Source: Clostridia bacterium
GTDB lineage: Bacteria; Bacillota_A; Clostridia; Christensenellales; Aristaeellaceae
Length of the DNA: 64,000 bases
Direction: 5' to 3'
NCBI GenBank assembly: GCA_025997215.1
Contig: BNUH01000002.1
Span: forward strand, 1-64,000
Part shown: one piece after another, positions 1 to 64,000 of the stretch
Layout: the number at the start of each line of letters is the position of its first letter
Numbering within the stretch: the first letter of the stretch is position 1
Translations under genes and position numbers: made by a program
The notes under the pieces: model-generated
Databases searched by the model: none
The model's input: only the letters and a program-made list of their open reading frames with translations
What the model was told of the DNA's origin: nothing

Positions 1-3
1 CAT
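1..3 (-). CDS. start codon of a minus-strand gene leaving the window
   Basis: Only the ATG is inside the window. It is preceded by AGGAGG (minus strand, 11-16) with a 7-nt spacer, and by a good promoter, so a real gene starts here. Identity cannot be seen. Two DnaA-box-like 9-mers lie upstream (139-147 and 197-205), so dnaA is one possibility, but this is a guess. Confidence 0.5.
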
Positions 4-32
4 ACGCTCGCCTCCTGAGTAGATCTTGGACT

Positions 33-61
33 ATTATACCACAGTCTCGCCAAATCCGCAA
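33..61 (-). promoter_or_regulatory. sigma-A promoter of the gene leaving at the left edge
   Basis: Minus strand: TTGCGG (56-61), 17-nt spacer, TATAAT (33-38) with an extended -10 TG. Transcription would start near 26, giving a leader of about 25 nt that contains the AGGAGG. Confidence 0.7.
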
Positions 62-138
62 CTAAAATATTCAACAATTTGACAAGAAAATCCGTCTGAT
101 TTTCCTTGTCGTTGTTGAGTTTTTGGGGTGCTTTGGAA

Positions 139-205
139 TGTGAATATCTGCCGAATTAGGGAGGATATGCTCACGTCGCTGGGCGTTGGGTATAAGTTAT
201 CCACG
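139..205. promoter_or_regulatory. two DnaA-box-like sites (weak)
   Basis: TTATCCACG at 197-205 (plus) and ATATTCACA at 139-147 (minus) each match the DnaA-box consensus TTATNCACA at 8 of 9 positions. Both lie upstream of the gene leaving the window. Two single-mismatch sites in a few hundred bases are not enough to call an origin. The rest of 62-438 shows AT-rich tracts and a run of Gs near 373-382 but no gene I can support. Confidence 0.25.
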
Positions 206-438
206 ATCATGGGTTGGGCGGATTGATGCGGGCGGCAGGTGGGGCGGCGCGTGTTGCGCCGCTCGACCGTGTTGCAGGAAATTATTTTGGCGAGTTGCTC
301 AAATGTTGCAAAACGCGAAATAATTAATTGGTTGTGGCCGAAAAAAGCGAGGAAAATCAAGGCTGAAAAATAGGGGGGGGGGTTTTTAGAAAAAAAAGAT
401 TCTCAAATTTGGAATGGCTGTTTTGCCCTGCCTACCCA

Positions 439-467
439 TTGACATCCCCCCATAAATATATTATAAT
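439..467 (+). promoter_or_regulatory. consensus sigma-A promoter of the tRNA cluster
   Basis: Exact TTGACA (439-444), 17-nt spacer, exact TATAAT (462-467). Transcription would begin about 30 nt before tRNA-Leu. Perfect hexamers are typical of stable-RNA promoters. Confidence 0.9.
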
Positions 468-503
468 CCCTCATGTTATCTGCTCCTTCTCCTACCGTGG
501 TCT

Positions 504-588
<85 letters not shown>

Positions 589-618
589 TTCGTAGGACCC
601 GGCATATACTATAACCGC

Positions 619-693
619 GCGGTAGTAGCTCAGTGGTAGAGTGCGACCTTGCCAAGGTCGATGTCGCGAGTTCGAATCTCGTCTACCGCTCCA
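619..693 (+). tRNA. tRNA-Gly (anticodon GCC), CCA encoded
   Basis: Acceptor GCGGTAG pairs with CTACCGC. The anticodon arm is CGACC-TTGCCAA-GGTCG, giving anticodon GCC. The T-loop TTCGAATC and a genomic CCA (691-693) are present. Confidence 0.95.
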
Positions 694-714
694 CCTCCAC
701 CCCTCACCCCACCC

Positions 715-788
715 GCGGGTGTAACTCAATGGCAGAGTTCCAGCCTTCCAAGCTGGATACGTGGGTTCGATTCCCATCACCCGCTCCA
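715..788 (+). tRNA. tRNA-Gly (anticodon TCC), CCA encoded
   Basis: Acceptor GCGGGTG pairs with CACCCGC. The anticodon arm CCAGC-CTTCCAA-GCTGG gives TCC. The T-loop TTCGATTC and genomic CCA (786-788) are present. Together with the upstream Gly-GCC gene it reads all Gly codons except those needing a C34 tRNA. Confidence 0.95.
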
Positions 789-815
789 CGTAGACTAGTA
801 GTCTGGATACAACAA

Positions 816-841
816 AGAAGCGCTGTGGAGACGCTTTTTTG
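816..841 (+). terminator. rho-independent terminator of the tRNA cluster
   Basis: Short stem AAGCG/CGCTT (818-822 with 832-836) followed by a run of six Ts. It lies about 30 nt past tRNA-Gly. Confidence 0.75.
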
Positions 842-973
842 TTTGTTCAGAAAACGGCTCAATTGCTAAGTTTTTTGTGATACGGCTTGAAAGTAGTTAA
901 GCGATAAGGTTGTTGGATATGGTACGATTCCCGTCGCGGATTATGTCCACACCGTGAACTATGTTTATGAAAT

Positions 974-1010
974 TGTGTGCTCTTTTGCCTCGGGCACAAA
1001 AGAGCACACA
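974..1010 (-). terminator. perfect 14-bp hairpin at the end of the prophage remnant
   Basis: TGTGTGCTCTTTTG (974-987) is exactly complementary to 997-1010 with a 9-nt loop. It sits just past the 3' end of the minus-strand prophage remnant. There is no long U-run on either side, so it may be a terminator or a remnant phage structure. Confidence 0.5.
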
Positions 1011-1029
1011 TGATCATAATTATTAGGAG

Positions 1030-1257
1030 TTATATGCATAATCCGATCTTAAATCCTGCATTTCTATTGTATACCGTACCCAGTTCTACACATCGGCAAC
1101 ACATGTATATGTCACTTCTGTCCCGTCCCTGAGCTTTACGCGAATGTCGTCTTTCATATATCTTGCCTTCCTCCATTGCGTGCGCGGTGCAGAAACGGGC
1201 GTCGCTCAGTTCGGGGCAGCCTGGGTAGGCGCATGGATGCTTAGGTTTATGTGGCAT
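1030..1257 (-). pseudogene. truncated phage HNH endonuclease (N-terminal part)
   Basis: Start ATG at 1257 overlaps the end of the upstream frame, as is usual in phage operons. The first ~45 residues (MPHKPKHPCAYPGC, then RFCTAH, then YERR) match the zinc-binding N-terminus of small phage HNH endonucleases that sit beside terminase genes. After about residue 47 the family pattern stops and no H-N-H motif follows, so the catalytic domain is missing, probably through a frameshift or deletion. Length is 75 residues against roughly 110-130 for the family. Confidence 0.6.
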
Positions 1258-2236
1258 GATCCGCGTCCCTGTTCTCTGCCAGCTCAATCGCAAACGCAAG
1301 GCGTGTGATTGCATGACCCAAATGGGAGTCCGTGTTATCGCCCGCCAGAAACGCAAAGCAATGGGCGATTGCGTGATTCAAGTGTTGCCGCGCGGGTATC
1401 TTTTTCCAATTATCCGAACCGTACTTGCGCTCACCTTCCGCAACTACCCTCGCCAGTGCAAACACCGCTTGCGGCGGCAGCATATCAAACGCATACGGCA
1501 GTTCGGATTGCTTCCCGCCTGCGTCGTTCGTTACTGTAGGCTGATCCGGTGATAATCCCTCGATCATAACTACCCCCATTTGGATCGTTTTGCCGTCGTC
1601 GGTGTAGATAGCGCCGTTTGCCATCTGCAACAGTTTATTTGACAGAACCGCAGCGTTTACAGCGGTAATCATTTCGCCCTTGACAGAAGCGATAAGGTTT
1701 TTCCTCATATCGTCGAGGATCGTCAGTTCCTTTGTTGAAAGCCGGACAGGAATTTCATTCATAACGCATTCAGGCAGACATAAAAAATCAGCACTTTTCA
1801 TGCTGATCGTTATATCTCCTATGCGTTTATAGATCGCTTCCTCCGCGCCTGGCTTCGGTTTGTAATTGAAAATAACCATCCCATCCCGCTTATCCGGTAT
1901 AAAGTATTGATCACGATACACGCCAATGTAGCGCCCCAATCGCTGACCCATATCAAGCAGGCGGAACTGCGCCCACAAATCCATCAACCCGTTTGATGCA
2001 GGCGTGCCAGTCAAGCCAGCCATCCTCTTGAATGTCATAAATGTCCGTGGAAGACAGCGGCAAACAACAGTTTGGTTCTGATTAAGCGGGGTCATCTCGT
2101 CAAATGGCTGGCCGGACAGAACCGCCTCGGCAATCTCGACGCAAGACTTCGGCGCAGCGGGTTTTTGAGTGCATGCCGCGCAAGCCAGTACCGTTAACAT
2201 AATCAGCAGGAATGCCGCGACGCGTTTCAGCCTCAT
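1247..2236 (-). pseudogene. chimera: DUF4358-like lipoprotein N-terminus + phage SNF2 helicase fragment + phage DUF5664 fragment
   Basis: One open frame of 329 residues made of three unrelated pieces. Residues ~1-50 are a lipoprotein signal (positive N-terminus, hydrophobic core, lipobox ending ACAAC) plus the start of a DUF4358-type protein, the usual third gene of MBOAT/DHHW cassettes. From ~60 to 215 it is the C-terminal half of a phage SNF2 helicase (MAGLTGTPASNG, LGRYIGVYRDQYF, then SNKLLQMANGA). From ~235 to the end it matches phage DUF5664 dATP/dGTP diphosphohydrolase N-domains (YAFDMLPP, GERKYGSDNW, HLNHAIAH). The start shares one base with the upstream DHHW stop and has AAAGGAG before it. 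I infer two deletions that happened to keep frame; function is unlikely. Confidence 0.75.
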
Positions 2237-3771
2237 CAATTCGTCTCCTTTGTCAGAGGTATTGTATGTGTATAAATATAATTGGCTAATATGGGATATG
2301 CCACGTTTCGCATGTGGTAACCATCCGGCTCGGCGAACGCTTTGGCGAGTGTGCCGCTGCCGTCGTCGAACAGCCAATTAGTGTATAAGACGTAAACGTT
2401 ATACTCTTCGGCCAGGTGGTACAGCATCTCATTAAACGCGCGCACACGATCGTTTGTCAAACTCGGATACGCTTTCAGCACGTTGGACGTGACGGGCGTC
2501 ACTTCGCATATGAAGAACAGCGTGTTCGGCAGTGCGGTGATGAGCTGATCGAGCAGTTTGCGGTACATATCGACAACGCTTTCGGGGCGCATAGTGTCGA
2601 TACCGTTCACCCCCAGCCACAGGTAGACCACATTCGGCTTGCGCCATTTCAGCAGATCCACCAGCCGCACGGATTCGCCGTTCAGTTTGAAGTTTTTGTG
2701 CTGAGCCGCCTGCGTCACACCTACGGCGCTATAAAGTTCCCCAGCAAAATACCGAGGGTCAAACATCTCAATCCGCCCGAACAGTCCGGCCATTTGCGGC
2801 GCGAGCATATTCGCGTATGAGTCATGGATCATCACGATGTTTGTCGAACCTCCGCCTTCCAGCACGGCATGCCCGTTGTTGCCATACAAAAGGCATGCAT
2901 ATTTATCCCGACTGGAAGCCATGGCTTCCGCGTCGAACAGGCCGTCCAATGCCATGTCGTTGACGGTCAAACGCGCGTCGGACGTGCTGGTTAACCAGAA
3001 TTCGTCCGGTTCAACGAATGGGCTGGGCGACTGCGCGTAATACGAACCGAACGTACTGCCAAAGTTCTCGCGTTCCAACAAATTAGGCAATCCGTCAGCT
3101 GGAATATCCCAGGCATCGAGCAGCTCGGACAGCGCGGCGGCAGCTCCGACGTCAGTCCAGTGATGATCCGTGCGGAAGTAGAGCGGTTCAACACTCTTTG
3201 CATCCAGCAACGCGGTCAATGTGTCAATCGTCCGAACGTCCGGCATCACGCCGTCTAGCCCCGCGAACATACCCGCCGCGTTGTCGGCTTGATAGAATCG
3301 CGGCAGCTCTTCCGGGTACACTGCCGACGACAGCGGCACAAACATGACCGTTACGGGCACTGGTAGCGCGCGGGCCAGCTCGTTCAAGGCATCGGCGTTG
3401 GCCAAAGCTATACCCAGGTTGATTCCAGCCGACGGCTCGAACATCCAGCCATGTTCGCCGAACAACACCCCGTTTCGTTCGGCGTGGCCCAGGGCGGTAT
3501 CCCATACCGACTGAAGCGACGCCCACGCGTCACGAATGGGGAATTGGTCGCCCAGCGCATCCTCAAACCGCCGCTCCCACAGCCCATTCCACAGCGAATG
3601 CGCCTCCGGTACAGTATATCGCGTGAGCTGTCGATTTTCAAGCAATGATGCCGAACGCTTAGGCAGTAGGGCAGCCAAGATCAGCAGCGCGCACAATGCC
3701 ACCATCGTGATTGAAAACAGTGGGCATAGCTTGAATTTCTTTAACTTCTTAAATATTGCGAGCATCTTCAC
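2236..3771 (-). CDS. DHHW-motif SGNH-like acyltransferase/esterase (AlgX/AlgJ type)
   Basis: 511 residues with one N-terminal membrane segment (~17-37) and the body outside the cell. The motif D202-H203-H204-W205 in FRTDHHWTDVGA defines the DHHW/AlgX-AlgJ group, whose members move acyl groups onto extracellular polysaccharide together with an MBOAT membrane partner. A late block with LWLGVNG and DGYHMRN fits the SGNH core (Asp/His near the end). Start is GTG at 3771 (ATG at 3765 is an alternative), 13 nt after the MBOAT stop, so the two are one operon. The gene itself looks intact, but both neighbours are broken, so its substrate supply is doubtful. Confidence 0.8.
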   Translation of the reverse strand: MKMLAIFKKLKKFKLCPLFSITMVALCALLILAALLPKRSASLLENRQLTRYTVPEAHSLWNGLWERRFEDALGDQFPIRDAWASLQSVWDTALGHAERNGVLFGEHGWMFEPSAGINLGIALANADALNELARALPVPVTVMFVPLSSAVYPEELPRFYQADNAAGMFAGLDGVMPDVRTIDTLTALLDAKSVEPLYFRTDHHWTDVGAAAALSELLDAWDIPADGLPNLLERENFGSTFGSYYAQSPSPFVEPDEFWLTSTSDARLTVNDMALDGLFDAEAMASSRDKYACLLYGNNGHAVLEGGGSTNIVMIHDSYANMLAPQMAGLFGRIEMFDPRYFAGELYSAVGVTQAAQHKNFKLNGESVRLVDLLKWRKPNVVYLWLGVNGIDTMRPESVVDMYRKLLDQLITALPNTLFFICEVTPVTSNVLKAYPSLTNDRVRAFNEMLYHLAEEYNVYVLYTNWLFDDGSGTLAKAFAEPDGYHMRNVAYPILANYIYTHTIPLTKETN

Positions 3772-3784
3772 ACCATATCAATCC

Positions 3785-4621
3785 TTAGAATCTAAAGTAT
3801 AGGAAGGGGTTATAACCTTCATTGACCAGGGACGCTACGCACAGCAGCAACGCCATAAGAAACGCCGCAATCCGTATCGGAGCGGTTTTTGACACGAACC
3901 GCCACAACATCCGGGCGATTTTCGGTACGCATAACGCGCACGCAGCAATGAGCAGCAGCGCGTTTGAGGATGTTAGGAACCCCGCTATAAATTGCGTCAT
4001 ACCGTGTTCCAATGCGCCGGGGGTGATGGAGCGCCGCTTCAAGCCAGCCCGGATATCCCTGTACAGTACGATAGGACCCGCGATCAATTGTGGAAATAAT
4101 AGAATGAACAGCGCGCAATCCACCCAGGATTTGTCCGCCTCAGCCTCGCCGCGGTAAACGTCGATCACATACGCCTGTATCTGGAATGTGTAGAAACTTA
4201 TCCCCAGCGGGAGCGTCTGTCTTGGCACACCCATGAATCCCAGCAGGAATCCAGCATACTTAAACCAGAACAGCGAGCCGAAATTAAGCATCAGGGAAGC
4301 GAACAGGTATAGCCTGCGTTTCCAAGGCTGTTTGCTCCGGCTGACTGCCAGCGCGAGGCCGTAATTCGCCGCGCTCGACAGCAGTATCAGCAGCGCAAAC
4401 GACGGTTCACCCCAAGCGTAAAACACCACGCTAGCCGCCAGCAGGAACGCGTTGCGAGCTCTCGCGGGGAGTATCGCGTGGATGAAGATTACGCTCGGCA
4501 GAAACGCGACTAGGAAAACCAACGATGAAAAGAGCAAGAGGCCTACCTCCCGCCTCGCATTATATGCGAATCGGCGCAGGCGCGCAAGTTGCGGGCTGTT
4601 TTCGCGGAGAGGTAGTTTCAT
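3785..4621 (-). pseudogene. MBOAT acyltransferase (AlgI/PatA-like) with internal in-frame deletion
   Basis: Start ATG at 4621 has GGAGG 9 nt upstream. Residues 1-~215 follow AlgI/DltB-like MBOAT proteins: membrane helices, LPLGISFYTFQ, YVIDVYRGE, LFPQLIAGPIVLY. After EHGMTQFIAGF the protein jumps straight to the family's C-terminal helices and ends NPFLYFRF, the normal MBOAT terminus. The missing ~170-200 residues hold the DFSGYSD, FWRRWH and catalytic WHG histidine regions. At 278 residues it is far shorter than the usual 450-500. The frame is still open, but catalysis should be lost. Junction is near 3970. Confidence 0.85.
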
Positions 4622-4661
4622 GAACAGAAGCCTCCAAAAAATGAAACAGAGCCTCAACACG

Positions 4662-5465
4662 AGACTCTACTGCCATGCTGAATGTTTCTAATGCTGCTTG
4701 CGTAGGTTCAACACAGACGGCAAATATTTTACCAAACTGATCGCTATTTATGGTATACTAGCCCCCTCCTTACGCGCCGCCGCCCATCCGTAGCACCTTC
4801 ACTGCTTCCGGCAGCGTAAGCTTCCTTTAAGTAATCGAGCGACGCACGCAACGCATGCATTCTTACTCGCCTTCGAAATACTAAAGTATATTCTGTCAGC
4901 TCAATAGCAGCCGATATCATAACTCTGCTGTGCAGCGATAAAGCACGGTGGAATGTAAGGAAAATCGCTGCTGTGACAAGATTGAGCACAGACACAATTG
5001 GTCGATTGCATGCGAACAAACAGGATCATTATGACGATCAAACAGCATTTCGCTTTTGTGTATATTTGCCAATCGGGTCGGTACTTTCATTGTACTTGCT
5101 AAATCAGACAAATTGTATCAAATGCACTTTGACAGCATAAAGGTTTAACGATGCGTATCGGCTGCTTATGAACTACGAGACGCCAAAGAATACGATAGTA
5201 ATTTCGTTAAGTTAGTGTTTGATTAAGAAAGTCCGCGCCTACTGAAATAAGTGCGCGCACTTTCTTACGTTTTTGCGAACAATATTAGCTCGATGCGGAT
5301 AATTATTACTAGGTAATTATATTATGTTGTTCAGCATACTTTTGTTATCCTGTGTTATTGCAACATAATAATGATCGTCAAATAATATAATTATTGCTTA
5401 TATATACATATTGTAACTTCGGAACAAGAGGTTTATCATACCTTCGACAGGATCCTTAATCCTAA
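4662..5465. other. 800-bp stretch without a supported gene
   Basis: AT-rich sequence between the MBOAT operon and the broken NTPase gene. Open frames here (for example minus 4744-5019) show no recognisable family and no convincing ribosome site. The one clear object is a 14-bp hairpin at 5225-5266. An extended -10 (TGGTATACT) at about 4749-4757 has only a poorly spaced -35. Confidence 0.5.
5225..5271 (+). terminator. 14-bp hairpin followed by T-run
   Basis: AAGAAAGTCCGCGC (5225-5238) pairs with 5253-5266 with one mismatch and a 14-nt loop, followed by ACGTTTTT. It looks like an intrinsic terminator, but no gene ends before it, so its transcript is unknown. Confidence 0.5.
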
Positions 5466-6094
5466 CCTGTCACTGGGCAGTGGTTCACAAAAGAAGTCGC
5501 CCGGTATCCACTGCCTAAACTTACAAAAAGGAACGACACATTTCGGCGTAAGTTTGCAAACTTTTCATTATGGCGAGGCGATTCACCGCCTAATTATGGA
5601 GAGATTGGTGGTTTATGTCCTGCGTTCGAGCCAGATATTGTCGGAGAGTATTTTGTCATGCAATATTTTCAGGATAAAGCCATAGCACAATTGCTTATTG
5701 GAGCGACTTGGAGCAGACCTTATTATATGAGAGGTTTGTTACACGGCTTTATCAAGATTTTCCGGAAGAAGCTAGACAATATGACAAATTGTTTTCAGAA
5801 GTTGATTTATCGCGAACAGGCATTATAATTGAGAATCAGGCATTATCTGGTTATAAAAAACTAACTAAAATACTTGGTTGGCCTTAAGGATGTGCCAGTA
5901 TCGGAGATTATGCTTTTACTTTCTGTGAAAGCCTAACCAGCATCCCCCCATGGCCCGAAGGATTGACTCGTATCGGAGATTCTGCTTTTGAAAACTGCAT
6001 TGATTTAGTTGATGTTCCTGAAATACCTGAAGGCGTTAATGTTGGTAAAGATGCTTTCAAAAATACCCCTTGGGGAAACACAAAAAGCCCTTGA
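5466..6094 (+). pseudogene. degenerate STAND-like NTPase with C-terminal BspA-type leucine-rich repeats
   Basis: Conceptual reading joins two frames. From 5466 one frame runs WFTKEVARYPLPKL, then FANFSLWRGDSPP and GLCPAFEPDIVGEYFV; the phrase PDIVGEYFV is typical of STAND/NACHT-type ATPases. Near 5700-5750 the coding frame shifts: LLYERFVTRLYQDFPEEARQ continues to GYKKLTKILGWP, then an in-frame TAA at 5885. The same frame resumes at once as SIGDYAFTFCESLTSIP and RIGDSAFENCIDLVDVP, two LRR_5 (BspA) repeats, and ends at TGA 6092-6094. So the gene carries a frameshift and a nonsense codon and lacks its 5' part. Intact relatives combine a signalling NTPase with repeats, as in some defence or surface sensors; that role is inference. 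Confidence 0.6.
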
Positions 6095-6110
6095 CAATCA
6101 AGGGTTTTTT
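6088..6110. terminator. bidirectional terminator between the pseudogene and tRNA-Trp
   Basis: CCCTTGA (6088-6094) pairs with TCAAGGG (6098-6104), loop CAA, then six Ts on plus; on minus the stem is followed by GCTTTTTG. It overlaps the pseudogene stop and lies 27 nt past the tRNA-Trp 3' end. Confidence 0.85.
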
Positions 6111-6136
6111 GCAGGCATAGATACTCTATTTAGTTG

Positions 6137-6211
<75 letters not shown>

Positions 6212-6317
6212 AATCCGAACGTTAGTATATCATTAGCCGCAGATTTTGTCAATGGCGAGTAAACAATCTGCGCGGCAATAATCACCTAATTATCGCCAAA
6301 TTATCGCCAAATCATCG

Positions 6318-6938
6318 TCAATCTTCACCGTGCTGCGCTACCCCCAGCGCGTCCATCGCGGCGCGGAGCTGGCGCAAGTCCTCGTTGTACGTCTCCCGCA
6401 GCGCGCGTCTGTAGATCACGGACGCCGGGTGATACAGCGCGAATACCAGCGGCTGATTCCCCTCCAGCAGCCGCCCGTGCACATCCCCGATCGACAGCGC
6501 CTCGCCCGTGACCGCGCGCAAGGCCGTGTTGCCTAGCGTCACTATGAGGCGCGGCTTGACTAGCTCCGCCTCGCGCCGAAGCCACGGCTGCCACAGACCT
6601 ATTTCCTCCTGCGTCGGCGCACGGTTGACCGTCCGCCCGGCCGCGCTGATACGCGTCGGACGGAACTTCACCGCGTTGGTTATGTATAACGTGCTGCGGT
6701 CCAGCCGCAGCGCCGTCAGGAATGAATCCAGCTCCGCGCCAGCCTTGCCGACGAACGGGCGGCCCGCCAACGCTTCCTTCTCGCCGGGCGCTTCGCCGAC
6801 CAGCATCCACGACGCGTCGCGCGCGCCTTCGCCGAATACCAGCACGCGATCCTCGCCCACATATATCTGTCGGAAAAATTCCATGCATTCCTTGCGCAGT
6901 TGTGCCAGCGTCGCGGCCATGCCATCCTCCAACGTCAC
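6318..6938 (-). CDS. uracil-DNA glycosylase superfamily protein lacking Fe-S cysteines
   Basis: 206 residues of the family-4/5-like UDG fold: GEAPGE (48-53), GRPFVGKAGAELD (59-71), the YITNAVKFRPT segment (85-95) and YHPAS (169-173). These correspond to the uracil pocket and the late His motif. Unlike the gene beside it, it has only one cysteine (C18) and has Phe at 92 where the [4Fe-4S] ligand normally lies (NAVKFRP against NIVKCRP). It overlaps the upstream paralogue by 4 bp (ATGA), so the two are translationally coupled. Role: removal of uracil from DNA, or a specialised variant. Related cysteine-less versions occur in other Clostridia, from memory. Confidence 0.85.
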   Translation of the reverse strand: MTLEDGMAATLAQLRKECMEFFRQIYVGEDRVLVFGEGARDASWMLVGEAPGEKEALAGRPFVGKAGAELDSFLTALRLDRSTLYITNAVKFRPTRISAAGRTVNRAPTQEEIGLWQPWLRREAELVKPRLIVTLGNTALRAVTGEALSIGDVHGRLLEGNQPLVFALYHPASVIYRRALRETYNEDLRQLRAAMDALGVAQHGED

Positions 6939-7501
6939 GCGAGATCTTTCAGCAGTTGTAGTCTGTCCCGAACCGCCTTAAAATCCTCCCATGCCGGACG
7001 TTTTTTTGTCTCGTCGCGCAGCAGCGCCGCCGGGTGGAACGTCGGCATCATGAATACGCCCGCGCGTTCGACAAACTTCCCGCGTTCGCGCGTGATGCGA
7101 TGCTCCTCGCCCAGTATGAATTTCAACGCCGTCGCACCCAGCAGCACTATCACCTTCGGCTTGACCAACGCCACTTGCGCGCGCAGGAACGGCTTGCACG
7201 CAGCAGCTTCGTCGGCTTCCGGCACACGGTTGCCGGGCGGCCGGCACTTGACGATGTTAGCGATGTAAGTGTCCTCGCGGCGCATACCGATCGCCTCGAT
7301 CATACGCGTGAGCAGTTCACCCGCCGCGCCGACGAACGGCCGACCCAGTTCATCCTCGGTCGCGCCGGGGCCTTCGCCGATGAACATCAGGTCCGCGTCG
7401 ATATTCCCCTCGCCTGGCACAACGTTGCGCCGTGACTGGCACAACCGACAGAGCGTGCATGCGTTGATCTCGCTTAGTAAATCTTCCCAAGAAACGCGCA
7501 T
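6935..7501 (-). CDS. uracil-DNA glycosylase, family 4, [4Fe-4S]
   Basis: 188 residues, full length for family 4. Cysteines C15, C18, C86 and C102 are at the expected cluster positions (NACTLC near the N-terminus; NIVKCRPP and EAAACKPF later). The active-site motif is GEGPGATED (42-50), followed by GRPFVGAAG, and the late motif is PTFHPAALLR. It excises uracil from DNA as the first step of base-excision repair. First gene of a two-gene unit with its cluster-less paralogue. Confidence 0.93.
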   Translation of the reverse strand: MRVSWEDLLSEINACTLCRLCQSRRNVVPGEGNIDADLMFIGEGPGATEDELGRPFVGAAGELLTRMIEAIGMRREDTYIANIVKCRPPGNRVPEADEAAACKPFLRAQVALVKPKVIVLLGATALKFILGEEHRITRERGKFVERAGVFMMPTFHPAALLRDETKKRPAWEDFKAVRDRLQLLKDLA

Positions 7502-7516
7502 ACTATCCCCGCCAAA

Positions 7517-7735
7517 TCAACGAGGCATCACAACCGCGTCCGTAACATTCTTAAAGTAACCGGAAAATACCTGCGCCAGGTCGCCCTGCACCCATACCAC
7601 CAGGTTGATCAGCAGCACCAGCAACACCAGTATCAAGAATGTGCACCCGGCGATGCCGATGAAATCCAGCACTCCGCCCGCGACCTTATACCGCAGCATC
7701 CGCCGTGCGGCCCTATGTGTAATGCTCGGCTGCAT
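7517..7735 (-). CDS. small membrane protein, unknown
   Basis: 72 residues starting at ATG 7735, preceded by AAGGA at about 8 nt. Residues ~18-50 form one long or two short hydrophobic segments, flanked by an Arg-rich N-terminus (RAARRMLRYK). I do not recognise the family. It lies between the ABC exporter and the UDG pair on the same strand, so it is probably co-transcribed. Confidence 0.6.
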   Translation of the reverse strand: MQPSITHRAARRMLRYKVAGGVLDFIGIAGCTFLILVLLVLLINLVVWVQGDLAQVFSGYFKNVTDAVVMPR

Positions 7736-7766
7736 AACGATCACATCCTTCCGGTTATATAACGGA

Positions 7767-9503
7767 TTAAGCGATAATCCTGTTCCGCTGCGCCTCGTAC
7801 AACCGTCTGTATAACCCATCCTCTTTGACCAGCACCTCATGCTTGCCGCGCTGAACCACGCGGCCCTTCTCCAGCACGAGTATCTGATCCGCGCTGGCTA
7901 TCGTGGATAGTCGGTGCGCAATGACTAACAGCGTGCGCTTCCCGGCCAGCTGTTCGATAGCGGCCTGAATCTCCGCCTCGGTCTCGGTATCGACAGCCGA
8001 CGTCGCCTCGTCCAGTACGAGGATCGGCGCGTCGCGCAGTACCGCGCGTGCGATAGCGATGCGCTGCTTCTGCCCGCCGGATAACCTCAGCCCGCGTTCG
8101 CCGACCATCGTGTCGTAACCATCCGGCATTGCGCGGATGAAGCTGTCGGCGTGCGCCACCAGCGCCGCCTGTTCGATCTGATCCCGCGTGGCGTCCGGCG
8201 CGCCGTAGGCGATATTATCCGCGACAGTGCCGTGGAACAGGAATACATCCTGCAGCACGATGGAAATCTGCTCGCGTAATGATGATACGGTCAGATCCTT
8301 TATGTCGTGCCCGTCAATGCGGATGTGGCCATACGTCGGGTCGTAGAACCGTTCTAACAATGCAACCAACGTCGTCTTGCCCACGCCCGTCGGCCCAACA
8401 AGAGCGAACATCTGGCCCGGCTTCATGTCAAATGAGACGCCGTCCAGCACGGGTTCCTTGAGGTCGTACGCGAAGCTCACGCCGTCGAATTTGATAGCGC
8501 CGTGTGCTCGTTCCAGCGCCACCGCGTCCGGCTTATCCTGTATCTCGCTGGTGGCATCCAGGATTTCGAATACCCGCGTCGCTCCGGCGAACGTGGTCTG
8601 AACATCCTCGGCAAGCCTGGCCAGCGTCGTCAGCGGCTGGTAGAATAATGATAGATACATCAGGAATCCAACCACGTCGGCGGCATTCATCTGGCCCTTC
8701 ATGGCTAATAATCCGCCTACGCCGACGACCACCACGGTTCCCAAGGAAGTCAGGAATTCTATACTCGGATGGAATAATCCCGCCGCGAAGTTGGCCTTAA
8801 TATTCACGGACGCGTACTGTTCGCGCAGTGAATCCAGCCGCTCGGTCTCGCGATCCTCCTGGCCGAACGCCTGGATTTCCTTCATGCCAGACAGGTGATC
8901 CTGCAGTTCGCCGTTGATGTCGCCCAGCACCTTCGCGTTGACGCGGAAGAGAGGCGCGACTTTTTTGGAGAATAATGTGCTGGCGAGCAGCACGAACGGT
9001 ACCGGCGCGAGCGCGAGCGCGGCCAGCAGCGGATCGATACGGAATAGCATGATTATGACACCCAGAATAATCAGCAGGCTCGAGCACAGATCCGGCAGCG
9101 CATGCGCGACCAATTGCTCGACCGCGCGGCTGTCGTTGACCATGCGGCTCATCAGCTGGCCCGTCTGCTTATCCTGGAAATAGCGCATCGACAGCCGTTG
9201 CAGCTTGTCATATATTTGGAATGTCAGCTCCGCTACGAAGCTCCACGCCGCGACATGGCTGAAGTACATCGCCATAAATCGACAGAACGCGCGCACCAGG
9301 TACACCACAACCAATATCAGCACATAACTGCCTAGCAGTTGCACTGTCAGCGCGGCCGTGCCCGTCATGGCGGCGGTGAGCGAGCGCACGATGCTGGGCG
9401 TTACCAGGTTCAGCGCAGCCGCGCCGATCAGCCCGACGACGGCCAGTATCAGAAACTTCCATTGTTTGCGCGCCATGCGCACGAGCCGGGCCGCCCAAGC
9501 CAT
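7767..9503 (-). CDS. ABC exporter, fused permease-ATPase (MsbA/LmrA type)
   Basis: 578 residues: six membrane helices in the first ~310 residues, then a nucleotide-binding domain with Walker A GPTGVGKTT, Q-loop, signature LSGGQKQR, Walker B ILVLDEATSAVD and H-loop IAHRLST. All catalytic residues are present, so the protein can act as a homodimer. Substrate (lipid, drug or peptide) cannot be told. Start ATG has GGAAGG about 12 nt upstream. It follows a membrane-anchored protein on the same strand. Confidence 0.92.
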   Translation of the reverse strand: MAWAARLVRMARKQWKFLILAVVGLIGAAALNLVTPSIVRSLTAAMTGTAALTVQLLGSYVLILVVVYLVRAFCRFMAMYFSHVAAWSFVAELTFQIYDKLQRLSMRYFQDKQTGQLMSRMVNDSRAVEQLVAHALPDLCSSLLIILGVIIMLFRIDPLLAALALAPVPFVLLASTLFSKKVAPLFRVNAKVLGDINGELQDHLSGMKEIQAFGQEDRETERLDSLREQYASVNIKANFAAGLFHPSIEFLTSLGTVVVVGVGGLLAMKGQMNAADVVGFLMYLSLFYQPLTTLARLAEDVQTTFAGATRVFEILDATSEIQDKPDAVALERAHGAIKFDGVSFAYDLKEPVLDGVSFDMKPGQMFALVGPTGVGKTTLVALLERFYDPTYGHIRIDGHDIKDLTVSSLREQISIVLQDVFLFHGTVADNIAYGAPDATRDQIEQAALVAHADSFIRAMPDGYDTMVGERGLRLSGGQKQRIAIARAVLRDAPILVLDEATSAVDTETEAEIQAAIEQLAGKRTLLVIAHRLSTIASADQILVLEKGRVVQRGKHEVLVKEDGLYRRLYEAQRNRIIA

Positions 9504-9546
9504 AGGACATCCAACCTTCCGGTGAATAATAGGGATTTGATATTAA

Positions 9547-10293
9547 TTAGTATGACGGCAGAACTTCTTCCAACTCCGTTGGCGCTGGCTGCGTAGCCTC
9601 GTAATCGGCCAACCATTGAGGCTTCTCGGTCTTGAATTCGCCGATCAGCCAGTCCACCATTTTAGCCGCGTTCTCGGGATTGCCGGAGTATGCCGTCACG
9701 CCGATCCACAACCCACGATTGTCAATGCCTTGATCGAACATGCCGTATAACGATTCCGTGGGCAGACCGTAAACATGCGCCACTTCGCCGTCGATCGGAG
9801 CGCCCGTGTCGGAATCGCGCAGAATCATCCGGCCGCTGCCCGGTTCGATGCCGCGCGCATCGATCACGCCGTCTGCCAGCCACTCATCCAGCGGCATGAA
9901 CAGCCCGCTCTGAGCGTACGCCTGAAACCGATCGGCGGGCAGCAGATACACGTCGCCTTCCTGCGCGCCGACATATGTCGACAACTGCATGTTGGCGTAG
10001 TAATCGTCCGAGGAACCCAGTGCGATGGTCAGGAAGTTCAGTGCCTCCATGTCCGGAAACTGCGGCCTAGCCAGTTCCGCCAAGCGGTCAGTCGCTTCAG
10101 ATTCCACGGCGGAGGTGCAGATATACACGTCCACCTTCTTATCCTTAGGCGGACGGTACGCCGTTACGGAGTAAATCAGATTCCACCCAAACACACCTAC
10201 CACAACCAACAGTACATATTTCCAGAATGAATATGTAAAGTGGTCGCGGATACGCTTCTTTGTGATGGGCGTTCGCACCAAATAACTAACCAT
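9547..10293 (-). CDS. membrane-anchored extracytoplasmic protein with solute-binding-like body
   Basis: 248 residues. A basic N-terminus (KKRIRDHF) and one membrane helix (~27-46) anchor an external domain. Stretches such as VDVYICTSAVESEATDRLAEL, VYLLPADRFQAYAQSGLFMPLDEWL and SGNPENAAKMVDWLIGEF resemble extracellular solute-binding proteins, but the body is only ~200 residues, half the usual length. It starts 4 nt after lysS ends, so it is co-transcribed with it. Role unknown. Confidence 0.7.
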   Translation of the reverse strand: MVSYLVRTPITKKRIRDHFTYSFWKYVLLVVVGVFGWNLIYSVTAYRPPKDKKVDVYICTSAVESEATDRLAELARPQFPDMEALNFLTIALGSSDDYYANMQLSTYVGAQEGDVYLLPADRFQAYAQSGLFMPLDEWLADGVIDARGIEPGSGRMILRDSDTGAPIDGEVAHVYGLPTESLYGMFDQGIDNRGLWIGVTAYSGNPENAAKMVDWLIGEFKTEKPQWLADYEATQPAPTELEEVLPSY

Positions 10294-10297
10294 AATT

Positions 10298-11773
10298 CTA
10301 CCTCGGCTTCATCGTTGGGAATAGCAGCACATCCCTTATGGATGGAGAATCGGTAAGCAGCATAACTAACCGATCGATGCCGAACCCCAGCCCGCCCGTC
10401 GGCGGCAGGCCATACTCCAGCGCGTTCAAGTAATCCTCATCTACCTGCGGGTCGCGGCCATCGGGGATGGCGCGGCGCGACTCCACCTGCCGTTCGAAGC
10501 GCGCGCGCTGATCGATCGGATCATTCAGCTCCGAGAACGCGTTGCCAAACTCCCCGCCCAGCATGAAGTATTCAAACCGCTCCGTCAAGTGCGGCTTAAG
10601 TGGCATACGTTTGGCCAGCGGCGAAATTTCGACAGGGTATTCAGTGATGAACGTAGGCTGGCGCAGATTCGGCTCGACGAATTCATCGAATAATGCCTCC
10701 AGGCAGTCGCCTCGCGAAGCATCCTTCTCAACTTGCACGCCCTTCGCGGACAGTTCGGCGCGCGCTTGCGCGTCGTCCGCCCAGGCCTCCGGGTCGATGC
10801 CGCTGAATTCCCGTACGGCATCGGTCATGCTTATGCGCTTCCATGGCGCGGCCAGATGGATCGCCTCGCCTTGGTATACGACGTCCGTCGTGCCCAGCAC
10901 CTTCAGCGCGACGAATTCGTGCATCTGTTCGACCATACGCATCACATCGCTGTAATCCGCGTACGCCTCGTAGGTTTCGACCATCGTAAACTCCGGGTTG
11001 TGCCGCTGATCCATGCCTTCGTTGCGGAATATGCGGCCCACCTCGTAAACCTTGTCGAATCCGCCCACGATCAGCCGCTTCAGGCTCAATTCCGTCTCGA
11101 TCCGCAGGTACATGGGAATATCCAGCGTGTTGTGACGCGTCACGAATGGCCTGGCCGACGCGCCCGTCTCCAGCGTGTGCAGTATGGGCGTCTCGACCTC
11201 CAGGAATCCGCGCCCGTTGAGGAACTCCCTCACCGCCGCGATGATCGCCGCGCGTTTGAGGAATACATCCCTCGCCTGCGGATTCACAATCAGATCCACA
11301 TACCGCTGGCGGTACCGCAGGTCGGTATCCGTCAGGCCGTGAAACTTTTCAGGCAGCGGCTTTAGCGCCTTGGACAGCAGCGTCAATTCGCGCGCGTGGA
11401 CGGACACCTCGCCCTTCTGCGTCTTGAACGCGAACCCCTTCACGCCGACGGTATCGCCGATATCGTAGTCCTTGAACGCCGCGTAACCATCCTCGCCCAC
11501 GTCGTCCCTCTTGACGTAAATCTGGATCGAGCCGCCGCCGTCCAGCACGTGCGCGAACGAGGCCTTTCCCATAATCCTGCGCGATAGTATCCTGCCCGCG
11601 ACGACGACGTCCTGACCTTCCAACTCGTCAAACCGAGCGTGAATCTGTGCGGAATTATGGGTGACCGGGAATTTCGTTATAAGGTAAGGATCATTGCCGG
11701 ACGCGCGTAATGCGTCCAGTTTCGCACGTCGCTGGGCTTCCTGCTCGCTGACGGAGCGTAGTTCATCAGACAT
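10298..11773 (-). CDS. lysS: lysyl-tRNA synthetase, class II
   Basis: 491 residues. The N-terminal OB-fold anticodon-binding domain (~55-135) is followed by the class II catalytic domain with motif 2 (FRNEGMDQRHNPEFTMVE, ~249-266) and motif 3 (GLGFGIDRLVMLL near 461). It charges tRNA-Lys and has all class II motifs at normal length. It lies in the common clostridial order dus-greA-lysS with short gaps. Confidence 0.97.
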   Translation of the reverse strand: MSDELRSVSEQEAQRRAKLDALRASGNDPYLITKFPVTHNSAQIHARFDELEGQDVVVAGRILSRRIMGKASFAHVLDGGGSIQIYVKRDDVGEDGYAAFKDYDIGDTVGVKGFAFKTQKGEVSVHARELTLLSKALKPLPEKFHGLTDTDLRYRQRYVDLIVNPQARDVFLKRAAIIAAVREFLNGRGFLEVETPILHTLETGASARPFVTRHNTLDIPMYLRIETELSLKRLIVGGFDKVYEVGRIFRNEGMDQRHNPEFTMVETYEAYADYSDVMRMVEQMHEFVALKVLGTTDVVYQGEAIHLAAPWKRISMTDAVREFSGIDPEAWADDAQARAELSAKGVQVEKDASRGDCLEALFDEFVEPNLRQPTFITEYPVEISPLAKRMPLKPHLTERFEYFMLGGEFGNAFSELNDPIDQRARFERQVESRRAIPDGRDPQVDEDYLNALEYGLPPTGGLGFGIDRLVMLLTDSPSIRDVLLFPTMKPR

Positions 11774-11791
11774 AATGATTACAACTCCAAC

Positions 11792-12280
11792 TTAATTCGC
11801 TCGCCTGATCTCGAGTATCTGCAGCGTCCGTAACCCATCCGGCACGGAGAACGTCACGTTTGCGCCGATACGCTGGCCCATCAGCGCCGCGCCGACGGGG
11901 GATTCGTTGGAAATCTTGTCCTCCAGCGGGTCGGATTCCGTCTCGCCCACGATTTGGAATTCGGATTCGATGCCCGACTTGGCGTCCTTCACCTTGACCA
12001 CGCTGCCCACGCCCACCATGTCCGTGCTGACGTCGGACGCGTCGATGACGATGGCGTTGCGGATCGTATTCTCCAGGTAGCTGATGTGGCCCTCTATGCG
12101 CGACTGCTCGTTTTTCGCCTCGTCGTACTCGGCGTTTTCGGATAGATCGCCGAATGAGATGGCCTGCTTGATCTGCTCGGCCACCTCCTTGCGCTTGACC
12201 GTGCGGTAGAAGTAGAGTTCCTGCTCCAGCTTGGCCAGGCCATCCGCCGAAATAATCGGCCTATTCTTGGTGTCGTCCAT
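11792..12280 (-). CDS. greA: transcription elongation factor GreA
   Basis: 162 residues: an N-terminal coiled-coil with DLSENAEYDEAK at its tip, the acidic residues that trigger cleavage of backtracked RNA in RNA polymerase, and a C-terminal FKBP-like domain (DPLEDKISNESPVGAAL). Start ATG has AGGAGG about 10 nt upstream. It is followed after 18 nt by lysS. Confidence 0.96.
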   Translation of the reverse strand: MDDTKNRPIISADGLAKLEQELYFYRTVKRKEVAEQIKQAISFGDLSENAEYDEAKNEQSRIEGHISYLENTIRNAIVIDASDVSTDMVGVGSVVKVKDAKSGIESEFQIVGETESDPLEDKISNESPVGAALMGQRIGANVTFSVPDGLRTLQILEIRRAN

Positions 12281-12305
12281 CGTGTAAAGCCTCCTATCAT
12301 ACCCG

Positions 12306-13316
12306 TTATAGGGTTATCGTCTGTTGTTCTTCATAAATAATCGCGGACAATTCCGCAATACTCGACACGGATTGCGTCCGCGCGCGCCATAAAGCCGCGC
12401 CGGGCAGCCCCTTCAGATACCAACCCAACTGCGCGCGCAGCGCGGTGATCCCTCGCGCCTCACCCTGCCAGCCGACTTGCAATCGCGCGTGCCGCAGCGC
12501 CATCTCCAATCGTTCCGATACGTTGGGCGGTGTAGATTCGCCGCCTAAGATGCGCCGGAATATCCACGGATTGCCTATTGCGGCACGGCCAATCATCAGG
12601 CCGTCGCATCCGGTTTCGCTAAGCATGCGCTGGGCGTCGGCAGCGTTGGTTATATCTCCATTGCCGATAACCGGGATGGAAACGGCTGCCTTGACCGCCG
12701 CAATGCCGTCAAGATCAACGGTTCCGGAGAACTGCTGCGCCCGTGTCCGGCCATGGATGATGAACGCGGATGCGCCCTCATCCTCGGCAATTCGCGCCAA
12801 TTCGACAGCGGAATAACCGCCATCCTCCCAAGCCAGCCGCGCCTTGACCGTAACGAGCAGAGCAATCCTTAACGCTTCAAGCCCACTCACGACGGCGCGA
12901 ATGATCCGCGCCGCGCGCGGCAGATCGGTCAGGAGCGCGCTGCCTGCGCCGGATTTTGTAACCTTTGGCGCGGGACAACCCATATTGATGTCGATGGCGT
13001 CGAACCGTTCCAGCCAGCCGCGATCATTCAGCAGCGGTATAACCGCCGCGAAATCCGCCGCTTCCGCTCCGAATAGCTGCAACGCCAGCGGTTTCTCGCC
13101 CGGCCCGCACGCCAGCAGGTCGGCCAGAGCCGGTAAGTCAGCGGGCGAATACAGCAAACTCTTGACGCTGACCATCTCGGTAACGGCGTAGGCGCAGCCG
13201 CATTCCCGACACAGCACGCGCATCGGCCACGCCGTCACGCCCGCCATGGGCGCGAGCATCACTCGATTGTCCAACCGAAGCCGCCCCAATGACAGCGGCT
13301 CGTTGAGCGAGGGCAT
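12306..13316 (-). CDS. dus: tRNA-dihydrouridine synthase
   Basis: 336 residues with an FMN TIM-barrel: MLAPMAGVT (20-28), INMGCPAPKVTKSGAG, the catalytic Cys in GCPAP, VTVKARL, IIHGRTRAQ and VIGNGDI. It reduces uridine to dihydrouridine in tRNA. DusB-like by length and by its place next to greA-lysS. It starts 7 nt after the preceding membrane protein ends. Confidence 0.94.
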   Translation of the reverse strand: MPSLNEPLSLGRLRLDNRVMLAPMAGVTAWPMRVLCRECGCAYAVTEMVSVKSLLYSPADLPALADLLACGPGEKPLALQLFGAEAADFAAVIPLLNDRGWLERFDAIDINMGCPAPKVTKSGAGSALLTDLPRAARIIRAVVSGLEALRIALLVTVKARLAWEDGGYSAVELARIAEDEGASAFIIHGRTRAQQFSGTVDLDGIAAVKAAVSIPVIGNGDITNAADAQRMLSETGCDGLMIGRAAIGNPWIFRRILGGESTPPNVSERLEMALRHARLQVGWQGEARGITALRAQLGWYLKGLPGAALWRARTQSVSSIAELSAIIYEEQQTITL

Positions 13317-13323
13317 CGCAGGT

Positions 13324-13857
13324 CTAGCCGCCCGAGGTTATTATTGAAGAAATAATCCAGCGGCCGCTCTCGCGCGTCAGCGTCACACGATAGCGGACGA
13401 TCGGCCACGCCGGAGGATTGGCCGCGCCTTCGCCACCCTCCGCCAAGACCGCTTCGCGGCGGGTGGATTTGACCTTGCCGTCGATGGAGGGCACCGACTC
13501 GAGGACGGTTGCGGTGGCGGTATTGTCCCACGGCCAGGTCCACATCGTCTCGATCTTCAGCCGATGATCCATGCCCCGGATGTCGTAGTCGGCGTACGGG
13601 GAATTGCCCGCCAGCGCGCGGCCTACATCCGCGTCGCGCGCAAGGCAGTCATAGCTGAAAAACTTCATCAACTCCTGCGGATCCTCGTCCGTGTGCAGTA
13701 TCACCTGCGCGCGTTCGGCCATGCCATCCTTCATCAGCACGATAATATTGGTTATGTTCATGGACATATAGAACGCGATAACCAATATCGCGCCGATCAC
13801 GCACACCCCGAACAGGCGTACCGTTATAAACCATAATAGTCTGCGCAGATACTTCAT
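13324..13857 (-). CDS. membrane-anchored protein of unknown function
   Basis: 177 residues from ATG 13857 (MKYLRRLLWF). One membrane segment (~9-32), then an external alpha+beta domain with DHRLKIETMWTWPW and RYRVTLTRESGRWIISSI, a pattern like the DUF-type NTF2-fold tails that follow an anchor. An ATG at 13911 would add 18 residues but lacks a ribosome site. It precedes dus with a 7-nt gap. Confidence 0.65.
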   Translation of the reverse strand: MKYLRRLLWFITVRLFGVCVIGAILVIAFYMSMNITNIIVLMKDGMAERAQVILHTDEDPQELMKFFSYDCLARDADVGRALAGNSPYADYDIRGMDHRLKIETMWTWPWDNTATATVLESVPSIDGKVKSTRREAVLAEGGEGAANPPAWPIVRYRVTLTRESGRWIISSIITSGG

Positions 13858-13960
13858 CGTACGTCCCCGCCTTGTCCACAGGATCAACCAAACAATCCCA
13901 CCTGATAACAACGGTTGAACGCCGACGTTTCATGCCGTACTGTGCAAAACGCGGAAAATG

Positions 13961-14359
13961 TCACGGTCCGTTCAGCATGTCCAAATAATCCGGCGCATCC
14001 GGCAAATCCCCGGCGTACACCAACGGCAGCAATTTTAGGATCGTCTTTTCGCCAATGCCGCTCACACGGATCAGCTCGCGCTCATCCGTGAATCCACCCA
14101 CCATCGCGCGGTAATCCAGGATGCGTCCGGCAATCACGGGGCCTATACCGGGCAGACTTTCCAGCATCGCTCGGTCGGCGGCGTTGAGATCCAGCCAGCC
14201 CTCGCCATCAATGTTATATTCTAGTAACGACGCGGCATCCCGTTTGGGATAAGCCATACTCATTGGCGGGTGAATCAGCGCCGCTGTTACGCAAACAGCG
14301 CCGACGCCCATTGCGGCGGCGCATATCACCAACAAAATCCAGCGGTTAATCTTGGCCGT
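13961..14359 (-). CDS. ComEA-like helix-hairpin-helix DNA-binding protein, probable ACG start
   Basis: The C-terminal half has two HhH motifs: LNAADRAMLESLPGIGPVIA and ELIRVSGIGEKTILKLL, as in ComEA, the DNA receptor for uptake. The N-terminus is a membrane anchor. The only good ribosome site is GGAGGG, which lies 6 nt before the second of two in-frame ACG codons (14359). Read from there the protein starts with A-K-I-N-R then a hydrophobic stretch, an ideal signal anchor, giving 132 residues. The first conventional start in frame is TTG at 14335, 30 nt past the ribosome site and inside the hydrophobic stretch. An in-frame TAA at 14375-14377 rules out a start further up. It follows secG on the same strand. 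Confidence 0.75.
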   Translation of the reverse strand, partial: TAKINRWILLVICAAAMGVGAVCVTAALIHPPMSMAYPKRDAASLLEYNIDGEGWLDLNAADRAMLESLPGIGPVIAGRILDYRAMVGGFTDERELIRVSGIGEKTILKLLPLVYAGDLPDAPDYLDMLNGP

Positions 14360-14384
14360 CGTGAACCCTCCGAATTATCGGAAA

Positions 14385-14621
14385 TTAGTGGATGGCCGCG
14401 ATAACCAGGCTCATCAGCAGGAACACGCCCGCGCCGATCTTAGTCGCCCAGGTGAGCTTGCCCTCGTAAGACTTGGCCTTATTCTTCCCAAAGAAAGTCT
14501 CCGCGCCGCCCGCGATCGCGCCCAGACCCGACGACTCACCCGGCTGTAACAGGATGGTAATAATTACCACCAGGGACGAAATCACCAACAGCGCCGTAGC
14601 TAGTCCTTTGATTGCCTGCAT
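14385..14621 (-). CDS. secG: preprotein translocase subunit SecG
   Basis: 78 residues with two membrane helices (~4-25 and ~55-76) and the typical loop LLQPGESSGLGAIAGGAETFFGK. SecG assists SecYE-SecA protein export. It lies 3 kb from secA on the opposite strand. GGGAGG lies 10 nt before the ATG. Confidence 0.96.
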   Translation of the reverse strand: MQAIKGLATALLVISSLVVIITILLQPGESSGLGAIAGGAETFFGKNKAKSYEGKLTWATKIGAGVFLLMSLVIAAIH

Positions 14622-14656
14622 GTGAGTTTGTGCCTCCCATTCATAGTCGCGTGGTT

Positions 14657-14685
14657 ATTTTAACAGACATTGCGCGAAATTACAA
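14657..14685 (-). promoter_or_regulatory. secG promoter
   Basis: Minus strand: TTGTAA (14680-14685), 17-nt spacer, TAAAAT (14657-14662) ending about 35 nt before the secG start. Confidence 0.65.
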
Positions 14686-14843
14686 GTGCAAAGTGCTCGA
14701 CTTATTTCTGACTATTGTTTCCTTAGATTTAACTTTAATGAGCCAGGCGCGCAAACGCCGCATTTTGCATATCCTAGGATCGAGCTGAAAACCATGCTCG
14801 TTTTTGAAAAGCGAACGTCAATGGCGAAGGGGGACTTAATGCC

Positions 14844-16238
14844 ATGTTGTATGTTGATATTGCCCGCGAAGAGGATTTTGCGAAAATTCCCGACAATCCC
14901 GCCGATGATTATACGGTAAAGTTGTGGGACGATATCACCATACGCGGCAGTTGGACTCCGCTCAAAGGCCATAATATAACGTTCTGCGGGCAGTACCATA
15001 CGCTGCGTGGACTGACGGGGCCGTTATTCGCGCAATCCATGGACGCGATAGGCGTTGATCCGCTGCTGCCCGCCGACATGGACGCCATTGCCAGCGACGA
15101 TATAACCATTACTAATCTGCGAATTTACGTGGATATAACCAATACCGACCGCAACATCATGGGCGGCTTGGTGCGGCTGGGCCGTCGATTCAAGGCGACG
15201 GACTGCGCTGTTTATGTTAATATAATTGCCCAGGCCAGCTTGACGTCGGACGCGCGATGCATCGGCGGCGTGGCTGGCATGCTCGACGACGCCTCCGAGT
15301 TGAACCACTGCGCGGTATACGGCTCGCTGCAGTGTCAATCCGAGGGCGGCGGTCTGGTGGGTTACGCAAAGGATTCGCACTTGTGCGGCTGCGTCAACCA
15401 CGCCACCGTAACCACTGTTGCTGGTGAAACCGGGGGCATCGTCGGACTGGTGGAAGGCACCTTCATAGAGGGCTGCGAGAATGCCGCCGACGGAACGGTT
15501 GTAAGCGGCGGGGATTTCGCGGGCGGTATCGCCGGGCAGATACTGACGGACTGCCGCCTGGAACAGTGTACCAATTTCGCCACGATCCGCGGTGCGGCCA
15601 GCATCGGCGGCATCCTGGGCACGGCTTATCTGCCGGGCAGCGGATTCCGCGTGATGGGCAACACCAACGTAGGCGCTGTGAGCGGCGATCATTGGATAGG
15701 CGGCATCGTGGGCACGCTGGGTTACGGCTACATCCAGGTCAGCAACAACCTGAGCTGCGCTAACGTCACGGCGGATGGCGACGCTGCGGGCGGCGTACTC
15801 GGCGTCATATCCGATAATGGCGGCGGGTTCCCGCCGACGACCGCTATTGGCACGGCGTTTGTTAAGAATAATATGGTGTCCAGCACGCTGATCAAGGCCG
15901 CGACGAACGCCCGCCGCATCGCTGGCATACGCGATCCCGCCGTGTGTGACTTACAATTATATAATAATCAGTCTTATATAGATACCCACCTTGATGACGA
16001 TGTGTATGACGACTGGCGCGTTAAGAAGGACGACGCGGAGCTAGGCCCGGCGAAGCTGCAAGGCACCTCGACGTTTACATGCGCTAAGATGAATGAGCAA
16101 TCCTACAAACCCTTCCTAGCGCCGCCGCCGCCCAAACCCTGGCCCAAGAAGGTAGTCGTCAACGGTAAATGCATACCCGCGCCGCCGCCGATTCCGGAGT
16201 GGTTCAAAACGATACAGTGCTGCCACGGACAATATTGA
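14844..16238 (+). CDS. GLUG-type right-handed beta-helix protein with Pro/Cys-rich tail (paralogue 1)
   Basis: 464 residues, no signal peptide or membrane helix. From ~130 to 345 it is made of repeated units of the form GG(I/V)xG x(9-12) C, such as IGGVAGMLDDASELNHC, EGGGLVGYAKDSHLCGC, TGGIVGLVEGTFIEGC and AGGIAGQILTDCRLEQC, the pattern of GLUG repeats that stack as a beta-helix. The start MLYVDIAREEDFAKI-LWDDITI recurs in the next gene. The tail is rich in proline and cysteine (LAPPPPKPWPKK, PAPPPIPEW, CCHGQY). It starts 5 nt after an out-of-frame ATG, with AAGGGGG upstream. Function and location unknown; such repeats are usually extracellular, so the missing signal is odd. Confidence 0.75.
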   Translation: MLYVDIAREEDFAKIPDNPADDYTVKLWDDITIRGSWTPLKGHNITFCGQYHTLRGLTGPLFAQSMDAIGVDPLLPADMDAIASDDITITNLRIYVDITNTDRNIMGGLVRLGRRFKATDCAVYVNIIAQASLTSDARCIGGVAGMLDDASELNHCAVYGSLQCQSEGGGLVGYAKDSHLCGCVNHATVTTVAGETGGIVGLVEGTFIEGCENAADGTVVSGGDFAGGIAGQILTDCRLEQCTNFATIRGAASIGGILGTAYLPGSGFRVMGNTNVGAVSGDHWIGGIVGTLGYGYIQVSNNLSCANVTADGDAAGGVLGVISDNGGGFPPTTAIGTAFVKNNMVSSTLIKAATNARRIAGIRDPAVCDLQLYNNQSYIDTHLDDDVYDDWRVKKDDAELGPAKLQGTSTFTCAKMNEQSYKPFLAPPPPKPWPKKVVVNGKCIPAPPPIPEWFKTIQCCHGQY

Positions 16239-16276
16239 CAGACGGTATTGACCGGACGGTTTAATGGGAGGTTGTT

Positions 16277-17515
16277 ATGGCTTATATAGATGTTACATTT
16301 GCGGAAGATTTTAGAAGGATAAAGGATGGGGATATCGTATCGTTATGGAATGATATTGATATCAACGACCCATTCATGCCCATCTCTGCGGATAATGTCA
16401 CGCTGCATGGCAAGGGACATATACTGCGCGGGTTGGTCGGGCCGCTGTTTGACAGCGGGACGCCCACGGGCGAGGTCGTCGGGCCGACCGTGACGAATCT
16501 GACCGTGTGCACCGAGTACACGCGCGACGATCCCGGCGACGACGACAACTGGGGCGGACTATTCCGCGCGGCCGTCAACGCGGATATTAGCGGCTGCAGC
16601 GTGTTGGCCAAGATCCATTCCACCCACGATAATGTCGGCGCTATCGCCGGAATCCTCCGCGATTCGACCGTCACGCGCTGCGCCTCACGCGGGAACATCA
16701 CGGCGTACAACACCGCCGCCGGGATAGTCGGCTCCGCGATAAATGTAAAATTCACCCAGTGTCACAACGAGGCGAAGATCAACGCGGCATTCATGCACGC
16801 GGCGGGCATCGTAGCCTGGGCGATGGATGGCACGGTAGTCGACGATTGCGTTAATAAGAAGTCCGGTATCATTAATTCGCTAACCAACAGCCCGAATTCT
16901 GGCGGCATAGTCGGACAGATGGACGACGGTGTCCTCGTCCAATGCAGCCGGAATGAGGCCGAGGTGGTCGGCGGCGACGACATCGGCGGCATCTGTGGAT
17001 ACATGGCCGATACGACGGCGGGTCTGCACAATCGGATTATCCGTTGCGTTAACAAGGGTTTCATCCATGGCGGCGCGCGAGTAGGCGGGATAGCGGGGCA
17101 GATTCGCAACTCCGCACTCATAGCGGATAACGCGAATTATGGCGGCGTGAGCGGCAGCGGTGAGCAGGTCGGCGGGATCGTCGGTCTGGCCGATCCGTTG
17201 GATCCTGACGGCACTATCGAGGTTAAGAATAATCATGTTCACTGCGGCTATGTGACGGGATTGGAAGCAGTCCATCGTGTCGTTGGCGGCAATATGCCGG
17301 GATTATTCATGATTGGCAACCTGGCCGCCCCCGAGGTGACTGTAACGGGCGACAACCCGGACGATTCTCAAACCTACACCGGCCAGGGCGTGCGCAAGGA
17401 CGATCCGCAGCTGGGTGGCTACCTGAAGCACGGCCAATCCTGCAAGGTCATGTGCAACGACGGATCGTGTTTCGACGGGAAACGACAACCGCCGCCGAAG
17501 ATGTATTGTCCGTAA
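16277..17515 (+). CDS. GLUG-type right-handed beta-helix protein with Cys-rich tail (paralogue 2)
   Basis: 412 residues, 38 nt after its paralogue and with GGGAGG 6 nt before the ATG. Same plan: MAYIDVTFAEDFRRI, LWNDIDI, a GKGHILRGLVGPLF block (compare GQYHTLRGLTGPLF), then GG-x-G-x(n)-C repeats (VGAIAGILRDSTVTRC, SGGIVGQMDDGVLVQC, VGGIAGQIRNSALI) and RKDDPQLG (compare KKDDAELG). The tail is CKVMCNDGSCFDGKRQPPPKMYCP. Again no signal peptide. The shared N-cap, repeat and tail layout shows a tandem duplication with strong divergence. Confidence 0.75.
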   Translation: MAYIDVTFAEDFRRIKDGDIVSLWNDIDINDPFMPISADNVTLHGKGHILRGLVGPLFDSGTPTGEVVGPTVTNLTVCTEYTRDDPGDDDNWGGLFRAAVNADISGCSVLAKIHSTHDNVGAIAGILRDSTVTRCASRGNITAYNTAAGIVGSAINVKFTQCHNEAKINAAFMHAAGIVAWAMDGTVVDDCVNKKSGIINSLTNSPNSGGIVGQMDDGVLVQCSRNEAEVVGGDDIGGICGYMADTTAGLHNRIIRCVNKGFIHGGARVGGIAGQIRNSALIADNANYGGVSGSGEQVGGIVGLADPLDPDGTIEVKNNHVHCGYVTGLEAVHRVVGGNMPGLFMIGNLAAPEVTVTGDNPDDSQTYTGQGVRKDDPQLGGYLKHGQSCKVMCNDGSCFDGKRQPPPKMYCP

Positions 17516-17551
17516 TATTTGGAAGGGAGTTGGTAAAGGATAAGCATGGCC

Positions 17552-17581
17552 TTGCCTTATGGGAGGCGGCTGTGTTATAGT
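17552..17581 (+). promoter_or_regulatory. secA promoter
   Basis: TTGCCT (17552-17557), 18-nt spacer, TATAGT (17576-17581) with an extended TG. The 30-nt leader carries AGGAGG before the secA ATG (17620). Confidence 0.6.
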
Positions 17582-17619
17582 AACGCGGCGGGCGTTGAGT
17601 CACGCCAGGAGGACTTGCT

Positions 17620-20478
17620 ATGCAATGGTTCAAGAACCTGATCAGCTCGAATGAGGGCGAGGTTAAGCGGCTGTTCAAGACCGTCGATGTGATCGACTCG
17701 TTTGAGGCCCAGCACAGGGGCTTCAGCGACGCCGATCTGCGCGGCAGGACCGATAAATTCAAGGCGCGCCTGGGCAATGGCGAATCACTCGACAGCCTGC
17801 TGCCCGAGGCGTTCTCGGTCGTACGCGAGGCGATGGACCGCACGATCGGCAAGCGCCATTTCCGGGTGCAGATGCTGGGCGGGATCGTGCTGCACCAAGG
17901 CCGCATCGCCGAAATGAAAACGGGCGAAGGCAAGACGTTCGTCGCAGTGCTGCCCGCATACCTGAACGCGCTGAAGGGCGACGGCGTTCACATCGTAACG
18001 GTGAATGATTACCTCGCAAAATTCCAAGGCGAGTGGATGGCGCATATATTTAACTTCCTGAATATGAGCGTGGGCATATTAACACATGATGTTATGGAGA
18101 TAGAAAGGCGAAACGTATATAAAGCCGATGTAACATATGGAACCAACCATGAATTTGGATTCGACTATCTAAGAGATACGCTGCAGATGGACGAGTTGCA
18201 TCTTGTTCAGCAGAAATATACATTTGCTATCATCGATGAGGTTGACTCCATATTAATCGACGAAGCGCGCACGCCTATGATTATTTCCGGACCTGGAGAC
18301 GCACCGTCGCCGCTGTATGCCGAGGTTAACTATTTTGTGACGATGATGAAGAAGGAACAGGATTATATTGTCAATGAAAAGGATAATGCTATCCATTTGA
18401 CCGAAGATGGCATTGTTAAAACCGAAAATAGGTTTAGCCTTAAGAAGGCGCGCTCCGAAGATGATGTTGATGCAGATGCCGATACGGATGAGATCAACAG
18501 TGACGACAGTGTAAAATATTTCAATATGATGCACTATGTCAATAATGCGCTCCGGGCTAATTACCTTATGGAGCTTAATAAGGATTATGTGCTGCAGGAT
18601 AATGAGATTGTCATAGTAGATGAATTTACTGGACGACTTATGCAGGGAAGGCGGTTTAGCGAAGGTTTGCATCAGGCGATCGAGGCGAAAGAGCATGTTA
18701 AGGTCGCGCGTGAGAATAAAACATACGCTACTATCAGCGTACAGAATTATTTTAGGAAGTATCGCAAACTTTCAGGCATGACAGGTACCGCTAAAACGGA
18801 GGAAGCGGAGTTTAAGGGTATTTATAACCTGGATGTCGTGCAAATTCCAACGAATAAGCCGATGATTCGTAAAGATCAGAACGATCTGATATTTACCACC
18901 GTAGATGGGAAGTATCAACAGGTCGTTAAGGAGATTAAACGTATCCACGAAACAAGCCAACCGATACTGGTCGGCACTGTTTCCGTTGAAAAAAGTGATA
19001 AACTAAGCAACCTCCTGAATAGAGAAGGCATACGCCACGTCGTGCTGAACGCGAAGAACCATGAGAAGGAGGCCGAGATCATCGCCCAGGCCGGGAAGCT
19101 CGGCGCTGTGACTATCGCTACGAACATGGCCGGGCGCGGCACGGACATCCTGCTGGGCGGCAACCCGGAATTCATGGCCCGGCGTCAGCTGGACAAGGAG
19201 GGCGCCACCGAGGAAATTATTTCCAAAGTCATCGGCCATGAGCAGAACGTGACGGATCAGGTGCGCGAGCTGCGCGCACATTATAATGATTTACTGGCAA
19301 CATATACCAAAGAAACCGACGCGGAACATGCCAAAGTGGTTAAGGCCGGCGGCTTACATATATTAGGCACCGAGCGGCATGAATCACGCCGCATAGACGA
19401 TCAGCTGCGCGGCCGCGCGGGTCGGCAGGGCGATCCCGGCTCCAGCCAATTCTTCATATCGCTGGAGGACGATCTCGCGCGGGTATTTGGCGGCGAACGC
19501 ATCAAGCCCGTACTCGCGCGGCTGGGCAATCTGGCGCCGGATGAGGCGATACAGGCCGGGCTGCTGACCAAGCAGATCGAGAGCGCTCAAAAGTCGGTCG
19601 AGGGCCGCAACTTTGGGATGCGCAAGCATCTGCTGCAGTATGACGACGTGCTGAACGAGCAAGCCCAGGCCGTATACGACCGCCGCAACGAGTACCAATC
19701 CATGTCCGCGGACGACCTGCGCAAGCAGGTGCTTAGCATGCTCCGCGCGCTAATCGAGGAGGCGGTTGATAACCATCTGCCGGGCGACGACTTCGAAAAG
19801 TGGAATGTCGAAGGCTTGCGCATATATCTGGAAGGCACCGTGCTAAAATTCGACACGTTCCGGAAGCTGAAGCTGGCGGATTCTATCCAGAAGATGGAGC
19901 GGGACGAGATTGTCCAACTCATTGAGAAACAGTCTACCGAGCTGTATGATTTTTACTCGGCAGCGTTTGAGAAGGACGGCCAATACGATGCGTCGCGCTA
20001 CGCACGGCTGCAGCTGGTCTCAACCCTGAATGAGCACTGGATGGATCAGCTGAACGACATGATGCACCTGCGCGAGGGCATCGGTCTGCGCGCGTTCGCC
20101 CAGCACGATCCGGTCGTCGAGTATAAGATCGAGGGCGGCGAACTATTCAAAGAGATGGGCCGACTGATCCGCGAGGACACCCTGAAGCTGCTGTTCCACA
20201 AGACGGATGAGGCTAAATCCAGGGAAGAGACCAAGAAGCGTTCCGCTGTCGCAGGTCCGCGCGTACCTCAAGTTGATAAAGTGGAATTGAGCGCGCCAGC
20301 ATACGCACGCAGGGATTATGAGGAAAAGTTCTCCGTGTTGCAAAAACCCAAGACCGCCGCAATTCGACAATCTCAAACGCCGCAGCCTGTCCGAGTGGAA
20401 AAAAAGGTCGGCCGCAACGAGTTATGTCCGTGCGGCAGCGGCTTGAAGTATAAGAATTGCTGCGGACGTTCCGCGTAA
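17620..20478 (+). CDS. secA: protein translocase ATPase SecA
   Basis: 952 residues, the motor that drives proteins through SecYEG. Walker A MKTGEGKT (99-106), DEVD box (206-209) followed by SILIDEART, VDEFTGRLM, GRGTDILLGG, RGRAGRQGDPGSS, and a C-terminal SEC-C zinc motif with C936, C938, C947, C948. About 100 residues longer than B. subtilis SecA; one visible reason is an acidic insert (EDDVDADADTDEINSDD) before NMMHYVNNALRANYL. Base use changes sharply inside the gene: about 18040-18960 is AT-rich with A/T-ending codons while both flanks are GC-rich. Confidence 0.98.
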   Translation: MQWFKNLISSNEGEVKRLFKTVDVIDSFEAQHRGFSDADLRGRTDKFKARLGNGESLDSLLPEAFSVVREAMDRTIGKRHFRVQMLGGIVLHQGRIAEMKTGEGKTFVAVLPAYLNALKGDGVHIVTVNDYLAKFQGEWMAHIFNFLNMSVGILTHDVMEIERRNVYKADVTYGTNHEFGFDYLRDTLQMDELHLVQQKYTFAIIDEVDSILIDEARTPMIISGPGDAPSPLYAEVNYFVTMMKKEQDYIVNEKDNAIHLTEDGIVKTENRFSLKKARSEDDVDADADTDEINSDDSVKYFNMMHYVNNALRANYLMELNKDYVLQDNEIVIVDEFTGRLMQGRRFSEGLHQAIEAKEHVKVARENKTYATISVQNYFRKYRKLSGMTGTAKTEEAEFKGIYNLDVVQIPTNKPMIRKDQNDLIFTTVDGKYQQVVKEIKRIHETSQPILVGTVSVEKSDKLSNLLNREGIRHVVLNAKNHEKEAEIIAQAGKLGAVTIATNMAGRGTDILLGGNPEFMARRQLDKEGATEEIISKVIGHEQNVTDQVRELRAHYNDLLATYTKETDAEHAKVVKAGGLHILGTERHESRRIDDQLRGRAGRQGDPGSSQFFISLEDDLARVFGGERIKPVLARLGNLAPDEAIQAGLLTKQIESAQKSVEGRNFGMRKHLLQYDDVLNEQAQAVYDRRNEYQSMSADDLRKQVLSMLRALIEEAVDNHLPGDDFEKWNVEGLRIYLEGTVLKFDTFRKLKLADSIQKMERDEIVQLIEKQSTELYDFYSAAFEKDGQYDASRYARLQLVSTLNEHWMDQLNDMMHLREGIGLRAFAQHDPVVEYKIEGGELFKEMGRLIREDTLKLLFHKTDEAKSREETKKRSAVAGPRVPQVDKVELSAPAYARRDYEEKFSVLQKPKTAAIRQSQTPQPVRVEKKVGRNELCPCGSGLKYKNCCGRSA

Positions 20479-20512
20479 TTCTTACAATATTACACAAAAA
20501 GGATGTGAGTTT

Positions 20513-21608
20513 ATGGTAGAATTGGATCAGTCCCGCCAGGATTTGGCGCAGATTCGCGAAACCATCGAAGAGGCAGGTGGGTCACTTTAACCTGGCTGGG
20601 TTAAAGGATGAACTCGCCGAGCTTGAACAGGACATGGCCCAGCCCGAGGTCTGGAACGATCTGGCTCGATCCACCAAGATCAGCCAGCGTGCGAAGCATA
20701 TCCAGCATCGGCTGGAACTTTACGCACGATTGATTAACCGTCATGAAGACATAACGGCTATGATCGAGTTGGTTGAGGAGGAGAACGACTCCTCGATGGT
20801 TCAGGAAATTAAAGATGATATTGCATCACTGCACGCTGATGTAGAATCTCTGCAACTAGAAACATTATTACGTGGTGAATATGATGCTAATGATGCTATC
20901 CTGTCGCTGCACGCGGGCGCTGGAGGCACCGAGGCGCAGGACTGGGTGAGCATGCTCTACCGCATGTATACCAGATATTGTGAGCGGAAGGGCTTCAGCG
21001 TCAAGGTGTTGGATCTGTTGCCCGGCGACGAGGCCGGCGTCAAGTCGGTCACATGCTCTGTCGGCGGGGATAACGCGTATGGATTCCTTCGCGCGGAGAA
21101 GGGCGTGCATCGGCTGGTGAGGATCAGCCCGTTCGACTCGAACGCACGGCGGCATACCTCGTTCGCCTCGCTGGATGTCGCGCCTGTCATTGAGGACGCT
21201 GGGTTCCAGCTGGACATGGAAGAGGTGCGCATCGATACGTACCGGGCGTCGGGTGCGGGCGGTCAGCATATCAACCGGACGGATTCTGCGGTACGCATGA
21301 CACACATTCCCTCTGGGATTGTAGTACAATGCCAGAATGAGCGCTCGCAGGTTCAAAACAAAGAGGTGTGTCTGATGATGCTGAAATCCCGATTGCTGGA
21401 GTTGCGTGAGCGCGAGAAGGAAGAGCAGATGTCCGCCATCAAGGGCGCGATGAAGAAAATCGAGTGGGGCAGCCAGATCCGCTCGTACGTGTTCCACCCA
21501 TACAGCATGGTGAAGGATCACCGCACGAGCTATGAGGTGGGCAGCACTACAGGCGTGATGGATGGCGAGCTGGATGGGTTTATCACGGCATACCTGTCGA
21601 TGCAGTGA
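20513..21608 (+). CDS. prfB: peptide chain release factor 2, programmed +1 frameshift
   Basis: Read by frameshift: 25 codons from ATG 20513, then CTT TAA C at 20585-20591, where slipping one base continues the protein (N-L-A-G-L-K-D-E) to 21608, 364 residues, normal for RF2. The slip site has the expected internal ribosome-binding stimulator AGGTGGG (20575-20581) 3 nt before CTT. GGQ is present (GAGGQHINRTDSAVR), as is the RF2-type SPF recognition motif (RISPFDSNARR). RF2 ends translation at UGA and UAA. Most prfB sites carry UGA here; this one carries UAA. The start has AAGGA 10 nt upstream. Confidence 0.96.
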
Positions 21609-21652
21609 GGCAGTGATACCGAAGTATGTCGAATTATTGACAACGAAAAGTA

Positions 21653-21681
21653 TTGACAACTTGTGGTTGTCGTTGTAGTAT
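21653..21681 (+). promoter_or_regulatory. promoter with inverted repeat, GNAT-cyclase gene
   Basis: TTGACA (21653-21658), 17-nt spacer, TAGTAT (21676-21681). The spacer holds GACAAC-TTGTG-GTTGTC and a wider pair ACAACGA/TCGTTGT, so a dimeric repressor could bind between -35 and -10. A second TTGACA lies just upstream (21637-21642). Confidence 0.65.
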
Positions 21682-21715
21682 GACAGTAATGTTCAAGCTC
21701 TAGGAGGCTGGTCTT

Positions 21716-22735
21716 ACGCACTGGACATCAAGGATCGTGAACGACGAGGACGCCTATACGCTAGTGAAATGGTCGTATGACGTTAAACGTTATGGTCAGC
21801 TAACCATCGAGGAACTGACTTCCGGGTGGTACCGCTGTGCGCTGCTGGATGGGGAACGGGCGGGGTTCCTCTGCCACGGGCGTCCGGCGCGATCCCCGTA
21901 TCTGGATGCGCAGTACGCCCAACATCCGGACGATGTGGATATTGGGCTGGCGTTGAGACCTGACTTGGTGGGCAAGGGCCTGGGATTATCGTTGCTGGAA
22001 CATATGCTGGACATCATCGGGCGTGAGCGCTCGATCAGGCTGGCGCTGTTCGCGTCAAACGCTGCAGCGATGCAGGTTTATGAGCGCGCGGGATTCAGGC
22101 TGGTATGCCGGGTAGGAGATGTCCTGCTGATGCGCCGCGAGGCTTCGACGTGGCGCGAGGCGTCCAGGCCGCTGGATAACGGGATGGCGGTATACCCTGG
22201 CGACCCGGCGTTCACCAGGGATATGCTGGCTGTAGCGGATGTCGGCGGGTACAATGTTACCCGCATAACCATGACGGCGCATAACGGCACGCACATCGAT
22301 TCGCCGCACCACATTGGGTTAACGGGCGGGGTTGATGCGTGGCCGTTGGATCGGCTGAACGGCCCGGCGCAAGTGGTCGACTTGGCAAAATGGCGGGCTT
22401 CCTTCCATAATGGAACTGCTGCACCAGCCACACGCCGGACGCTGCTGAAAACGGGCGGCATTCCATTGTCTGAAGCCGAGGCGCACGCCTGGGCGAACGC
22501 TGGCGTACGCACGATCGGCGTGGACCAACTATCCGTTGGGCCGCAAGGCCCAGAGGGGTTGAAGACGCACCGCGCGCTGCTTGAATCGGGCGTTTGCGTG
22601 CTGGAGGGGCTTGCGTTGGATGGGTTCGAACCGGGTTGGTATGAGCTGCAATGCTTGCCGATCCTGCTGCCGGGCTGCGACGGCGCTCCTGTTCGGGCGT
22701 TACTCAGGACGCTGGAACGCGCGGAAGTTGGCTGA
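21716..22735 (+). CDS. fusion of GNAT acetyltransferase and cyclase-family (arylformamidase-like) hydrolase, probable ACG start
   Basis: About 339 residues in two domains. Residues ~1-140 are a GNAT domain: the N-terminal RIVNDEDA strand, the acetyl-CoA loop LVGKGLGLSLLEH and FASNAAAMQVYERAGF. The second domain starts around RPLDNGMAVYPGDP and holds HNGTHIDSPHH, the metal-binding signature of the cyclase/kynurenine formamidase family, then TIGVDQLSVG. I do not know a natural role for the pair. AGGAGG (21702-21707) lies 8 nt before an in-frame ACG (21716). The first conventional start, GTG 21737, is 29 nt past it and would cut off the conserved Arg of the first GNAT strand. A TAG at 21701-21703 closes the frame upstream. 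Confidence 0.75.
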   Translation, partial: THWTSRIVNDEDAYTLVKWSYDVKRYGQLTIEELTSGWYRCALLDGERAGFLCHGRPARSPYLDAQYAQHPDDVDIGLALRPDLVGKGLGLSLLEHMLDIIGRERSIRLALFASNAAAMQVYERAGFRLVCRVGDVLLMRREASTWREASRPLDNGMAVYPGDPAFTRDMLAVADVGGYNVTRITMTAHNGTHIDSPHHIGLTGGVDAWPLDRLNGPAQVVDLAKWRASFHNGTAAPATRRTLLKTGGIPLSEAEAHAWANAGVRTIGVDQLSVGPQGPEGLKTHRALLESGVCVLEGLALDGFEPGWYELQCLPILLPGCDGAPVRALLRTLERAEVG

Positions 22736-22740
22736 CAGGC

Positions 22741-23487
22741 ATGCGGAATAAGTCGTTTTGGGGCGGATTAGTTGCGGCGGTTGCGGGATTGCTGGCCGTG
22801 CTGCTGTTGATGCTGGTGTACTGCGCGTGTTCGCCCAGCATGTATCGGTGGGCTATGGGACGCGCGGGCGTTTACGAAACGGCGGGCGTTGACCGTGCAA
22901 CGTTGAATCAGGTTGCACTAGACGTCACGGGGTTTCTTGGCATGCAGCGGGAGCATGCGAATCCTGACTTCAACCGTCTCATCAGGGGATTTTTAGGCAT
23001 GCAGCGGGAGCGCGCGAATATTGATTTCAGCCGTATCATCATTATGGATGGTGAACAGCGGCCGGAGTTAAACGAACGAGAACGCGCGCACCTCGCCGAC
23101 GTGCGACGGCTGGTTTTCGTGGCTGCAATGATAATGGTCGTGCTGGCGATGATCGCCGTTATACTGGCCGTTCGAGTGCCTGCATCACGGTCGAAGGGCG
23201 CTGGTTTGCTGGCCGGGACGGTGTTGCTGATGCTGGCAGGGTTGGGCGTGTTCATAGCGGTGAAGGTGGATTTCTATAATTTCTTTGTGGCGGTACACAG
23301 GCGTTTATTCACGAATGAATTGTGGTATATGAATCCCGAGACCGACCTGCTGATTCGGATGATGCCTACGGAATTCTTTATATCGATGGGGATGGTGATC
23401 GGCGGGATCGTGGCGGCCGCGATGGTTGCGTCGGTTGTGGTGGGTTGTAAGCTGATGATGAAGCATGAGAATCGGCATGCAATTTGA
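22741..23487 (+). CDS. TIGR01906/DUF1461 membrane protein, Lit-like lipoprotein intramolecular transacylase
   Basis: 248 residues with about four membrane helices. The external loop ends in IIIMDGEQRPELNERERAHLADVRRLV, the hallmark of the TIGR01906/DUF1461 family; family member Lit moves an acyl chain within diacylglyceryl lipoproteins to make the lyso form. The later NPETDLLIRMMPTEFF also matches. A local duplication is visible: GFLGMQREHANPDFNRLIR is followed directly by GFLGMQRERANIDFSRII, a 19-residue tandem repeat also clear in the DNA. It starts 5 nt after the previous stop and overlaps tsaD by 23 bp. Confidence 0.75.
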   Translation: MRNKSFWGGLVAAVAGLLAVLLLMLVYCACSPSMYRWAMGRAGVYETAGVDRATLNQVALDVTGFLGMQREHANPDFNRLIRGFLGMQRERANIDFSRIIIMDGEQRPELNERERAHLADVRRLVFVAAMIMVVLAMIAVILAVRVPASRSKGAGLLAGTVLLMLAGLGVFIAVKVDFYNFFVAVHRRLFTNELWYMNPETDLLIRMMPTEFFISMGMVIGGIVAAAMVASVVVGCKLMMKHENRHAI

Positions 23488-24529
23488 CGAACGCTGTCGG
23501 ATTCAGTTGGATGCGCTGAGGCAAGCGGGCCGCGCCGTAATCCTTGCCATCGAAACCTCCTGCGACGAAACGGCAGCCGCCGTCATACGCGACGGCCGGA
23601 CAATTATGTCGAACGTTGTCTCAACGCAGATACCTTTGCACGCGCGATACGGCGGCGTCGTACCGGAGATTGCATCGCGCGCGCACGTCGAAGCCATAAA
23701 TACTGTAGTTAAATGCGCGCTGGACGACGCCGGGCTGCGGCTCCAGGACATCGACGCTATAGCCGTTACGAACGGGCCGGGGCTGGTCGGCGCGCTGCTG
23801 ATTGGCGTCTCGACGGCCAAGGCGCTGGCGTTCGCGGCGGCAAAACCGTTGGTTGCCGTGCACCACATGGATGCGCACATCAGCGCGGCGTATCTGGCTT
23901 ACGCGGATCTTGCGCCGCCATTCTTGTGCCTGACGGTGTCCGGCGGACACACCGCGCTGACGGAGGTTGTGGATTACGGCGTGGTTCGGACGCTGGGCGC
24001 GACGTTGGACGACGCTGCGGGCGAGGCATTCGACAAGGCGGCGCGGGTGCTGGGACTGCCCTATCCGGGCGGTTCGGCGTTGGATCAACTGGCCGAGAGC
24101 GGCAATCCGCGCGCGCTGACACTACCCAGAGCGAAGACGCCCAATCTATTCGACTTCAGCTTCAGCGGCCTAAAGACGGCGTTCATCCAACTGGAGAGGA
24201 AGGGCGCGCTGGCAAACATTACCAAAGAGGACGCCGCGGCTTCATACCGAGCGGCGGTTGTGGATATGCTCGCGGATAAGACATTGCGTGCCGCCGAGTC
24301 GACAGGGCACACAACGGTTGTGGTCGCTGGCGGCGCGGCCGCGAATCGGGGACTGCGGACACGGCTGGAGCGCGAAACCGCCGCGCGTGGTCTGCGGCTG
24401 TGCATGCCGCCCATATCGTTATGCACGGATAACGCCGCCATGGTCGGGGCGGCGGCATACTACAGCATCATAACAGGAAAAGCGACCGGCAGCCTAACCC
24501 TCAACGCCGAACCCACGCGCAGCTTGTAA
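23465..24529 (+). CDS. tsaD: tRNA N6-adenosine threonylcarbamoyltransferase TsaD
   Basis: 354 residues if ATG 23465 is used. Core motifs: ILAIETSCDETAAAV near the N-terminus, HHMDAHISAAYL (iron-binding His pair), TVSGGHTAL, DDAAGEAFDKAARVLGLPYPGG and SLCTDNAAMVGAA. It installs threonylcarbamoyl on A37 of ANN-decoding tRNAs with TsaBCE, which are not nearby. The family usually starts 2-4 residues before ILAIETSCDE, so the first ~23 residues here are extra; TTG 23510 is a possible later start. It overlaps the Lit-like gene. Confidence 0.95.
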   Translation: MRIGMQFDERCRIQLDALRQAGRAVILAIETSCDETAAAVIRDGRTIMSNVVSTQIPLHARYGGVVPEIASRAHVEAINTVVKCALDDAGLRLQDIDAIAVTNGPGLVGALLIGVSTAKALAFAAAKPLVAVHHMDAHISAAYLAYADLAPPFLCLTVSGGHTALTEVVDYGVVRTLGATLDDAAGEAFDKAARVLGLPYPGGSALDQLAESGNPRALTLPRAKTPNLFDFSFSGLKTAFIQLERKGALANITKEDAAASYRAAVVDMLADKTLRAAESTGHTTVVVAGGAAANRGLRTRLERETAARGLRLCMPPISLCTDNAAMVGAAAYYSIITGKATGSLTLNAEPTRSL

Positions 24530-24563
24530 CTCAACAACCAAGCACGATGGAGCAGCCCGTCCA

Positions 24564-24657
24564 GTTGTCAAGGCTTAAGGGTGGAGATTTTCCCGCCTGC
24601 TGCGCTCGAAAGACTCACACCTATTAGGCGGGAAAATACTACCCGTGCCTTGACAAC
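24564..24657. repeat. three-tier structured element E1
   Basis: Outer stem GTTGTCAAGGC (24564-24574) with 24647-24657, exact; middle GGGTGG with CTACCC (about 24579-24584 with 24639-24644, one G-T pair); inner stem ATTTTCCCGCCT (24587-24598) with 24626-24637, exact. Loop ~27 nt. It shares blocks and layout with E2 at 50774-50862. No U-run follows, so it is not a simple terminator. Confidence 0.7.
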
Positions 24658-24683
24658 GGGTCGTTTTAGGGAAAATGGACATG

Positions 24684-24712
24684 GGTCGTATGACATCCCA
24701 TGTCATACGACC
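24684..24712. terminator. perfect 13-bp hairpin before azlC
   Basis: GGTCGTATGACAT (24684-24696) pairs exactly with 24700-24712, loop CCC. It lies 27 nt after E1 and 51 nt before azlC. There is no U-run. It could be a regulator-binding palindrome, an attenuator or an insulating hairpin. Confidence 0.5.
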
Positions 24713-24762
24713 TTGAATGCAACCCCCGTCGTCCCCCAAAAAAATTATGCTGGTAAACAATC

Positions 24763-25470
24763 ATGAAGTCTGCGCAAAACCAAATCCTTCGCGCCGCGTT
24801 CCCCACAACAGTACCAGTAATCGCCAGCTACGTACCGCTGGGCATGGCATTCGGCGTGCTGCTGGCCAGCCAAGGTTACGGCGTCGGCTGGGCGGCATTC
24901 ATGAGCACGACTATTTTCGCGGGTTCGATGCAGTTCGCGGGCGTAGGACTTCTGACAGGAGCGTTCGCGCCGCTGTCAGCCGCGCTGCTGACGCTGATGA
25001 TCAACGCGCGGCACTTATTCTACGGCTTGGCCATGCTGGAACGATGGCGCGGATTCGACAGCACGAAACCGTACCGTGTATTTGCGCTGTCGGACGAGAC
25101 GTTTTCGCTGCTTATCGCCAATCCCAAGCCGCCGGAAGGCGTCGATGCGCACAGGTTTGAATTCTGGGTCGCGCTGCTGGATCAGTGTTATTGGATCGTG
25201 GGAAGCGTCGCGGGCGCAATAATCGGTACCGCTTTTCGGTTTGACTCAACGGGGATCGACTTCTCAATGACGGCGCTGTTTTTAGTTATATTCCTTGAAC
25301 AGTGGCGCAGCAATAAGGGACGGCCCGCCGCGCTGGTGGGACTGATCGGCGCGCTGGTGTGTCTGCTGGTGTTTGGACAGGAGTGGTTCATGATCGCCGC
25401 GATGATAATGATTATTGTTACGCTGATGTTATTGCGTCCGCGGATCGGTACGGAGGATACCGCAGTATGA
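24763..25470 (+). CDS. azlC: branched-chain amino-acid exporter, large subunit AzlC
   Basis: 235 residues with about six membrane segments. Family marks: PLGMAFGVLL, the STTIFAGSMQFAGVGLL block and INARHLFYGLAM. AzlC with AzlD exports branched-chain amino acids or analogues. Stop overlaps the azlD start (ATGA). Confidence 0.92.
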   Translation: MKSAQNQILRAAFPTTVPVIASYVPLGMAFGVLLASQGYGVGWAAFMSTTIFAGSMQFAGVGLLTGAFAPLSAALLTLMINARHLFYGLAMLERWRGFDSTKPYRVFALSDETFSLLIANPKPPEGVDAHRFEFWVALLDQCYWIVGSVAGAIIGTAFRFDSTGIDFSMTALFLVIFLEQWRSNKGRPAALVGLIGALVCLLVFGQEWFMIAAMIMIIVTLMLLRPRIGTEDTAV

Positions 25471-25793
25471 CGCGCGGTCAGGCTGTAATAACCATTATGA
25501 TAATGGCCGTGTGCACTCTGGCGACGCGCACGCTGCCGTTTTTGTTATTCAATAACAAGCGACGCACGCCAAAGGTCGTCATATATTTGGGACGGACGTT
25601 GCCGTACGCGATTATTGGCATGTTGATCGTGTACTGTCTGCGCGGAGCGAGACCGCTCTTGTGGCCGCACGCGCTGCCGGAAGCGGCGGGATTGTTAGGT
25701 ACATTCATCATTTATATGTCCACAAAGAAAACCCTGCCGGCGGTGCTGGGCGGGACGGCGGCGTATATGATCGCGCTGCGGCTTATCGGATAA
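25467..25793 (+). CDS. azlD: branched-chain amino-acid exporter, small subunit AzlD
   Basis: 108 residues, about four membrane segments. The pattern CTLATRTLPFLLF near the N-terminus and the LGRTLPYAIIGMLIVYCLR block identify AzlD. The start at 25467 overlaps azlC by 4 bp, giving coupled translation; longer readings from 25359 run inside azlC and are not needed. Confidence 0.92.
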   Translation: MTRGQAVITIMIMAVCTLATRTLPFLLFNNKRRTPKVVIYLGRTLPYAIIGMLIVYCLRGARPLLWPHALPEAAGLLGTFIIYMSTKKTLPAVLGGTAAYMIALRLIG

Positions 25794-25808
25794 TTATGGA
25801 GGTGCGTT

Positions 25809-28367
25809 ATGGGTAATGAATTCAGGCAGCCGGAACCCTTTAAACTGGTCGATGGGATATATTATGTGGGTGTGCAGGATCCCGATTTGCGCGTATTCGA
25901 CATAATTATGTCCACGGAATTTGGCACAACTTACAATGCTTACGTGATCAAAGGCCGCGATCAGATTGCGCTGGCTGAGACCGCGAAAGCCAAATTCACG
26001 GAGGATTACCTGGCGTCACTGCGTCAGGTTGTGGATATCACACAGGTATCCTACCTGATCGTTAGCCACACCGAGCCGGATCACGCGGGCAGCATTGAGG
26101 CGCTGCTGGATATTAATCCCAGCATAACGATCGTGGCGACACCGTGCGCGATCGGTTATCTAAAACACATCGTCAACCGCGACTTCCACTGCCTGGCGGT
26201 CAAGGCGGGTATGACGCTCGGCCTGGGCGGAAAGACGCTCGAATTCTACCCGCTGCCGAATCTGCACTGGCCGGACACCATGTTCACGTATGTTCGGGAG
26301 GATCGAGCGCTGATCACGTGCGATTCGTTTGGTTCGCATTACAGCCATCCCGGGGTGCTGCGTTCGAACGTGACCGACGAGGCTGGCTATCTGCGCGCGA
26401 CTAAGTATTATTTCGACAATATTATCGGGCCGTTCAAGCGTCCGTACATGGTGAACGCGCTGACGGTTGTGGATGCGCTGGCGTTGGACTTCATATTGAC
26501 AGGCCATGGCCCGGTACATGATTCACACATCGATGAGTTGTTAACGCTCTACCGCGACTGGTGCGCCGCGCCCGAATCGGATGGCAGGAAGCGTGTCGCT
26601 ATACCATACGTTAGTGCGTACGGTTACACCCGGGAGTTGGCGAATGAGATAGCGCGCGGCGTGGAATCGGCTGGCGACATATCCGTGGCGGCCTTCGACC
26701 TGGTCGATCAGGATGCCGCCGAAGCCTCCGCAGCAATCGACGCGGCCGACGGCGTGATCTTCGGCACGCCGACGATCCTTGGCGAGGCGCTTGCCCCCAT
26801 ATGGGATCTGGCAACGCGGTTGTATCCCCCTATTCATGGGGGAAAACTGGCCAGCGTGTTCGGCAGTTATGGCTGGAGCGGCGAGGGCGTGCCGCACTTG
26901 ATCGAGCGGCTCAAACAGGTTCGCATGAAGGTGCTGGACGGTTATCGCGTAAGGTTCAAGCCCAACGCCGGAGAGTTGCTGGACGCGTTCGAGTATGGTT
27001 ACAACTTCGGCTGCACGCTTCTGAATAAGGAGAACGATCGCGCCCAAAAGAAGTCGGCGACCAAACAACTAAAATGCCTGGTGTGCGGCGCGCTGATGCC
27101 CGAGGGCACAACCGTTTGTCCGGTGTGCGGCGTCGGGGTGGAGCAATTCATCATCGTCGAAGCGGAGTTAGTTACATTCCACCGCGACACGGGCCGCCGT
27201 TTCATAATTGCCGGGGCAGGCATCGCGGGCGTGAGCGCGGCGGCTGCGATCCGCGAGCGCGACAGCACAGCCAACATCGTTTTGTTGGATGAAGAGGAAT
27301 CCCTGCCGTACAATCGGCCGATGTTAACCAAGAATATGTTCAGCGCGCTTACGGCGGATCAGTTGGCGATTTATGACGAATCGTGGTATGAAGAGCTGCG
27401 TATCACACGGATCGGCGGACAACGGATCGTTGGGCTGGATACCGCCGCCAAGACGATCAAGTTGGAAAGCGGCGCCGCGCTGATGTATGACGCGTGTGTG
27501 CTGGCGTTGGGCGCGTCGAGTTTCATCCCGCCGATATTGGGCGCGGATAAGGCGAATGTGTTCGCGATCCGCACGCTGGGCGACGTGAAGCGGCTGGAGG
27601 CTGCGGCCAAGACCGCCCAACGCGCTGTGATCATCGGCGGCGGCGTGCTGGGCCTGGAAACGGCGTGGGAACTGCGCAAGGTCAAGCTGGATGTGACGGT
27701 AGTAGAAGCCCTGCCGCGTTTGCTGGATCGCAAGGCTGCGCCTGCCGCGTCCGAGATGCTGTCTCAAGCCGTGCGAGACGCTGGGATCGAGCTGCTCATC
27801 GGCGCGAAGGTGGAGTCCATCGCGGGCGGCGAGCGTGTCAGCGGGGTGCAGCTGGCGGATGGACGGTTGATTCCGGCGGATATAGTTATATTCTCAACAG
27901 GGATTAAGCCGAACATTCAAGCGGCCGAGGGTTCGGGTATAACGCTGAATCGTGGTATCGTTGTTGACGAACGCATGGCGACGAGCGCGGCGGATGTATT
28001 CGCGTGCGGGGATTGCGCCATACTCGGCGGCATGCGGTACGGGTTGTGGGCTGAAGCGGCGGCAATGGGCGCTGTGGCTGGCGCGAGTGCGGTTGGCGAC
28101 ACTGCGGCGTACACTCCCGCGTTGTACCCGGTCGCGTTGAACGCGCTGGGCACATCCCTCTACGCGGTCGGCGACACGGGCAGCGATCCATCTAAGTCAT
28201 ACAAGACCGTCGAACTGCGCGACATGGCCAAGCGCACGCTGGCGGTGTACCACTTCCTGGGGCAGCGGCTGGTAGGAGTGACGCTGCTGGGCGAGGTATC
28301 CTCGATGTCCGACGCGCAAGGCTGGGTTGAGGCTGGCGCGGCCTATCCCACGCTGTTCACAAGGTAA
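25809..28367 (+). CDS. flavodiiron protein fused to rubredoxin and NADH:rubredoxin reductase (class F type)
   Basis: 852 residues. Residues 1-250 are the metallo-beta-lactamase-like diiron domain with ligands H87, E89, D91, H92 (HTEPDH), H153, D172 and H233. Residues ~262-400 are a flavodoxin domain for FMN. A short rubredoxin domain carries C423, C426, C437, C440. From ~464 to the end it is a FAD/NAD reductase (IIAGAGIAG; later AVIIGGGVLGLE and a FACGDCA motif). This is the clostridial class F layout: NADH electrons pass FAD, rubredoxin, FMN and diiron to reduce O2 or NO, in one chain. A cytoplasmic oxygen-defence enzyme for an anaerobe. GGAGG lies 6 nt before the ATG. Confidence 0.94.
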   Translation: MGNEFRQPEPFKLVDGIYYVGVQDPDLRVFDIIMSTEFGTTYNAYVIKGRDQIALAETAKAKFTEDYLASLRQVVDITQVSYLIVSHTEPDHAGSIEALLDINPSITIVATPCAIGYLKHIVNRDFHCLAVKAGMTLGLGGKTLEFYPLPNLHWPDTMFTYVREDRALITCDSFGSHYSHPGVLRSNVTDEAGYLRATKYYFDNIIGPFKRPYMVNALTVVDALALDFILTGHGPVHDSHIDELLTLYRDWCAAPESDGRKRVAIPYVSAYGYTRELANEIARGVESAGDISVAAFDLVDQDAAEASAAIDAADGVIFGTPTILGEALAPIWDLATRLYPPIHGGKLASVFGSYGWSGEGVPHLIERLKQVRMKVLDGYRVRFKPNAGELLDAFEYGYNFGCTLLNKENDRAQKKSATKQLKCLVCGALMPEGTTVCPVCGVGVEQFIIVEAELVTFHRDTGRRFIIAGAGIAGVSAAAAIRERDSTANIVLLDEEESLPYNRPMLTKNMFSALTADQLAIYDESWYEELRITRIGGQRIVGLDTAAKTIKLESGAALMYDACVLALGASSFIPPILGADKANVFAIRTLGDVKRLEAAAKTAQRAVIIGGGVLGLETAWELRKVKLDVTVVEALPRLLDRKAAPAASEMLSQAVRDAGIELLIGAKVESIAGGERVSGVQLADGRLIPADIVIFSTGIKPNIQAAEGSGITLNRGIVVDERMATSAADVFACGDCAILGGMRYGLWAEAAAMGAVAGASAVGDTAAYTPALYPVALNALGTSLYAVGDTGSDPSKSYKTVELRDMAKRTLAVYHFLGQRLVGVTLLGEVSSMSDAQGWVEAGAAYPTLFTR

Positions 28368-28402
28368 TGGTTCTGAACGCGTTGGAACCCCACCAAAACC
28401 CG

Positions 28403-29029
28403 CCGCCTGCGGGCGGGACTGCCCCAACTGCGGTTGGGGACTTGTTACTTTTCCCGTCCGTGGGAAAAGTAACCAAAAGGACGGCCAAAGAGGGAGGGCA
28501 CTGTGCCCTCCCTCTCTGGACTCACCCTCCTCAATGTCGTCCCCGCTCATAGGTCTATGACCAACGTTCCGATTGATTTACAGTCACAGCATTGGAGGGT
28601 TCTCATGGCTTCGCGGCGAGGTGCACGAATTGGCGGAGTTTCACGGCAGCATACGCCGGCGGCTCTTTATCATCCAGCAAGTCATAAACAATTATGGAAC
28701 AATAACAGCCTCGCGCTACCAGCGTTAGATAACAACTATAAAACCATAACAGTATCCCGTCAGCAGCTATAGACCATGTGATCTAGAACGTAAACAATAT
28801 GATGCCAAGCCCATTGCATACTGTGCTACTCTGGATGGTGTATGTTTGGTCTCTTGCAGAAGGTCAAAATGGCTGGGGAGAGGTGTCCAGAGGAGAGGGG
28901 GCGCCATAGCGCCCCTCTCCTTTGGCCGTCCTTTTGGTTACTTTTCCCACGGACGGGAAAAGTAACAAGTCCCCAACCGCAGTTGGGGCAATCCCCTCCG
29001 CAGAGGACGAACCAATCCCCCGCAGGCGG
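28403..29029 (+). repeat. composite palindromic element, copy A
   Basis: 627 bp. Two inverted arms flank a ~370-bp core. Each arm holds the same hairpin series: a GC-rich tip (CCGCCTGCGGGCGG), CCCCAACTGCGGTTGGGG, a 12-bp stem GTTACTTTTCCC/GGGAAAAGTAAC, GGACGGCCAAAG, and a variable purine/pyrimidine hairpin. Left arm is 28403-28519, right arm is 28886-29029 with a ~22-nt extra segment near its tip. The core shares long blocks with copy B, e.g. CAATGTCGTCCCCGCTCAT and TAAACAATATGATGC. No transposase or plausible gene is inside. I read it as a non-autonomous mobile or RNA-structured repeat. Confidence 0.85.
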
Positions 29030-29309
29030 TGAGGTTTGCGTTATAACCTTCTGTCCCCTCCTGCATATAAATATTAAATCTTCCTCACGAAGCAGGAGTT
29101 TCCCGGTTAACCGCTAATTCTCAATTAAATAAAGACACTGCGTCTGCAGCGACTTTATAGGTATGGAAGATAATGGTTATGAAAGCGAGGACGCTTATGA
29201 TAGGCTACTCAATGTCCAACCTGGAGAACCTGGTGATCCTTGTGATGCCCGTGGACGAATCGGACGGCTGTCACCGCGTTGTGGTTACCTCGCGCACGGA
29301 GCTGATTGC

Positions 29310-29350
29310 GCGCGAAAAACCGCGCCCAAGCCTGCGCTCAGGCGCGTTTT
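29310..29350. terminator. terminator downstream of the XRE regulator
   Basis: CGCGCC (29321-29326) pairs with GGCGCG (29341-29346); on minus it is followed by GTTTTTCG and on plus by TTTTAC. It lies ~30 nt past the XRE gene stop. Confidence 0.6.
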
Positions 29351-29380
29351 ACTGGCATGACACTGCCCGTGGGCGGCTGC

Positions 29381-29842
29381 TTACGCTTCCTGGGATGCCG
29401 CCTCAGTCTCCTTCTCAGCGTCGTCGGCCTGAACCGCCTCGCTCACCACGCGACGGATCAGACTCTCAAGCTGATCAGGCGTAACGCGCAGCGGCGATCC
29501 CGCCTTCAGTTCTCCGCGCGCGACGCGGCCCAGCCGACGCACCGTATCGGTGTCTAGGCTGCCAGCGCTCAGCGCGCGCGTGCCGTCGCCCAGCACCGGG
29601 GTGACGTACATGGCGGGCAGCTCGGCGCGTCCCAGCAGCTCGTCCGATGTGATCCCGAAAAGCCTCGACAGCTTGTCGATCTTCTCGATGCTCGGCTCGC
29701 TGCGCCCGGATTCCCACTTGCCAACGCCCTGCTGAGAGATACCCATTTCCGCGCCCAGCGCGGCCTGGGACAAACCTGTGCGCGTGCGAAGTTCCACTAA
29801 CCGCCGCGCGAACGCCGACCTATCATATTCGTTCGACATCAT
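29381..29842 (-). CDS. XRE-family transcriptional regulator
   Basis: 153 residues. An N-terminal Cro/C1 helix-turn-helix (residues ~11-66: [20 protein letters not shown], then [17 protein letters not shown] and [13 protein letters not shown]) is followed by an acidic C-terminal part of unknown role. It is divergent from rpmH, in the place where dnaA often lies in Firmicutes. It may control itself. Confidence 0.85.
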
Positions 29843-29967
29843 ATCCCCCCCAAATAGATATTGTACACCGTTATGATGTCAAAGGAAAGGACAAATTACG
29901 CATATTCTTTGGCGAAACAACAAAATTTCTGTTACAGGTTTCCGCCGATGCTCCGCATATTTTCCGC

Positions 29968-29996
29968 TTGACATCCCACGCCCGCGCGGGTATACT
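29968..29996 (+). promoter_or_regulatory. rpmH operon promoter
   Basis: Exact TTGACA (29968-29973), 17-nt spacer, TATACT (29991-29996). A second -10 (TGTATAAT, 30032-30039) lies 40 nt downstream with a poor -35. The leader to rpmH is about 85 nt and contains repeated GGCCAC blocks (GGCCGCTATCGGCCAC-type pairing). Confidence 0.8.
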
Positions 29997-30087
29997 GACT
30001 AATGCGCCTAATAGTAGGCGTAAGCATTGCGTGTATAATCGCGGATGCTGTGGCCGCTATCGGCCACAACTGGAGAGGAGCGGCCAC

Positions 30088-30222
30088 ATGTTTAGAACAT
30101 ATCAGCCCAAAAAGCGCCAGCGGTCGAAGGTGCATGGGTTCCGCGCGCGCATGTCCACCAAGAATGGCCGGCGGGTGCTGGCAGCCAGACGGCGTCGCGG
30201 CCGCAAGGTTTTAACGGTGTGA
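30088..30222 (+). CDS. rpmH: 50S ribosomal protein L34
   Basis: 44 residues, very basic, with [19 protein letters not shown] and [18 protein letters not shown], the L34 pattern. GAGGAG lies about 8 nt before the ATG. First gene of the rpmH-rnpA-yidD-yidC-jag order. Confidence 0.98.
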
Positions 30223-30311
30223 CCGCCGTTACCGCCTTTGCGTACGCTCGCCCGTGATTAACTGTGGCGGGCGTTGCGTTTATTAGCATTAATTTCCAGG
30301 GAGGATGAGCG

Positions 30312-30701
30312 GTGCAGCGCGCATACAGCCTGAAGCGCCGGGGCCAATTCCAATACGTATACCGCCGCGGCCAGCGCGCTTCGTGCAAGGAGCTGTCGCT
30401 GTTATGCGCCAAGAGCGGCCGCGTACTGGTTGGCTTCTCTGTGGGGAAAAAGGTCGGCGGCGCAGTCATGCGCAACCTATTGAAGCGCCGGATGCGCGAA
30501 TTGGTGCGCCCGCTGCTGCCTCGGTTGCGTTCAGGTCTATATGTAATCATAATTAAAGAGCCGGCTGTTGGTGCGTCTTTTATCGAATTACGCGCGAGCC
30601 TGGTGGGATTGCTTAATCGGCAGCGTTCATTCCTCGACATCCGTGCGGCTGGACAACCTAGATCGGCCGCGCCGCCGAAATCCACAGGACAAGCGCGATG
30701 A
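30312..30701 (+). CDS. rnpA: ribonuclease P protein component
   Basis: 129 residues from GTG 30312, with GGGAGG upstream. Conserved [31 protein letters not shown] (the RNR-type RNA-binding helix) and YVIIIKEPA. It binds the RNase P RNA for tRNA 5' maturation. Stop overlaps yidD by 4 bp. Confidence 0.95.
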
Positions 30702-30910
30702 TCCGGCGCGGGATGCTCGCCGCCATCCGATTCTACAGGCGGCAGATCAGTCCGTACAAGCGTCCATCCTGCCGATTTGTACCCACTTGTTCCGTCTACG
30801 CTCTGGAGGCGGTGGAGAAGTACGGCGCGCTCAAGGGTGGCGGTATGACGGCTTGTAGGATACTGCGATGTAATCCATTTTCCAAGGGCGGGTACGACCC
30901 CGTTCCGTAA
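30698..30910 (+). CDS. yidD: membrane protein insertion efficiency factor YidD
   Basis: 70 residues, normal length. Family marks: [36 protein letters not shown], and [14 protein letters not shown]. Cytoplasmic membrane-associated helper of YidC, translationally coupled to rnpA (ATGA). Confidence 0.96.
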
Positions 30911-30937
30911 TAATTCATAACGAGGAGGCGATGGCCA

Positions 30938-31945
30938 TTGGCTGCGATTTGGGGTGGGTTTAATGGTTTCTTGCGAGGCGTCATCGATGTTATCTATGGC
31001 CTTGTCGCGAGCCACGGCTGGTCCGTGGTGCTGTTCACGCTGCTGATTAAACTGGTGCTCATGCCGTTCGACGTCAAATCCCGCCAGTCCATGCGGAAAA
31101 TGTCCGCGCTGAATCCGAAGATCCAGGCGCTTCAAAAGAAGTATGCCAACGATAAGGAAAAACTCCAGCAGAAACAGGCCGAGCTGTACAAGAAGGAGAA
31201 GATCAACCCGCTGGCCGGATGCCTGCCGATGCTGCTGACGATGCCTGTGCTGTTCGCCATGTTCGCCGTCATGCGCGGCGTGGCCAACGAGGAACTGGCC
31301 AGGATCCTGCTGACCATCCACGACGCGGTCGGTTCCATCACCGAGCCGACGGAGATTCACGCCGTGATGGATAGGCTGACCTCGTCTGGCGCGCTGCGGA
31401 TTGAGAATTGGTTATGGATTAAGAATCTATGGATGGCCGACTCGCCGTTCGCGTCCGTTTTACCATTAAACGCGAATGGACTTACGATACCCGTCATAGA
31501 AGGATTACTGGATCAGGCGACGCTGGATTCCATCAAGACGTTCCTGGGCAGCGCGAGTTACCAGGAGGTGTTGAAGTATTTCAACGCCGTGCCGTTACCG
31601 GGTGCGACCATCAACCTGTTGGTGTTCCAGCTGACGGTATATAAGAATCCTAATGGATACTTTATCCTGCCGATATTGGCCGCAGTGACGCAGTACTTGA
31701 GCACCATCCTGCAGCCGATGGATACCTCTCAGCAGAATCAGCAGTCGGCGGGCACGGGCCAGATGATGAAGATATTCATGCCGCTGTTCTCGCTGTGGAT
31801 ATGTTCGACCAGCAACGCGGCGTTCTCACTCTACTGGGTGGTAACCAATATCTTTATGATGGCGGAACAATGGGTGCTGAATATGTATTTTTCGGCGCAG
31901 GATCAGCGCTCGAGTCAGCATTCTAAGGAGGCATCAGAATCTTGA
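30938..31945 (+). CDS. yidC: membrane protein insertase YidC/SpoIIIJ
   Basis: 335 residues from TTG 30938 (AGGAGG 9 nt before; an ATG in between is in a frame that stops at once). YidC core: GWSVVLFTLLIKLVLMPFDVKSRQSM with the conserved Arg of the groove, then NPLAGCLPMLLTMPVLFAMF, and late membrane segments ending before the charged tail. It lacks the large Gram-negative periplasmic domain, as in Firmicutes, but has a ~100-residue external loop. Stop overlaps jag (TTGA). Confidence 0.94.
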   Translation: MAAIWGGFNGFLRGVIDVIYGLVASHGWSVVLFTLLIKLVLMPFDVKSRQSMRKMSALNPKIQALQKKYANDKEKLQQKQAELYKKEKINPLAGCLPMLLTMPVLFAMFAVMRGVANEELARILLTIHDAVGSITEPTEIHAVMDRLTSSGALRIENWLWIKNLWMADSPFASVLPLNANGLTIPVIEGLLDQATLDSIKTFLGSASYQEVLKYFNAVPLPGATINLLVFQLTVYKNPNGYFILPILAAVTQYLSTILQPMDTSQQNQQSAGTGQMMKIFMPLFSLWICSTSNAAFSLYWVVTNIFMMAEQWVLNMYFSAQDQRSSQHSKEASES

Positions 31946-33285
31946 GTTCACAAAGGGAGATTGAATCCACTGGACGTACTATAGAAGAGGCTCTCGACGC
32001 GGGGCTTAAGGAGCTGCACTGCACAATAGGCGATGTCTCCTGGACCGCGCTGCAGGAGGGTGCGAAGGGGCTATTCGGGTTGTTTGGCAGCCGCGTAGCT
32101 AAGGTGCGTATTACGTTGAAGGATGACTCCGACGACGACGGGACGACGAGCGAGATTCTGTCCGCCTTGACCAGCCGGATTGAACCGAAGGTTGTAACGC
32201 CACAGCCCAGACCTGCTCCTGTGGTAAAAAAAGTAGCGGATAAACCCGTCGAAAGGCCGACACCGAAGCCTGTCGAGAGGCCCGTTGAAAGACCTGTCGA
32301 AAAATTTATTGAGAAGCCTGTCGAAAAACCCGTTGAAAAGCCTATCGAGCGGCGCGCTGTTCCCGAACCGATAATCCCTACGGTTGGCGTGCCAACGCCC
32401 GCCGTCAAGTTACAACAGACGCAGCCCTTGCCCAAACCCACCGCACCTGAAGTTGAGCGTGAACCGAATCGCGAAGTTCCGCGCACGCCGCGCAAACCTT
32501 ACGTGCCGCAGCAGTGGAGCTCGCCGGACCGCCAGCCGCGCGGATCGAGCACATACAACAAGGATCAAGCCAATAGGCCGCCGCGCAGGGATTCGTTCGC
32601 GCGGACGCACACCGCGCCGGAGCGTTCGCAAATTCGAACCGTTTCGCAGAATAGTCGGGACGGCTTTAGGCCCGTTAACCGGATACCTTCAACCTATACG
32701 CGGCGTGAATTTGCGAAGCCGTTCGTGCCGGACTTGGTTGCCGAGGATGGATTGCCGGCCATGAATCTGCCGCCGCTGCCGACGGAGCCGCCGGAAATAT
32801 TCCCAGCGGATACGATGATGGGCACCGTTCAACAGTACCTGACCGAGCTGACCGAGAAAATGGGCGTGCCCGTGAAGGTTTACATGTCCGAGGATGAGGA
32901 GCACCACATCACGGCGCAAATGGTCGGGGATACATTGGGCATACTGATAGGTCGGCGCGGCGAGACGCTGGACGCTCTACAATATCTGACAAGTTTAGCC
33001 GTGAATCGCGGCCGCGATGAATACGTTCGGATCACGCTGGACACGGAAAATTACCGCGCCAGGCGTGAGGAAGCGTTGAAACGCTTAGCGTATAGGCTGG
33101 CGACACGCGCCGTCAAGCTGGGACGCCGCGTCGCGCTGGAACCCATGAACCCATATGAGCGCCGGATTATGCACAGCGCGCTGCAGACGTTCGAGGGTGT
33201 GACTACCCACAGCGAGGGCGACGAACCCAATCGGCACGTGGTGATATCCGTCAATCGGGTAGTTGGCGGCGGGCAGAGTACTTGA
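31942..33285 (+). CDS. jag: RNA-binding protein Jag/KhpB
   Basis: 447 residues from TTG 31942 (AGGAGG 10 nt upstream). Three parts: an N-terminal Jag_N domain (1-55, STGRTIEEALDAGL, GLFGLFGS), a long disordered linker with PVEKPVE/PVERP repeats and then basic, and a C-terminal KH-R3H pair (~300-445: GILIGRRGETLDALQYL, MNPYERRIMH). KhpB with KhpA binds RNA and affects cell length and division. The linker makes it about twice the size of B. subtilis Jag. Confidence 0.93.
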   Translation: MSSQREIESTGRTIEEALDAGLKELHCTIGDVSWTALQEGAKGLFGLFGSRVAKVRITLKDDSDDDGTTSEILSALTSRIEPKVVTPQPRPAPVVKKVADKPVERPTPKPVERPVERPVEKFIEKPVEKPVEKPIERRAVPEPIIPTVGVPTPAVKLQQTQPLPKPTAPEVEREPNREVPRTPRKPYVPQQWSSPDRQPRGSSTYNKDQANRPPRRDSFARTHTAPERSQIRTVSQNSRDGFRPVNRIPSTYTRREFAKPFVPDLVAEDGLPAMNLPPLPTEPPEIFPADTMMGTVQQYLTELTEKMGVPVKVYMSEDEEHHITAQMVGDTLGILIGRRGETLDALQYLTSLAVNRGRDEYVRITLDTENYRARREEALKRLAYRLATRAVKLGRRVALEPMNPYERRIMHSALQTFEGVTTHSEGDEPNRHVVISVNRVVGGGQST

Positions 33286-33295
33286 CGTTTGATTC

Positions 33296-33332
33296 AAAGG
33301 GATCCAGAGCTTTACCCTGGATCCCTTTTATT
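33296..33332. terminator. bidirectional terminator jag / jelly-roll gene
   Basis: AAAGGGATCCAG (33296-33307) pairs exactly with 33317-33328, followed by TTTATTTATTT on plus and headed by AAA on the other side. It ends both converging transcripts. Confidence 0.88.
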
Positions 33333-33341
33333 TATTTCACA

Positions 33342-34496
33342 TTACTTTAATCGTTCGATAAATATTATTGGTTCATTCAGGGTCAGCGGCGTTTTCAGGT
33401 TCTCCACCTGCCACTGCAGACGGAGACGCTGCCCGGCCTTACATTCGCCCAGGAACGACGCCCTGAACGGGACATCCTCGTCATGGTCGATCTGGATGCC
33501 GTGCATCAGCCCGCCGTTATCATGTACCACCTGTAGGCCGCTCCTGCCCCAGAGGTCGGATTTCTCGCGCGCACTGACACGCCCCGAGTAGGCGATATGA
33601 TACACGCCATCCTCTGCAATGTCGATCGTCTTGGTTTCCGCCCTGAAGCTGAAGCTCACGCCCCGATGGATCATCGGCTCATGGAACTTAACCGTATACT
33701 CGCCCGCTGTGCCCACCTCGATCGGCTCGCCTGTCAGAAGCAGACACTCGATCGGCAGCGGCAATCCATCGAATGCCGAAGGCGTCTTGCCGGCGGCCTG
33801 TGGTGCCGCGCCGCGCTGAACGGGCTTGCTGGATTGCCTGGGGGCGGGTTCGGTGCGGCGGGTGGCTGTGGCTAGTTGAACGGTTGGCCTGGCCTCGACG
33901 CGCGTGGGTTCGGCGGGACGCGGCGCGGGTTCGGACTGCACTTCCTGCGCTTGATCAGCCTGAATGAAGTCGGCGAGCGCGGTTTCAATCCGCGCCGACG
34001 CCTCCGCGTTGTCCGGTTTAGCCGCTTCAGCGCGCATGGCCGCTGATTGCATAGCCGCGCTCATCGCTCGTGTGGCCGGCGTGTCGCGCCCCGAGCGCGA
34101 ATCCTCCGACTGGCGGCTCTGCTGATTGTTCCTGGATCGGCGCGAACCGCGCCGCTGTCCCATCTGCTCGACGCTGCTCGTGTCGTCGGACATAACCATC
34201 CCGCCCGAGAAATTCTCCGACGCCAGAGGGACCTCCGGCATGAACCCGATCGGCGGATGCTTCGGGTTATAATCCATCGGCATCGGGATCTTCGGCGGTC
34301 GCTTGGTGGTCGTGCTCGGCATGGTCTGGGCAATGCTGACCGGAGGCTGGGCGTATCGCGGCTGCTGCGGCACTGGCGCGGGCGGCGGCGTATATGGCCG
34401 AGCCTGCGGCATCGGCGGCTGATAGGGCTGCTGTCCATATCCTTGAGTAGCATACGGCTGCGAAACAGGCCGATTGGCGTACGACTGATACTGCAT
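33342..34496 (-). CDS. Pro/Gln/Tyr-rich protein with C-terminal jelly-roll-like domain
   Basis: 384 residues. Residues 1-~60 are low-complexity P/Q/Y (QGYGQQPYQPPMPQARPY). Then comes a charged, disordered linker with Ser/Arg stretches (RRGSRRSRNNQQSRQSEDSR). The last ~140 residues are beta-rich with alternating hydrophobics (GEYTVKFHEPMIHRGVSFSF, DGVYHIAYSGRVSA, LRLQWQVENLKTPLTLNEPII), like the TNF/C1q jelly-roll of BclA-type exosporium proteins. No signal peptide. In a spore former this fits a coat or exosporium protein placed from the mother cell, but that is inference. AGGAGG lies before the ATG. Confidence 0.7.
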   Translation of the reverse strand: MQYQSYANRPVSQPYATQGYGQQPYQPPMPQARPYTPPPAPVPQQPRYAQPPVSIAQTMPSTTTKRPPKIPMPMDYNPKHPPIGFMPEVPLASENFSGGMVMSDDTSSVEQMGQRRGSRRSRNNQQSRQSEDSRSGRDTPATRAMSAAMQSAAMRAEAAKPDNAEASARIETALADFIQADQAQEVQSEPAPRPAEPTRVEARPTVQLATATRRTEPAPRQSSKPVQRGAAPQAAGKTPSAFDGLPLPIECLLLTGEPIEVGTAGEYTVKFHEPMIHRGVSFSFRAETKTIDIAEDGVYHIAYSGRVSAREKSDLWGRSGLQVVHDNGGLMHGIQIDHDEDVPFRASFLGECKAGQRLRLQWQVENLKTPLTLNEPIIFIERLK

Positions 34497-34590
34497 GTTG
34501 CTGCCTCCTCACCTGACTTCCTTCCATACAATGGTATGCCGTTTGGGTTTTTCGGTGCTGGTTTTTGGATGTTATGGTAAAATAAATAAA

Positions 34591-34610
34591 CGGACACGCT
34601 GACGTGTCCG
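34591..34610 (-). terminator. terminator of the alpha/beta hydrolase gene
   Basis: CGGACACG (34591-34598) pairs with CGTGTCCG (34603-34610), loop CTGA; on minus it is followed by TTTATTTATTTTA. It ends 25 nt past the hydrolase stop. Confidence 0.85.
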
Positions 34611-34634
34611 CTAGGATTGTTGAATTTTGTAGAA

Positions 34635-35660
34635 TTATTGGCCGAAGTTCACATCGAGGAAGGACAGGATGGCTTCGGCGTAGGCGGTATCCTCCCATGG
34701 CGTCATGATGAGATTCCAATCCAGGATCAGGTGGCTGTCGCCGCCGCGCAGGAACGACTCCGCTTCCGGGACGGCTTCGCTGAGTGTCTCATAATTTTCG
34801 TAGGATACTGTCGAATCCTCCAGCGAATGCATCAGCAGCATGGGTCGGCCGTTGGCTTTCTGGATTTCCTCGAGCGGATTCACGTCCAATTTGTCGAAAC
34901 CGAATGTGAATCCCGTGTACAGCCACACGAACGGCTTGGCCGCCACCGCTAGGAATTTCGGCACACCGTAATACCCGTTCATCATCTGGCTGAACTCGTC
35001 CGGCCAGCTGGTGTACGCCGACAGGCTGATCAGCGCGCTGATCTCGGGTATCTCCCCGAATGAGTTGATCGCCGCCGCACCGCCCATCGACACGCCGAAT
35101 ACTACAATCGGTACGCCCGGCAGTTGTTGTCGCAGATACCGCACCGCCGCTCGGACATCCTCCACCTCCGTGATGCCCAGGCCTATGCGCTCGCCGTCGC
35201 TGCCGCCGTGCGCGCGCATCTCCAGGGGCAGCGAGGCGTAACCCTCGCCGGCCAGCCACGCCGCGTGCGGGAAGTAGTAGGTCACCGACGGGCCTTGTAT
35301 GCCGGACAGGAATATTACGGCAGCCTTGGTGGTGGGCGCTCGAGATGGCGCGAACCACGCCTGGATGTGGTAGCCATCGTCAGTGGTGAGCTGGATTTCC
35401 TCGGCTGTGAGGTTCGCCGCGTCAGGGGTTAAGGTATTCTTGAAATCCACGTGTCTGGTCAAACCCAGCAACCGCATTGAGATGGGCGTGACGACGGCTA
35501 GTCCAACAATGGTCAGTGCCACAACCGCGATGAGGATTCCACAAACCCAGCGCGTGATTCGCTCCTTTAGTGTGCGCTGACGTTTTCGGGTTTTCTTCTC
35601 GCTTTTGTATGGTTTGGCCGCGCGTTTGGAAGGCGCGGCATGGTTAATATGTTCGGACAT
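34635..35660 (-). CDS. membrane-anchored alpha/beta hydrolase
   Basis: 341 residues from ATG 35660 (GGAG upstream; an ATG at 35768 lacks one). A basic 35-residue cytoplasmic tail and one membrane helix (~37-60) precede an external alpha/beta hydrolase domain. The nucleophile elbow is GVSMGG (S191), the acid is in LEDST and the His in GGDSHL. HGGSDGERIG near 151 is typical of BAAT/dienelactone-like or FrsA-like hydrolases. Substrate unknown. Monocistronic. Confidence 0.85.
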   Translation of the reverse strand: MSEHINHAAPSKRAAKPYKSEKKTRKRQRTLKERITRWVCGILIAVVALTIVGLAVVTPISMRLLGLTRHVDFKNTLTPDAANLTAEEIQLTTDDGYHIQAWFAPSRAPTTKAAVIFLSGIQGPSVTYYFPHAAWLAGEGYASLPLEMRAHGGSDGERIGLGITEVEDVRAAVRYLRQQLPGVPIVVFGVSMGGAAAINSFGEIPEISALISLSAYTSWPDEFSQMMNGYYGVPKFLAVAAKPFVWLYTGFTFGFDKLDVNPLEEIQKANGRPMLLMHSLEDSTVSYENYETLSEAVPEAESFLRGGDSHLILDWNLIMTPWEDTAYAEAILSFLDVNFGQ

Positions 35661-35792
35661 TTGGCAATTCTCCTTTATTATAAACGAAAAGGACGGCGGC
35701 TTTTGTATTATCATATCAAAATGTAGGTGCACCGTCAAGTTTGTTACGACAATGTAAAGATTGCGCAATGATTGTTATAATTTGCAACCCCG

Positions 35793-36659
35793 CTAATGCT
35801 CTGCATCCCGATGCGAGACGGAAACCGTCTGGCCATTATGTTCTAAAAATTCACCCAACTCTTTGGCGAATACGACGGATCGGTGCTTGCCGCCCGTACA
35901 GCCAATGGCGATGGTCAGTTGGGCGCGGCCCTCGTCGGCGAATAGGGGCACGTATTGACCGAGCAAGGTTTTCAACCCATCCATCAGTTTGCGAGATGAT
36001 TCAAACGACATTACGTACCGCTCGACCGATTCATCCAGGCCCGTAAGCGGCTTCAGCTCGGCGATGTAGAATGGGTTGGGCAGGCAGCGCACATCGAATA
36101 CTACGTCGGCGTCGGCGGGCACTCCGTACTTAAACCCGAATGATACGCAGTGAACCCACATGCTGCTCCGGGCGCGCGGCGTGAATAGCAGCGCGGTCAG
36201 CTGATTCCGCAGCTGGGCGGGCAGCAGCTTGGTCGTATCAATCCGATAATCCGCGCGCTCGAACAGCGGCGCAAGCCGCTCCCGCTCGCGCTGGATCGCC
36301 TGCTCGATGGATGAATCCGTCGGCTCGGCCAGCGGATGAGCGCGGCGGGTTTCACGGTAACGGCGGATCAGCTCGGCGTCGTCCGCGTCCAGGAACAGGA
36401 TGCGGTAGGCGGTACCCCCGGCCTTGAGCCGCTCCAGCGCGGCCCACACCGCGTCCAATCCATCGCGGCTGCGTGCGTCCATCACCACGGTCGTCGGCTC
36501 CGGCGCATCTCGCCTCAACTCCGCCAGCTGGGGCAGCAGCTGCGGCGGCAGGTTGTCGATGCAGGTGAAGCCGAGATCCTCCATCTGATGCAGCGCGTTG
36601 GATTTGCCCGCGCCCGACATTCCGGTCAATACGATCCATTCCGCGCTCAAACCGCGCAC
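35793..36659 (-). CDS. rapZ: RNase adapter / nucleotide-binding protein RapZ
   Basis: 288 residues. P-loop GMSGAGKS near the N-terminus, the second nucleotide motif DARSRD, LFLDADDAELIRRYRETRRAHPL, then the C-terminal domain with FGFKYGVPADADVVFDVRCLPNPF and IGCTGGKHRSV. RapZ/YvcJ senses small metabolites. In most Firmicutes it lies with yvcK and whiA; here both neighbours are absent. Confidence 0.95.
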   Translation of the reverse strand: MRGLSAEWIVLTGMSGAGKSNALHQMEDLGFTCIDNLPPQLLPQLAELRRDAPEPTTVVMDARSRDGLDAVWAALERLKAGGTAYRILFLDADDAELIRRYRETRRAHPLAEPTDSSIEQAIQRERERLAPLFERADYRIDTTKLLPAQLRNQLTALLFTPRARSSMWVHCVSFGFKYGVPADADVVFDVRCLPNPFYIAELKPLTGLDESVERYVMSFESSRKLMDGLKTLLGQYVPLFADEGRAQLTIAIGCTGGKHRSVVFAKELGEFLEHNGQTVSVSHRDAEH

Positions 36660-36713
36660 CTCTTTCTCACCAACTTATAATCGCCCTGTTAATAATACAT
36701 AATGCGCGGTCGG

Positions 36714-36742
36714 TTTACAAGTCACGCCACATGTGGTATAAT
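36714..36742 (+). promoter_or_regulatory. promoter of the methionine-gamma-lyase-like gene
   Basis: TTTACA (36714-36719), 17-nt spacer, TATAAT (36737-36742) with extended TGTGG. It predicts a transcript start near 36748, which excludes starts at 36702 or 36750 and favours ATG 36765. Confidence 0.8.
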
Positions 36743-36764
36743 ATTCCTTGTGGAATCTGTCGAT

Positions 36765-38006
36765 ATGCTCGAGGATGTTCTGACCTTTTTGGATGAAGCC
36801 GAGGCCGCTTGCGCCGACGCATACCGTGAGCGGGAGCGCATTGAGGCAGTCTGTTTCCGACGGGTGATGGATGCGTTCCGGGTCAACCGTGTGTCGGCCG
36901 CCGACTTTGCCGGGTCTACGGGCTACGGTTACAACGATCGCGGTCGCGAGAACTTGGAGCGAGTATTCGCCGCCGCGCTGGAGTGTCAGGACGCATTGGT
37001 CAGGCCGCAGATTGTGTCGGGCACCCACGCCATATCGCTCGCGCTGTTCGGATTACTGCGTCCGGGCGATACGCTGCTGGCCGCGTCGGGTAAGCCTTAC
37101 GACACGCTGGACAAAGTGATCGGTCACACATCCGGCGCGGACGGGTCGCTGGCCTCACTCGGCATAGGTTATGTTCAAGTGGAATTGAACGCGGACGGTG
37201 GGCCGGATTTGGATGCCATTAAGTCCGCCATAACGCGCAATACCGCCGTCGTCCATGTCCAACGTTCGCGCGGTTACGCCTGGCGGCCGTCGCTCACACC
37301 TGAACAGATCGGCGCGATAGCGGCTGTCGTGCACAAGGTTAACCCGGACGCGGTTGTATTCGTGGACAATTGTTACGGAGAGTTTACGCGCGAGCACGAG
37401 CCGTCATTCTACGGCGCGGACATAATCGCAGGGTCGTTGATCAAGAATCCCGGCGGCGGACTGGCGCCGACGGGCGGTTACATTGCCGGACGCGCCGACC
37501 TGATTGAGAGGATTGCGCAGCGTCTGACCTGTCCGGGCATTGGCCGTGAGGTGGGTTCATACGAGGCAGGTTATCGGACATTCTATCAGGGATTGTTTAT
37601 GGCGCCGCACGCCGTGTGCCAGGCGGTTCAGGGTGGGATACTGATGGCGTACGTGTTTGAACGGCTGGGGTTTGACGCCAACCCGCGCTGGGATGATCCG
37701 CGCGGCGATATCGTGCAGACTGTTCGGCTGGGCGATCCGGATTTGGTCTGCCGATTCTGCGAGGCGGTGCAGGCGGCCTCACCCGTGGATTCGTTTGCAA
37801 CGCCGATCCCCGACGCGATGCCCGGTTATGCCGATCCAGTGATTATGGCGGCAGGCACGTTCATCGGCGGCGCGTCGCTGGAGTTGAGCGCGGACGCGCC
37901 GATTCGTCCGCCTTACGACGTATTCATCCAAGGCGGACTGACCCGCGCGCACACCCGGCTGATGTTGGAGAACGCTATAACCGTTATTCAACATAACCGT
38001 TATTAA
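36765..38006 (+). CDS. methionine gamma-lyase family PLP protein (aluminium-resistance/YnbB type)
   Basis: 413 residues from ATG 36765. Matches the PF06838 family: FRVNRVSAADFAGSTGYGYNDRGRENLERVFA, IVSGTHAISLALFGLLRPGD, VFVDNCYGEF and the PLP lysine in SLIKNPGGG. Fold-type I PLP enzyme; physiological reaction not settled, C-S lysis is likely. It is divergent from rapZ and followed after 14 nt by an oxidoreductase. Confidence 0.88.
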   Translation: MLEDVLTFLDEAEAACADAYRERERIEAVCFRRVMDAFRVNRVSAADFAGSTGYGYNDRGRENLERVFAAALECQDALVRPQIVSGTHAISLALFGLLRPGDTLLAASGKPYDTLDKVIGHTSGADGSLASLGIGYVQVELNADGGPDLDAIKSAITRNTAVVHVQRSRGYAWRPSLTPEQIGAIAAVVHKVNPDAVVFVDNCYGEFTREHEPSFYGADIIAGSLIKNPGGGLAPTGGYIAGRADLIERIAQRLTCPGIGREVGSYEAGYRTFYQGLFMAPHAVCQAVQGGILMAYVFERLGFDANPRWDDPRGDIVQTVRLGDPDLVCRFCEAVQAASPVDSFATPIPDAMPGYADPVIMAAGTFIGGASLELSADAPIRPPYDVFIQGGLTRAHTRLMLENAITVIQHNRY

Positions 38007-38020
38007 TTAGGAGAATTCAT

Positions 38021-39037
38021 ATGCGCATCGCGATCATCGGCGGTACCGGGCATTACAACTACCTGATGGATGCGCTCGTTCGCCGTGACATGCAGGGCAT
38101 CAGCGATCACGTGGCGGCCTACGCGCCAGGCACTCGCGGCGAGGATCTCTCCGCCCTAGAGACCAGGTTCGCCCAGCATGACCTTGCACCCAAACGATGG
38201 GACGACTGGCGCGCGATGCTCGACCGTGTGAAGCCCGACCTCGTGTGCGTCAACCCGTGGATGTGCGACATAGCTCCGGTTGCGGCCAACGCTTTGGATC
38301 GCGGCCACGCTGTATTCGCAGAGAAACCGCTGGCTGTGGATTGGGAACAGTGGGATCTCCTCCGACATTCTGTACGGAAAAACGCCAAACTTTGCGCAAT
38401 GTTCGGCATCCGTGGAAACCCGGCGTTCCAGGCCGCGAAAGCCGCCGCAGATCAGCTGGGCGATATCCGGCTGGCACATGGCCAAAAATCCTACAAGATG
38501 GGCGAACGCGGCCCTGTTTACCAGAAGCGGGCGTATTATGGCGGCCTACTGCCGTGGGTCGGCATCCACGCGATGGACTGGATTTACTGGACGACGGGGA
38601 AGCGGTTCCTGACGGCGCACGCGCTGCACTCGCGATCCGGCAACCGTGGCAACGGCGAGCTGGAAACCACGGCCGCCGCGCTGTTTGAGATGGAGGACGA
38701 GGTCATCGCGACGGTGAACGCGGATTTCCTTAGACCCGCGGCGGCGCAGCGGCATGACGACGACCAGCTTCGGCTGACGGGTACGCGCGCGGCATTATTC
38801 GTCCGTCATGGCGAGGCATATTTGGAGTGCACGGATGTACCCATCCAGAAGTTGTCGCTGTCTGAACCGCGTTCCATTTGCGCAGACTTCATGGCCCAGC
38901 TGGAGGGCGGCCCGTCCTGCGGCCTGACCGCATGGGATGCGCTGCACGTTACGGCTGCGGCATTGGCGGCTTGCGAGGCTGCGGATTCACACACCGCCGT
39001 GGCCGTGCCGACCAGGGGCGATTCCCAAAACAGCTGA
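38021..39037 (+). CDS. Gfo/Idh/MocA-family oxidoreductase
   Basis: 338 residues. N-terminal Rossmann fold (IAIIGGTGHYNYL) and the AEKPLAVDWEQWD block with the catalytic EKP lysine, then GILPWVGIHAMDWIYWTTG-type sheet domain (GGLLPWVGIHAMDW). A NAD(P)-dependent sugar or cyclitol dehydrogenase; substrate unknown. AGGAG lies 7 nt before the ATG; operon with the PLP enzyme. Confidence 0.88.
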   Translation: MRIAIIGGTGHYNYLMDALVRRDMQGISDHVAAYAPGTRGEDLSALETRFAQHDLAPKRWDDWRAMLDRVKPDLVCVNPWMCDIAPVAANALDRGHAVFAEKPLAVDWEQWDLLRHSVRKNAKLCAMFGIRGNPAFQAAKAAADQLGDIRLAHGQKSYKMGERGPVYQKRAYYGGLLPWVGIHAMDWIYWTTGKRFLTAHALHSRSGNRGNGELETTAAALFEMEDEVIATVNADFLRPAAAQRHDDDQLRLTGTRAALFVRHGEAYLECTDVPIQKLSLSEPRSICADFMAQLEGGPSCGLTAWDALHVTAAALAACEAADSHTAVAVPTRGDSQNS

Positions 39038-39112
39038 GAGAGGCTTATAGCGGCTGACGCCTTCATAGTGTATCGGTAGGGTTCCACCATATCGGTGCGG
39101 GAGGTGTTCTGT

Positions 39113-39358
39113 ATGAGCCTGGCGGAGTTGCGGACAAAAGAGGTCGTCAATATCGAGACGGGCACGCGGCTGGGCCGTGTGATGGATCTGGAGTTTGTGC
39201 TGGATACGGGCCAGATAACGGCGCTGGTCGTTCCGGGGGATTTCAGCGTTACGAATTTCATCAAGGGTGAAAAGACGGGCCTGATAATCCCGTGGAACTA
39301 CATATGCAAGATCGGCGACGACGTTATCTTGGTAAAGATTGACGAAGCGTGCCGATAA
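39113..39358 (+). CDS. YlmC/YmxH-family PRC-barrel sporulation protein
   Basis: 81 residues from ATG 39113, with GGGAGG upstream. MSLAELRTKEVVNIETGTRLGRVMDLEF and GLIIPWNYICKIGDDVILVK fit the YlmC/YmxH PRC-barrel family kept in spore-forming Firmicutes. Role not known in detail. 18 nt before nrdR. Confidence 0.9.
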   Translation: MSLAELRTKEVVNIETGTRLGRVMDLEFVLDTGQITALVVPGDFSVTNFIKGEKTGLIIPWNYICKIGDDVILVKIDEACR

Positions 39359-39376
39359 AAGTCGGGAGGTTTCCAT

Positions 39377-39841
39377 ATGCGCTGCAGGTATTGCAACAAC
39401 CCGGACAGCCGGGTTGTCGATTCTAGGCCCACTGAAGATGGCAGCGTGATCCGCCGCCGCCGCGAGTGTGAGCAGTGCGGCCGACGCTTCACCACCTACG
39501 AGAAAGTGGAGCACACGCCGTTGCTCGTCGTTAAGAAAGACGGCCGCCGCGAGGCGTTCGACGCGGAGAAAATCCGCAGCGGTATTGTCAAATCCTGCGA
39601 GAAGCGGCCCATCTCGGCGCGACAGATCGATGAGGTTGTCGCCGAGCTGGAGGCATTGGCTTTCTCCGAACTGGACCGCGAGATATCCACCCAGACCATC
39701 GGTGAGATGGTGATGGATAAGCTGCAGAAACTGGACGATGTGGCGTACATCCGTTTTGCGTGCGTCTACCGGAATTTCGGCGACATCCGCTCGTTCATGG
39801 ATGTGCTGAATCATTTGCTGGAGACGCGGGAGGGGAACTGA
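39377..39841 (+). CDS. nrdR: transcriptional repressor NrdR
   Basis: 154 residues. Zinc ribbon C3-x2-C6 (MRCRYCNNPDSRVVDSRP) with C31/C34 (CEQCGRRF), then the ATP-cone domain (VVKKDGRREAFDAEKIRSGI). NrdR uses ATP/dATP to repress ribonucleotide reductase genes. No reductase gene or clear NrdR box is seen in the window. Confidence 0.97.
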   Translation: MRCRYCNNPDSRVVDSRPTEDGSVIRRRRECEQCGRRFTTYEKVEHTPLLVVKKDGRREAFDAEKIRSGIVKSCEKRPISARQIDEVVAELEALAFSELDREISTQTIGEMVMDKLQKLDDVAYIRFACVYRNFGDIRSFMDVLNHLLETREGN

Positions 39842-39916
39842 GTGCCTTTATAAACGGATAACGGCCGATTGCTCGGCCGCCATCCGCGAAAGGGTAACGT
39901 TGTACGGTGAATAGCG

Positions 39917-40471
39917 TTATTGTTCCATCTGTCGGCCGACGATATTGGCGGTGGTCTCCGCAACCTTCAACTCCGCGTCGCCCATCTGCGCGCCGTTCTC
40001 GCGGCTGACCAGGATTACACCGCCGATGGGTTCGCCGTCCGCGATGATCGGGCTGAACACCTGCGCCGTGTAGCTGGCCGCCTCCTCTTCATTGGTGATG
40101 GCGATGGGCTTGCCGCCGCCGCTGCGGTTCAGCGTCAAGCTGACGCGGCCCTGGATTGCGCTCTCCAGCTCCCGGCTGATGGGCTTATCCCACAGCTCCT
40201 TGCGCGAAACCCCAGACGCCGCCACCACCATATCCCGATCGCATATGCAGGCGATGTGGCCCATCGAGCGGAATAACGACTCGGTGTAATCCTTCGCGAA
40301 CGCGCTGATCTCGCCGATGGGCGAGTATTTCTTGAGGATTACCTCGCCGTCCCGGTCCGTGTAAATCTCAAGCGGATCACCTTCGCGAATCCGCAGTGTC
40401 CTGCGTATCTCCTTTGGGATAACCACGCGCCCTAACTCGTCGATCCTGCGCACGATCCCTGTTGCTCTCAA
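39917..40471 (-). CDS. spoVT: stage V sporulation protein T (AbrB-GAF regulator)
   Basis: 184 residues from TTG 40471, preceded by GGAGGG at 8 nt. The AbrB swapped-hairpin domain (RATGIVRRIDELGRVVIPKEIRRTLRI, 2-50) is followed by a GAF domain (~60-180), the SpoVT layout. It controls forespore genes late in sporulation, which supports a spore-forming host. A longer reading from 40603 has no ribosome site. Confidence 0.94.
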   Translation of the reverse strand: MRATGIVRRIDELGRVVIPKEIRRTLRIREGDPLEIYTDRDGEVILKKYSPIGEISAFAKDYTESLFRSMGHIACICDRDMVVAASGVSRKELWDKPISRELESAIQGRVSLTLNRSGGGKPIAITNEEEAASYTAQVFSPIIADGEPIGGVILVSRENGAQMGDAELKVAETTANIVGRQMEQ

Positions 40472-40682
40472 TGACGATGCCCTCCTCTTACTCATCGGCG
40501 GATGGCCGATCGGCTGACGAAATAATTTTGTTTCCGTGATGGTAGTATGTAGCGGATTAGGTTGTTTTATCCGCTGATTCCAGTTATCGAAACAGGAAAT
40601 CATTGGATTTTACGCCGGGAATCTTTCGAATTATGGTAAAATGTGGTAGAATTCAACGCGCATGGCGGATTGAGAGGATATT

Positions 40683-41924
40683 ATGCCGATAATCGCCGAT
40701 CCTAGTCTCCATAAGGCGGGCGAGGAGAAGATCGCCTGGGCGCGGGAGCATATGCCGCTGCTGAAGGCCGTCGGCCAGCGCCTGTCCGATGGCAGCGCGC
40801 TCAAAGGCAAGACCGTCGCTTTGTCCATCCACCTAGAAGCTAAGACAGCGATGCTTGCCTTGACGCTGAAGGCCGCCGGAGCGAATGTATTCGCCACAGG
40901 TTCCAATCCGCTGTCCACTCAAGACGACGTGTGCGCTGGGCTGGCCCACGGCGGCGTGGAGGTATTCGCTAAGCATGGCGCTTCGGCTGCTGAATATGAC
41001 GAGCATCTACGAGCCGCGCTGGCCTCGAATCCCGACATAGTCATCGACGACGGCGGGGATTTGGTCGAATTGTTGGAGGATCATGGCGTCGGCTACAGCG
41101 GACGATTCATCGGCGGCTGTGAGGAGACGACCACCGGGATATTGCGCCTCAAAGCCCGTGCTCGTCAAGGCAAGCTGTCGTTCCCTATGTATAATATTAA
41201 TGATGCCATGTGCAAGCATCTATTCGACAATCGTTACGGTACGGGCCAATCCGTCTGGGATGCCATGCTGCGTACAACCAACCTAACGATCTGCGGCAGT
41301 ACGGTCGTCGTCGCCGGATACGGCTGGTGTGGCAAGGGTGTCGCGATGCGCGCGAAGGGCTTGGGCGCGAAGGTCATCGTCACGGAGGTCGATCCAGTTG
41401 CGGCGATCGAGGCCGTGATGGATGGATTCTCGGTCATGCCGATGGAACAGGCTGCACCGCAAGGCGACTTTTTCATCACGGTGACGGGCTGCCGCGACAT
41501 CATCGGGCCGCGGATATTCCCGCTGCTGAAGGACGACGCGGTGCTGGCCAACGCCGGACACTTCGACGTGGAGGTCGAGGCTGGGCTGCTGCGGAAGTTT
41601 GCGGTTCGCGCGTTCAAGGCGCGCGAAAATATTGAAGGATTCGAACTGCCGAACGGACGGAAGGTTTACCTGCTGGCCGAGGGACGCTTGGTCAATCTCG
41701 CAGCGGGCAACGGCCATCCTGTTGAAATCATGGATATGAGCTTCGCCTTGCAAGCGCTTTGCGTCGAATCGCTGGCGAAGGTGGGCAGGACGCTGGCGCC
41801 GTTGGTTCATCCCGTTCCAGTTGAAATAGATCAATGGGTCGCGCGCCAAAAGCTGCTGTCGCTGGGCGTCACGATCGACGAGTGGACGCCCGAGCAGCGC
41901 GGCTACGTCCTGGGGGCAGAATGA
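40683..41924 (+). CDS. ahcY: adenosylhomocysteinase (or S-inosylhomocysteine hydrolase)
   Basis: 413 residues, the short bacterial/archaeal form without the ~40-residue insert. NAD-binding VVVAGYGWCGKGVAMRAKGLGA, EETTTGILRLKARARQG, DNRYGTGQSVWDAMLRTTN and the QALCVE segment are present. It splits S-adenosylhomocysteine to homocysteine and adenosine. The downstream MTA/SAH deaminase overlaps by 4 bp, so the real substrate could be S-inosylhomocysteine. GAGAGGA lies before the ATG. Confidence 0.93.
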   Translation: MPIIADPSLHKAGEEKIAWAREHMPLLKAVGQRLSDGSALKGKTVALSIHLEAKTAMLALTLKAAGANVFATGSNPLSTQDDVCAGLAHGGVEVFAKHGASAAEYDEHLRAALASNPDIVIDDGGDLVELLEDHGVGYSGRFIGGCEETTTGILRLKARARQGKLSFPMYNINDAMCKHLFDNRYGTGQSVWDAMLRTTNLTICGSTVVVAGYGWCGKGVAMRAKGLGAKVIVTEVDPVAAIEAVMDGFSVMPMEQAAPQGDFFITVTGCRDIIGPRIFPLLKDDAVLANAGHFDVEVEAGLLRKFAVRAFKARENIEGFELPNGRKVYLLAEGRLVNLAAGNGHPVEIMDMSFALQALCVESLAKVGRTLAPLVHPVPVEIDQWVARQKLLSLGVTIDEWTPEQRGYVLGAE

Positions 41925-43234
41925 GCGATTATATCCGCATAAACAATATCGACCTGTGCGTGGGCAGCGAGAATGGCTGCGCATTGCCGTTCATCGACGA
42001 GGCTTGCATAATTATTCATGACGGCGTTATCGAATACGCGGGCGCGGCGTCGGATGCGCCGCCATTAATTAATGATGAAGAAATAATCGACGGGCACAGG
42101 TGCCTCGCGATCCCGGCGTTAGCCAATGCGCACACCCATGCGGCCATGACGCTGCTGCGCGGCGCGGGCAGCGATCTCAACCTGCACGACTGGCTGACCA
42201 CGGCTATATTCCCGGCCGAGGATCGGCTGACAGCAGGGTTCTGCCGGACTGGGGCGACGTTGGGGTTCATGGAGATGCTGCGCTTCGGCGTGTCCGCGTG
42301 CGCCGACATGTACATGTTTATGGACGCGTCTGGCGAGGCGGCGGCGGCGACGGGCATCCGCGCCGTGCTCGCGCGCTCCATCGTCGGCGGCGAGGATGGC
42401 GACGGCGGGCGGCTCGCAGAATCCGTCGCCATGGCCAAGGCCTGGCATGGCGCGGAGCATGGGCGCATCCGCGCGATGATGGCGCCGCACGCCGAGTACA
42501 CCTCCACGCCCGCCATCATCCGCGCTATCAGGGATACGGCTGTCGAACTGGGCCTGGGCGTTCACGTCCACATATCCGAAACCCATGCAGAAGTTGAAGG
42601 TTGTAGACAACGCCGAAACGGTTTGACCCCTCCCGCGTACTTCGCCAGCCTAGGACTATTCGACGTGCCGACATTGGCCGCGCATTGCGTCGCGCTGACC
42701 GAGGATGACATGGACATCCTCGCGGCGCACAACGTCGCCGTGTGCCACAATCCTGTATCCAACTTGAAGTTGGCTAGCGGCGTGTCGGACGTGCCTCAAT
42801 TACTCCGCAAAGGTGTGTCCGTCTGCCTGGGTACGGACGGCGCGGCCAGCAACAACAACCTCAACCTGTGGGAAGAGCTGCGGCTCATGTCCATTCTGCA
42901 TAAAGGCGTGACGGGCGATCCGTGCGTTATTTCACCCGCTCAAACATTTCACGCCTCAACGTTAGCAGGAATGCGCGCTATGGGTTATAATAAGGTGGGA
43001 TTGCTGAAAACAGGCTGGCGCGCGGATATCGCCCTGATCGACCGATCCGGGCCGCACCATCAGCCGCTGATCGATCCCGCCGCCGACCTTGTGTATTCTA
43101 CACAAGGATCGGACGTTAGGTTGACCATGGTGGATGGGATTATCCGATACCATGACGGCCAATGGCCGGGCATCGATGCGCAGGCTGTCTATAACGCCGC
43201 GAGTGTTGCTTCAAGAATGATGCTAGGAGCATGA
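41921..43234 (+). CDS. mtaD: 5'-methylthioadenosine/S-adenosylhomocysteine deaminase
   Basis: 437 residues from ATG 41921 inside the ahcY stop (ATGA). Amidohydrolase metal ligands: H71 and H73 (NAHTHAAM), then HISETHAEVEG, AAHCVAL and LGTDGAASNNNLNLW. It deaminates SAH and MTA to the inosyl forms. Coupling to ahcY points to one SAH-recycling unit. A reading from 41834 lies inside ahcY. Confidence 0.92.
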   Translation: MSDYIRINNIDLCVGSENGCALPFIDEACIIIHDGVIEYAGAASDAPPLINDEEIIDGHRCLAIPALANAHTHAAMTLLRGAGSDLNLHDWLTTAIFPAEDRLTAGFCRTGATLGFMEMLRFGVSACADMYMFMDASGEAAAATGIRAVLARSIVGGEDGDGGRLAESVAMAKAWHGAEHGRIRAMMAPHAEYTSTPAIIRAIRDTAVELGLGVHVHISETHAEVEGCRQRRNGLTPPAYFASLGLFDVPTLAAHCVALTEDDMDILAAHNVAVCHNPVSNLKLASGVSDVPQLLRKGVSVCLGTDGAASNNNLNLWEELRLMSILHKGVTGDPCVISPAQTFHASTLAGMRAMGYNKVGLLKTGWRADIALIDRSGPHHQPLIDPAADLVYSTQGSDVRLTMVDGIIRYHDGQWPGIDAQAVYNAASVASRMMLGA

Positions 43235-43240
43235 TGGTTA

Positions 43241-44983
43241 TTGTTCAGTACAAAGAAGATGTATGACAATGTGCGGCCGCGCCGCTCGCGCGCCTACATG
43301 ATCCTGGGCATAATAAGCGCGCTGCTGCTGGTCGCCATCATTGCCGTGCTGCTGAATCTGCAGCCCGCGTCCGTGACCATCATCGCTGCGCCGGACGGCG
43401 AGCGGCTTTATGAGGGCGGGCGCGATGTGGATGCGGTTGCGCTGGCGGGCGTCACGGTCGAGCCGACTGCGTCGGGCTTGACGCTCACGCTGGCGTTCAC
43501 GGGCTGGACTGCTCAAGGCGAATCGGTTCCCATCCAAAGCAACCCGCAGTTAACGATTACGCGTTACCATAATCCCGAACGGCTGGCTGTCGCGGTGCCT
43601 GACCTGGCCGACTGGTCCGCCATCACCGACATGAATCTGCCGAATTCACTAATAGAAGGCGTATTTTGTGTAGACCGCACGTTGTACTGGCAGCTGACAG
43701 GCCCCGTGGACGTCTCGCTGGAAGGTCGAGGCGGCAGTCTGCGCCTCACGCTCGAGCGCGCCTCACGCCCGACAACCGCCGGATGGAGCGTGCTGGCCGA
43801 CGCATGCAACCGGGTGGAGTACGTGCCGCTGCTGGGGTCCATGCTGCAGATGGGATTCAGCCCGGTCCGGTGCGCGGACGGCGGCACTGTGATTATGCAA
43901 TCCAAACGGTTCAGCAAGAAGGCTGACGCCGAGGCGCTGGAGCGTTCGGCGCGCGCGGTGTGCCAATCCGCTGGCACGCCTGCGTCGATCCGTGTCGAAT
44001 ACTTCGACGGAAGCCGCCTCCCGCTTGCAAATCCACCCGCAGATACCGCTCGGCTGGAGCGTGCGTTCCATGGCGCGCGAGCCGCGTTGATTATGCGCGA
44101 CGCGCGCATTCTGGCTAGAGCCAGCGATGTGCCCGTGATGCTGGTCGAACGCGCGGACGGCGCGCTGTTCACGTTGAACGCGTCCGGCGCTCGAACCGCG
44201 CTGCCCGTTCAGCACATCCCAAAGGTGTCGCGCGCCGCGCTCAGTCCGACGGCGCAATTCGCCGCGCTTTCGACAGAACTCGGCGATCTGGATATCATCG
44301 ACGTTAAGACGGGCCGCTCGCACGTGCTCAACGACACGACGCCGTCCGAGACGGAGCTGCGCGCGGCGACGACCGACACGTTCGCGTGGTTCGACGAGAC
44401 GATGCTGGCCGTGATGATGGGCGATCCGCTGCGATTCCTTGCGATCGATGCTGCGCTGCCGGACGACGAACCCAGCGCCATCCGTGCGATCGACCCATAC
44501 GGCGGTGTCGAAGGCGTTATGATGGGGCGAAATGACGAGTTATTCCTGTTGGACAACAAACAAATGTTGTACAGGTTCACGCCGTCGGATGCTTCGCGCG
44601 TGACGATCGGCTTGGCTGACCGCTTCGCCGTTTCGCCCGATGCCTCGAAAGCCGTGCTCATCAGCGGCGATGAGGATGGCGCGACGCTGATCTACTGGGA
44701 TCTGGATACATGGCGGCAGACGCTGATCGGCGTCGGCATGCCCGCGGTGGAGGCGTGCGTCAACGACGATGGCTCGGTGTACATTATAATGAAGGAACTC
44801 GGTCAAATTCTGCGCGGAACGCCGGTGTTCCGCTTATACCGTTACAATATTGCGGATAATCTGCTCACGGCCGTCGCTCAAATTCCCGAGACGAAACTGT
44901 ATCCGGCCGACACGCCCGGCGCGCTGATCGTCAACTGCCTCGATGAGGATGGGGTGTGGAGCGTCTATAGGCTTGAAGTTTAA
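43241..44983 (+). CDS. membrane-anchored protein with beta-propeller-like C-terminus, unknown
   Basis: 580 residues from TTG 43241 (AGGAG 11 nt upstream; ATG 43259 is an alternative). Basic N-terminus, one membrane helix (~18-40), then an AMIN-like beta domain (~45-180), a SPOR-like stretch (MQSKRFSKKADAEALERSARAVCQSAG, ~222-250), and a C-terminal half with repeated D-x-D-x-W/Y blades (LIYWDLDTWRQTLIGV). It may bind the cell wall. It lies directly after mtaD (6 nt). Confidence 0.65.
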   Translation: MFSTKKMYDNVRPRRSRAYMILGIISALLLVAIIAVLLNLQPASVTIIAAPDGERLYEGGRDVDAVALAGVTVEPTASGLTLTLAFTGWTAQGESVPIQSNPQLTITRYHNPERLAVAVPDLADWSAITDMNLPNSLIEGVFCVDRTLYWQLTGPVDVSLEGRGGSLRLTLERASRPTTAGWSVLADACNRVEYVPLLGSMLQMGFSPVRCADGGTVIMQSKRFSKKADAEALERSARAVCQSAGTPASIRVEYFDGSRLPLANPPADTARLERAFHGARAALIMRDARILARASDVPVMLVERADGALFTLNASGARTALPVQHIPKVSRAALSPTAQFAALSTELGDLDIIDVKTGRSHVLNDTTPSETELRAATTDTFAWFDETMLAVMMGDPLRFLAIDAALPDDEPSAIRAIDPYGGVEGVMMGRNDELFLLDNKQMLYRFTPSDASRVTIGLADRFAVSPDASKAVLISGDEDGATLIYWDLDTWRQTLIGVGMPAVEACVNDDGSVYIIMKELGQILRGTPVFRLYRYNIADNLLTAVAQIPETKLYPADTPGALIVNCLDEDGVWSVYRLEV

Positions 44984-45017
44984 GGTATTCGCTAACACAA
45001 ATTTTGGGGGTTGACGT

Positions 45018-45206
45018 GTGAAACGTGGTTTAGTAAAATTATGGCGGGGATTGTTGTTATTATTGATAATGATTGTGTTCGGCGCGTTGTTATACCTGTC
45101 GATAATACTGACCGACGCGCCAGAGCGGCGGCAGTCTTATACCAACAACAGTGCCGTAACAATGTATAATTATGCGGATTTCACCATATTGAACGGAGGC
45201 GTCTGA
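45018..45206 (+). CDS. small single-span membrane protein
   Basis: 62 residues from GTG 45018, with GGGGG upstream. One membrane helix (~12-32) then a short polar external tail. It sits immediately before pheA (stop TGA touches the pheA ATG). Family unknown. Confidence 0.6.
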   Translation: MKRGLVKLWRGLLLLLIMIVFGALLYLSIILTDAPERRQSYTNNSAVTMYNYADFTILNGGV

Positions 45207-46343
45207 ATGAATCTGGAGGATTCCCGTGCCCGGATTGACACGATCGACGACGCGATTGCGGATCTGCTGGCCGAGCGGATGCGCGCCGTGCGCGACGTGG
45301 CTGCATACAAGGCCCAGAGCGGCACGCCCGTCACCGACCCTGCGCGCGAACGCGCTGTCCTATCCCGCGCTGCGGAGCGCGTCGGGCCGGAACTGGAGAT
45401 GGCCGCCAAGCGGGTATTCGAGACGCTGATGGATGTCAGCCGCGCCCAGCAGCGTGAGACGCTGGGCGTCGAGAGCCTGTTGACAACCAAGGTGCGTGCT
45501 GCAATGGCATCCGGCGCTACTTTGCCAACACGTGTGGTTGTAGCATGCCAGGGGACGGAGGGTTCGTATCAGCAGCAGGCGTGCGACGCGCTGTTCCCGT
45601 TCGCGAGCATACTGTATTTTGAGGATTTTGCCAGTGTTTTCCAGGCGGTTGAGAAGGGGCTGTGCCAATTCGGGGTGCTGCCCATCGAGAATAGCTGGGC
45701 CGGATCGGTGACGGAGGTGTACGACCTTTTGGCGTCGCGATCGTGCATGATAGCACGCGCCATACGCCGACCCATCGACCATGTGCTCCTCGCACCGTCG
45801 GGCGTGAAGCTGCAAGACATCAAACGGGTGTATTCGCATCCTCAAGCGTTGGCGCAGTGTGCAAATTGGATAAAAAACCATTCTGGGATCGAACCGATAC
45901 CGCTCGTCAACACCGCCGTGGCCGCCAAGCGCGTGCAGAATTCCACAGCGGGCGACGAAGCCGCTATCGCATCCGGGGTTTGCGCACAACTGTATGGATT
46001 GGAACCCATCGCGTACGACATCGCCAACAGCGCCAGCAATTCGACGCGCTTCCTCTGCCTGAGCCGCGACCTGCTGGTCACTCCCGACGCGAACCGTATA
46101 AGCATGATCCTTCAGCTGCCCCATAAACCGGGATCGCTCTATGCGCTGATGTCACGATTCGCGTCCATGGGTTTGAACCTGACCAAACTGGAGAGCCGCC
46201 TGATCCCTGGCAGCGATTTCCAATTCCGATTCCACTTAGACCTGGAGGCCGACGCCCGCGATCCACGCGTGCCTAATCTATTGGGCGATCTGGAGCGCAG
46301 CGCCGAACGGATGCAGCTCCTAGGTTTCTACCGCGAGCTGTGA
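45207..46343 (+). CDS. pheA: chorismate mutase / prephenate dehydratase (P-protein)
   Basis: 378 residues: AroQ-type chorismate mutase (1-88: RARIDTIDDAIADLLAERM, then ERAVLSRAAER), prephenate dehydratase (~105-285: QGTEGSYQQQACDALF, GVLPIENSWAGSV and NSTRFLCLSR with the catalytic Thr), and an ACT domain for Phe feedback (KPGSLYALMSRFASMGLNL). It makes phenylpyruvate from chorismate. First of an aromatic operon. Confidence 0.96.
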   Translation: MNLEDSRARIDTIDDAIADLLAERMRAVRDVAAYKAQSGTPVTDPARERAVLSRAAERVGPELEMAAKRVFETLMDVSRAQQRETLGVESLLTTKVRAAMASGATLPTRVVVACQGTEGSYQQQACDALFPFASILYFEDFASVFQAVEKGLCQFGVLPIENSWAGSVTEVYDLLASRSCMIARAIRRPIDHVLLAPSGVKLQDIKRVYSHPQALAQCANWIKNHSGIEPIPLVNTAVAAKRVQNSTAGDEAAIASGVCAQLYGLEPIAYDIANSASNSTRFLCLSRDLLVTPDANRISMILQLPHKPGSLYALMSRFASMGLNLTKLESRLIPGSDFQFRFHLDLEADARDPRVPNLLGDLERSAERMQLLGFYREL

Positions 46344-46349
46344 ATAGTC

Positions 46350-47591
46350 ATGCATGAATTTGGATTAGTCGGCGCGAAATTGGGCCACAGCCATTCGCCG
46401 CGCATCCACCGTGCGTTGGGGAATTATCGTTATGAATTAATAGAGGTTGACCGCGCAGGACTGGATGAGCTGCTGACCAGGCGGCAATTCAAGGGCTTAA
46501 ACGTTACGATTCCATACAAGGTGGATGCGATGGGTTACTGTGATGCGCTGACGGATGAAGCGCATGCAGTGGGCAGCGTCAACACGCTGACGTTTGATGA
46601 TCAGCATCGGCTGGTTGGGCACAACACCGATTTATATGGATTTGAGACGCTGGCACGGAGCGCCGGCATCACAATGTCCAACCGGAAGGTGTTGATACTG
46701 GGCAGCGGCGGTTCATCAAGGACGGTGACGGAGGCAGCGCGTCGAGCTGGCGCACGCGAGATAGTTGTCGTTTCACGCGGCGGGCCTGTCGATTATGCGG
46801 CATCCATAATATTGCATAAAAATGCGGAAATTATCGTCAACACCACACCCGTTGGGATGTATCCTAACAACGGTATTGCGCCTGTATCTTTGGAGGATTA
46901 CCCACAATGTGTTGGCGTGATCGATTTGGTGTACAACCCGCTGAAAACAGCGCTGATACTCGACGCTATGGATCGTAGCATCACACACGCCGACGGACTG
47001 ACGATGCTTGTTGCTCAAGGGTTGCGCGCTGCAGAATTATTCACTGGTTCGCATATTGATACAGAACGTATTGCCCAAATTGAAACGGATATGCGCCACG
47101 AATTGTCAAATGTTACCATTATCGGCATGCCCGGCAGCGGAAAATCCGTTATCGGCCGCACATTAGCGGAACGATTCGCGCGCCCGTTTGTCGATTTGGA
47201 TGAGGAGATTGAGAGACAGGCTGGCCGCACGATCCCCGACATATTTCGCGACGACGGCGAGGCGGTTTTTCGCGCGATTGAACGTGAAACCGCAGCGGCG
47301 ATCGGCAAGCGCGGCGGCCAAATCATCGCGACGGGCGGCGGAGCGCCGATCGATCGGCGCAATGTTGATGCGTTTAGGCAGAACGGCTGGCTGCTATGGA
47401 TCCGCAGGCCTCTGGAGTCGCTCGCGCGATCAGGGCGGCCGTTGTCGTCCGAGCCGGACGCTCTACATGCGATGGGAAGCGTCCGTTTGCCGATATATCA
47501 ACGTGTGAGCGACGCCGCGATCGATAACGACGGATCGTTGGAGCAGACCATCCTACGTGCGATAGACGTGTTATCAAGTTGGCTGGAATAA
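46350..47591 (+). CDS. aroE-aroK: bifunctional shikimate dehydrogenase-shikimate kinase
   Basis: 413 residues. Residues 1-~248 are AroE: SHSPRIH, NVTIPYK with catalytic K57, HNTD with D93, and a NADP loop ILGSGGSSR. Residues ~250-413 are AroK: Walker A GMPGSGKS (259-266), DLDEEIERQAG, FRAIERE and ATGGGAP. The two steps 3-dehydroshikimate to shikimate and shikimate to shikimate-3-phosphate are joined in one chain, 7 nt after pheA. Confidence 0.95.
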   Translation: MHEFGLVGAKLGHSHSPRIHRALGNYRYELIEVDRAGLDELLTRRQFKGLNVTIPYKVDAMGYCDALTDEAHAVGSVNTLTFDDQHRLVGHNTDLYGFETLARSAGITMSNRKVLILGSGGSSRTVTEAARRAGAREIVVVSRGGPVDYAASIILHKNAEIIVNTTPVGMYPNNGIAPVSLEDYPQCVGVIDLVYNPLKTALILDAMDRSITHADGLTMLVAQGLRAAELFTGSHIDTERIAQIETDMRHELSNVTIIGMPGSGKSVIGRTLAERFARPFVDLDEEIERQAGRTIPDIFRDDGEAVFRAIERETAAAIGKRGGQIIATGGGAPIDRRNVDAFRQNGWLLWIRRPLESLARSGRPLSSEPDALHAMGSVRLPIYQRVSDAAIDNDGSLEQTILRAIDVLSSWLE

Positions 47592-47618
47592 TGAATAATA
47601 TACAAGGAGTGCATACGT

Positions 47619-48089
47619 ATGCGCTTACTCATCCTGAATGGACCCAACCTCAACATGCTGGGCATCCGCGAGCCTGATATATATGGCAGGCAAACATATA
47701 CCGATCTCGTCGCGTTTATTGAGGATACGGCGGACAATCTGGGCGTGGACGTCGATGTGCGACAGTCCAACCACGAGGGCGAATTGGTCGAATGGATCCA
47801 GCAATCCCTTGGAACCGCCGATGGCATCGTGATAAATCCGGCCGCTTACACCCACACCAGCATAGCCATATTGGACGCGCTGAAGGCCGTCGGCCTTCCG
47901 GCGGTGGAGGTACATCTGTCGGATGTATCCGCGCGCGAACCGTTCAGACAGGTGTCCTACGCCGGTATGGCGTGTCGGGAGACGTTCAAAGGGCTGGGCT
48001 TCGACGGTTACGCACGCGCTATGGAGTCGTTAGTCAACTGCTTACAGGAAAAGCCCATTGCGAAATTTGTTTATACAGCGGAAGTTTAG
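47619..48089 (+). CDS. aroQ: 3-dehydroquinate dehydratase, type II
   Basis: 156 residues. LNGPNLNMLGIREPDIYG with the catalytic Tyr, QSNHEGELVEWI, INPAAYTHTSIAI with the catalytic His, and EVHLSDVSAREPFR. It supplies 3-dehydroshikimate to the AroE domain encoded just upstream. Confidence 0.97.
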   Translation: MRLLILNGPNLNMLGIREPDIYGRQTYTDLVAFIEDTADNLGVDVDVRQSNHEGELVEWIQQSLGTADGIVINPAAYTHTSIAILDALKAVGLPAVEVHLSDVSAREPFRQVSYAGMACRETFKGLGFDGYARAMESLVNCLQEKPIAKFVYTAEV

Positions 48090-48119
48090 GCCATTATTAT
48101 CTGCTAGGAGGGGCTGTTC

Positions 48120-49292
48120 ATGCCATCATTTGCCAACCGTACTAATGAATTCACAGAGCAGAACATATTCACTATCCTAGAATTCAAGCGTCAAGCAAGG
48201 GTTGCACGAGGGTTGCCCGTGTACAACCTATCGGTGGGTACACCTGACTTTCCGCCCGCGCCGCATATCGTGAAGGCAACCCAGGAAGCGGCAGCGGATC
48301 CGGAATTGTATAAATATGCACTCGTTGACACGCCAGAATTAGTCGGCGCCGTCCAGCGTTGGTATAAGCGGCGATTCGGAGTGACGTTGAAATCTAATGA
48401 AATCATGAGTGTTGCCGGCAGTCAGGAGGGCATCGCACACATCGCGCTGGCCATTCTGAATCCGGATGAGACGCTACTGGCGCCGAATCCCGGCTACCCC
48501 ATATTCGACATCGGCCCACGGTTCATGGGTGGCAATACTGTATATTATTCATTATATACCGAGAATGGTTACTTACCCGATTTATCCGAAATCGAGCGCA
48601 CCATGCCTTTAAATACGAAAGCGATGATCGTCTCCTACCCGGCAAATCCCGTCTGCGCCGTTGCTCCACGCTCATTCTACGAGCGTTTGGTGGAGTTCGC
48701 TCACAAGCATGACATATGGATTATACATGATAATGCTTATTCTGAAATAACATACGACGGCTACATCGGCCAGTCGTTTTTGGGGATAGACGGCGCACGC
48801 GAGATCGGCGTTGAGTTCAACTCGCTGTCGAAAACCTACAATTTGACGGGCACGCGCGTTTCGTTTCTGATGGGCAACGCGGATCTGCTGCATCGTTTTT
48901 CAGCGATGCGTTCACAATTTGACTATGGTCTTTGTAAAATATTTCAAAGATCCGCCATCGCCGCGCTCGACGGTCCGCAGGATGCTGTTCTCGCCCAGCG
49001 CACCGAGTATCAGGCCAGGCGCGACGCGCTGTGCGGCGGTTTCCGCTCGATCGGCTGGGAGATTCCCGATTCAAAAGGCACTATGTTTGTATGGACGAAA
49101 ATACCCGATGGATATAATGATGATGTAGCGTTTGTGGCGGAGATGATCGATCGCGCGGGCGTGATCGTTATACCTGGATCAGTATTTGGCACGCTTGGGC
49201 GCGGGCATGTTCGTCTGGCGCTGACTTTGCCCGTGAAACAGATCGAAGCCGCTGTCAAAGCAGTCGCGGCAAGCGGAGTGCTGCGGTGCTGA
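48120..49292 (+). CDS. class I/II aminotransferase (aromatic or LL-DAP type)
   Basis: 390 residues, fold-type I PLP enzyme. Residue marks: NLSVGTPDFPP, YKYALVDTPELVGAV, NPGYPIFDIG, SYPANPVCAVA, HDNAYSEITYDG and the PLP lysine in NSLSKTYNLTGTR. The sequence resembles LL-diaminopimelate/aspartate aminotransferases. Its place at the end of pheA-aroEK-aroQ suggests it aminates phenylpyruvate or prephenate. AGGAGG lies before the ATG. Confidence 0.85.
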   Translation: MPSFANRTNEFTEQNIFTILEFKRQARVARGLPVYNLSVGTPDFPPAPHIVKATQEAAADPELYKYALVDTPELVGAVQRWYKRRFGVTLKSNEIMSVAGSQEGIAHIALAILNPDETLLAPNPGYPIFDIGPRFMGGNTVYYSLYTENGYLPDLSEIERTMPLNTKAMIVSYPANPVCAVAPRSFYERLVEFAHKHDIWIIHDNAYSEITYDGYIGQSFLGIDGAREIGVEFNSLSKTYNLTGTRVSFLMGNADLLHRFSAMRSQFDYGLCKIFQRSAIAALDGPQDAVLAQRTEYQARRDALCGGFRSIGWEIPDSKGTMFVWTKIPDGYNDDVAFVAEMIDRAGVIVIPGSVFGTLGRGHVRLALTLPVKQIEAAVKAVAASGVLRC

Positions 49293-49324
49293 TTGAACTT
49301 CATAATAATTGAAAGGAATGATAG

Positions 49325-49762
49325 ATTATACACATTCGCGTTATGATCGCGGCGGATATACCCGACGTTATCCAGTTGTGGTACGATACGCCCGGTATGG
49401 GCCTCAATGACGCGGACGATAGCCCGGAATCCATCCGCCGCTTCATCGACAGTAACCCAACCACCTGTTTTGTCGCTGAAGAGGATTCGCTGCTGATCGG
49501 CTGCGTGTTGTGCGGGCATGACGGACGCCGCGCGACCATTTACCATCTAGCAGTGCATCCTGACGCGAGGCGGCAGGGCGTCGGCCGGAAACTCGTGGAC
49601 GCGTGCATGTCAGCCATGAGTGATGAAAACATAACGAAAGCGCGTCTATACGTATTCGCGACGAATGAAACGGGTAACGCGTTCTGGGAATCCATCGGCT
49701 TTACCGCGCGGGACGATTTGGTTCTGCGCAACAAGAATATTTGTACAGACAGCGATTGTTAA
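49325..49762 (+). CDS. GNAT-family N-acetyltransferase, probable ATT start
   Basis: About 145 residues. GNAT signs: IHIRVMIAADIPDVIQLW at the start, TCFVAEEDSLLIGCVLCG, LAVHPDARRQGVGRKLV (acetyl-CoA loop) and NETGNAFWESIGF. The conserved first strand lies before the first ATG (49343). AAGGA (49313-49317) is 7 nt from ATT 49325 and 25 nt from that ATG; TAG at 49322-49324 closes the frame, so initiation at ATT 49325 or ATA 49328 is the best fit. Confidence 0.75.
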   Translation: MIHIRVMIAADIPDVIQLWYDTPGMGLNDADDSPESIRRFIDSNPTTCFVAEEDSLLIGCVLCGHDGRRATIYHLAVHPDARRQGVGRKLVDACMSAMSDENITKARLYVFATNETGNAFWESIGFTARDDLVLRNKNICTDSDC

Positions 49763-49846
49763 TACCCTATTCCGCTGGGTAATGTTTGTCTCGTTATTCC
49801 ATTTATCACGGCGTATATTTGGCAGCTGATAACCATAGCATTAGCT

Positions 49847-49875
49847 TGACAACGCGGGTCGGTTTGGTTACAATA
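49847..49875 (+). promoter_or_regulatory. promoter of the amino-acid-type binding protein gene
   Basis: Exact TTGACA (49847-49852), 17-nt spacer, TACAAT (49870-49875). The ~80-nt leader has a short GGAAT/ATTCC hairpin and AAAGGAGG before the ATG. Upstream (49763-49846) I see only an imperfect hairpin around TACCC/GGGTA near 49764-49783. Confidence 0.8.
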
Positions 49876-49962
49876 CAGATAATCCATACGCATTTAGTAT
49901 GGAATCCCTGCGGAATGATGGAGATACCCCATAATTCCCACGATTAAAGGAGGAAATGCCCC

Positions 49963-50751
49963 ATGACTGGAAAGCTCAGAGTGATGGCATTCATACTCGT
50001 GTGCCTGATGCTGGCGGCGTTCACGGCGTCCGCGAGCGAAGTGACCACCTACACGATCGGTACGAGCGGCTCGTTCGCGCCGTTCTGCTACACGGATGAG
50101 GACGGGAACCTGACGGGTTACGACGTCGAGGTGTTGCGCGCGATCGACGCAAAGCTGGACGATGTGGAATTCGTGTTCAAGACGATGGATTTCAACGGGC
50201 TGTTCCTGGGTCTGGATGCGGGCAGCCTCGACTTCATATCCCACCAGTTGGGGAAAAATGACGAGCGCGAGGCCAAGTACCTATTCGCCAACGAGCCGCT
50301 CGGCTACACGTCGATGAATTTCGCGGTGCGCGCCGCCGACGATTCGATCAACTCGATCAAGGATGTCGAAGGCAAGACGGCTCTCGTGACGGCGACCGGC
50401 CTGCCGAATGTCTGGCTGACCAACTACAACGCCGAGACCGCCGAGACGCCCGTTACCCTCAAGTATTATGAAGGCGACTGGGTGCAGGGCATGCAGCAGG
50501 TTGTGGCTGGCGGCGCGGATACCACCGTTTCCCCGGCTGTGACAATCGACACAACCATACGTGATATGGGCCTGGGCGTGCGGCGCATTCCCGAAGCGCT
50601 CTATACCGTCAACGTCTACTTCATCTACGCCAATGGCCAGGAAGCCCTGCGCGATAAGATCGACGCGGTTCTTGTCGAACTGCGCGATGACGGTACCCTC
50701 GGCGAGATTTCTGTCCAATTCTTGGGCGACGATTATACTAAGTTGAATTAG
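49963..50751 (+). CDS. amino-acid ABC transporter substrate-binding protein (SBP_bac_3)
   Basis: 262 residues. Signal peptide (~1-24, cleavage after ASA) with no lipobox Cys, then a family 3 domain: TIGTSGSFAPFCYTDEDGNLTGYDVEVLRAI, DFISHQLGKNDERE and LVTATGLPNVWL. Lack of a lipid anchor is unusual for a Gram-positive type cell. No permease or ATPase is next to it, so it is an orphan in this window. Confidence 0.88.
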   Translation: MTGKLRVMAFILVCLMLAAFTASASEVTTYTIGTSGSFAPFCYTDEDGNLTGYDVEVLRAIDAKLDDVEFVFKTMDFNGLFLGLDAGSLDFISHQLGKNDEREAKYLFANEPLGYTSMNFAVRAADDSINSIKDVEGKTALVTATGLPNVWLTNYNAETAETPVTLKYYEGDWVQGMQQVVAGGADTTVSPAVTIDTTIRDMGLGVRRIPEALYTVNVYFIYANGQEALRDKIDAVLVELRDDGTLGEISVQFLGDDYTKLN

Positions 50752-50773
50752 TAGCTGACCTGATCAAGTTCGT

Positions 50774-50862
50774 CCAGCAGTCAAGGTCGGGTAGTAATTG
50801 ACAGAAACGCGGGACGTACAGCGCGTTTTCTGAAGGATTGCTACCCTCTCCTTAACTGCTGG
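50774..50862. repeat. three-tier structured element E2
   Basis: Outer stem CCAGCAGTCAAGG with CCTTAACTGCTGG (50774-50786 with 50850-50862, one mismatch); middle GGGTAG (50789-50794) with CTACCC (50841-50846); inner CAGAAACGCG (50802-50811) with 50822-50832, one bulge. It shares GTCAAGG, GGGT(A/G)G, CTACCC and CCTT blocks with E1. Confidence 0.7.
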
Positions 50863-51065
50863 ATCGGTAGACTTTCACGCTCGATTCACGAATTATGACA
50901 GAAATGTAACTACTACTGCAACGGAAACTATGGGATAAGATGGGTTCTGGCTTTTCGTGATTAATACTATTAACCAAGATACATCATATTTCCTTGGCAC
51001 CGACATCGGAGGCGGTTTGGACGACGCTGGCACTGCTGCATATGGGACTTCGCCCCAACGCCCCA

Positions 51066-51088
51066 CCAGGGGGCTTTCAGCCCCCTGG
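51066..51088. repeat. perfect 10-bp GC hairpin
   Basis: CCAGGGGGCT pairs exactly with AGCCCCCTGG, loop TTC, in a pyrimidine/purine-rich stretch 51045-51110 that repeats CCCC and CCAGGG blocks. It lies ~75 nt past the end of the minus-strand binding-protein gene and has no U-run. The rest of 50863-51162 shows no gene. Confidence 0.55.
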
Positions 51089-51162
51089 ACCCCTGACCAG
51101 GGCATTGCCTTGGACCTATGTGTTTACCGTGAACCGATCCAATGTTTCCTCAAACCAAGCCC

Positions 51163-52614
51163 TTATTTCGCGTTCCGCTCCGCCAATATAGCATCTATGA
51201 AGCTCTGCACCTGGCTCACATAATCCGCTATAGCCTGCTCCGGCGTAATATTCGCGTCAGTAACCGCCAGCGCGACCGCTTCCTTTCGAATCGGTATCAC
51301 TTCAGAAATGTTATCCCGCCATACCTCAGTCGCCGGCGGCACCGGATCAAACCGCCGATTCGCCATGAACATCGCCTTGCTGTTCTCCAGCCGCTCATCC
51401 TTCACGATCGGATCAACCCACGTCGTGAACGTCAGTTCCGGCGCGGCTATAACCTTCTCAAACAACTTCTCATTATTCTCTGGATCCGGCAGCTGCTTGT
51501 ACTTGCCATCCTCCAGCACATAGTTCACGCCTTCAATCCCGCGCGTGAATAGCGTCTGGCCCTCGCCGCCGTCATACGCGTATTCAATCAGATACTCGAA
51601 TACACCCTCGGGATTCTTGCACGCGTTGCTGATCGCCAGCGCCAGCGACGGCCGCTCAATATAAATCCCACTCACCGGGGGAATCGGCACGACCTTCGCG
51701 TCCGCGAAATTCTTGAGCGTGTTATTCTCAATCGTGACATTCCAGTTTCCCGCCCAGTAGTTAAACGTGCCCGTCTGTCCGGCGTAGAACTTCTCGCGTG
51801 CCGCAGAAGTATTATTGGTTATAATCTCTACATCCATATAACCCTTCTGGTGCACATCGCGCAGCCGATACAGCGCCTCGATCATCTCCGGTTCCTGCAT
51901 GCCGTCTACCCAAACCCCATCCGCTTTCTGGTAGATGTCCGGCTTGGCGTCCTGATAAAACTCGCGCAGGTAAATATCGTACGGCGTTTCGCCATTGATC
52001 AACCCCGCCGCCGTAATACCAAACGTATCCGCCACACCGTTACCATCCGGATCGTCTTCTGTGAACGCGCGCAGCATCTCGACAAACTCGTCATAGTTCG
52101 TCGGCACTGCCAAGCCCAGCTTATCCAGCCAATCCTGCCGCACATACGTGATAGTGCCGTTGCCCATCGCGAGCGGGAATCCGTACAGCTTGCCGTCGAT
52201 CTTCAGCGCGTTGACATAGTTGTCGTCCGTCACGACGCCGCTGGCCTTCAGCTGGCTGCCATCCCACGCCGCAGTCATGTCCCACAGCGCGCCGTTGCCC
52301 GCGAACGTGGGGTAATTCGTGCTGCCGATCTCCATCAGATCCGGGATATCCCCAGACGCGAACGCCAGGTTCAGCTGGTCGTAATACACGCTGTGATCCG
52401 GCTTGATGAATTTGATCGTGATGCCCGTCTTTTCCTTGTACGCGTCGACCACGGGTTGGAATGTTGACTCCAGCATCATCGAGCCGAACACCGTGTCGAT
52501 AAAGAACGTGATAGTCTCCGGCTTCTCCGCTGCCGACGCGAACCCGGGCGTCCATACCGCGCCCAGCATTAGGGCCGCGAGCGCCACTACTAGCAACCGC
52601 TTGGTAATACTCAT
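51163..52614 (-). CDS. carbohydrate ABC transporter substrate-binding protein
   Basis: 483 residues. Signal peptide (~1-28, cleavage ASA-AE), no lipobox. Family 1 binding-protein features: TFQPVVDAYKEKTGITIKF, SGDIPDLMEIG, GKLYGFPLAMGNGTITYVRQDWLDKLG and a late EWYA-like C-terminal helix. It probably binds a sugar or oligosaccharide. No transporter genes lie beside it. It has its own promoter and a LacI-type operator. Confidence 0.88.
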   Translation of the reverse strand: MSITKRLLVVALAALMLGAVWTPGFASAAEKPETITFFIDTVFGSMMLESTFQPVVDAYKEKTGITIKFIKPDHSVYYDQLNLAFASGDIPDLMEIGSTNYPTFAGNGALWDMTAAWDGSQLKASGVVTDDNYVNALKIDGKLYGFPLAMGNGTITYVRQDWLDKLGLAVPTNYDEFVEMLRAFTEDDPDGNGVADTFGITAAGLINGETPYDIYLREFYQDAKPDIYQKADGVWVDGMQEPEMIEALYRLRDVHQKGYMDVEIITNNTSAAREKFYAGQTGTFNYWAGNWNVTIENNTLKNFADAKVVPIPPVSGIYIERPSLALAISNACKNPEGVFEYLIEYAYDGGEGQTLFTRGIEGVNYVLEDGKYKQLPDPENNEKLFEKVIAAPELTFTTWVDPIVKDERLENSKAMFMANRRFDPVPPATEVWRDNISEVIPIRKEAVALAVTDANITPEQAIADYVSQVQSFIDAILAERNAK

Positions 52615-52652
52615 GGTAAATCCTCCTTAGTCCTTAGTGACTTTATGCGAAA

Positions 52653-52682
52653 ATTATAAAGCATCGCAGATACATTTGTAAA
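52653..52682 (-). promoter_or_regulatory. promoter of the sugar-binding protein gene
   Basis: Minus strand: TTTACA (52677-52682), 18-nt spacer, TATAAT (52653-52658), about 40 nt before the ATG, which has AAGGAGG. Confidence 0.8.
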
Positions 52683-52696
52683 GAGGGCGCATCAAA

Positions 52697-52710
52697 TGTA
52701 ACGCGTTACA
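52697..52710. promoter_or_regulatory. LacI-family operator, perfect palindrome
   Basis: TGTAACGCGTTACA, a 14-bp perfect palindrome with the central CG typical of LacI/GalR operators. It lies 15 bp upstream of the -35 of the sugar-binding protein gene and 8 bp past the pgi stop. No LacI regulator is encoded in the window. Confidence 0.8.
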
Positions 52711-52718
52711 TTATTCTA

Positions 52719-54140
52719 CTAAATAATGTACCTCAAATTGCGAGCCGGTGCCGCCGCTAATTCAGCCTTAGCCGCGTCATATTTCGGCGCGGTATGCCCC
52801 AGCTTGGCGTAAGTCGCGATCTTTGACGCCTCCACTCCGGGCTGGTTGAATGCGTCTATATCCAGCAGTTCCCCCATATATGCCGTTGTAATCTCAAGGA
52901 AATACAGCAGCTGCCCCATTGTGTAGGCGTTTACCTCTGGTAGTATAATCGTTTGGTTCATCCGGCCGGCTTGCGTGAGCGCGTACTCCGTCCCGAACCG
53001 CTCAGCCTCGATCAATCGGCTGTGCGTCAAACCGCCTAGGAACCGGATGTCGTCGGGATAGTTATCCGGCGCGGATGGTATAACCGTTTCATGCTTGAAT
53101 GATTCCACCTTCAGCATGGTTATAACCTTGTCGAATGGGCCTTCGCTGTACAGCTGCAGCTGTGAATGCTGATCCGTCACCCCCAGCGCTTTCACGGGCG
53201 TCTGGCCGACGAATACATCCCTGCCTTCACGATTAATCCGCTTCCCCAAACTCTCCGCCCACAACTGCACAAACCAATCCGACACCAACCGCAAGCTGTC
53301 CGCGTATGGCATCATAACCTGTATATTCCGACCCATTTCGGTGTAAGCGATGGCCATCAGCGTGGCTTCAAGCAGCGCGGGATTATCCCATAATTCCGTT
53401 GAAGCGCACCACGCGTCCATATCCGCCGCGCCTTTCAGCAGCTCGCGGATGTTAACGCCGTCCACCGCCGCCGCCAACAATCCGACCGGGCTTAATTCGG
53501 AGTAACGGCCGCCGACGTTATCGGGTACTATGAATGTAGGAAGCCCTTCCTTTTTTGCAATATCCGCCAATAACCCCTTGGAATCGCTGGTCGTCGCCAC
53601 CACCTGTTTACGCCAATCAGGATTGCCCGCCAACGCGCCGCGCACATATAGATATTGGCTCATAGTCTCGGCTGTGCCGCCGGACTTTGTTATCACATTG
53701 AAACAGGTTTTGTCGAAATCCACCACATCCCGCAGTGCCGCCATGCGCTCCGGATCAATGTTATCCTCGAAGTACATCCGTGGCCCGCCGCGCTTTTCCT
53801 TGGGCAACTCATTATAATGAAGCGGCTTCATCGCCGCGTGCAGGCATGCCGGACCCAGCGCCGATCCGCCAATCCCCAGCAATACGAACGCGTCATACTT
53901 TTCGCGAATAGTTCGTGCGGTATCCTCGATCGACTGGATGAGCGATTCCGGTTGGGCGGGCAGATCCATCCAGCCCAGCCAACCCTTGCCGCGCGCGGAC
54001 TGCACCGCCTTCAACGCGGCCAATGCGCGGAGCTGCCAGCGCGCTATAGCTTCGTCCGTGATGCCTCGGCTTGAGCCGACGCGCTCCGCCATGAGGTTGC
54101 CGACGTCTAAGCGCAGGGTGTGTTGGATAGAATCCGCCAT
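52719..54140 (-). CDS. pgi: glucose-6-phosphate isomerase
   Basis: 473 residues. FVLLGIGGSALGPACLH, NVITKSGGTAET, VGGRYSELSPVGLLAA and the late HETVIPSAP region are typical PGI marks. It interconverts glucose-6-phosphate and fructose-6-phosphate in glycolysis. Shorter than E. coli PGI and of the Firmicutes/Thermotoga type. Confidence 0.95.
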   Translation of the reverse strand: MADSIQHTLRLDVGNLMAERVGSSRGITDEAIARWQLRALAALKAVQSARGKGWLGWMDLPAQPESLIQSIEDTARTIREKYDAFVLLGIGGSALGPACLHAAMKPLHYNELPKEKRGGPRMYFEDNIDPERMAALRDVVDFDKTCFNVITKSGGTAETMSQYLYVRGALAGNPDWRKQVVATTSDSKGLLADIAKKEGLPTFIVPDNVGGRYSELSPVGLLAAAVDGVNIRELLKGAADMDAWCASTELWDNPALLEATLMAIAYTEMGRNIQVMMPYADSLRLVSDWFVQLWAESLGKRINREGRDVFVGQTPVKALGVTDQHSQLQLYSEGPFDKVITMLKVESFKHETVIPSAPDNYPDDIRFLGGLTHSRLIEAERFGTEYALTQAGRMNQTIILPEVNAYTMGQLLYFLEITTAYMGELLDIDAFNQPGVEASKIATYAKLGHTAPKYDAAKAELAAAPARNLRYII

Positions 54141-54177
54141 GGTTACACCTCCATAATGGTTGCGAAATGGCTATACG

Positions 54178-55215
54178 TTAACCTACATTAACCCACTGGC
54201 CCAAACGGGACGACTCATACACCGCCAACACCGCGCGCGCCGCTGGAGCGGCTTCCTTCGCGCCGATCGCAAACGGTTCACCACTGCGCACGCAGCGGTA
54301 AAATTCGCGAATCTGCGTGATATGGCTGTTCCCGTACACCGCTTTACCTAACACGTCATAATCTTCCCTGTCCACGAGCAGTTGGTCAGGGCGCGGCGGA
54401 ATCCTCAGGAACAGCTGATCGCCGCGCAATACCAGTATCCCGCGCTCGCATACCGCCTGAACCTCCGGCGTATCGTCGTATCCAAAGCTGTTGCTGGCGT
54501 GGAATAGCCCAATCTTCCCATCGGCATACCGGAATACGGCGTGGGCATTCTCTTCTACTTCAATAACATCTTGCAGCAGGTCGGTCGTTACGCCGCCCTT
54601 CACCGCAGCCAGCGCGCCGCCCAGGTACAGCATCAGATCCAGCGTGTGAATGGCCTGGTTGATCAGCACGCCGCCGCACTCCAGCGCCAGCGTGCCATGC
54701 CAGTCGTCCTGGTAATACCGGGCGTCGCGGTGCCAGGTCACCTGCCCCTTCAGCGTGACGACGCGGCCCATTTCCCCAGAATCTATAAGCGCTTTAGCAC
54801 GCTGGGACGATGGGTTGTAACGATTCTGGAATATGCAGCACAACCGTCGATTGTCTGGATCCAGCCGCACCAATTCATCTAAATCCGCGTACGAAGTCGC
54901 CAGCGGCTTCTCGCACAGCACATACTTGCCTGCCGCCAGAGCAGTCTTGGCCAAACCTGCGTGCAGCGCGTGCGGTGTTAAAATGTGAACGGTTGTGATC
55001 CGTGGGTCGCCGAGTATCTGCTCGAATGAGTTGGCCGTCTCGCCGCCGAACTCATTGCACCGCCGCTCAGTGCGCTCACGTTTCGTGTCGAATAGCGACG
55101 CAATCCGAACGCCTTCCGATTCCAATGAACGCAGGGCGGTCAGGTGGGTTGCGCTTATACCGCCGCAACCCACCAACGCCGCGTTGATGATATCCGATGA
55201 ACCGTTATGTTCCAT
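54178..55215 (-). CDS. Gfo/Idh/MocA-family oxidoreductase
   Basis: 345 residues. Rossmann start NAALVGCGGISATHL, CEKPLATSYADLDEL, CIFQNRYNPSSQRAK and ALECGGVLINQAIHTLDLMLYLGG. NAD(P)-dependent dehydrogenase of sugars or inositols. Only distantly like the one at 38 kb. It starts 4 nt after the hydA stop. Confidence 0.88.
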   Translation of the reverse strand: MEHNGSSDIINAALVGCGGISATHLTALRSLESEGVRIASLFDTKRERTERRCNEFGGETANSFEQILGDPRITTVHILTPHALHAGLAKTALAAGKYVLCEKPLATSYADLDELVRLDPDNRRLCCIFQNRYNPSSQRAKALIDSGEMGRVVTLKGQVTWHRDARYYQDDWHGTLALECGGVLINQAIHTLDLMLYLGGALAAVKGGVTTDLLQDVIEVEENAHAVFRYADGKIGLFHASNSFGYDDTPEVQAVCERGILVLRGDQLFLRIPPRPDQLLVDREDYDVLGKAVYGNSHITQIREFYRCVRSGEPFAIGAKEAAPAARAVLAVYESSRLGQWVNVG

Positions 55216-55219
55216 ACCC

Positions 55220-56959
55220 TTAATAACGCGGCCGCGCGTTGTAGTGCGTGTGAAGCAGCTCGTGAGCCTTGTGGCCGTTGGGCTTGCCTAAGAACTCGTC
55301 GTATAGCTTCTTAATCTCCGGATTTTCATGCGACTTGCGCAGCGTCTTGGCCTGATCCTCGTCATACAGGCCCTTCGCGCGCACCTGCGCCGGATTCACC
55401 CGCGCCCGCACGTCCGCCGGCACGATCGGCTGGCCGCCGCCGTTGACGCATCCGCCTGGGCATGCCATTATCTCGATGAAGTGCAGGTTCTTTTCGCCGC
55501 GCTTTATCATGTCCAACAACTTACTTGCCATGCCCGTGGAGTGTGCGACCGCTACGTTCACATCCAGATCGCCGACATGGATCGTTTCTTCTTTGATCCC
55601 TTCCAGCCCGCGCACGCCTTTGAAATCCAGTTTCTCCAGCGTCTTGCCTGTTGCGGCCTCATACGCAGTGCGCAGCGCGGCCTCCATGACGCCGCCCGTC
55701 GCGCCGAATATCGCGGCAGCGCCCGTTGACGCACCCATCAGCGGGTCAAAATCCTCGTCCGGCAGCCGCTCGAATTCGATCCCGGCTTCCTTCAGCATGC
55801 GCGCCAACTCGCGGGTCGTTATGACTACATCCACGTCCGCCAAGCCGTTGTTATTCATCTCGGGACGCTTGGCCTCAAACTTCTTAGCCGTGCAGGGCAT
55901 GACGGATACCACCGCGATATCCTTCGGGTCGATGCCCGCTTTTTCGGCATAATACGTCTTGATGATCGCACCGGCCATCATGTGGGGCGACTTGCACGTG
56001 GATAGATTCGGCAGGAACTCCGGGTAGAATGTTTCGACAAACTTAATCCAACCCGGCGAGCATGACGTGAACATAGGCAGCACGCCGCCGTTGGTCACGC
56101 GATGCAGGAATTCGTGCGCCTCTTCCATTATGGTCAAGTCCGCGCCGAAATCCGTGTCGAATACGCGGTCAAACCCGATACGCCGCAACGCCGCCGCCAG
56201 CTTGCCCGTAACTCTTGAACCCATGGGCATGCCGAATTCCTCGCCGATGCCCACACGCACCGCTGGCGCGGGCTGCACAACCACGTGTTTGGTTGGATCG
56301 GCTATCAGCTTCCACACCTCGTCGGTGTCGTCCTTCTCGCGTAACGCCCCGACCGGGCACGCTTCGATGCACTGGCCGCAGTTTATGCACGCCGTTTCAG
56401 ACAGGCTCTTACCCCATGGCGATGCTATCTGGGTCTTAAACCCACGGCCTACCGCGCCGATCACGTTCACATTCTGCACGCTCGAGCATGTGGCGACGCA
56501 GCGGCGGCAGACGATGCACTTGTTGTTGTCGCGCACGATCGACGGCGAGATATCGTCTATATCGTATACCGTCTGTACGCCCTTGAATCGGTCTCCATCC
56601 TCGACGCCCAACTCCTTGCACAGCCGCTGCAATTCGCAATTCTGGCTGCGCACGCATGAGAGGCACTTCTTGTCGTGATTCGACAGTAATAGTTCGAGGT
56701 TGGTCTTGCGCGCCTCGCGGATCTCGGGCGTAGTCGTCTTGACGACCATGTTGGGCGTTACGGGCAGCACGCACGCAGCCTGCAGAGCGCGGCCTCCCAC
56801 ATCCACCACGCACATGCGGCACGCGCCGATCTCGTTCACGCCCTTGAGGTAACATAAGGTGGGGATACGAATGCCGACCGAGCGCGCGGCTTCAAGCACC
56901 GTGGTACCGGGCGCAACCTCCGCTTGTATGCCGTCGATCGTGAGTTTTATATTATCCAT
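55220..56959 (-). CDS. hydA: [FeFe] hydrogenase catalytic subunit HydA
   Basis: 579 residues. N-terminal [2Fe-2S] domain (CYLKGVNEIGACRMCVVDV), His-ligated [4Fe-4S] (HDKKCLSCVRSQNCELQ), two-cluster ferredoxin domain (CIVCRRCVATC and CINCGQCIEACPVG), then the H-domain with the three motifs TSCSPGWIKFVE, MPCTAKKFEAKRPE and MACPGGCVNGGGQP, and the small-subunit tail. Group A hydrogenase, soluble. In operon with NADH-linked subunits, it fits an electron-bifurcating complex using NADH and ferredoxin. Confidence 0.96.
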   Translation of the reverse strand: MDNIKLTIDGIQAEVAPGTTVLEAARSVGIRIPTLCYLKGVNEIGACRMCVVDVGGRALQAACVLPVTPNMVVKTTTPEIREARKTNLELLLSNHDKKCLSCVRSQNCELQRLCKELGVEDGDRFKGVQTVYDIDDISPSIVRDNNKCIVCRRCVATCSSVQNVNVIGAVGRGFKTQIASPWGKSLSETACINCGQCIEACPVGALREKDDTDEVWKLIADPTKHVVVQPAPAVRVGIGEEFGMPMGSRVTGKLAAALRRIGFDRVFDTDFGADLTIMEEAHEFLHRVTNGGVLPMFTSCSPGWIKFVETFYPEFLPNLSTCKSPHMMAGAIIKTYYAEKAGIDPKDIAVVSVMPCTAKKFEAKRPEMNNNGLADVDVVITTRELARMLKEAGIEFERLPDEDFDPLMGASTGAAAIFGATGGVMEAALRTAYEAATGKTLEKLDFKGVRGLEGIKEETIHVGDLDVNVAVAHSTGMASKLLDMIKRGEKNLHFIEIMACPGGCVNGGGQPIVPADVRARVNPAQVRAKGLYDEDQAKTLRKSHENPEIKKLYDEFLGKPNGHKAHELLHTHYNARPRY

Positions 56960-56975
56960 CTATACTCCCTCCCAA

Positions 56976-58505
56976 TCACTTGCGGATGATTGCGTTGAAC
57001 TTGCAGGTGGCCATACACGCGCCGCACTTGATGCACTTGGATTGGTCGATCACGTGCTTCTCCTTCACCTTGCCGGAGATACAGTTGACGGGGCACTTCT
57101 TGGCGCACGCGGTGCAACCCACGCACTTGTCCGTGATGAAGTATTGCAGCAACGCCTGGCAGTGCCCGGCGGGACAGCGCTTCTCCTTGATGTGCGCCTC
57201 GTACTCGTCGCGGAAGTAGCGAAGCGTGGAGAGCACCGGATTCGGCGCGGTCTGGCCCAGGCCGCACAGTGCGGTGGCCTTGATGTTCTTAGCCAGCGCC
57301 TCCAGCTTCTCGATGTCGCCTTCCTCGCCCTTGCCCTCGGTGATGCGCTCCAGAATCTCCAGCATGCGCCGCGTACCTATTCGGCAGGGAGGACACTTGC
57401 CGCAGGATTCGTCCACGGTGAAGTCGAGGAAGAACCGCGCGATATCCACCATGCAGTTGTCCTCGTCCATCACTATCATACCACCGGAACCCATCATCGA
57501 TCCGATGGCGATCAGCGAATCGTACTCGATAGGCGTGTCGATCAATGTATACGGTATGCAACCGCCGGACGGACCGCCAGTCTGCACAGCCTTGAACTTC
57601 TTGCCGTCCGGACAGCCGCCGCCTATATCGTAGATGATCTCGAGCAGCGGCGTACCCATCGGTATCTCGACCAGGCCAGTATTGTTGATCTTGCCGCCGA
57701 GCGCGAAGGCCTTCGTGCCTTTGGACTTTTCCGTGCCGATGGCGGCAAACCAATCCGCGCCATTGTTGAGAATCTGGGCGATATTGGCAAATGTCCCCAC
57801 ATTGTTCAGAATCGTCGGCGATTCGAATAGACCTTTGACGGCGGGGAACGGCGGCCTCGGCCTCGGTTCGCCGCGCTTGCCTTCGATGGAGGTCATCAGC
57901 GCGGTCTCTTCGCCGCAGACGAACGCGCCCGCGCCCAGCCTGATATGAATGTTGAAGCTGAAGTCGGTACCCAATATGTTGTCGCCCAGCAGACCATAAG
58001 CCTGCGCCTGTTCTATCGCAATATCCAATCGCTTGACGGCGATCGGATACTCCGCGCGCACGTATATCCAGCCCTCGTTAGCGCCGATGGCGTAACCCGC
58101 GATGGCCATGCCTTCCAGCACAGCGTGCGGATCGCCTTCCAGTACCGAGCGATTCATGAACGCGCCGGGGTCGCCTTCGTCGGCGTTGCAACACACATAC
58201 TTCTGGTCGGCCTTCGATTTGTATGCGAACTCCCACTTCAGCCCCGTCGGGAATCCTCCGCCGCCGCGCCCGCGCAGACCGGATTTCTTTATCTGATCGA
58301 TAACGCCTTCCGGCGCCATGGACGTCAAAGCCTTGGCCAGCGCCTGATACCCGTCGCGCGCAATGTATTCGTCGATGTTTTCCGGATCGATAACGCCGCA
58401 GTTGCGCAGCTCAATGCGCTTCTGCTTTTCCATAAATTGGATATTATTCAGCGAGGTGACGACGTCGCCGAACCCGCTTTTAATTGAATCCTTGACTGAA
58501 TCCAT
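56976..58505 (-). CDS. hydB: NuoF-like hydrogenase subunit HydB
   Basis: 509 residues. Flavin and NADH site: [42 protein letters not shown] block ([15 protein letters not shown]); the 4Fe-4S site [11 protein letters not shown]-terminal two-cluster ferredoxin domain ([15 protein letters not shown] and [11 protein letters not shown]). The usual N-terminal thioredoxin-like [2Fe-2S] domain is absent and is supplied by the separate gene just upstream. Confidence 0.95.
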
Positions 58506-58519
58506 AAGCGCTCCTCCCT

Positions 58520-58891
58520 TTATTGCTCGGCCGCGCCGACGGTATATTCCTTGACGATCTGGCCGCCGATGATGTGCTCGGCCACGATGCGGCCGACCAT
58601 ATCCGGCGTTACCTTGACATAGGTCACCTTTTCCTTGTTCGGCGCGAACACCTCGACCATTGGTTCAAGGCGGCACATGCCTATACATCCGGTCTGGATT
58701 ACGGCGGCGTCCTTCGCGCCCTGGGTCTTTAACTCCGATTCAAATGCCGCGTGGATAGGCCGCGCGCCGGCCGCGATGCCGCATGTGGCCATACCGACCA
58801 ATATGCGAGTGGAAGATTTGGCATTATTATCCAAACCCATTTGCGCGCGCGTTTTATCGCGAACGGCATTCAGCTCCGCTAACGATTTCAT
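58520..58891 (-). CDS. [2Fe-2S] ferredoxin-like subunit of the hydrogenase
   Basis: 123 residues from ATG 58891 (AGGAGG 11 nt upstream). Thioredoxin-like [2Fe-2S] fold with cysteines in ATCGIAAGA and [11 protein letters not shown]. It corresponds to the N-terminal domain that is fused to HydB in other bacteria. It lies between hydC and hydB. Confidence 0.9.
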
Positions 58892-58907
58892 TGTTATGAA
58901 TGCCTCC

Positions 58908-59402
58908 TTATGCCGACCTATATTTGGCGAGTATGCCGGGGATTTCATCGGACTTAAGCGAACCGTAGACCTCTTCGTCGATCATCATGACCGGGGCGAG
59001 ACCGCACGCGCCCAGGCACCGCGTGGCATTGAGCGTGAAGCGGCCGTCGTCGGTCGTGTGGCCGACGCTGACGCTCAATTCCTGGGATAATCTGTCTAGA
59101 ATCTTCTGAGCGCCGCGCACGTAGCATGCCGTACCCAGGCACAGGCCGATGATGTGTTCGCCGCGCGGTTCCAGCGCGAACTGGGAGTAGAATGTCGAAA
59201 CGCCGTACACCTCGGTGAGGGGGACGTTGAGGCCCTTGGCTATCTCGACCTGTACGTCCTGTGGCACATAGCCGAAGATAGACTGTGCCTCCTGCAGTAC
59301 GGGCATGAGCGCGCCGCGTTCGCCGCGGTGACGCGCTATGGATTCCGCTAACTGGCTGAACTTGTCAGTCTGGGCGGATGATTTGGTTTGGGTTTCCGAC
59401 AT
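58908..59402 (-). CDS. hydC: NuoE-like hydrogenase subunit HydC
   Basis: 164 residues from ATG 59402 (AGGAGG upstream). LMPVLQEAQSIFGYVPQDVQ, STFYSQFALEPRG, then the [2Fe-2S] ligands CLGTACYVRG and RCLGACGLAP. It carries electrons with HydB. First gene of the hydC-fdx-hydB-hydA operon. Confidence 0.95.
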   Translation of the reverse strand: MSETQTKSSAQTDKFSQLAESIARHRGERGALMPVLQEAQSIFGYVPQDVQVEIAKGLNVPLTEVYGVSTFYSQFALEPRGEHIIGLCLGTACYVRGAQKILDRLSQELSVSVGHTTDDGRFTLNATRCLGACGLAPVMMIDEEVYGSLKSDEIPGILAKYRSA

Positions 59403-59478
59403 AACAGCGGGATCCCTCCTATTATTAAGGATGGCGCGGCGGCAAACCGAATAATATCGGCCCGCACACAGCGTTCCG

Positions 59479-59507
59479 ATTATAGCATAGATTTCTGTGG
59501 TATGCAA
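59479..59507 (-). promoter_or_regulatory. hydrogenase operon promoter
   Basis: Minus strand: TTGCAT (59502-59507), 17-nt spacer, TATAAT (59479-59484) with extended -10 TGC. The leader is about 70 nt. Element B begins 34 nt further upstream. Confidence 0.78.
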
Positions 59508-59540
59508 ACCCTCTTACTCGCTGTCGCGGGGCGGAGCGCG

Positions 59541-60198
59541 CCGCCTGCGGGCGGGGTTGCCCCAACTGCGGTTGGGGACTTGTTACTTTTCCCGTCCGTG
59601 GGAAAAGTAACCAAAAGGACGGCCAAAGGAGAGAGGCGCTCTGGCGCCCTCTCTCCTCTGGACACCTCTCTCCAGCCATGTTGCACCTGCTGCAAGGGGC
59701 CAAACGTACGCTATCCATAGTAGCACAGCATTGCAGGTCTTTAGCATCATATTGTTTACCTGAAATCCTACATGATCTAAAGCTGGCGGCGGGAGACTGT
59801 TACTGTTTCATAGTTGTTGATGGCGGGATGATCTAAAGCTGGTGGCGGGAGACTATTATGATTCAGTATTGTTTATGTACATTATTAGATGATCCGAGAT
59901 TAGTAGCAAGGGCGTGTTATGATTTTATAATGATAATGACCACCCTCGCCAATGCGACTACCTCGCCGCGATGCCTCGATAACCTTGCAAGACAGTGCAT
60001 GTAAATCAATCGTAACGTTGGTCATAGACCAATGAGCGGGGACGACATTGAGGAGGGAGAGTCCAGAGAGGGAGGGCACAGTGCCCTCACTCTTTGGCCG
60101 TCCTTTTGGTTACTTTTCCCACGGACGGGAAAAGTAACAAGTTCCCAACCGCAGTTGGGGCAATCCCTCCGTAGAGGACGAACCAAACCCCCCGCAGG
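59541..60198 (-). repeat. composite palindromic element, copy B
   Basis: 658 bp, homologous to copy A but in reverse orientation. Arms: 59541-59665 and 60060-60198, each with the same hairpin series. Its core differs by a tandem duplication of a ~57-bp unit (ATGATCTAAAGCTGG(C/T)GGCGGGAGACT at 59771 and 59828). The arm tip at 60194 has lost its last GG of GCAGGCGG. No gene inside. It fills the gap between hydC and the next operon. Confidence 0.85.
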
Positions 60199-60213
60199 TT
60201 GCTAAAAAAACCA

Positions 60214-60242
60214 TTGCGATTCCCGCCCAAATAAGTTATAAT
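60214..60242 (+). promoter_or_regulatory. promoter of the peptide-transport operon
   Basis: TTGCGA (60214-60219), 17-nt spacer, TATAAT (60237-60242). The predicted transcript starts at about 60248-60250, almost at the ATG 60251, so the first gene may be leaderless. Confidence 0.65.
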
Positions 60243-60250
60243 TAACTATA

Positions 60251-60859
60251 ATGAAACGCCTATCCAATTCAGAGGATTTTGTCGAAGAGCTTGACGGCCG
60301 CGGCAGAAAACGTTATCGTTATGTCGGGCGAATGTTCGATGTCCGTTGGCTCGGTGGCAGAGGTGCCGTGCTGCCGAGGCTGTGGATGCTGGCGGCGCTG
60401 GCGGCGGCGATTTTTATAATGATCGGCGTGCTGCCCATACCAGGGCTGGATAAGCGGATCTGGTTCATGATACCATACATAGTTTCGGGCTGGCCGACAG
60501 CTATGCTGGCCACGGACGTGTATAAGATTACCGCGTACAAGCCTCCCATCACGCGGATGGATGTTCAGCGCGGGGCAGGGCGGTTGGGGTTCGACGCGGT
60601 ATTCGGCGGGATATGCGCGGTGGTTGCGACGCTGGGTCAATTGGTTACGATCGTGGGATTGTTGTTGAATCATAACGGCATCGTTGCGCACGAATTCATA
60701 CTACTGGCGTTCGCGGCCGCGGATTGTATAATATTTGAGGGCACACGCAGGTTATCCAGGCGTGTTGGAACGGTTGAGATTGTGGATGGCAGCGGTGAAC
60801 GCTGTGAACCACCGCTCCGGCTTGACGGCGGGGCGGGATATAAAGGGGAGGGTATGTAA
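60251..60859 (+). CDS. membrane protein of unknown function, leader of opp-type operon
   Basis: 202 residues, about four membrane helices (~45-65, 72-92, 113-133, 140-160), basic N-terminus and a polar C-terminal tail. I do not recognise the family. Its last base is shared with the ATG of the binding-protein gene, so the two are coupled. There is no ribosome site before ATG 60251; ATG 60333 is an alternative. Confidence 0.65.
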   Translation: MKRLSNSEDFVEELDGRGRKRYRYVGRMFDVRWLGGRGAVLPRLWMLAALAAAIFIMIGVLPIPGLDKRIWFMIPYIVSGWPTAMLATDVYKITAYKPPITRMDVQRGAGRLGFDAVFGGICAVVATLGQLVTIVGLLLNHNGIVAHEFILLAFAAADCIIFEGTRRLSRRVGTVEIVDGSGERCEPPLRLDGGAGYKGEGM

Positions 60860-63294
60860 TGATCAAGCGCAGGAACCGCATGGCGACACTGCTCGCGCTT
60901 CTTCTGACCGCGGCGATGCTCATAGCGCCGGCTGCGGGAATGGCTGCGGAAGTCGGCAGCGAGCCTATGGTATGGGGAACGGATCCGCTGAGCCAGAAGT
61001 TCAGCCCGTTTACGGCAGACACCGGGTATGATGTGGCTGTCGTGGATATGACGCAGGTTCCCATGCTGATGACCGACCGTGTCGGCGGCATCGTGTACAA
61101 CGCCATCGAGGGCGAGACGCGCTCGTACAACGGCGTGGACTATCTGTATAAGGGCGCCGTCGATACCTCGGTCGTGAAGGACGATGCGACCAATACGACC
61201 AAGTACACCGCGAAGATCAAGCCGGGCGTGCTGTTCTCCGACGGCGTTGAGGTGACGGCGGACGACATCATCTTCACGTATTATGTGTTTCTGGATCCCG
61301 CGTATATTGGCTCGACGACGCTGAATTCCTACCCGATCGTAGGATTGAAGGCGTACCTGTCGCAGACGCCGGACACGCTGTACGACAAGTACAACGCGCT
61401 GTTCGACGCCATCTACGAGGCTGGCCGCGACCATGATTGGTCCGAGTCGGACGGCTGGACGCAGGAACAGCAGGATGCGTTCTGGGCTATCCTGATCGAT
61501 ACCTGGACGCTGGATAACCAGGCGATCGTGGATTATGTTCTGGCCAACTACACCGATGCCTACGCCCAGGATCGTTTGGGCAAGACGCCCGAAGAGGTTA
61601 ACGGCAGCGTGGGCCTGCAGGTCGCATTCGGCATGCGGATGTGGGGATTCGGCGCGCTGGGCGAGGATGGCATCTTCAGCGGCGCTGTGTCTGGCAAGAC
61701 GTGGACGCTGGAGGGCGACGACCTCCCGGCCATCGCCGACTACTTCGAAGAGACTTACGCCGCGTATGAGGGCGACGCAGCGGCTTACTGGGAGACCGAG
61801 CAGGCCGACGGCAGCGACGTGCTGGAGACCGCGCGCAACGCGTTCATATCCAGCCAGGCACCGCTGGATACCGAGGCCGCAGAGGGCGGTGTGCCGAATA
61901 TCTCCGGTATTAAGAAGATCGACCAGTATACCATCGAAGTGACGACCAATGGCTATGAGGCTCCAGCGGTTTACAGCATCCTGGGTCTTAACATCGCGCC
62001 GATGCATTACTACGGCGATCCGGCGCAGTATGACTACGACAACAATCAGTTCGGGCATCCGCTCGGCGATCTGTCGCTGATCGATTCCAAGACGGCGGCA
62101 CCGCTTGGCGCTGGACCGTACAAGTTCATCAAGTACGAGAATCGTGTCGTATACTACGAGGCTAACGAGAATTACTACGGCGGCGAACCGCTGACCAAGT
62201 ATGTTCAATACAAGGAAACCGCCAACGCTGAAGTCGCACCCGGCGTTGCAACCGGGACGATCGACGGTGCCGAGTTGAGCGGCTCGAAGGCCAACTTCGC
62301 GCTGATCTCCGGATACAACAGCAACGGCGAGCCAACGGGCGACGTAATCACCACGTTTGCCGTGGATAACCTGGGCTACGGCTATATCGGCCTTAACGCC
62401 GACACCGTCAACGTAGGCGGGGTGCCGTTCTCACAGGAATCCCAGTATCTGCGCAAGGCGTTGGCCACCGTATTGGCGGTGTACCGCGACGTATCCATAG
62501 ATACGTTCTACGGCGACGCGGCCAGCATCATCAACTATCCCATCTCCAACACCTCCTGGGCAGCGCCTCAGGCGACCGATGAGGATTATAAGGTGGCCTT
62601 CTCGGTGGGCGTTGACGGAGCCGACCTATACACATCCGATATGTCCTCCGAGGATAAATATGCAGTGGCTATCGAGGCCGCCAAGCAGTATCTCCTCGCG
62701 GCGGGTTACACCTGGGACGACGCGACAGCCAAATTCACCGCCGCTCCGGAAGGCGCTAAACTGGAGTATGAGATCATCGTAGCCGCCAACGGCACCGGCG
62801 ATCATCCCAGCTTCGCCATCCTGACCGACGCGAATTATGCGCTCGCGACGCTTGGTATCAACCTGAAGATCAACGATCCGGCCGATTCGAATGAAATGTG
62901 GAACAAACTGGACGCCGGCACCCAGGAGCTGTGGTGCGCCGCGTGGCAGTCCACCATCGATCCGGATATGTACCAGGTCTATCATTCCAGCGGGATCGTG
63001 GGCAGAGGCGGCAGCGACAGCAACCATTATCACATCGATCTCCCCGAGCTGGATAAGCTGATCATCGACGCACGCCAGAGCGACGACCAGGCGTTCCGCA
63101 AGGCGACCTACAAGCAGGCGCTGGACATCATAGTGGATAACGCCGTCGAAATTCCGATCTATCAGCGCCAGAATCCGCGCGTATTCTCGACCGAGCGCGT
63201 GGCTATCGATACCATGACCCCGGACATCACCACCTACTGGGGCTGGCTGAACGACATCGAGCTGCTCCAGATGAATGCCAACATGGTAAAGTAA
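60859..63294 (+). CDS. oligopeptide-type ABC transporter substrate-binding protein (SBP_bac_5)
   Basis: 811 residues, long for the family (500-600). Signal peptide (~1-30, ending GMAAE) without a lipobox. Family 5 marks: VKPGVLFSDGVEVTADDIIFTY-type segment (IKPGVLFSDGVEVTADDI), GAGPYKFIKYE, and LWCAAWQSTIDPDMYQ near the end. An insertion between ~165 and 320 accounts for the length. The permease start follows at 63928, so the operon is peptide uptake. Confidence 0.88.
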   Translation: MIKRRNRMATLLALLLTAAMLIAPAAGMAAEVGSEPMVWGTDPLSQKFSPFTADTGYDVAVVDMTQVPMLMTDRVGGIVYNAIEGETRSYNGVDYLYKGAVDTSVVKDDATNTTKYTAKIKPGVLFSDGVEVTADDIIFTYYVFLDPAYIGSTTLNSYPIVGLKAYLSQTPDTLYDKYNALFDAIYEAGRDHDWSESDGWTQEQQDAFWAILIDTWTLDNQAIVDYVLANYTDAYAQDRLGKTPEEVNGSVGLQVAFGMRMWGFGALGEDGIFSGAVSGKTWTLEGDDLPAIADYFEETYAAYEGDAAAYWETEQADGSDVLETARNAFISSQAPLDTEAAEGGVPNISGIKKIDQYTIEVTTNGYEAPAVYSILGLNIAPMHYYGDPAQYDYDNNQFGHPLGDLSLIDSKTAAPLGAGPYKFIKYENRVVYYEANENYYGGEPLTKYVQYKETANAEVAPGVATGTIDGAELSGSKANFALISGYNSNGEPTGDVITTFAVDNLGYGYIGLNADTVNVGGVPFSQESQYLRKALATVLAVYRDVSIDTFYGDAASIINYPISNTSWAAPQATDEDYKVAFSVGVDGADLYTSDMSSEDKYAVAIEAAKQYLLAAGYTWDDATAKFTAAPEGAKLEYEIIVAANGTGDHPSFAILTDANYALATLGINLKINDPADSNEMWNKLDAGTQELWCAAWQSTIDPDMYQVYHSSGIVGRGGSDSNHYHIDLPELDKLIIDARQSDDQAFRKATYKQALDIIVDNAVEIPIYQRQNPRVFSTERVAIDTMTPDITTYWGWLNDIELLQMNANMVK

Positions 63295-63304
63295 TACTCG
63301 GGAT

Positions 63305-63338
63305 GCCAGAGGCGCGGCGACGCGCCTCTGGCTTATTT
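63305..63338 (+). terminator. hairpin after the binding-protein gene
   Basis: GCCAGAGGCGCG (63305-63316) pairs exactly with 63321-63332, loop GCGA, then TTATTTG. It can terminate or attenuate, giving more binding protein than permease. Confidence 0.8.
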
Positions 63339-63366
63339 GTAATCAGTTATACATCCGATGCATAAT
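63337..63366 (+). promoter_or_regulatory. possible promoter of the toxin-antitoxin pair
   Basis: TTGTAA (63337-63342), 18-nt spacer, CATAAT (63361-63366). It would start transcription ~18 nt before the toxin TTG. Confidence 0.5.
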
Positions 63367-63390
63367 GTTTATGTGTTGGGAGGCCTAAGA

Positions 63391-63645
63391 TTGGATGTTA
63401 TTCTAAGACGCGAAGCAGAAAGAGACTTAGACAAACTGAACCAGCCAATATATGGTAGGATTATTAGAGCATTGAAGTTGCTGGAAAGCGAACCGCCAAA
63501 GGGGGATATCACCCCGCTTACAGGGAGCAGTACATATAGGGCTCGAGTAGGCGGTTACCGGATAATATTCGAGATTGATAAAGGCCGAGTGGATGTTCAG
63601 TCAATAAAACCACGCGGTCAAGTGTACAAGGGGGGTAGAAAATGA
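63391..63645 (+). CDS. RelE/ParE-family toxin
   Basis: 84 residues from TTG 63391 (GGGAGG 7 nt upstream); ATG 63358 lacks a site. RelE-type pattern: VILRREAERDLDKLNQPIYGRIIRAL, then TPLTGSSTYRARVGGYRIIFEID and a basic end. Such proteins cut mRNA at the ribosome or block gyrase. The antitoxin follows with ATGA overlap, the reverse of the common order. Confidence 0.85.
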   Translation: MDVILRREAERDLDKLNQPIYGRIIRALKLLESEPPKGDITPLTGSSTYRARVGGYRIIFEIDKGRVDVQSIKPRGQVYKGGRK

Positions 63646-63899
63646 CCGCTGAGCGTAAGGAATTGCTGGATATTGTCGAAGCGATGCCTGAGGATGATGT
63701 AGTCTTCTTCCATCAGATTTATTTGCGTGTGTTTAAGGGTAGAACCGACGACGAATGTTATGACGACCCAATTATCATCGATCAGGATCTCGATGAAGAG
63801 GATCTGGCCATTTATGCAGAGCGCAAGGCACTCATTGAGCAAAACCCGGATGATTTCGTTTCGTTACAAGATTACCTTGCCAAGAGAGGCTTAGAATAA
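63642..63899 (+). CDS. antitoxin partner of the RelE-like toxin
   Basis: 85 residues, acidic, no clear DNA-binding fold at the N-terminus. MTAERKELLDIVEAMPEDDVVFFHQIYLRVF resembles the C-terminal or standalone antitoxins of RelE-type pairs. Overlaps the toxin by 4 bp, so stoichiometry is coupled. Confidence 0.7.
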   Translation: MTAERKELLDIVEAMPEDDVVFFHQIYLRVFKGRTDDECYDDPIIIDQDLDEEDLAIYAERKALIEQNPDDFVSLQDYLAKRGLE

Positions 63900-63927
63900 A
63901 TCTAACTCCGAGAGGCCGTGTTCCAAA

Positions 63928-64000
63928 ATGTGGAAATTCATCATCCGGCGTATCCTGCTCGCCATCGTCATAATCACGTTCGGGGCGCTGATATGCTACT
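63928..64000 (+). CDS. oligopeptide ABC transporter permease, N-terminus (partial)
   Basis: The 24 codons inside the window read MWKFIIRRILLAIVIITFGA, the start of DppB/OppB-type permeases (basic start then first membrane helix). It continues past the edge. It is 28 nt after the antitoxin. Confidence 0.8.
   Translation, partial: MWKFIIRRILLAIVIITFGALICY

Follow-up and report, generated by a model that had tools for sequence, protein, structure and literature searches.

Classical bacterial MITEs and the BOX, RUP and Correia elements are small, gene-free sequences with inverted ends or hairpins, and a target-site duplication is usual, though not universal, for MITEs. Folded DNA ends are also known to guide a transposase to its element; the cases described in three papers involve simple hairpins and one enzyme family (PMC6006769, PMC3116915, PMC3119063). 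A REPIN is a doublet of REP sequences that forms a hairpin (PMC3116915). The canonical REP foot is GT[AG]G, and atypical feet have also been described (PMC6006769). The SMR-A element has inverted terminal repeats that are reported to be unrelated to known transposons, and its mode of movement is given as unknown (PMC3119063). Here, we compare with these systems two elements found in the window, that is, the whole stretch of 64,000 nucleotides that was analysed, and their relatives in other genomes. Genomes are referred to by G numbers and loci by L numbers.

Architecture of the two copies in the window

Element A occupies positions 28403-29029, and element B lies in the reverse orientation at 59541-60198. 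Both consist of inverted arms around a core of about 370-400 bp, and neither contains known genes. The left arm of A (28403..28520, plus strand) is made up of hairpins h1 (28403-28416), h2 (28422-28439) and h3 (28444-28473), a linker with one strand of the S2 helix (28474-28484), and hairpin h4 (28485-28519). Within it, the conserved h3 unit (28444..28484, plus strand) has a stem, S1, formed by 28444-28455 with 28462-28473, and a predicted pseudoknot helix, S2, in which the loop CCGT (28458-28461) would pair with the flank ACGG (28481-28484, plus strand) in the register seen across the family. The gene-free core of about 366 bp (28521..28886, no strand assigned) is followed by the inverted right arm (28887..29029, minus strand), with h4 at 28887-28925, the linker and S2 strand at 28926-28936, h3 at 28937-28966 and h2 at 28971-28988; the outer part of this arm (minus strand) has an extra hairpin-like stretch at 28995-29006 and a tip that extends to 29029. 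In B, the left arm (59541..59661, plus strand) carries h3 at 59582-59611 and h4 at 59623-59661, and the gene-free core (59662..60062, no strand assigned) contains a 31-nt unit twice, at 59772 and 59828 (spacing 56). The inverted right arm of B (60063..60198, minus strand) has h4 at 60063-60097, linker and S2 strand at 60098-60108 and h3 at 60109-60138, with the extra stretch at 60166-60177 and the tip to 60198 in its outer part (minus strand).

The ungapped inverted repeat of A (28407-28512 with 28898-29003) is 106 nt long and 89% complementary, with a separation of 385 nt, while that of B (59550-59628 with 60092-60170) is 79 nt long and 96% complementary, with a separation of 463 nt. The window contains four exact copies of the 41-mer GTTACTTTTCCCGTCCGTGGGAAAAGTAACCAAAAGGACGG, arranged in two inverted pairs, and none appeared in 100 shuffles; a looser h3 pattern recovered the same four sites (0 in 20 shuffles). 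When reverse-complemented, B aligns with A over its full length, with common core blocks plus indels.

The four arms have predicted single-stranded DNA folds of −36 to −44 kcal/mol, compared to shuffled means of −21 to −25 (z = −7.5, −6.1, −6.5 and −5.4; 0 of 200 shuffles equally good for each arm). Hairpins h2, h3 and h4 are predicted in all four arms, and h1 is predicted as a separate hairpin only in the left arm of each element; the right-arm tips of A and B pair with the extra stretch instead. An earlier note on this DNA had described inverted arms of ~120-140 bp, each with four hairpins, around a gene-free core, and a reversed second copy sharing arms and core blocks. The second copy is as described, and the arms are indeed inverted around a gene-free core and measure about 118-143 nt with their outer hairpins, but the separate h1 holds for the left arms only. 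The inverted arms would also allow the element to fold from end to end, as proposed there, but what is conserved is the local fold of h3, and the left and right h3 of one element are often unlike.

No Pfam domain was found in the three ORFs of at least 80 aa that overlap A, nor in the ORF at 59388-59720 across the left end of B (one tested of two such ORFs). No Rfam 15 family matched the window at gathering score, and the lax threshold gave weak sub-threshold matches only, mainly to miRNA families. The description of the element as transposase-free and of greater complexity than a simple REP or MITE is supported. One arm translation did match a hypothetical protein, AGMMS49992_10360 (Clostridia bacterium), at 74% identity over 46% of the query, in line with the earlier note, and the elements could account for spurious hypothetical proteins translated from such arms, of which this is the one example seen.

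Element A sits between the end of an 852-aa ORF (25809-28367) and an opposite-strand ORF with an HTH domain (29381-29842). The neighbours of B are an ORF with a thioredoxin-like [2Fe-2S] ferredoxin domain (58908-59507, minus strand) and one without a Pfam match (60251-60859, plus strand); a protein search with the ORF beside B returned itself alone. A host among the Clostridia is likely. The 852-aa ORF is a single frame that combines a flavodiiron-type with an NADH oxidoreductase (NirB-like) half, and each of the matches listed from the sampled family covers one of the two halves. Elsewhere in the window, shikimate dehydrogenase and shikimate kinase domains lie within one ORF (46350-47591).

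Pairing and covariation in the h3 hairpin

The sequence common to the window arms and other genomes is h3, which reads NNNACTTTT-stem-loop-AAAAGTNNN, then CAAAAG. It consists of a near-fixed ACTTTT/AAAAGT stem and the A-rich linker CAAAAG, followed by 3-4 nt complementary to its own loop. The arms of the different groups have h3 and the habit of chaining hairpins in common, and the sequences of h1, h2 and h4 vary by group. From 387 raw matches, 138 without a CAAA foot were removed (many of them the same palindrome on the opposite strand), and 72 distinct hairpins were obtained. In these, stem positions 1-3 and 9-12 vary together, while ACTTTT/AAAAGT is nearly invariant, with CAAA next. The loop shares a complementary word of at least 4 nt with the bases after the linker in 48 of the 72 hairpins, compared to a permuted mean of 11.5 and a maximum of 22 (2000 permutations).

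A gapless alignment (A1) was made of 71 distinct h3 units of core length 28, from 208 matches (loci L001-L196 and the window), pre-filtered at ≥10 of 12 stem pairs. Over its 15 pairs (1065 cells), 96.4% of cells were paired, compared to 78.4% in shuffled alignments; both sides had changed in 195 cells, compared to 57.8 (sd 9.4), and the covariation score was 0.457, compared to 0.126. Double-sided changes occurred in 11 of the 15 pairs. None of 500 shuffles matched the pairing percentage, the number of double-change pairs or cells, or the score, and two matched the number of pair types; sliding the alignment by 1-3 columns reduced pairing to 42-53%. The figures for S1 (98.5% of cells paired; 835 Watson-Crick, 4 G.T and 13 other among 852 cells) are conditioned by the fact that the units had passed the stem-pair filter. 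In S2, 88.3% of cells were paired, and its four columns showed 206 Watson-Crick pairs in 284 cells (permuted mean 111, maximum 135; 5000 permutations), with 3 G.T pairs, compared to 27 when permuted. The patterns with which the h3 loci were found prescribe a large part of the stem; S2 was never a selection criterion. The shuffles leave the kinship among h3 units in place.

The analysis was repeated without the filter, fixing only ACTTTT, AAAAGT and CAAA (274 matches, 71 distinct; 1000 shuffles). Watson-Crick pairs made up 211 of 213 cells at stem positions 1-3 (shuffled mean 155, maximum 169), 199 of 213 at positions 10-12 (mean 104, maximum 126) and 185 of 213 in S2 (mean 92, maximum 107). 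Hairpins of other lengths (33 distinct), which were not used to set the register, had an S2 run of at least 3 in 17 cases, including that of the window, compared to a permuted mean of 4.7 and a maximum of 12 (5000 permutations); registers shifted by 1-2 gave 6, 0, 3 and 6. The window h3 (one sequence, in four copies) has the 4-bp S2 of CCGT with ACGG, and the Cupriavidus h3 (L069) has a 3-bp S2. In P. caribensis, a 5-bp S2 (GCCGC with GCGGC) is one place off register, as is the 3-bp S2 of a second Paraburkholderia h3 type. S2 is absent in the TCTTGA-type hairpins and in G886. It starts at flank position 7 in hairpins with core lengths of 25 and 29, mostly at 8 for 30, and at 8, 9 and 10 for 31, 32 and 34, respectively, a tendency towards a later start in longer hairpins that agrees with a linker lying alongside the stem.

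The scarcity of G.T pairs in the Clostridia h3 points to DNA as the folded form. On the other hand, many Burkholderiaceae h3 contain GTCAC..GTAAC, that is, a C.A mismatch at one stem position (G.T on the other strand), which counts against a strict pairing demand on both strands. When linker and stem were read as a mirror repeat or triplex, the mean mirror run was 5.6, compared to 4.3 when permuted (maximum 4.8), a difference confounded by the conserved A-run. An H-type pseudoknot is expected to have both a covarying stem and a covarying loop-to-flank helix, and both are present in h3, though not in every subgroup. Judged from these sequence patterns, the conserved hairpin seems to fold into an H-type DNA pseudoknot.

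Distribution, insertion sites and cores

A contig scan with GTTACTTTTCCCN{4,12}GGGAAAAGTAACCAAAAG returned 67 stretches (L006-L072), of which 65 were Oscillospiraceae, Oscillibacter, Clostridiales or Bacillota by title, one was from Cupriavidus (L069) and one from an uncultured bacterium (L070); a looser h3 form was seen in five viral contigs. Convergent inverted h3 pairs with unrelated cores occurred in many of the fetched loci, including many Oscillospiraceae MAGs and Burkholderiaceae. A larger set contained 76 two-armed stretches, some of which cover two elements or contain cargo. Comparison of the cores of the 74 stretches that were long enough gave groups of 44 (rabbit and other gut MAGs), 17 (the G001 type), 2, 2 and 2 (one of which is the window pair), plus 7 singles. 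Cores of the rabbit-gut group (L039:3122-3306 and similar) carry a ~60-bp unit with CTCCGTTCCACTACGCAATTG, both direct and inverted.

The exact h3 pattern was present in at least 12 of 300 genomes in the family of G001, at least 18 of 42 species in its genus and at least 13 of 150 Burkholderiaceae, the MAGs being incomplete. It was found in 0 of 13 genomes in the family of G584 (LysS 65% identical to that of the window) and 0 of 4 in the genus of G671 (chosen because it matches the 852-aa protein in part, at 70%); the best identity of the window LysS across 341 sampled Clostridia genomes was 66%. The element is widespread, as the earlier note had suggested, and its copy number varies across species. 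It also remains nameless in text searches: no named element was found by topic, and, to judge from their titles, papers in which the motif words are printed seem unrelated (the searches did not extend to subscription journals, ISfinder or preprints).

G1036, a rabbit gut MAG of 4.1 Mb, contained 86 h3 in 393 kb, making up 28 two-armed elements and 30 single h3, a density biased upward because the contigs chosen were known to hold matches. In a control of 259 kb, 61 h3 were found, compared to 0 in five shuffles. Such elements (28 × ~0.65 kb in 393 kb, in this biased sample) could amount to a few per cent of the sequence in certain gut MAGs. The most alike pair among the 28 is 88.6% identical, which argues that there was no recent burst in G1036; in G001, copies at different sites are up to 96% alike. 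G886 had 12 exact h3 matches. A separate one-hairpin type, NNNTACTTTTTCTTGAAAGAAAAAGTANNN and near variants with changing feet, accounts for 20 of the 30 single h3 of G1036 (loci L296-L315). A single h3-like hairpin was also seen at L149:1340-1560 and L164:1300-1540, where it comes after a TTGACA..TACTAAAAT resembling a promoter and an intergenic stretch that is conserved; this may be a gene for a small RNA.

Among plasmids and phages, the window element had no match; nor did the L236 element among plasmids or the L041 element among phages. The Paraburkholderia element matched 24 of 72,556 plasmid records, mainly Paraburkholderia, Burkholderia and Caballeronia replicons, with three records from Pasteurella and one from Aeromonas; a single record among those listed had as many as 32 matching places. 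No feature was annotated beneath 15 listed plasmid matches, in records that were nearly unannotated where looked at.

Several sites could be compared between genomes. L014 and L052 have flanks 95-97% alike around an element region of 754 and 596 bp, respectively, with different cores and one different arm. In L026, L030 and L070, the flanks are about 89-96% alike and the core and right arm differ; the cores of these three share a conserved ORF starting MTALMEILYCYAQEHEVEALL (alignment, three species). L161 is occupied where L014 and L052 are not, and its entire spacer differs as well. Between aligned flanks, G886 has 723 bp with an element where G848 has 119 bp and none. The empty sites called for in the earlier note are thus represented by one orthologous element-free site in another family, but it is inexact, as the spacer differs too. 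At the L320 site, many IS256 matches were found beside the element.

In Paraburkholderia, a site between genes for an AraC-type regulator and a class-III aminotransferase had its left flank in 65 of 65 genomes, and the element matched in all 30 fetched loci, with both h3 in 22, one in 7 and none in 1 (where the locus stops at the contig end). The core at this site is either short or a 2-3.9 kb insert, and other species have the short core only. Type VI secretion genes lie between the arms in some copies (Pfam PAAR in L226 and Tae4 in L227 and L230); look-alikes of PAAR and Tae4, judged by their first residues only, occur elsewhere in L226-L228 and L230. The L229 core contains Transposase_mut and rve genes (Pfam), and a G886 copy (L235) has an IS110-type gene inside. 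The idea that the longer copies carry the element's own transposase was considered and rejected; the contents seen are cargo or secondary insertions. In two comparisons (L243 with L231, and L328 with L322), the core was better matched when inverted. Two sites of P. caribensis MWAP64 were compared with their counterparts in further strains or species, and both sides carried the element in 6 of 6 comparisons. Together with the 30 of 30 loci above, this indicates long residence rather than movement.

Alternative explanations and relation to known elements

With a probability of roughly one half, we favor the reading that A and B are old members of a non-autonomous family whose folded ends are recognized by an enzyme acting in trans, and whose cores are reshuffled through recombination between the arms. 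According to this reading, the arms would turn single-stranded or extrude as cruciforms, and the putative enzyme, supplied in trans, would recognize the folded h3 at both ends and copy or move the element without making a target duplication. Recombination between inverted arms would then exchange or invert the core.

The elements might instead be REPIN-like, a Y1 (RAYT/IS200) transposase acting on them in trans. In that case, h3 would be an unusual REP, and its conserved 5′ foot CTTTTG (on the opposite strand) would serve as the guide. The two inverted palindromic units, the conserved foot beside the hairpin and the lack of a target duplication agree with this, and G886, with its exact h3 matches, has two Y1 matches (E = 2.1e-44 and 2.3e-5), and G1037 has a partial one. 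However, in the genus of G001, where the MAGs are incomplete, the Y1_Tnp domain was found in 5 of 18 carriers and 11 of 24 non-carriers. Among ten chosen genomes, it was missing in six, all of them carriers (G1036, G001, G035, G296, G822 and G823), present in G886, G848 and G869, and partial in G1037. The canonical GT[AG]G foot is also absent 5′ of the hairpin, where CTGG, GGCG, GGGC and ACTT are frequent (TTTG on the other strand), although atypical feet are among those described (PMC6006769). We rejected Y1 in trans as the main reading, since the domain fails to track the elements in the genus tested, G886 being an exception elsewhere, and consider it quite unlikely. An ordinary MITE of some DDE transposon, its long terminal inverted repeats cut in trans, would fit the inverted ends and the h3-to-h3 span, which is 420-640 bp in 55 of 78 pairs. 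Against this, the most conserved part lies ~50-60 nt inside, and the tips differ in their sequence and in how many hairpins they have; to our knowledge, covarying hairpins are not expected of DDE ends. Among the 28 elements of G1036, 27 were usable for detecting target duplications, and none was found beyond chance, direct repeats being no longer than in shuffled pairings. Neither an autonomous, transposase-bearing relative with these arms nor an IS605-type gene with these ends was recognized among the fetched loci inspected. The trans-acting transposase with similar ends that the earlier note had envisaged was thus not found, and a MITE origin appears improbable to us.

That the elements are immobile, resident DNA or RNA, kept at intergenic sites for a role in chromosome structure or expression and spread by recombination, is unlikely. 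A-rich-linker pseudoknots are common in RNA, several species share sites, and one site is occupied throughout the fetched loci of a genus; the 28 elements in one MAG, the patchy species distribution and the scarcity of G.T pairs speak against it, as does the lack of a clear gene-orientation preference (26 elements, rough gene calls). The covariation could also have arisen through quasipalindrome correction, in which template switching makes one arm of a hairpin a copy of its partner; the hairpin would then be an unselected product of mutation. Near-perfect stems with little wobble are what such copying would leave, but ACTTTT/AAAAGT and CAAA are near-fixed across Clostridia and Burkholderiaceae, and copying of arms alone does not give a loop-flank complementarity that changes in sequence at one register. 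We regard this explanation as very improbable.

Starting from the favored reading of trans-recognized folded ends, a bolder version can be put forward tentatively, as a possibility well short of even odds. The elements would represent a mobile DNA class spanning two or more bacterial phyla. An enzyme outside both the Y1/HUH IS200-type and the known DDE transposases would read their ends as a DNA pseudoknot whose linker lies against the stem, and the inverted arms would serve as docking sites at which the content between them, for example a type VI effector cassette, is exchanged. A DNA hairpin that is pseudoknotted, maintained through compensatory changes and common to Clostridia and Burkholderiaceae would point to an unknown DNA-binding activity.

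Compared to the classical MITEs, BOX, RUP and Correia elements, the present elements have a structured motif conserved inside variable tips. Like MITEs, they have terminal inverted repeats and no transposase gene, but the target-site duplication is lacking in G1036. PATEs and IS200-IS605 ends resemble them in having palindromes near the ends, no target duplication and ends likely read as a folded single strand; PATEs, however, are described as lacking inverted terminal repeats, whereas here the arms are inverted repeats (PMC3119063, PMC6006769). SMR-A of Haloquadratum likewise has inverted terminal repeats and no target duplication, and is too short to encode a transposase, but it is haloarchaeal with near-identical copies, whereas ours are bacterial and divergent (at most 88.6% alike in G1036, 96% in G001), with strings of hairpins and one conserved motif (PMC3119063). 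With REPINs, they share two inverted palindromic units around a spacer (an inverted doublet in 76 stretches), intergenic location, many copies, compensatory changes and the lack of an internal transposase (PMC3116915). They differ in their arms of ~120-290 nt with several hairpins, the larger h3-to-h3 distance, the predicted loop-flank pseudoknot, the non-canonical foot and a Y1 gene that does not track them in the genus tested, G886 with its two Y1 matches being an exception. The elements work like a large REPIN or SMR-A, yet do not conform to the definitions of REPIN, PATE or SMR-A; in kind, they are non-autonomous inverted-end elements. What seems to be new here is an h3 that, judging from its covarying stem and loop-flank pairs, would act as a DNA pseudoknot.
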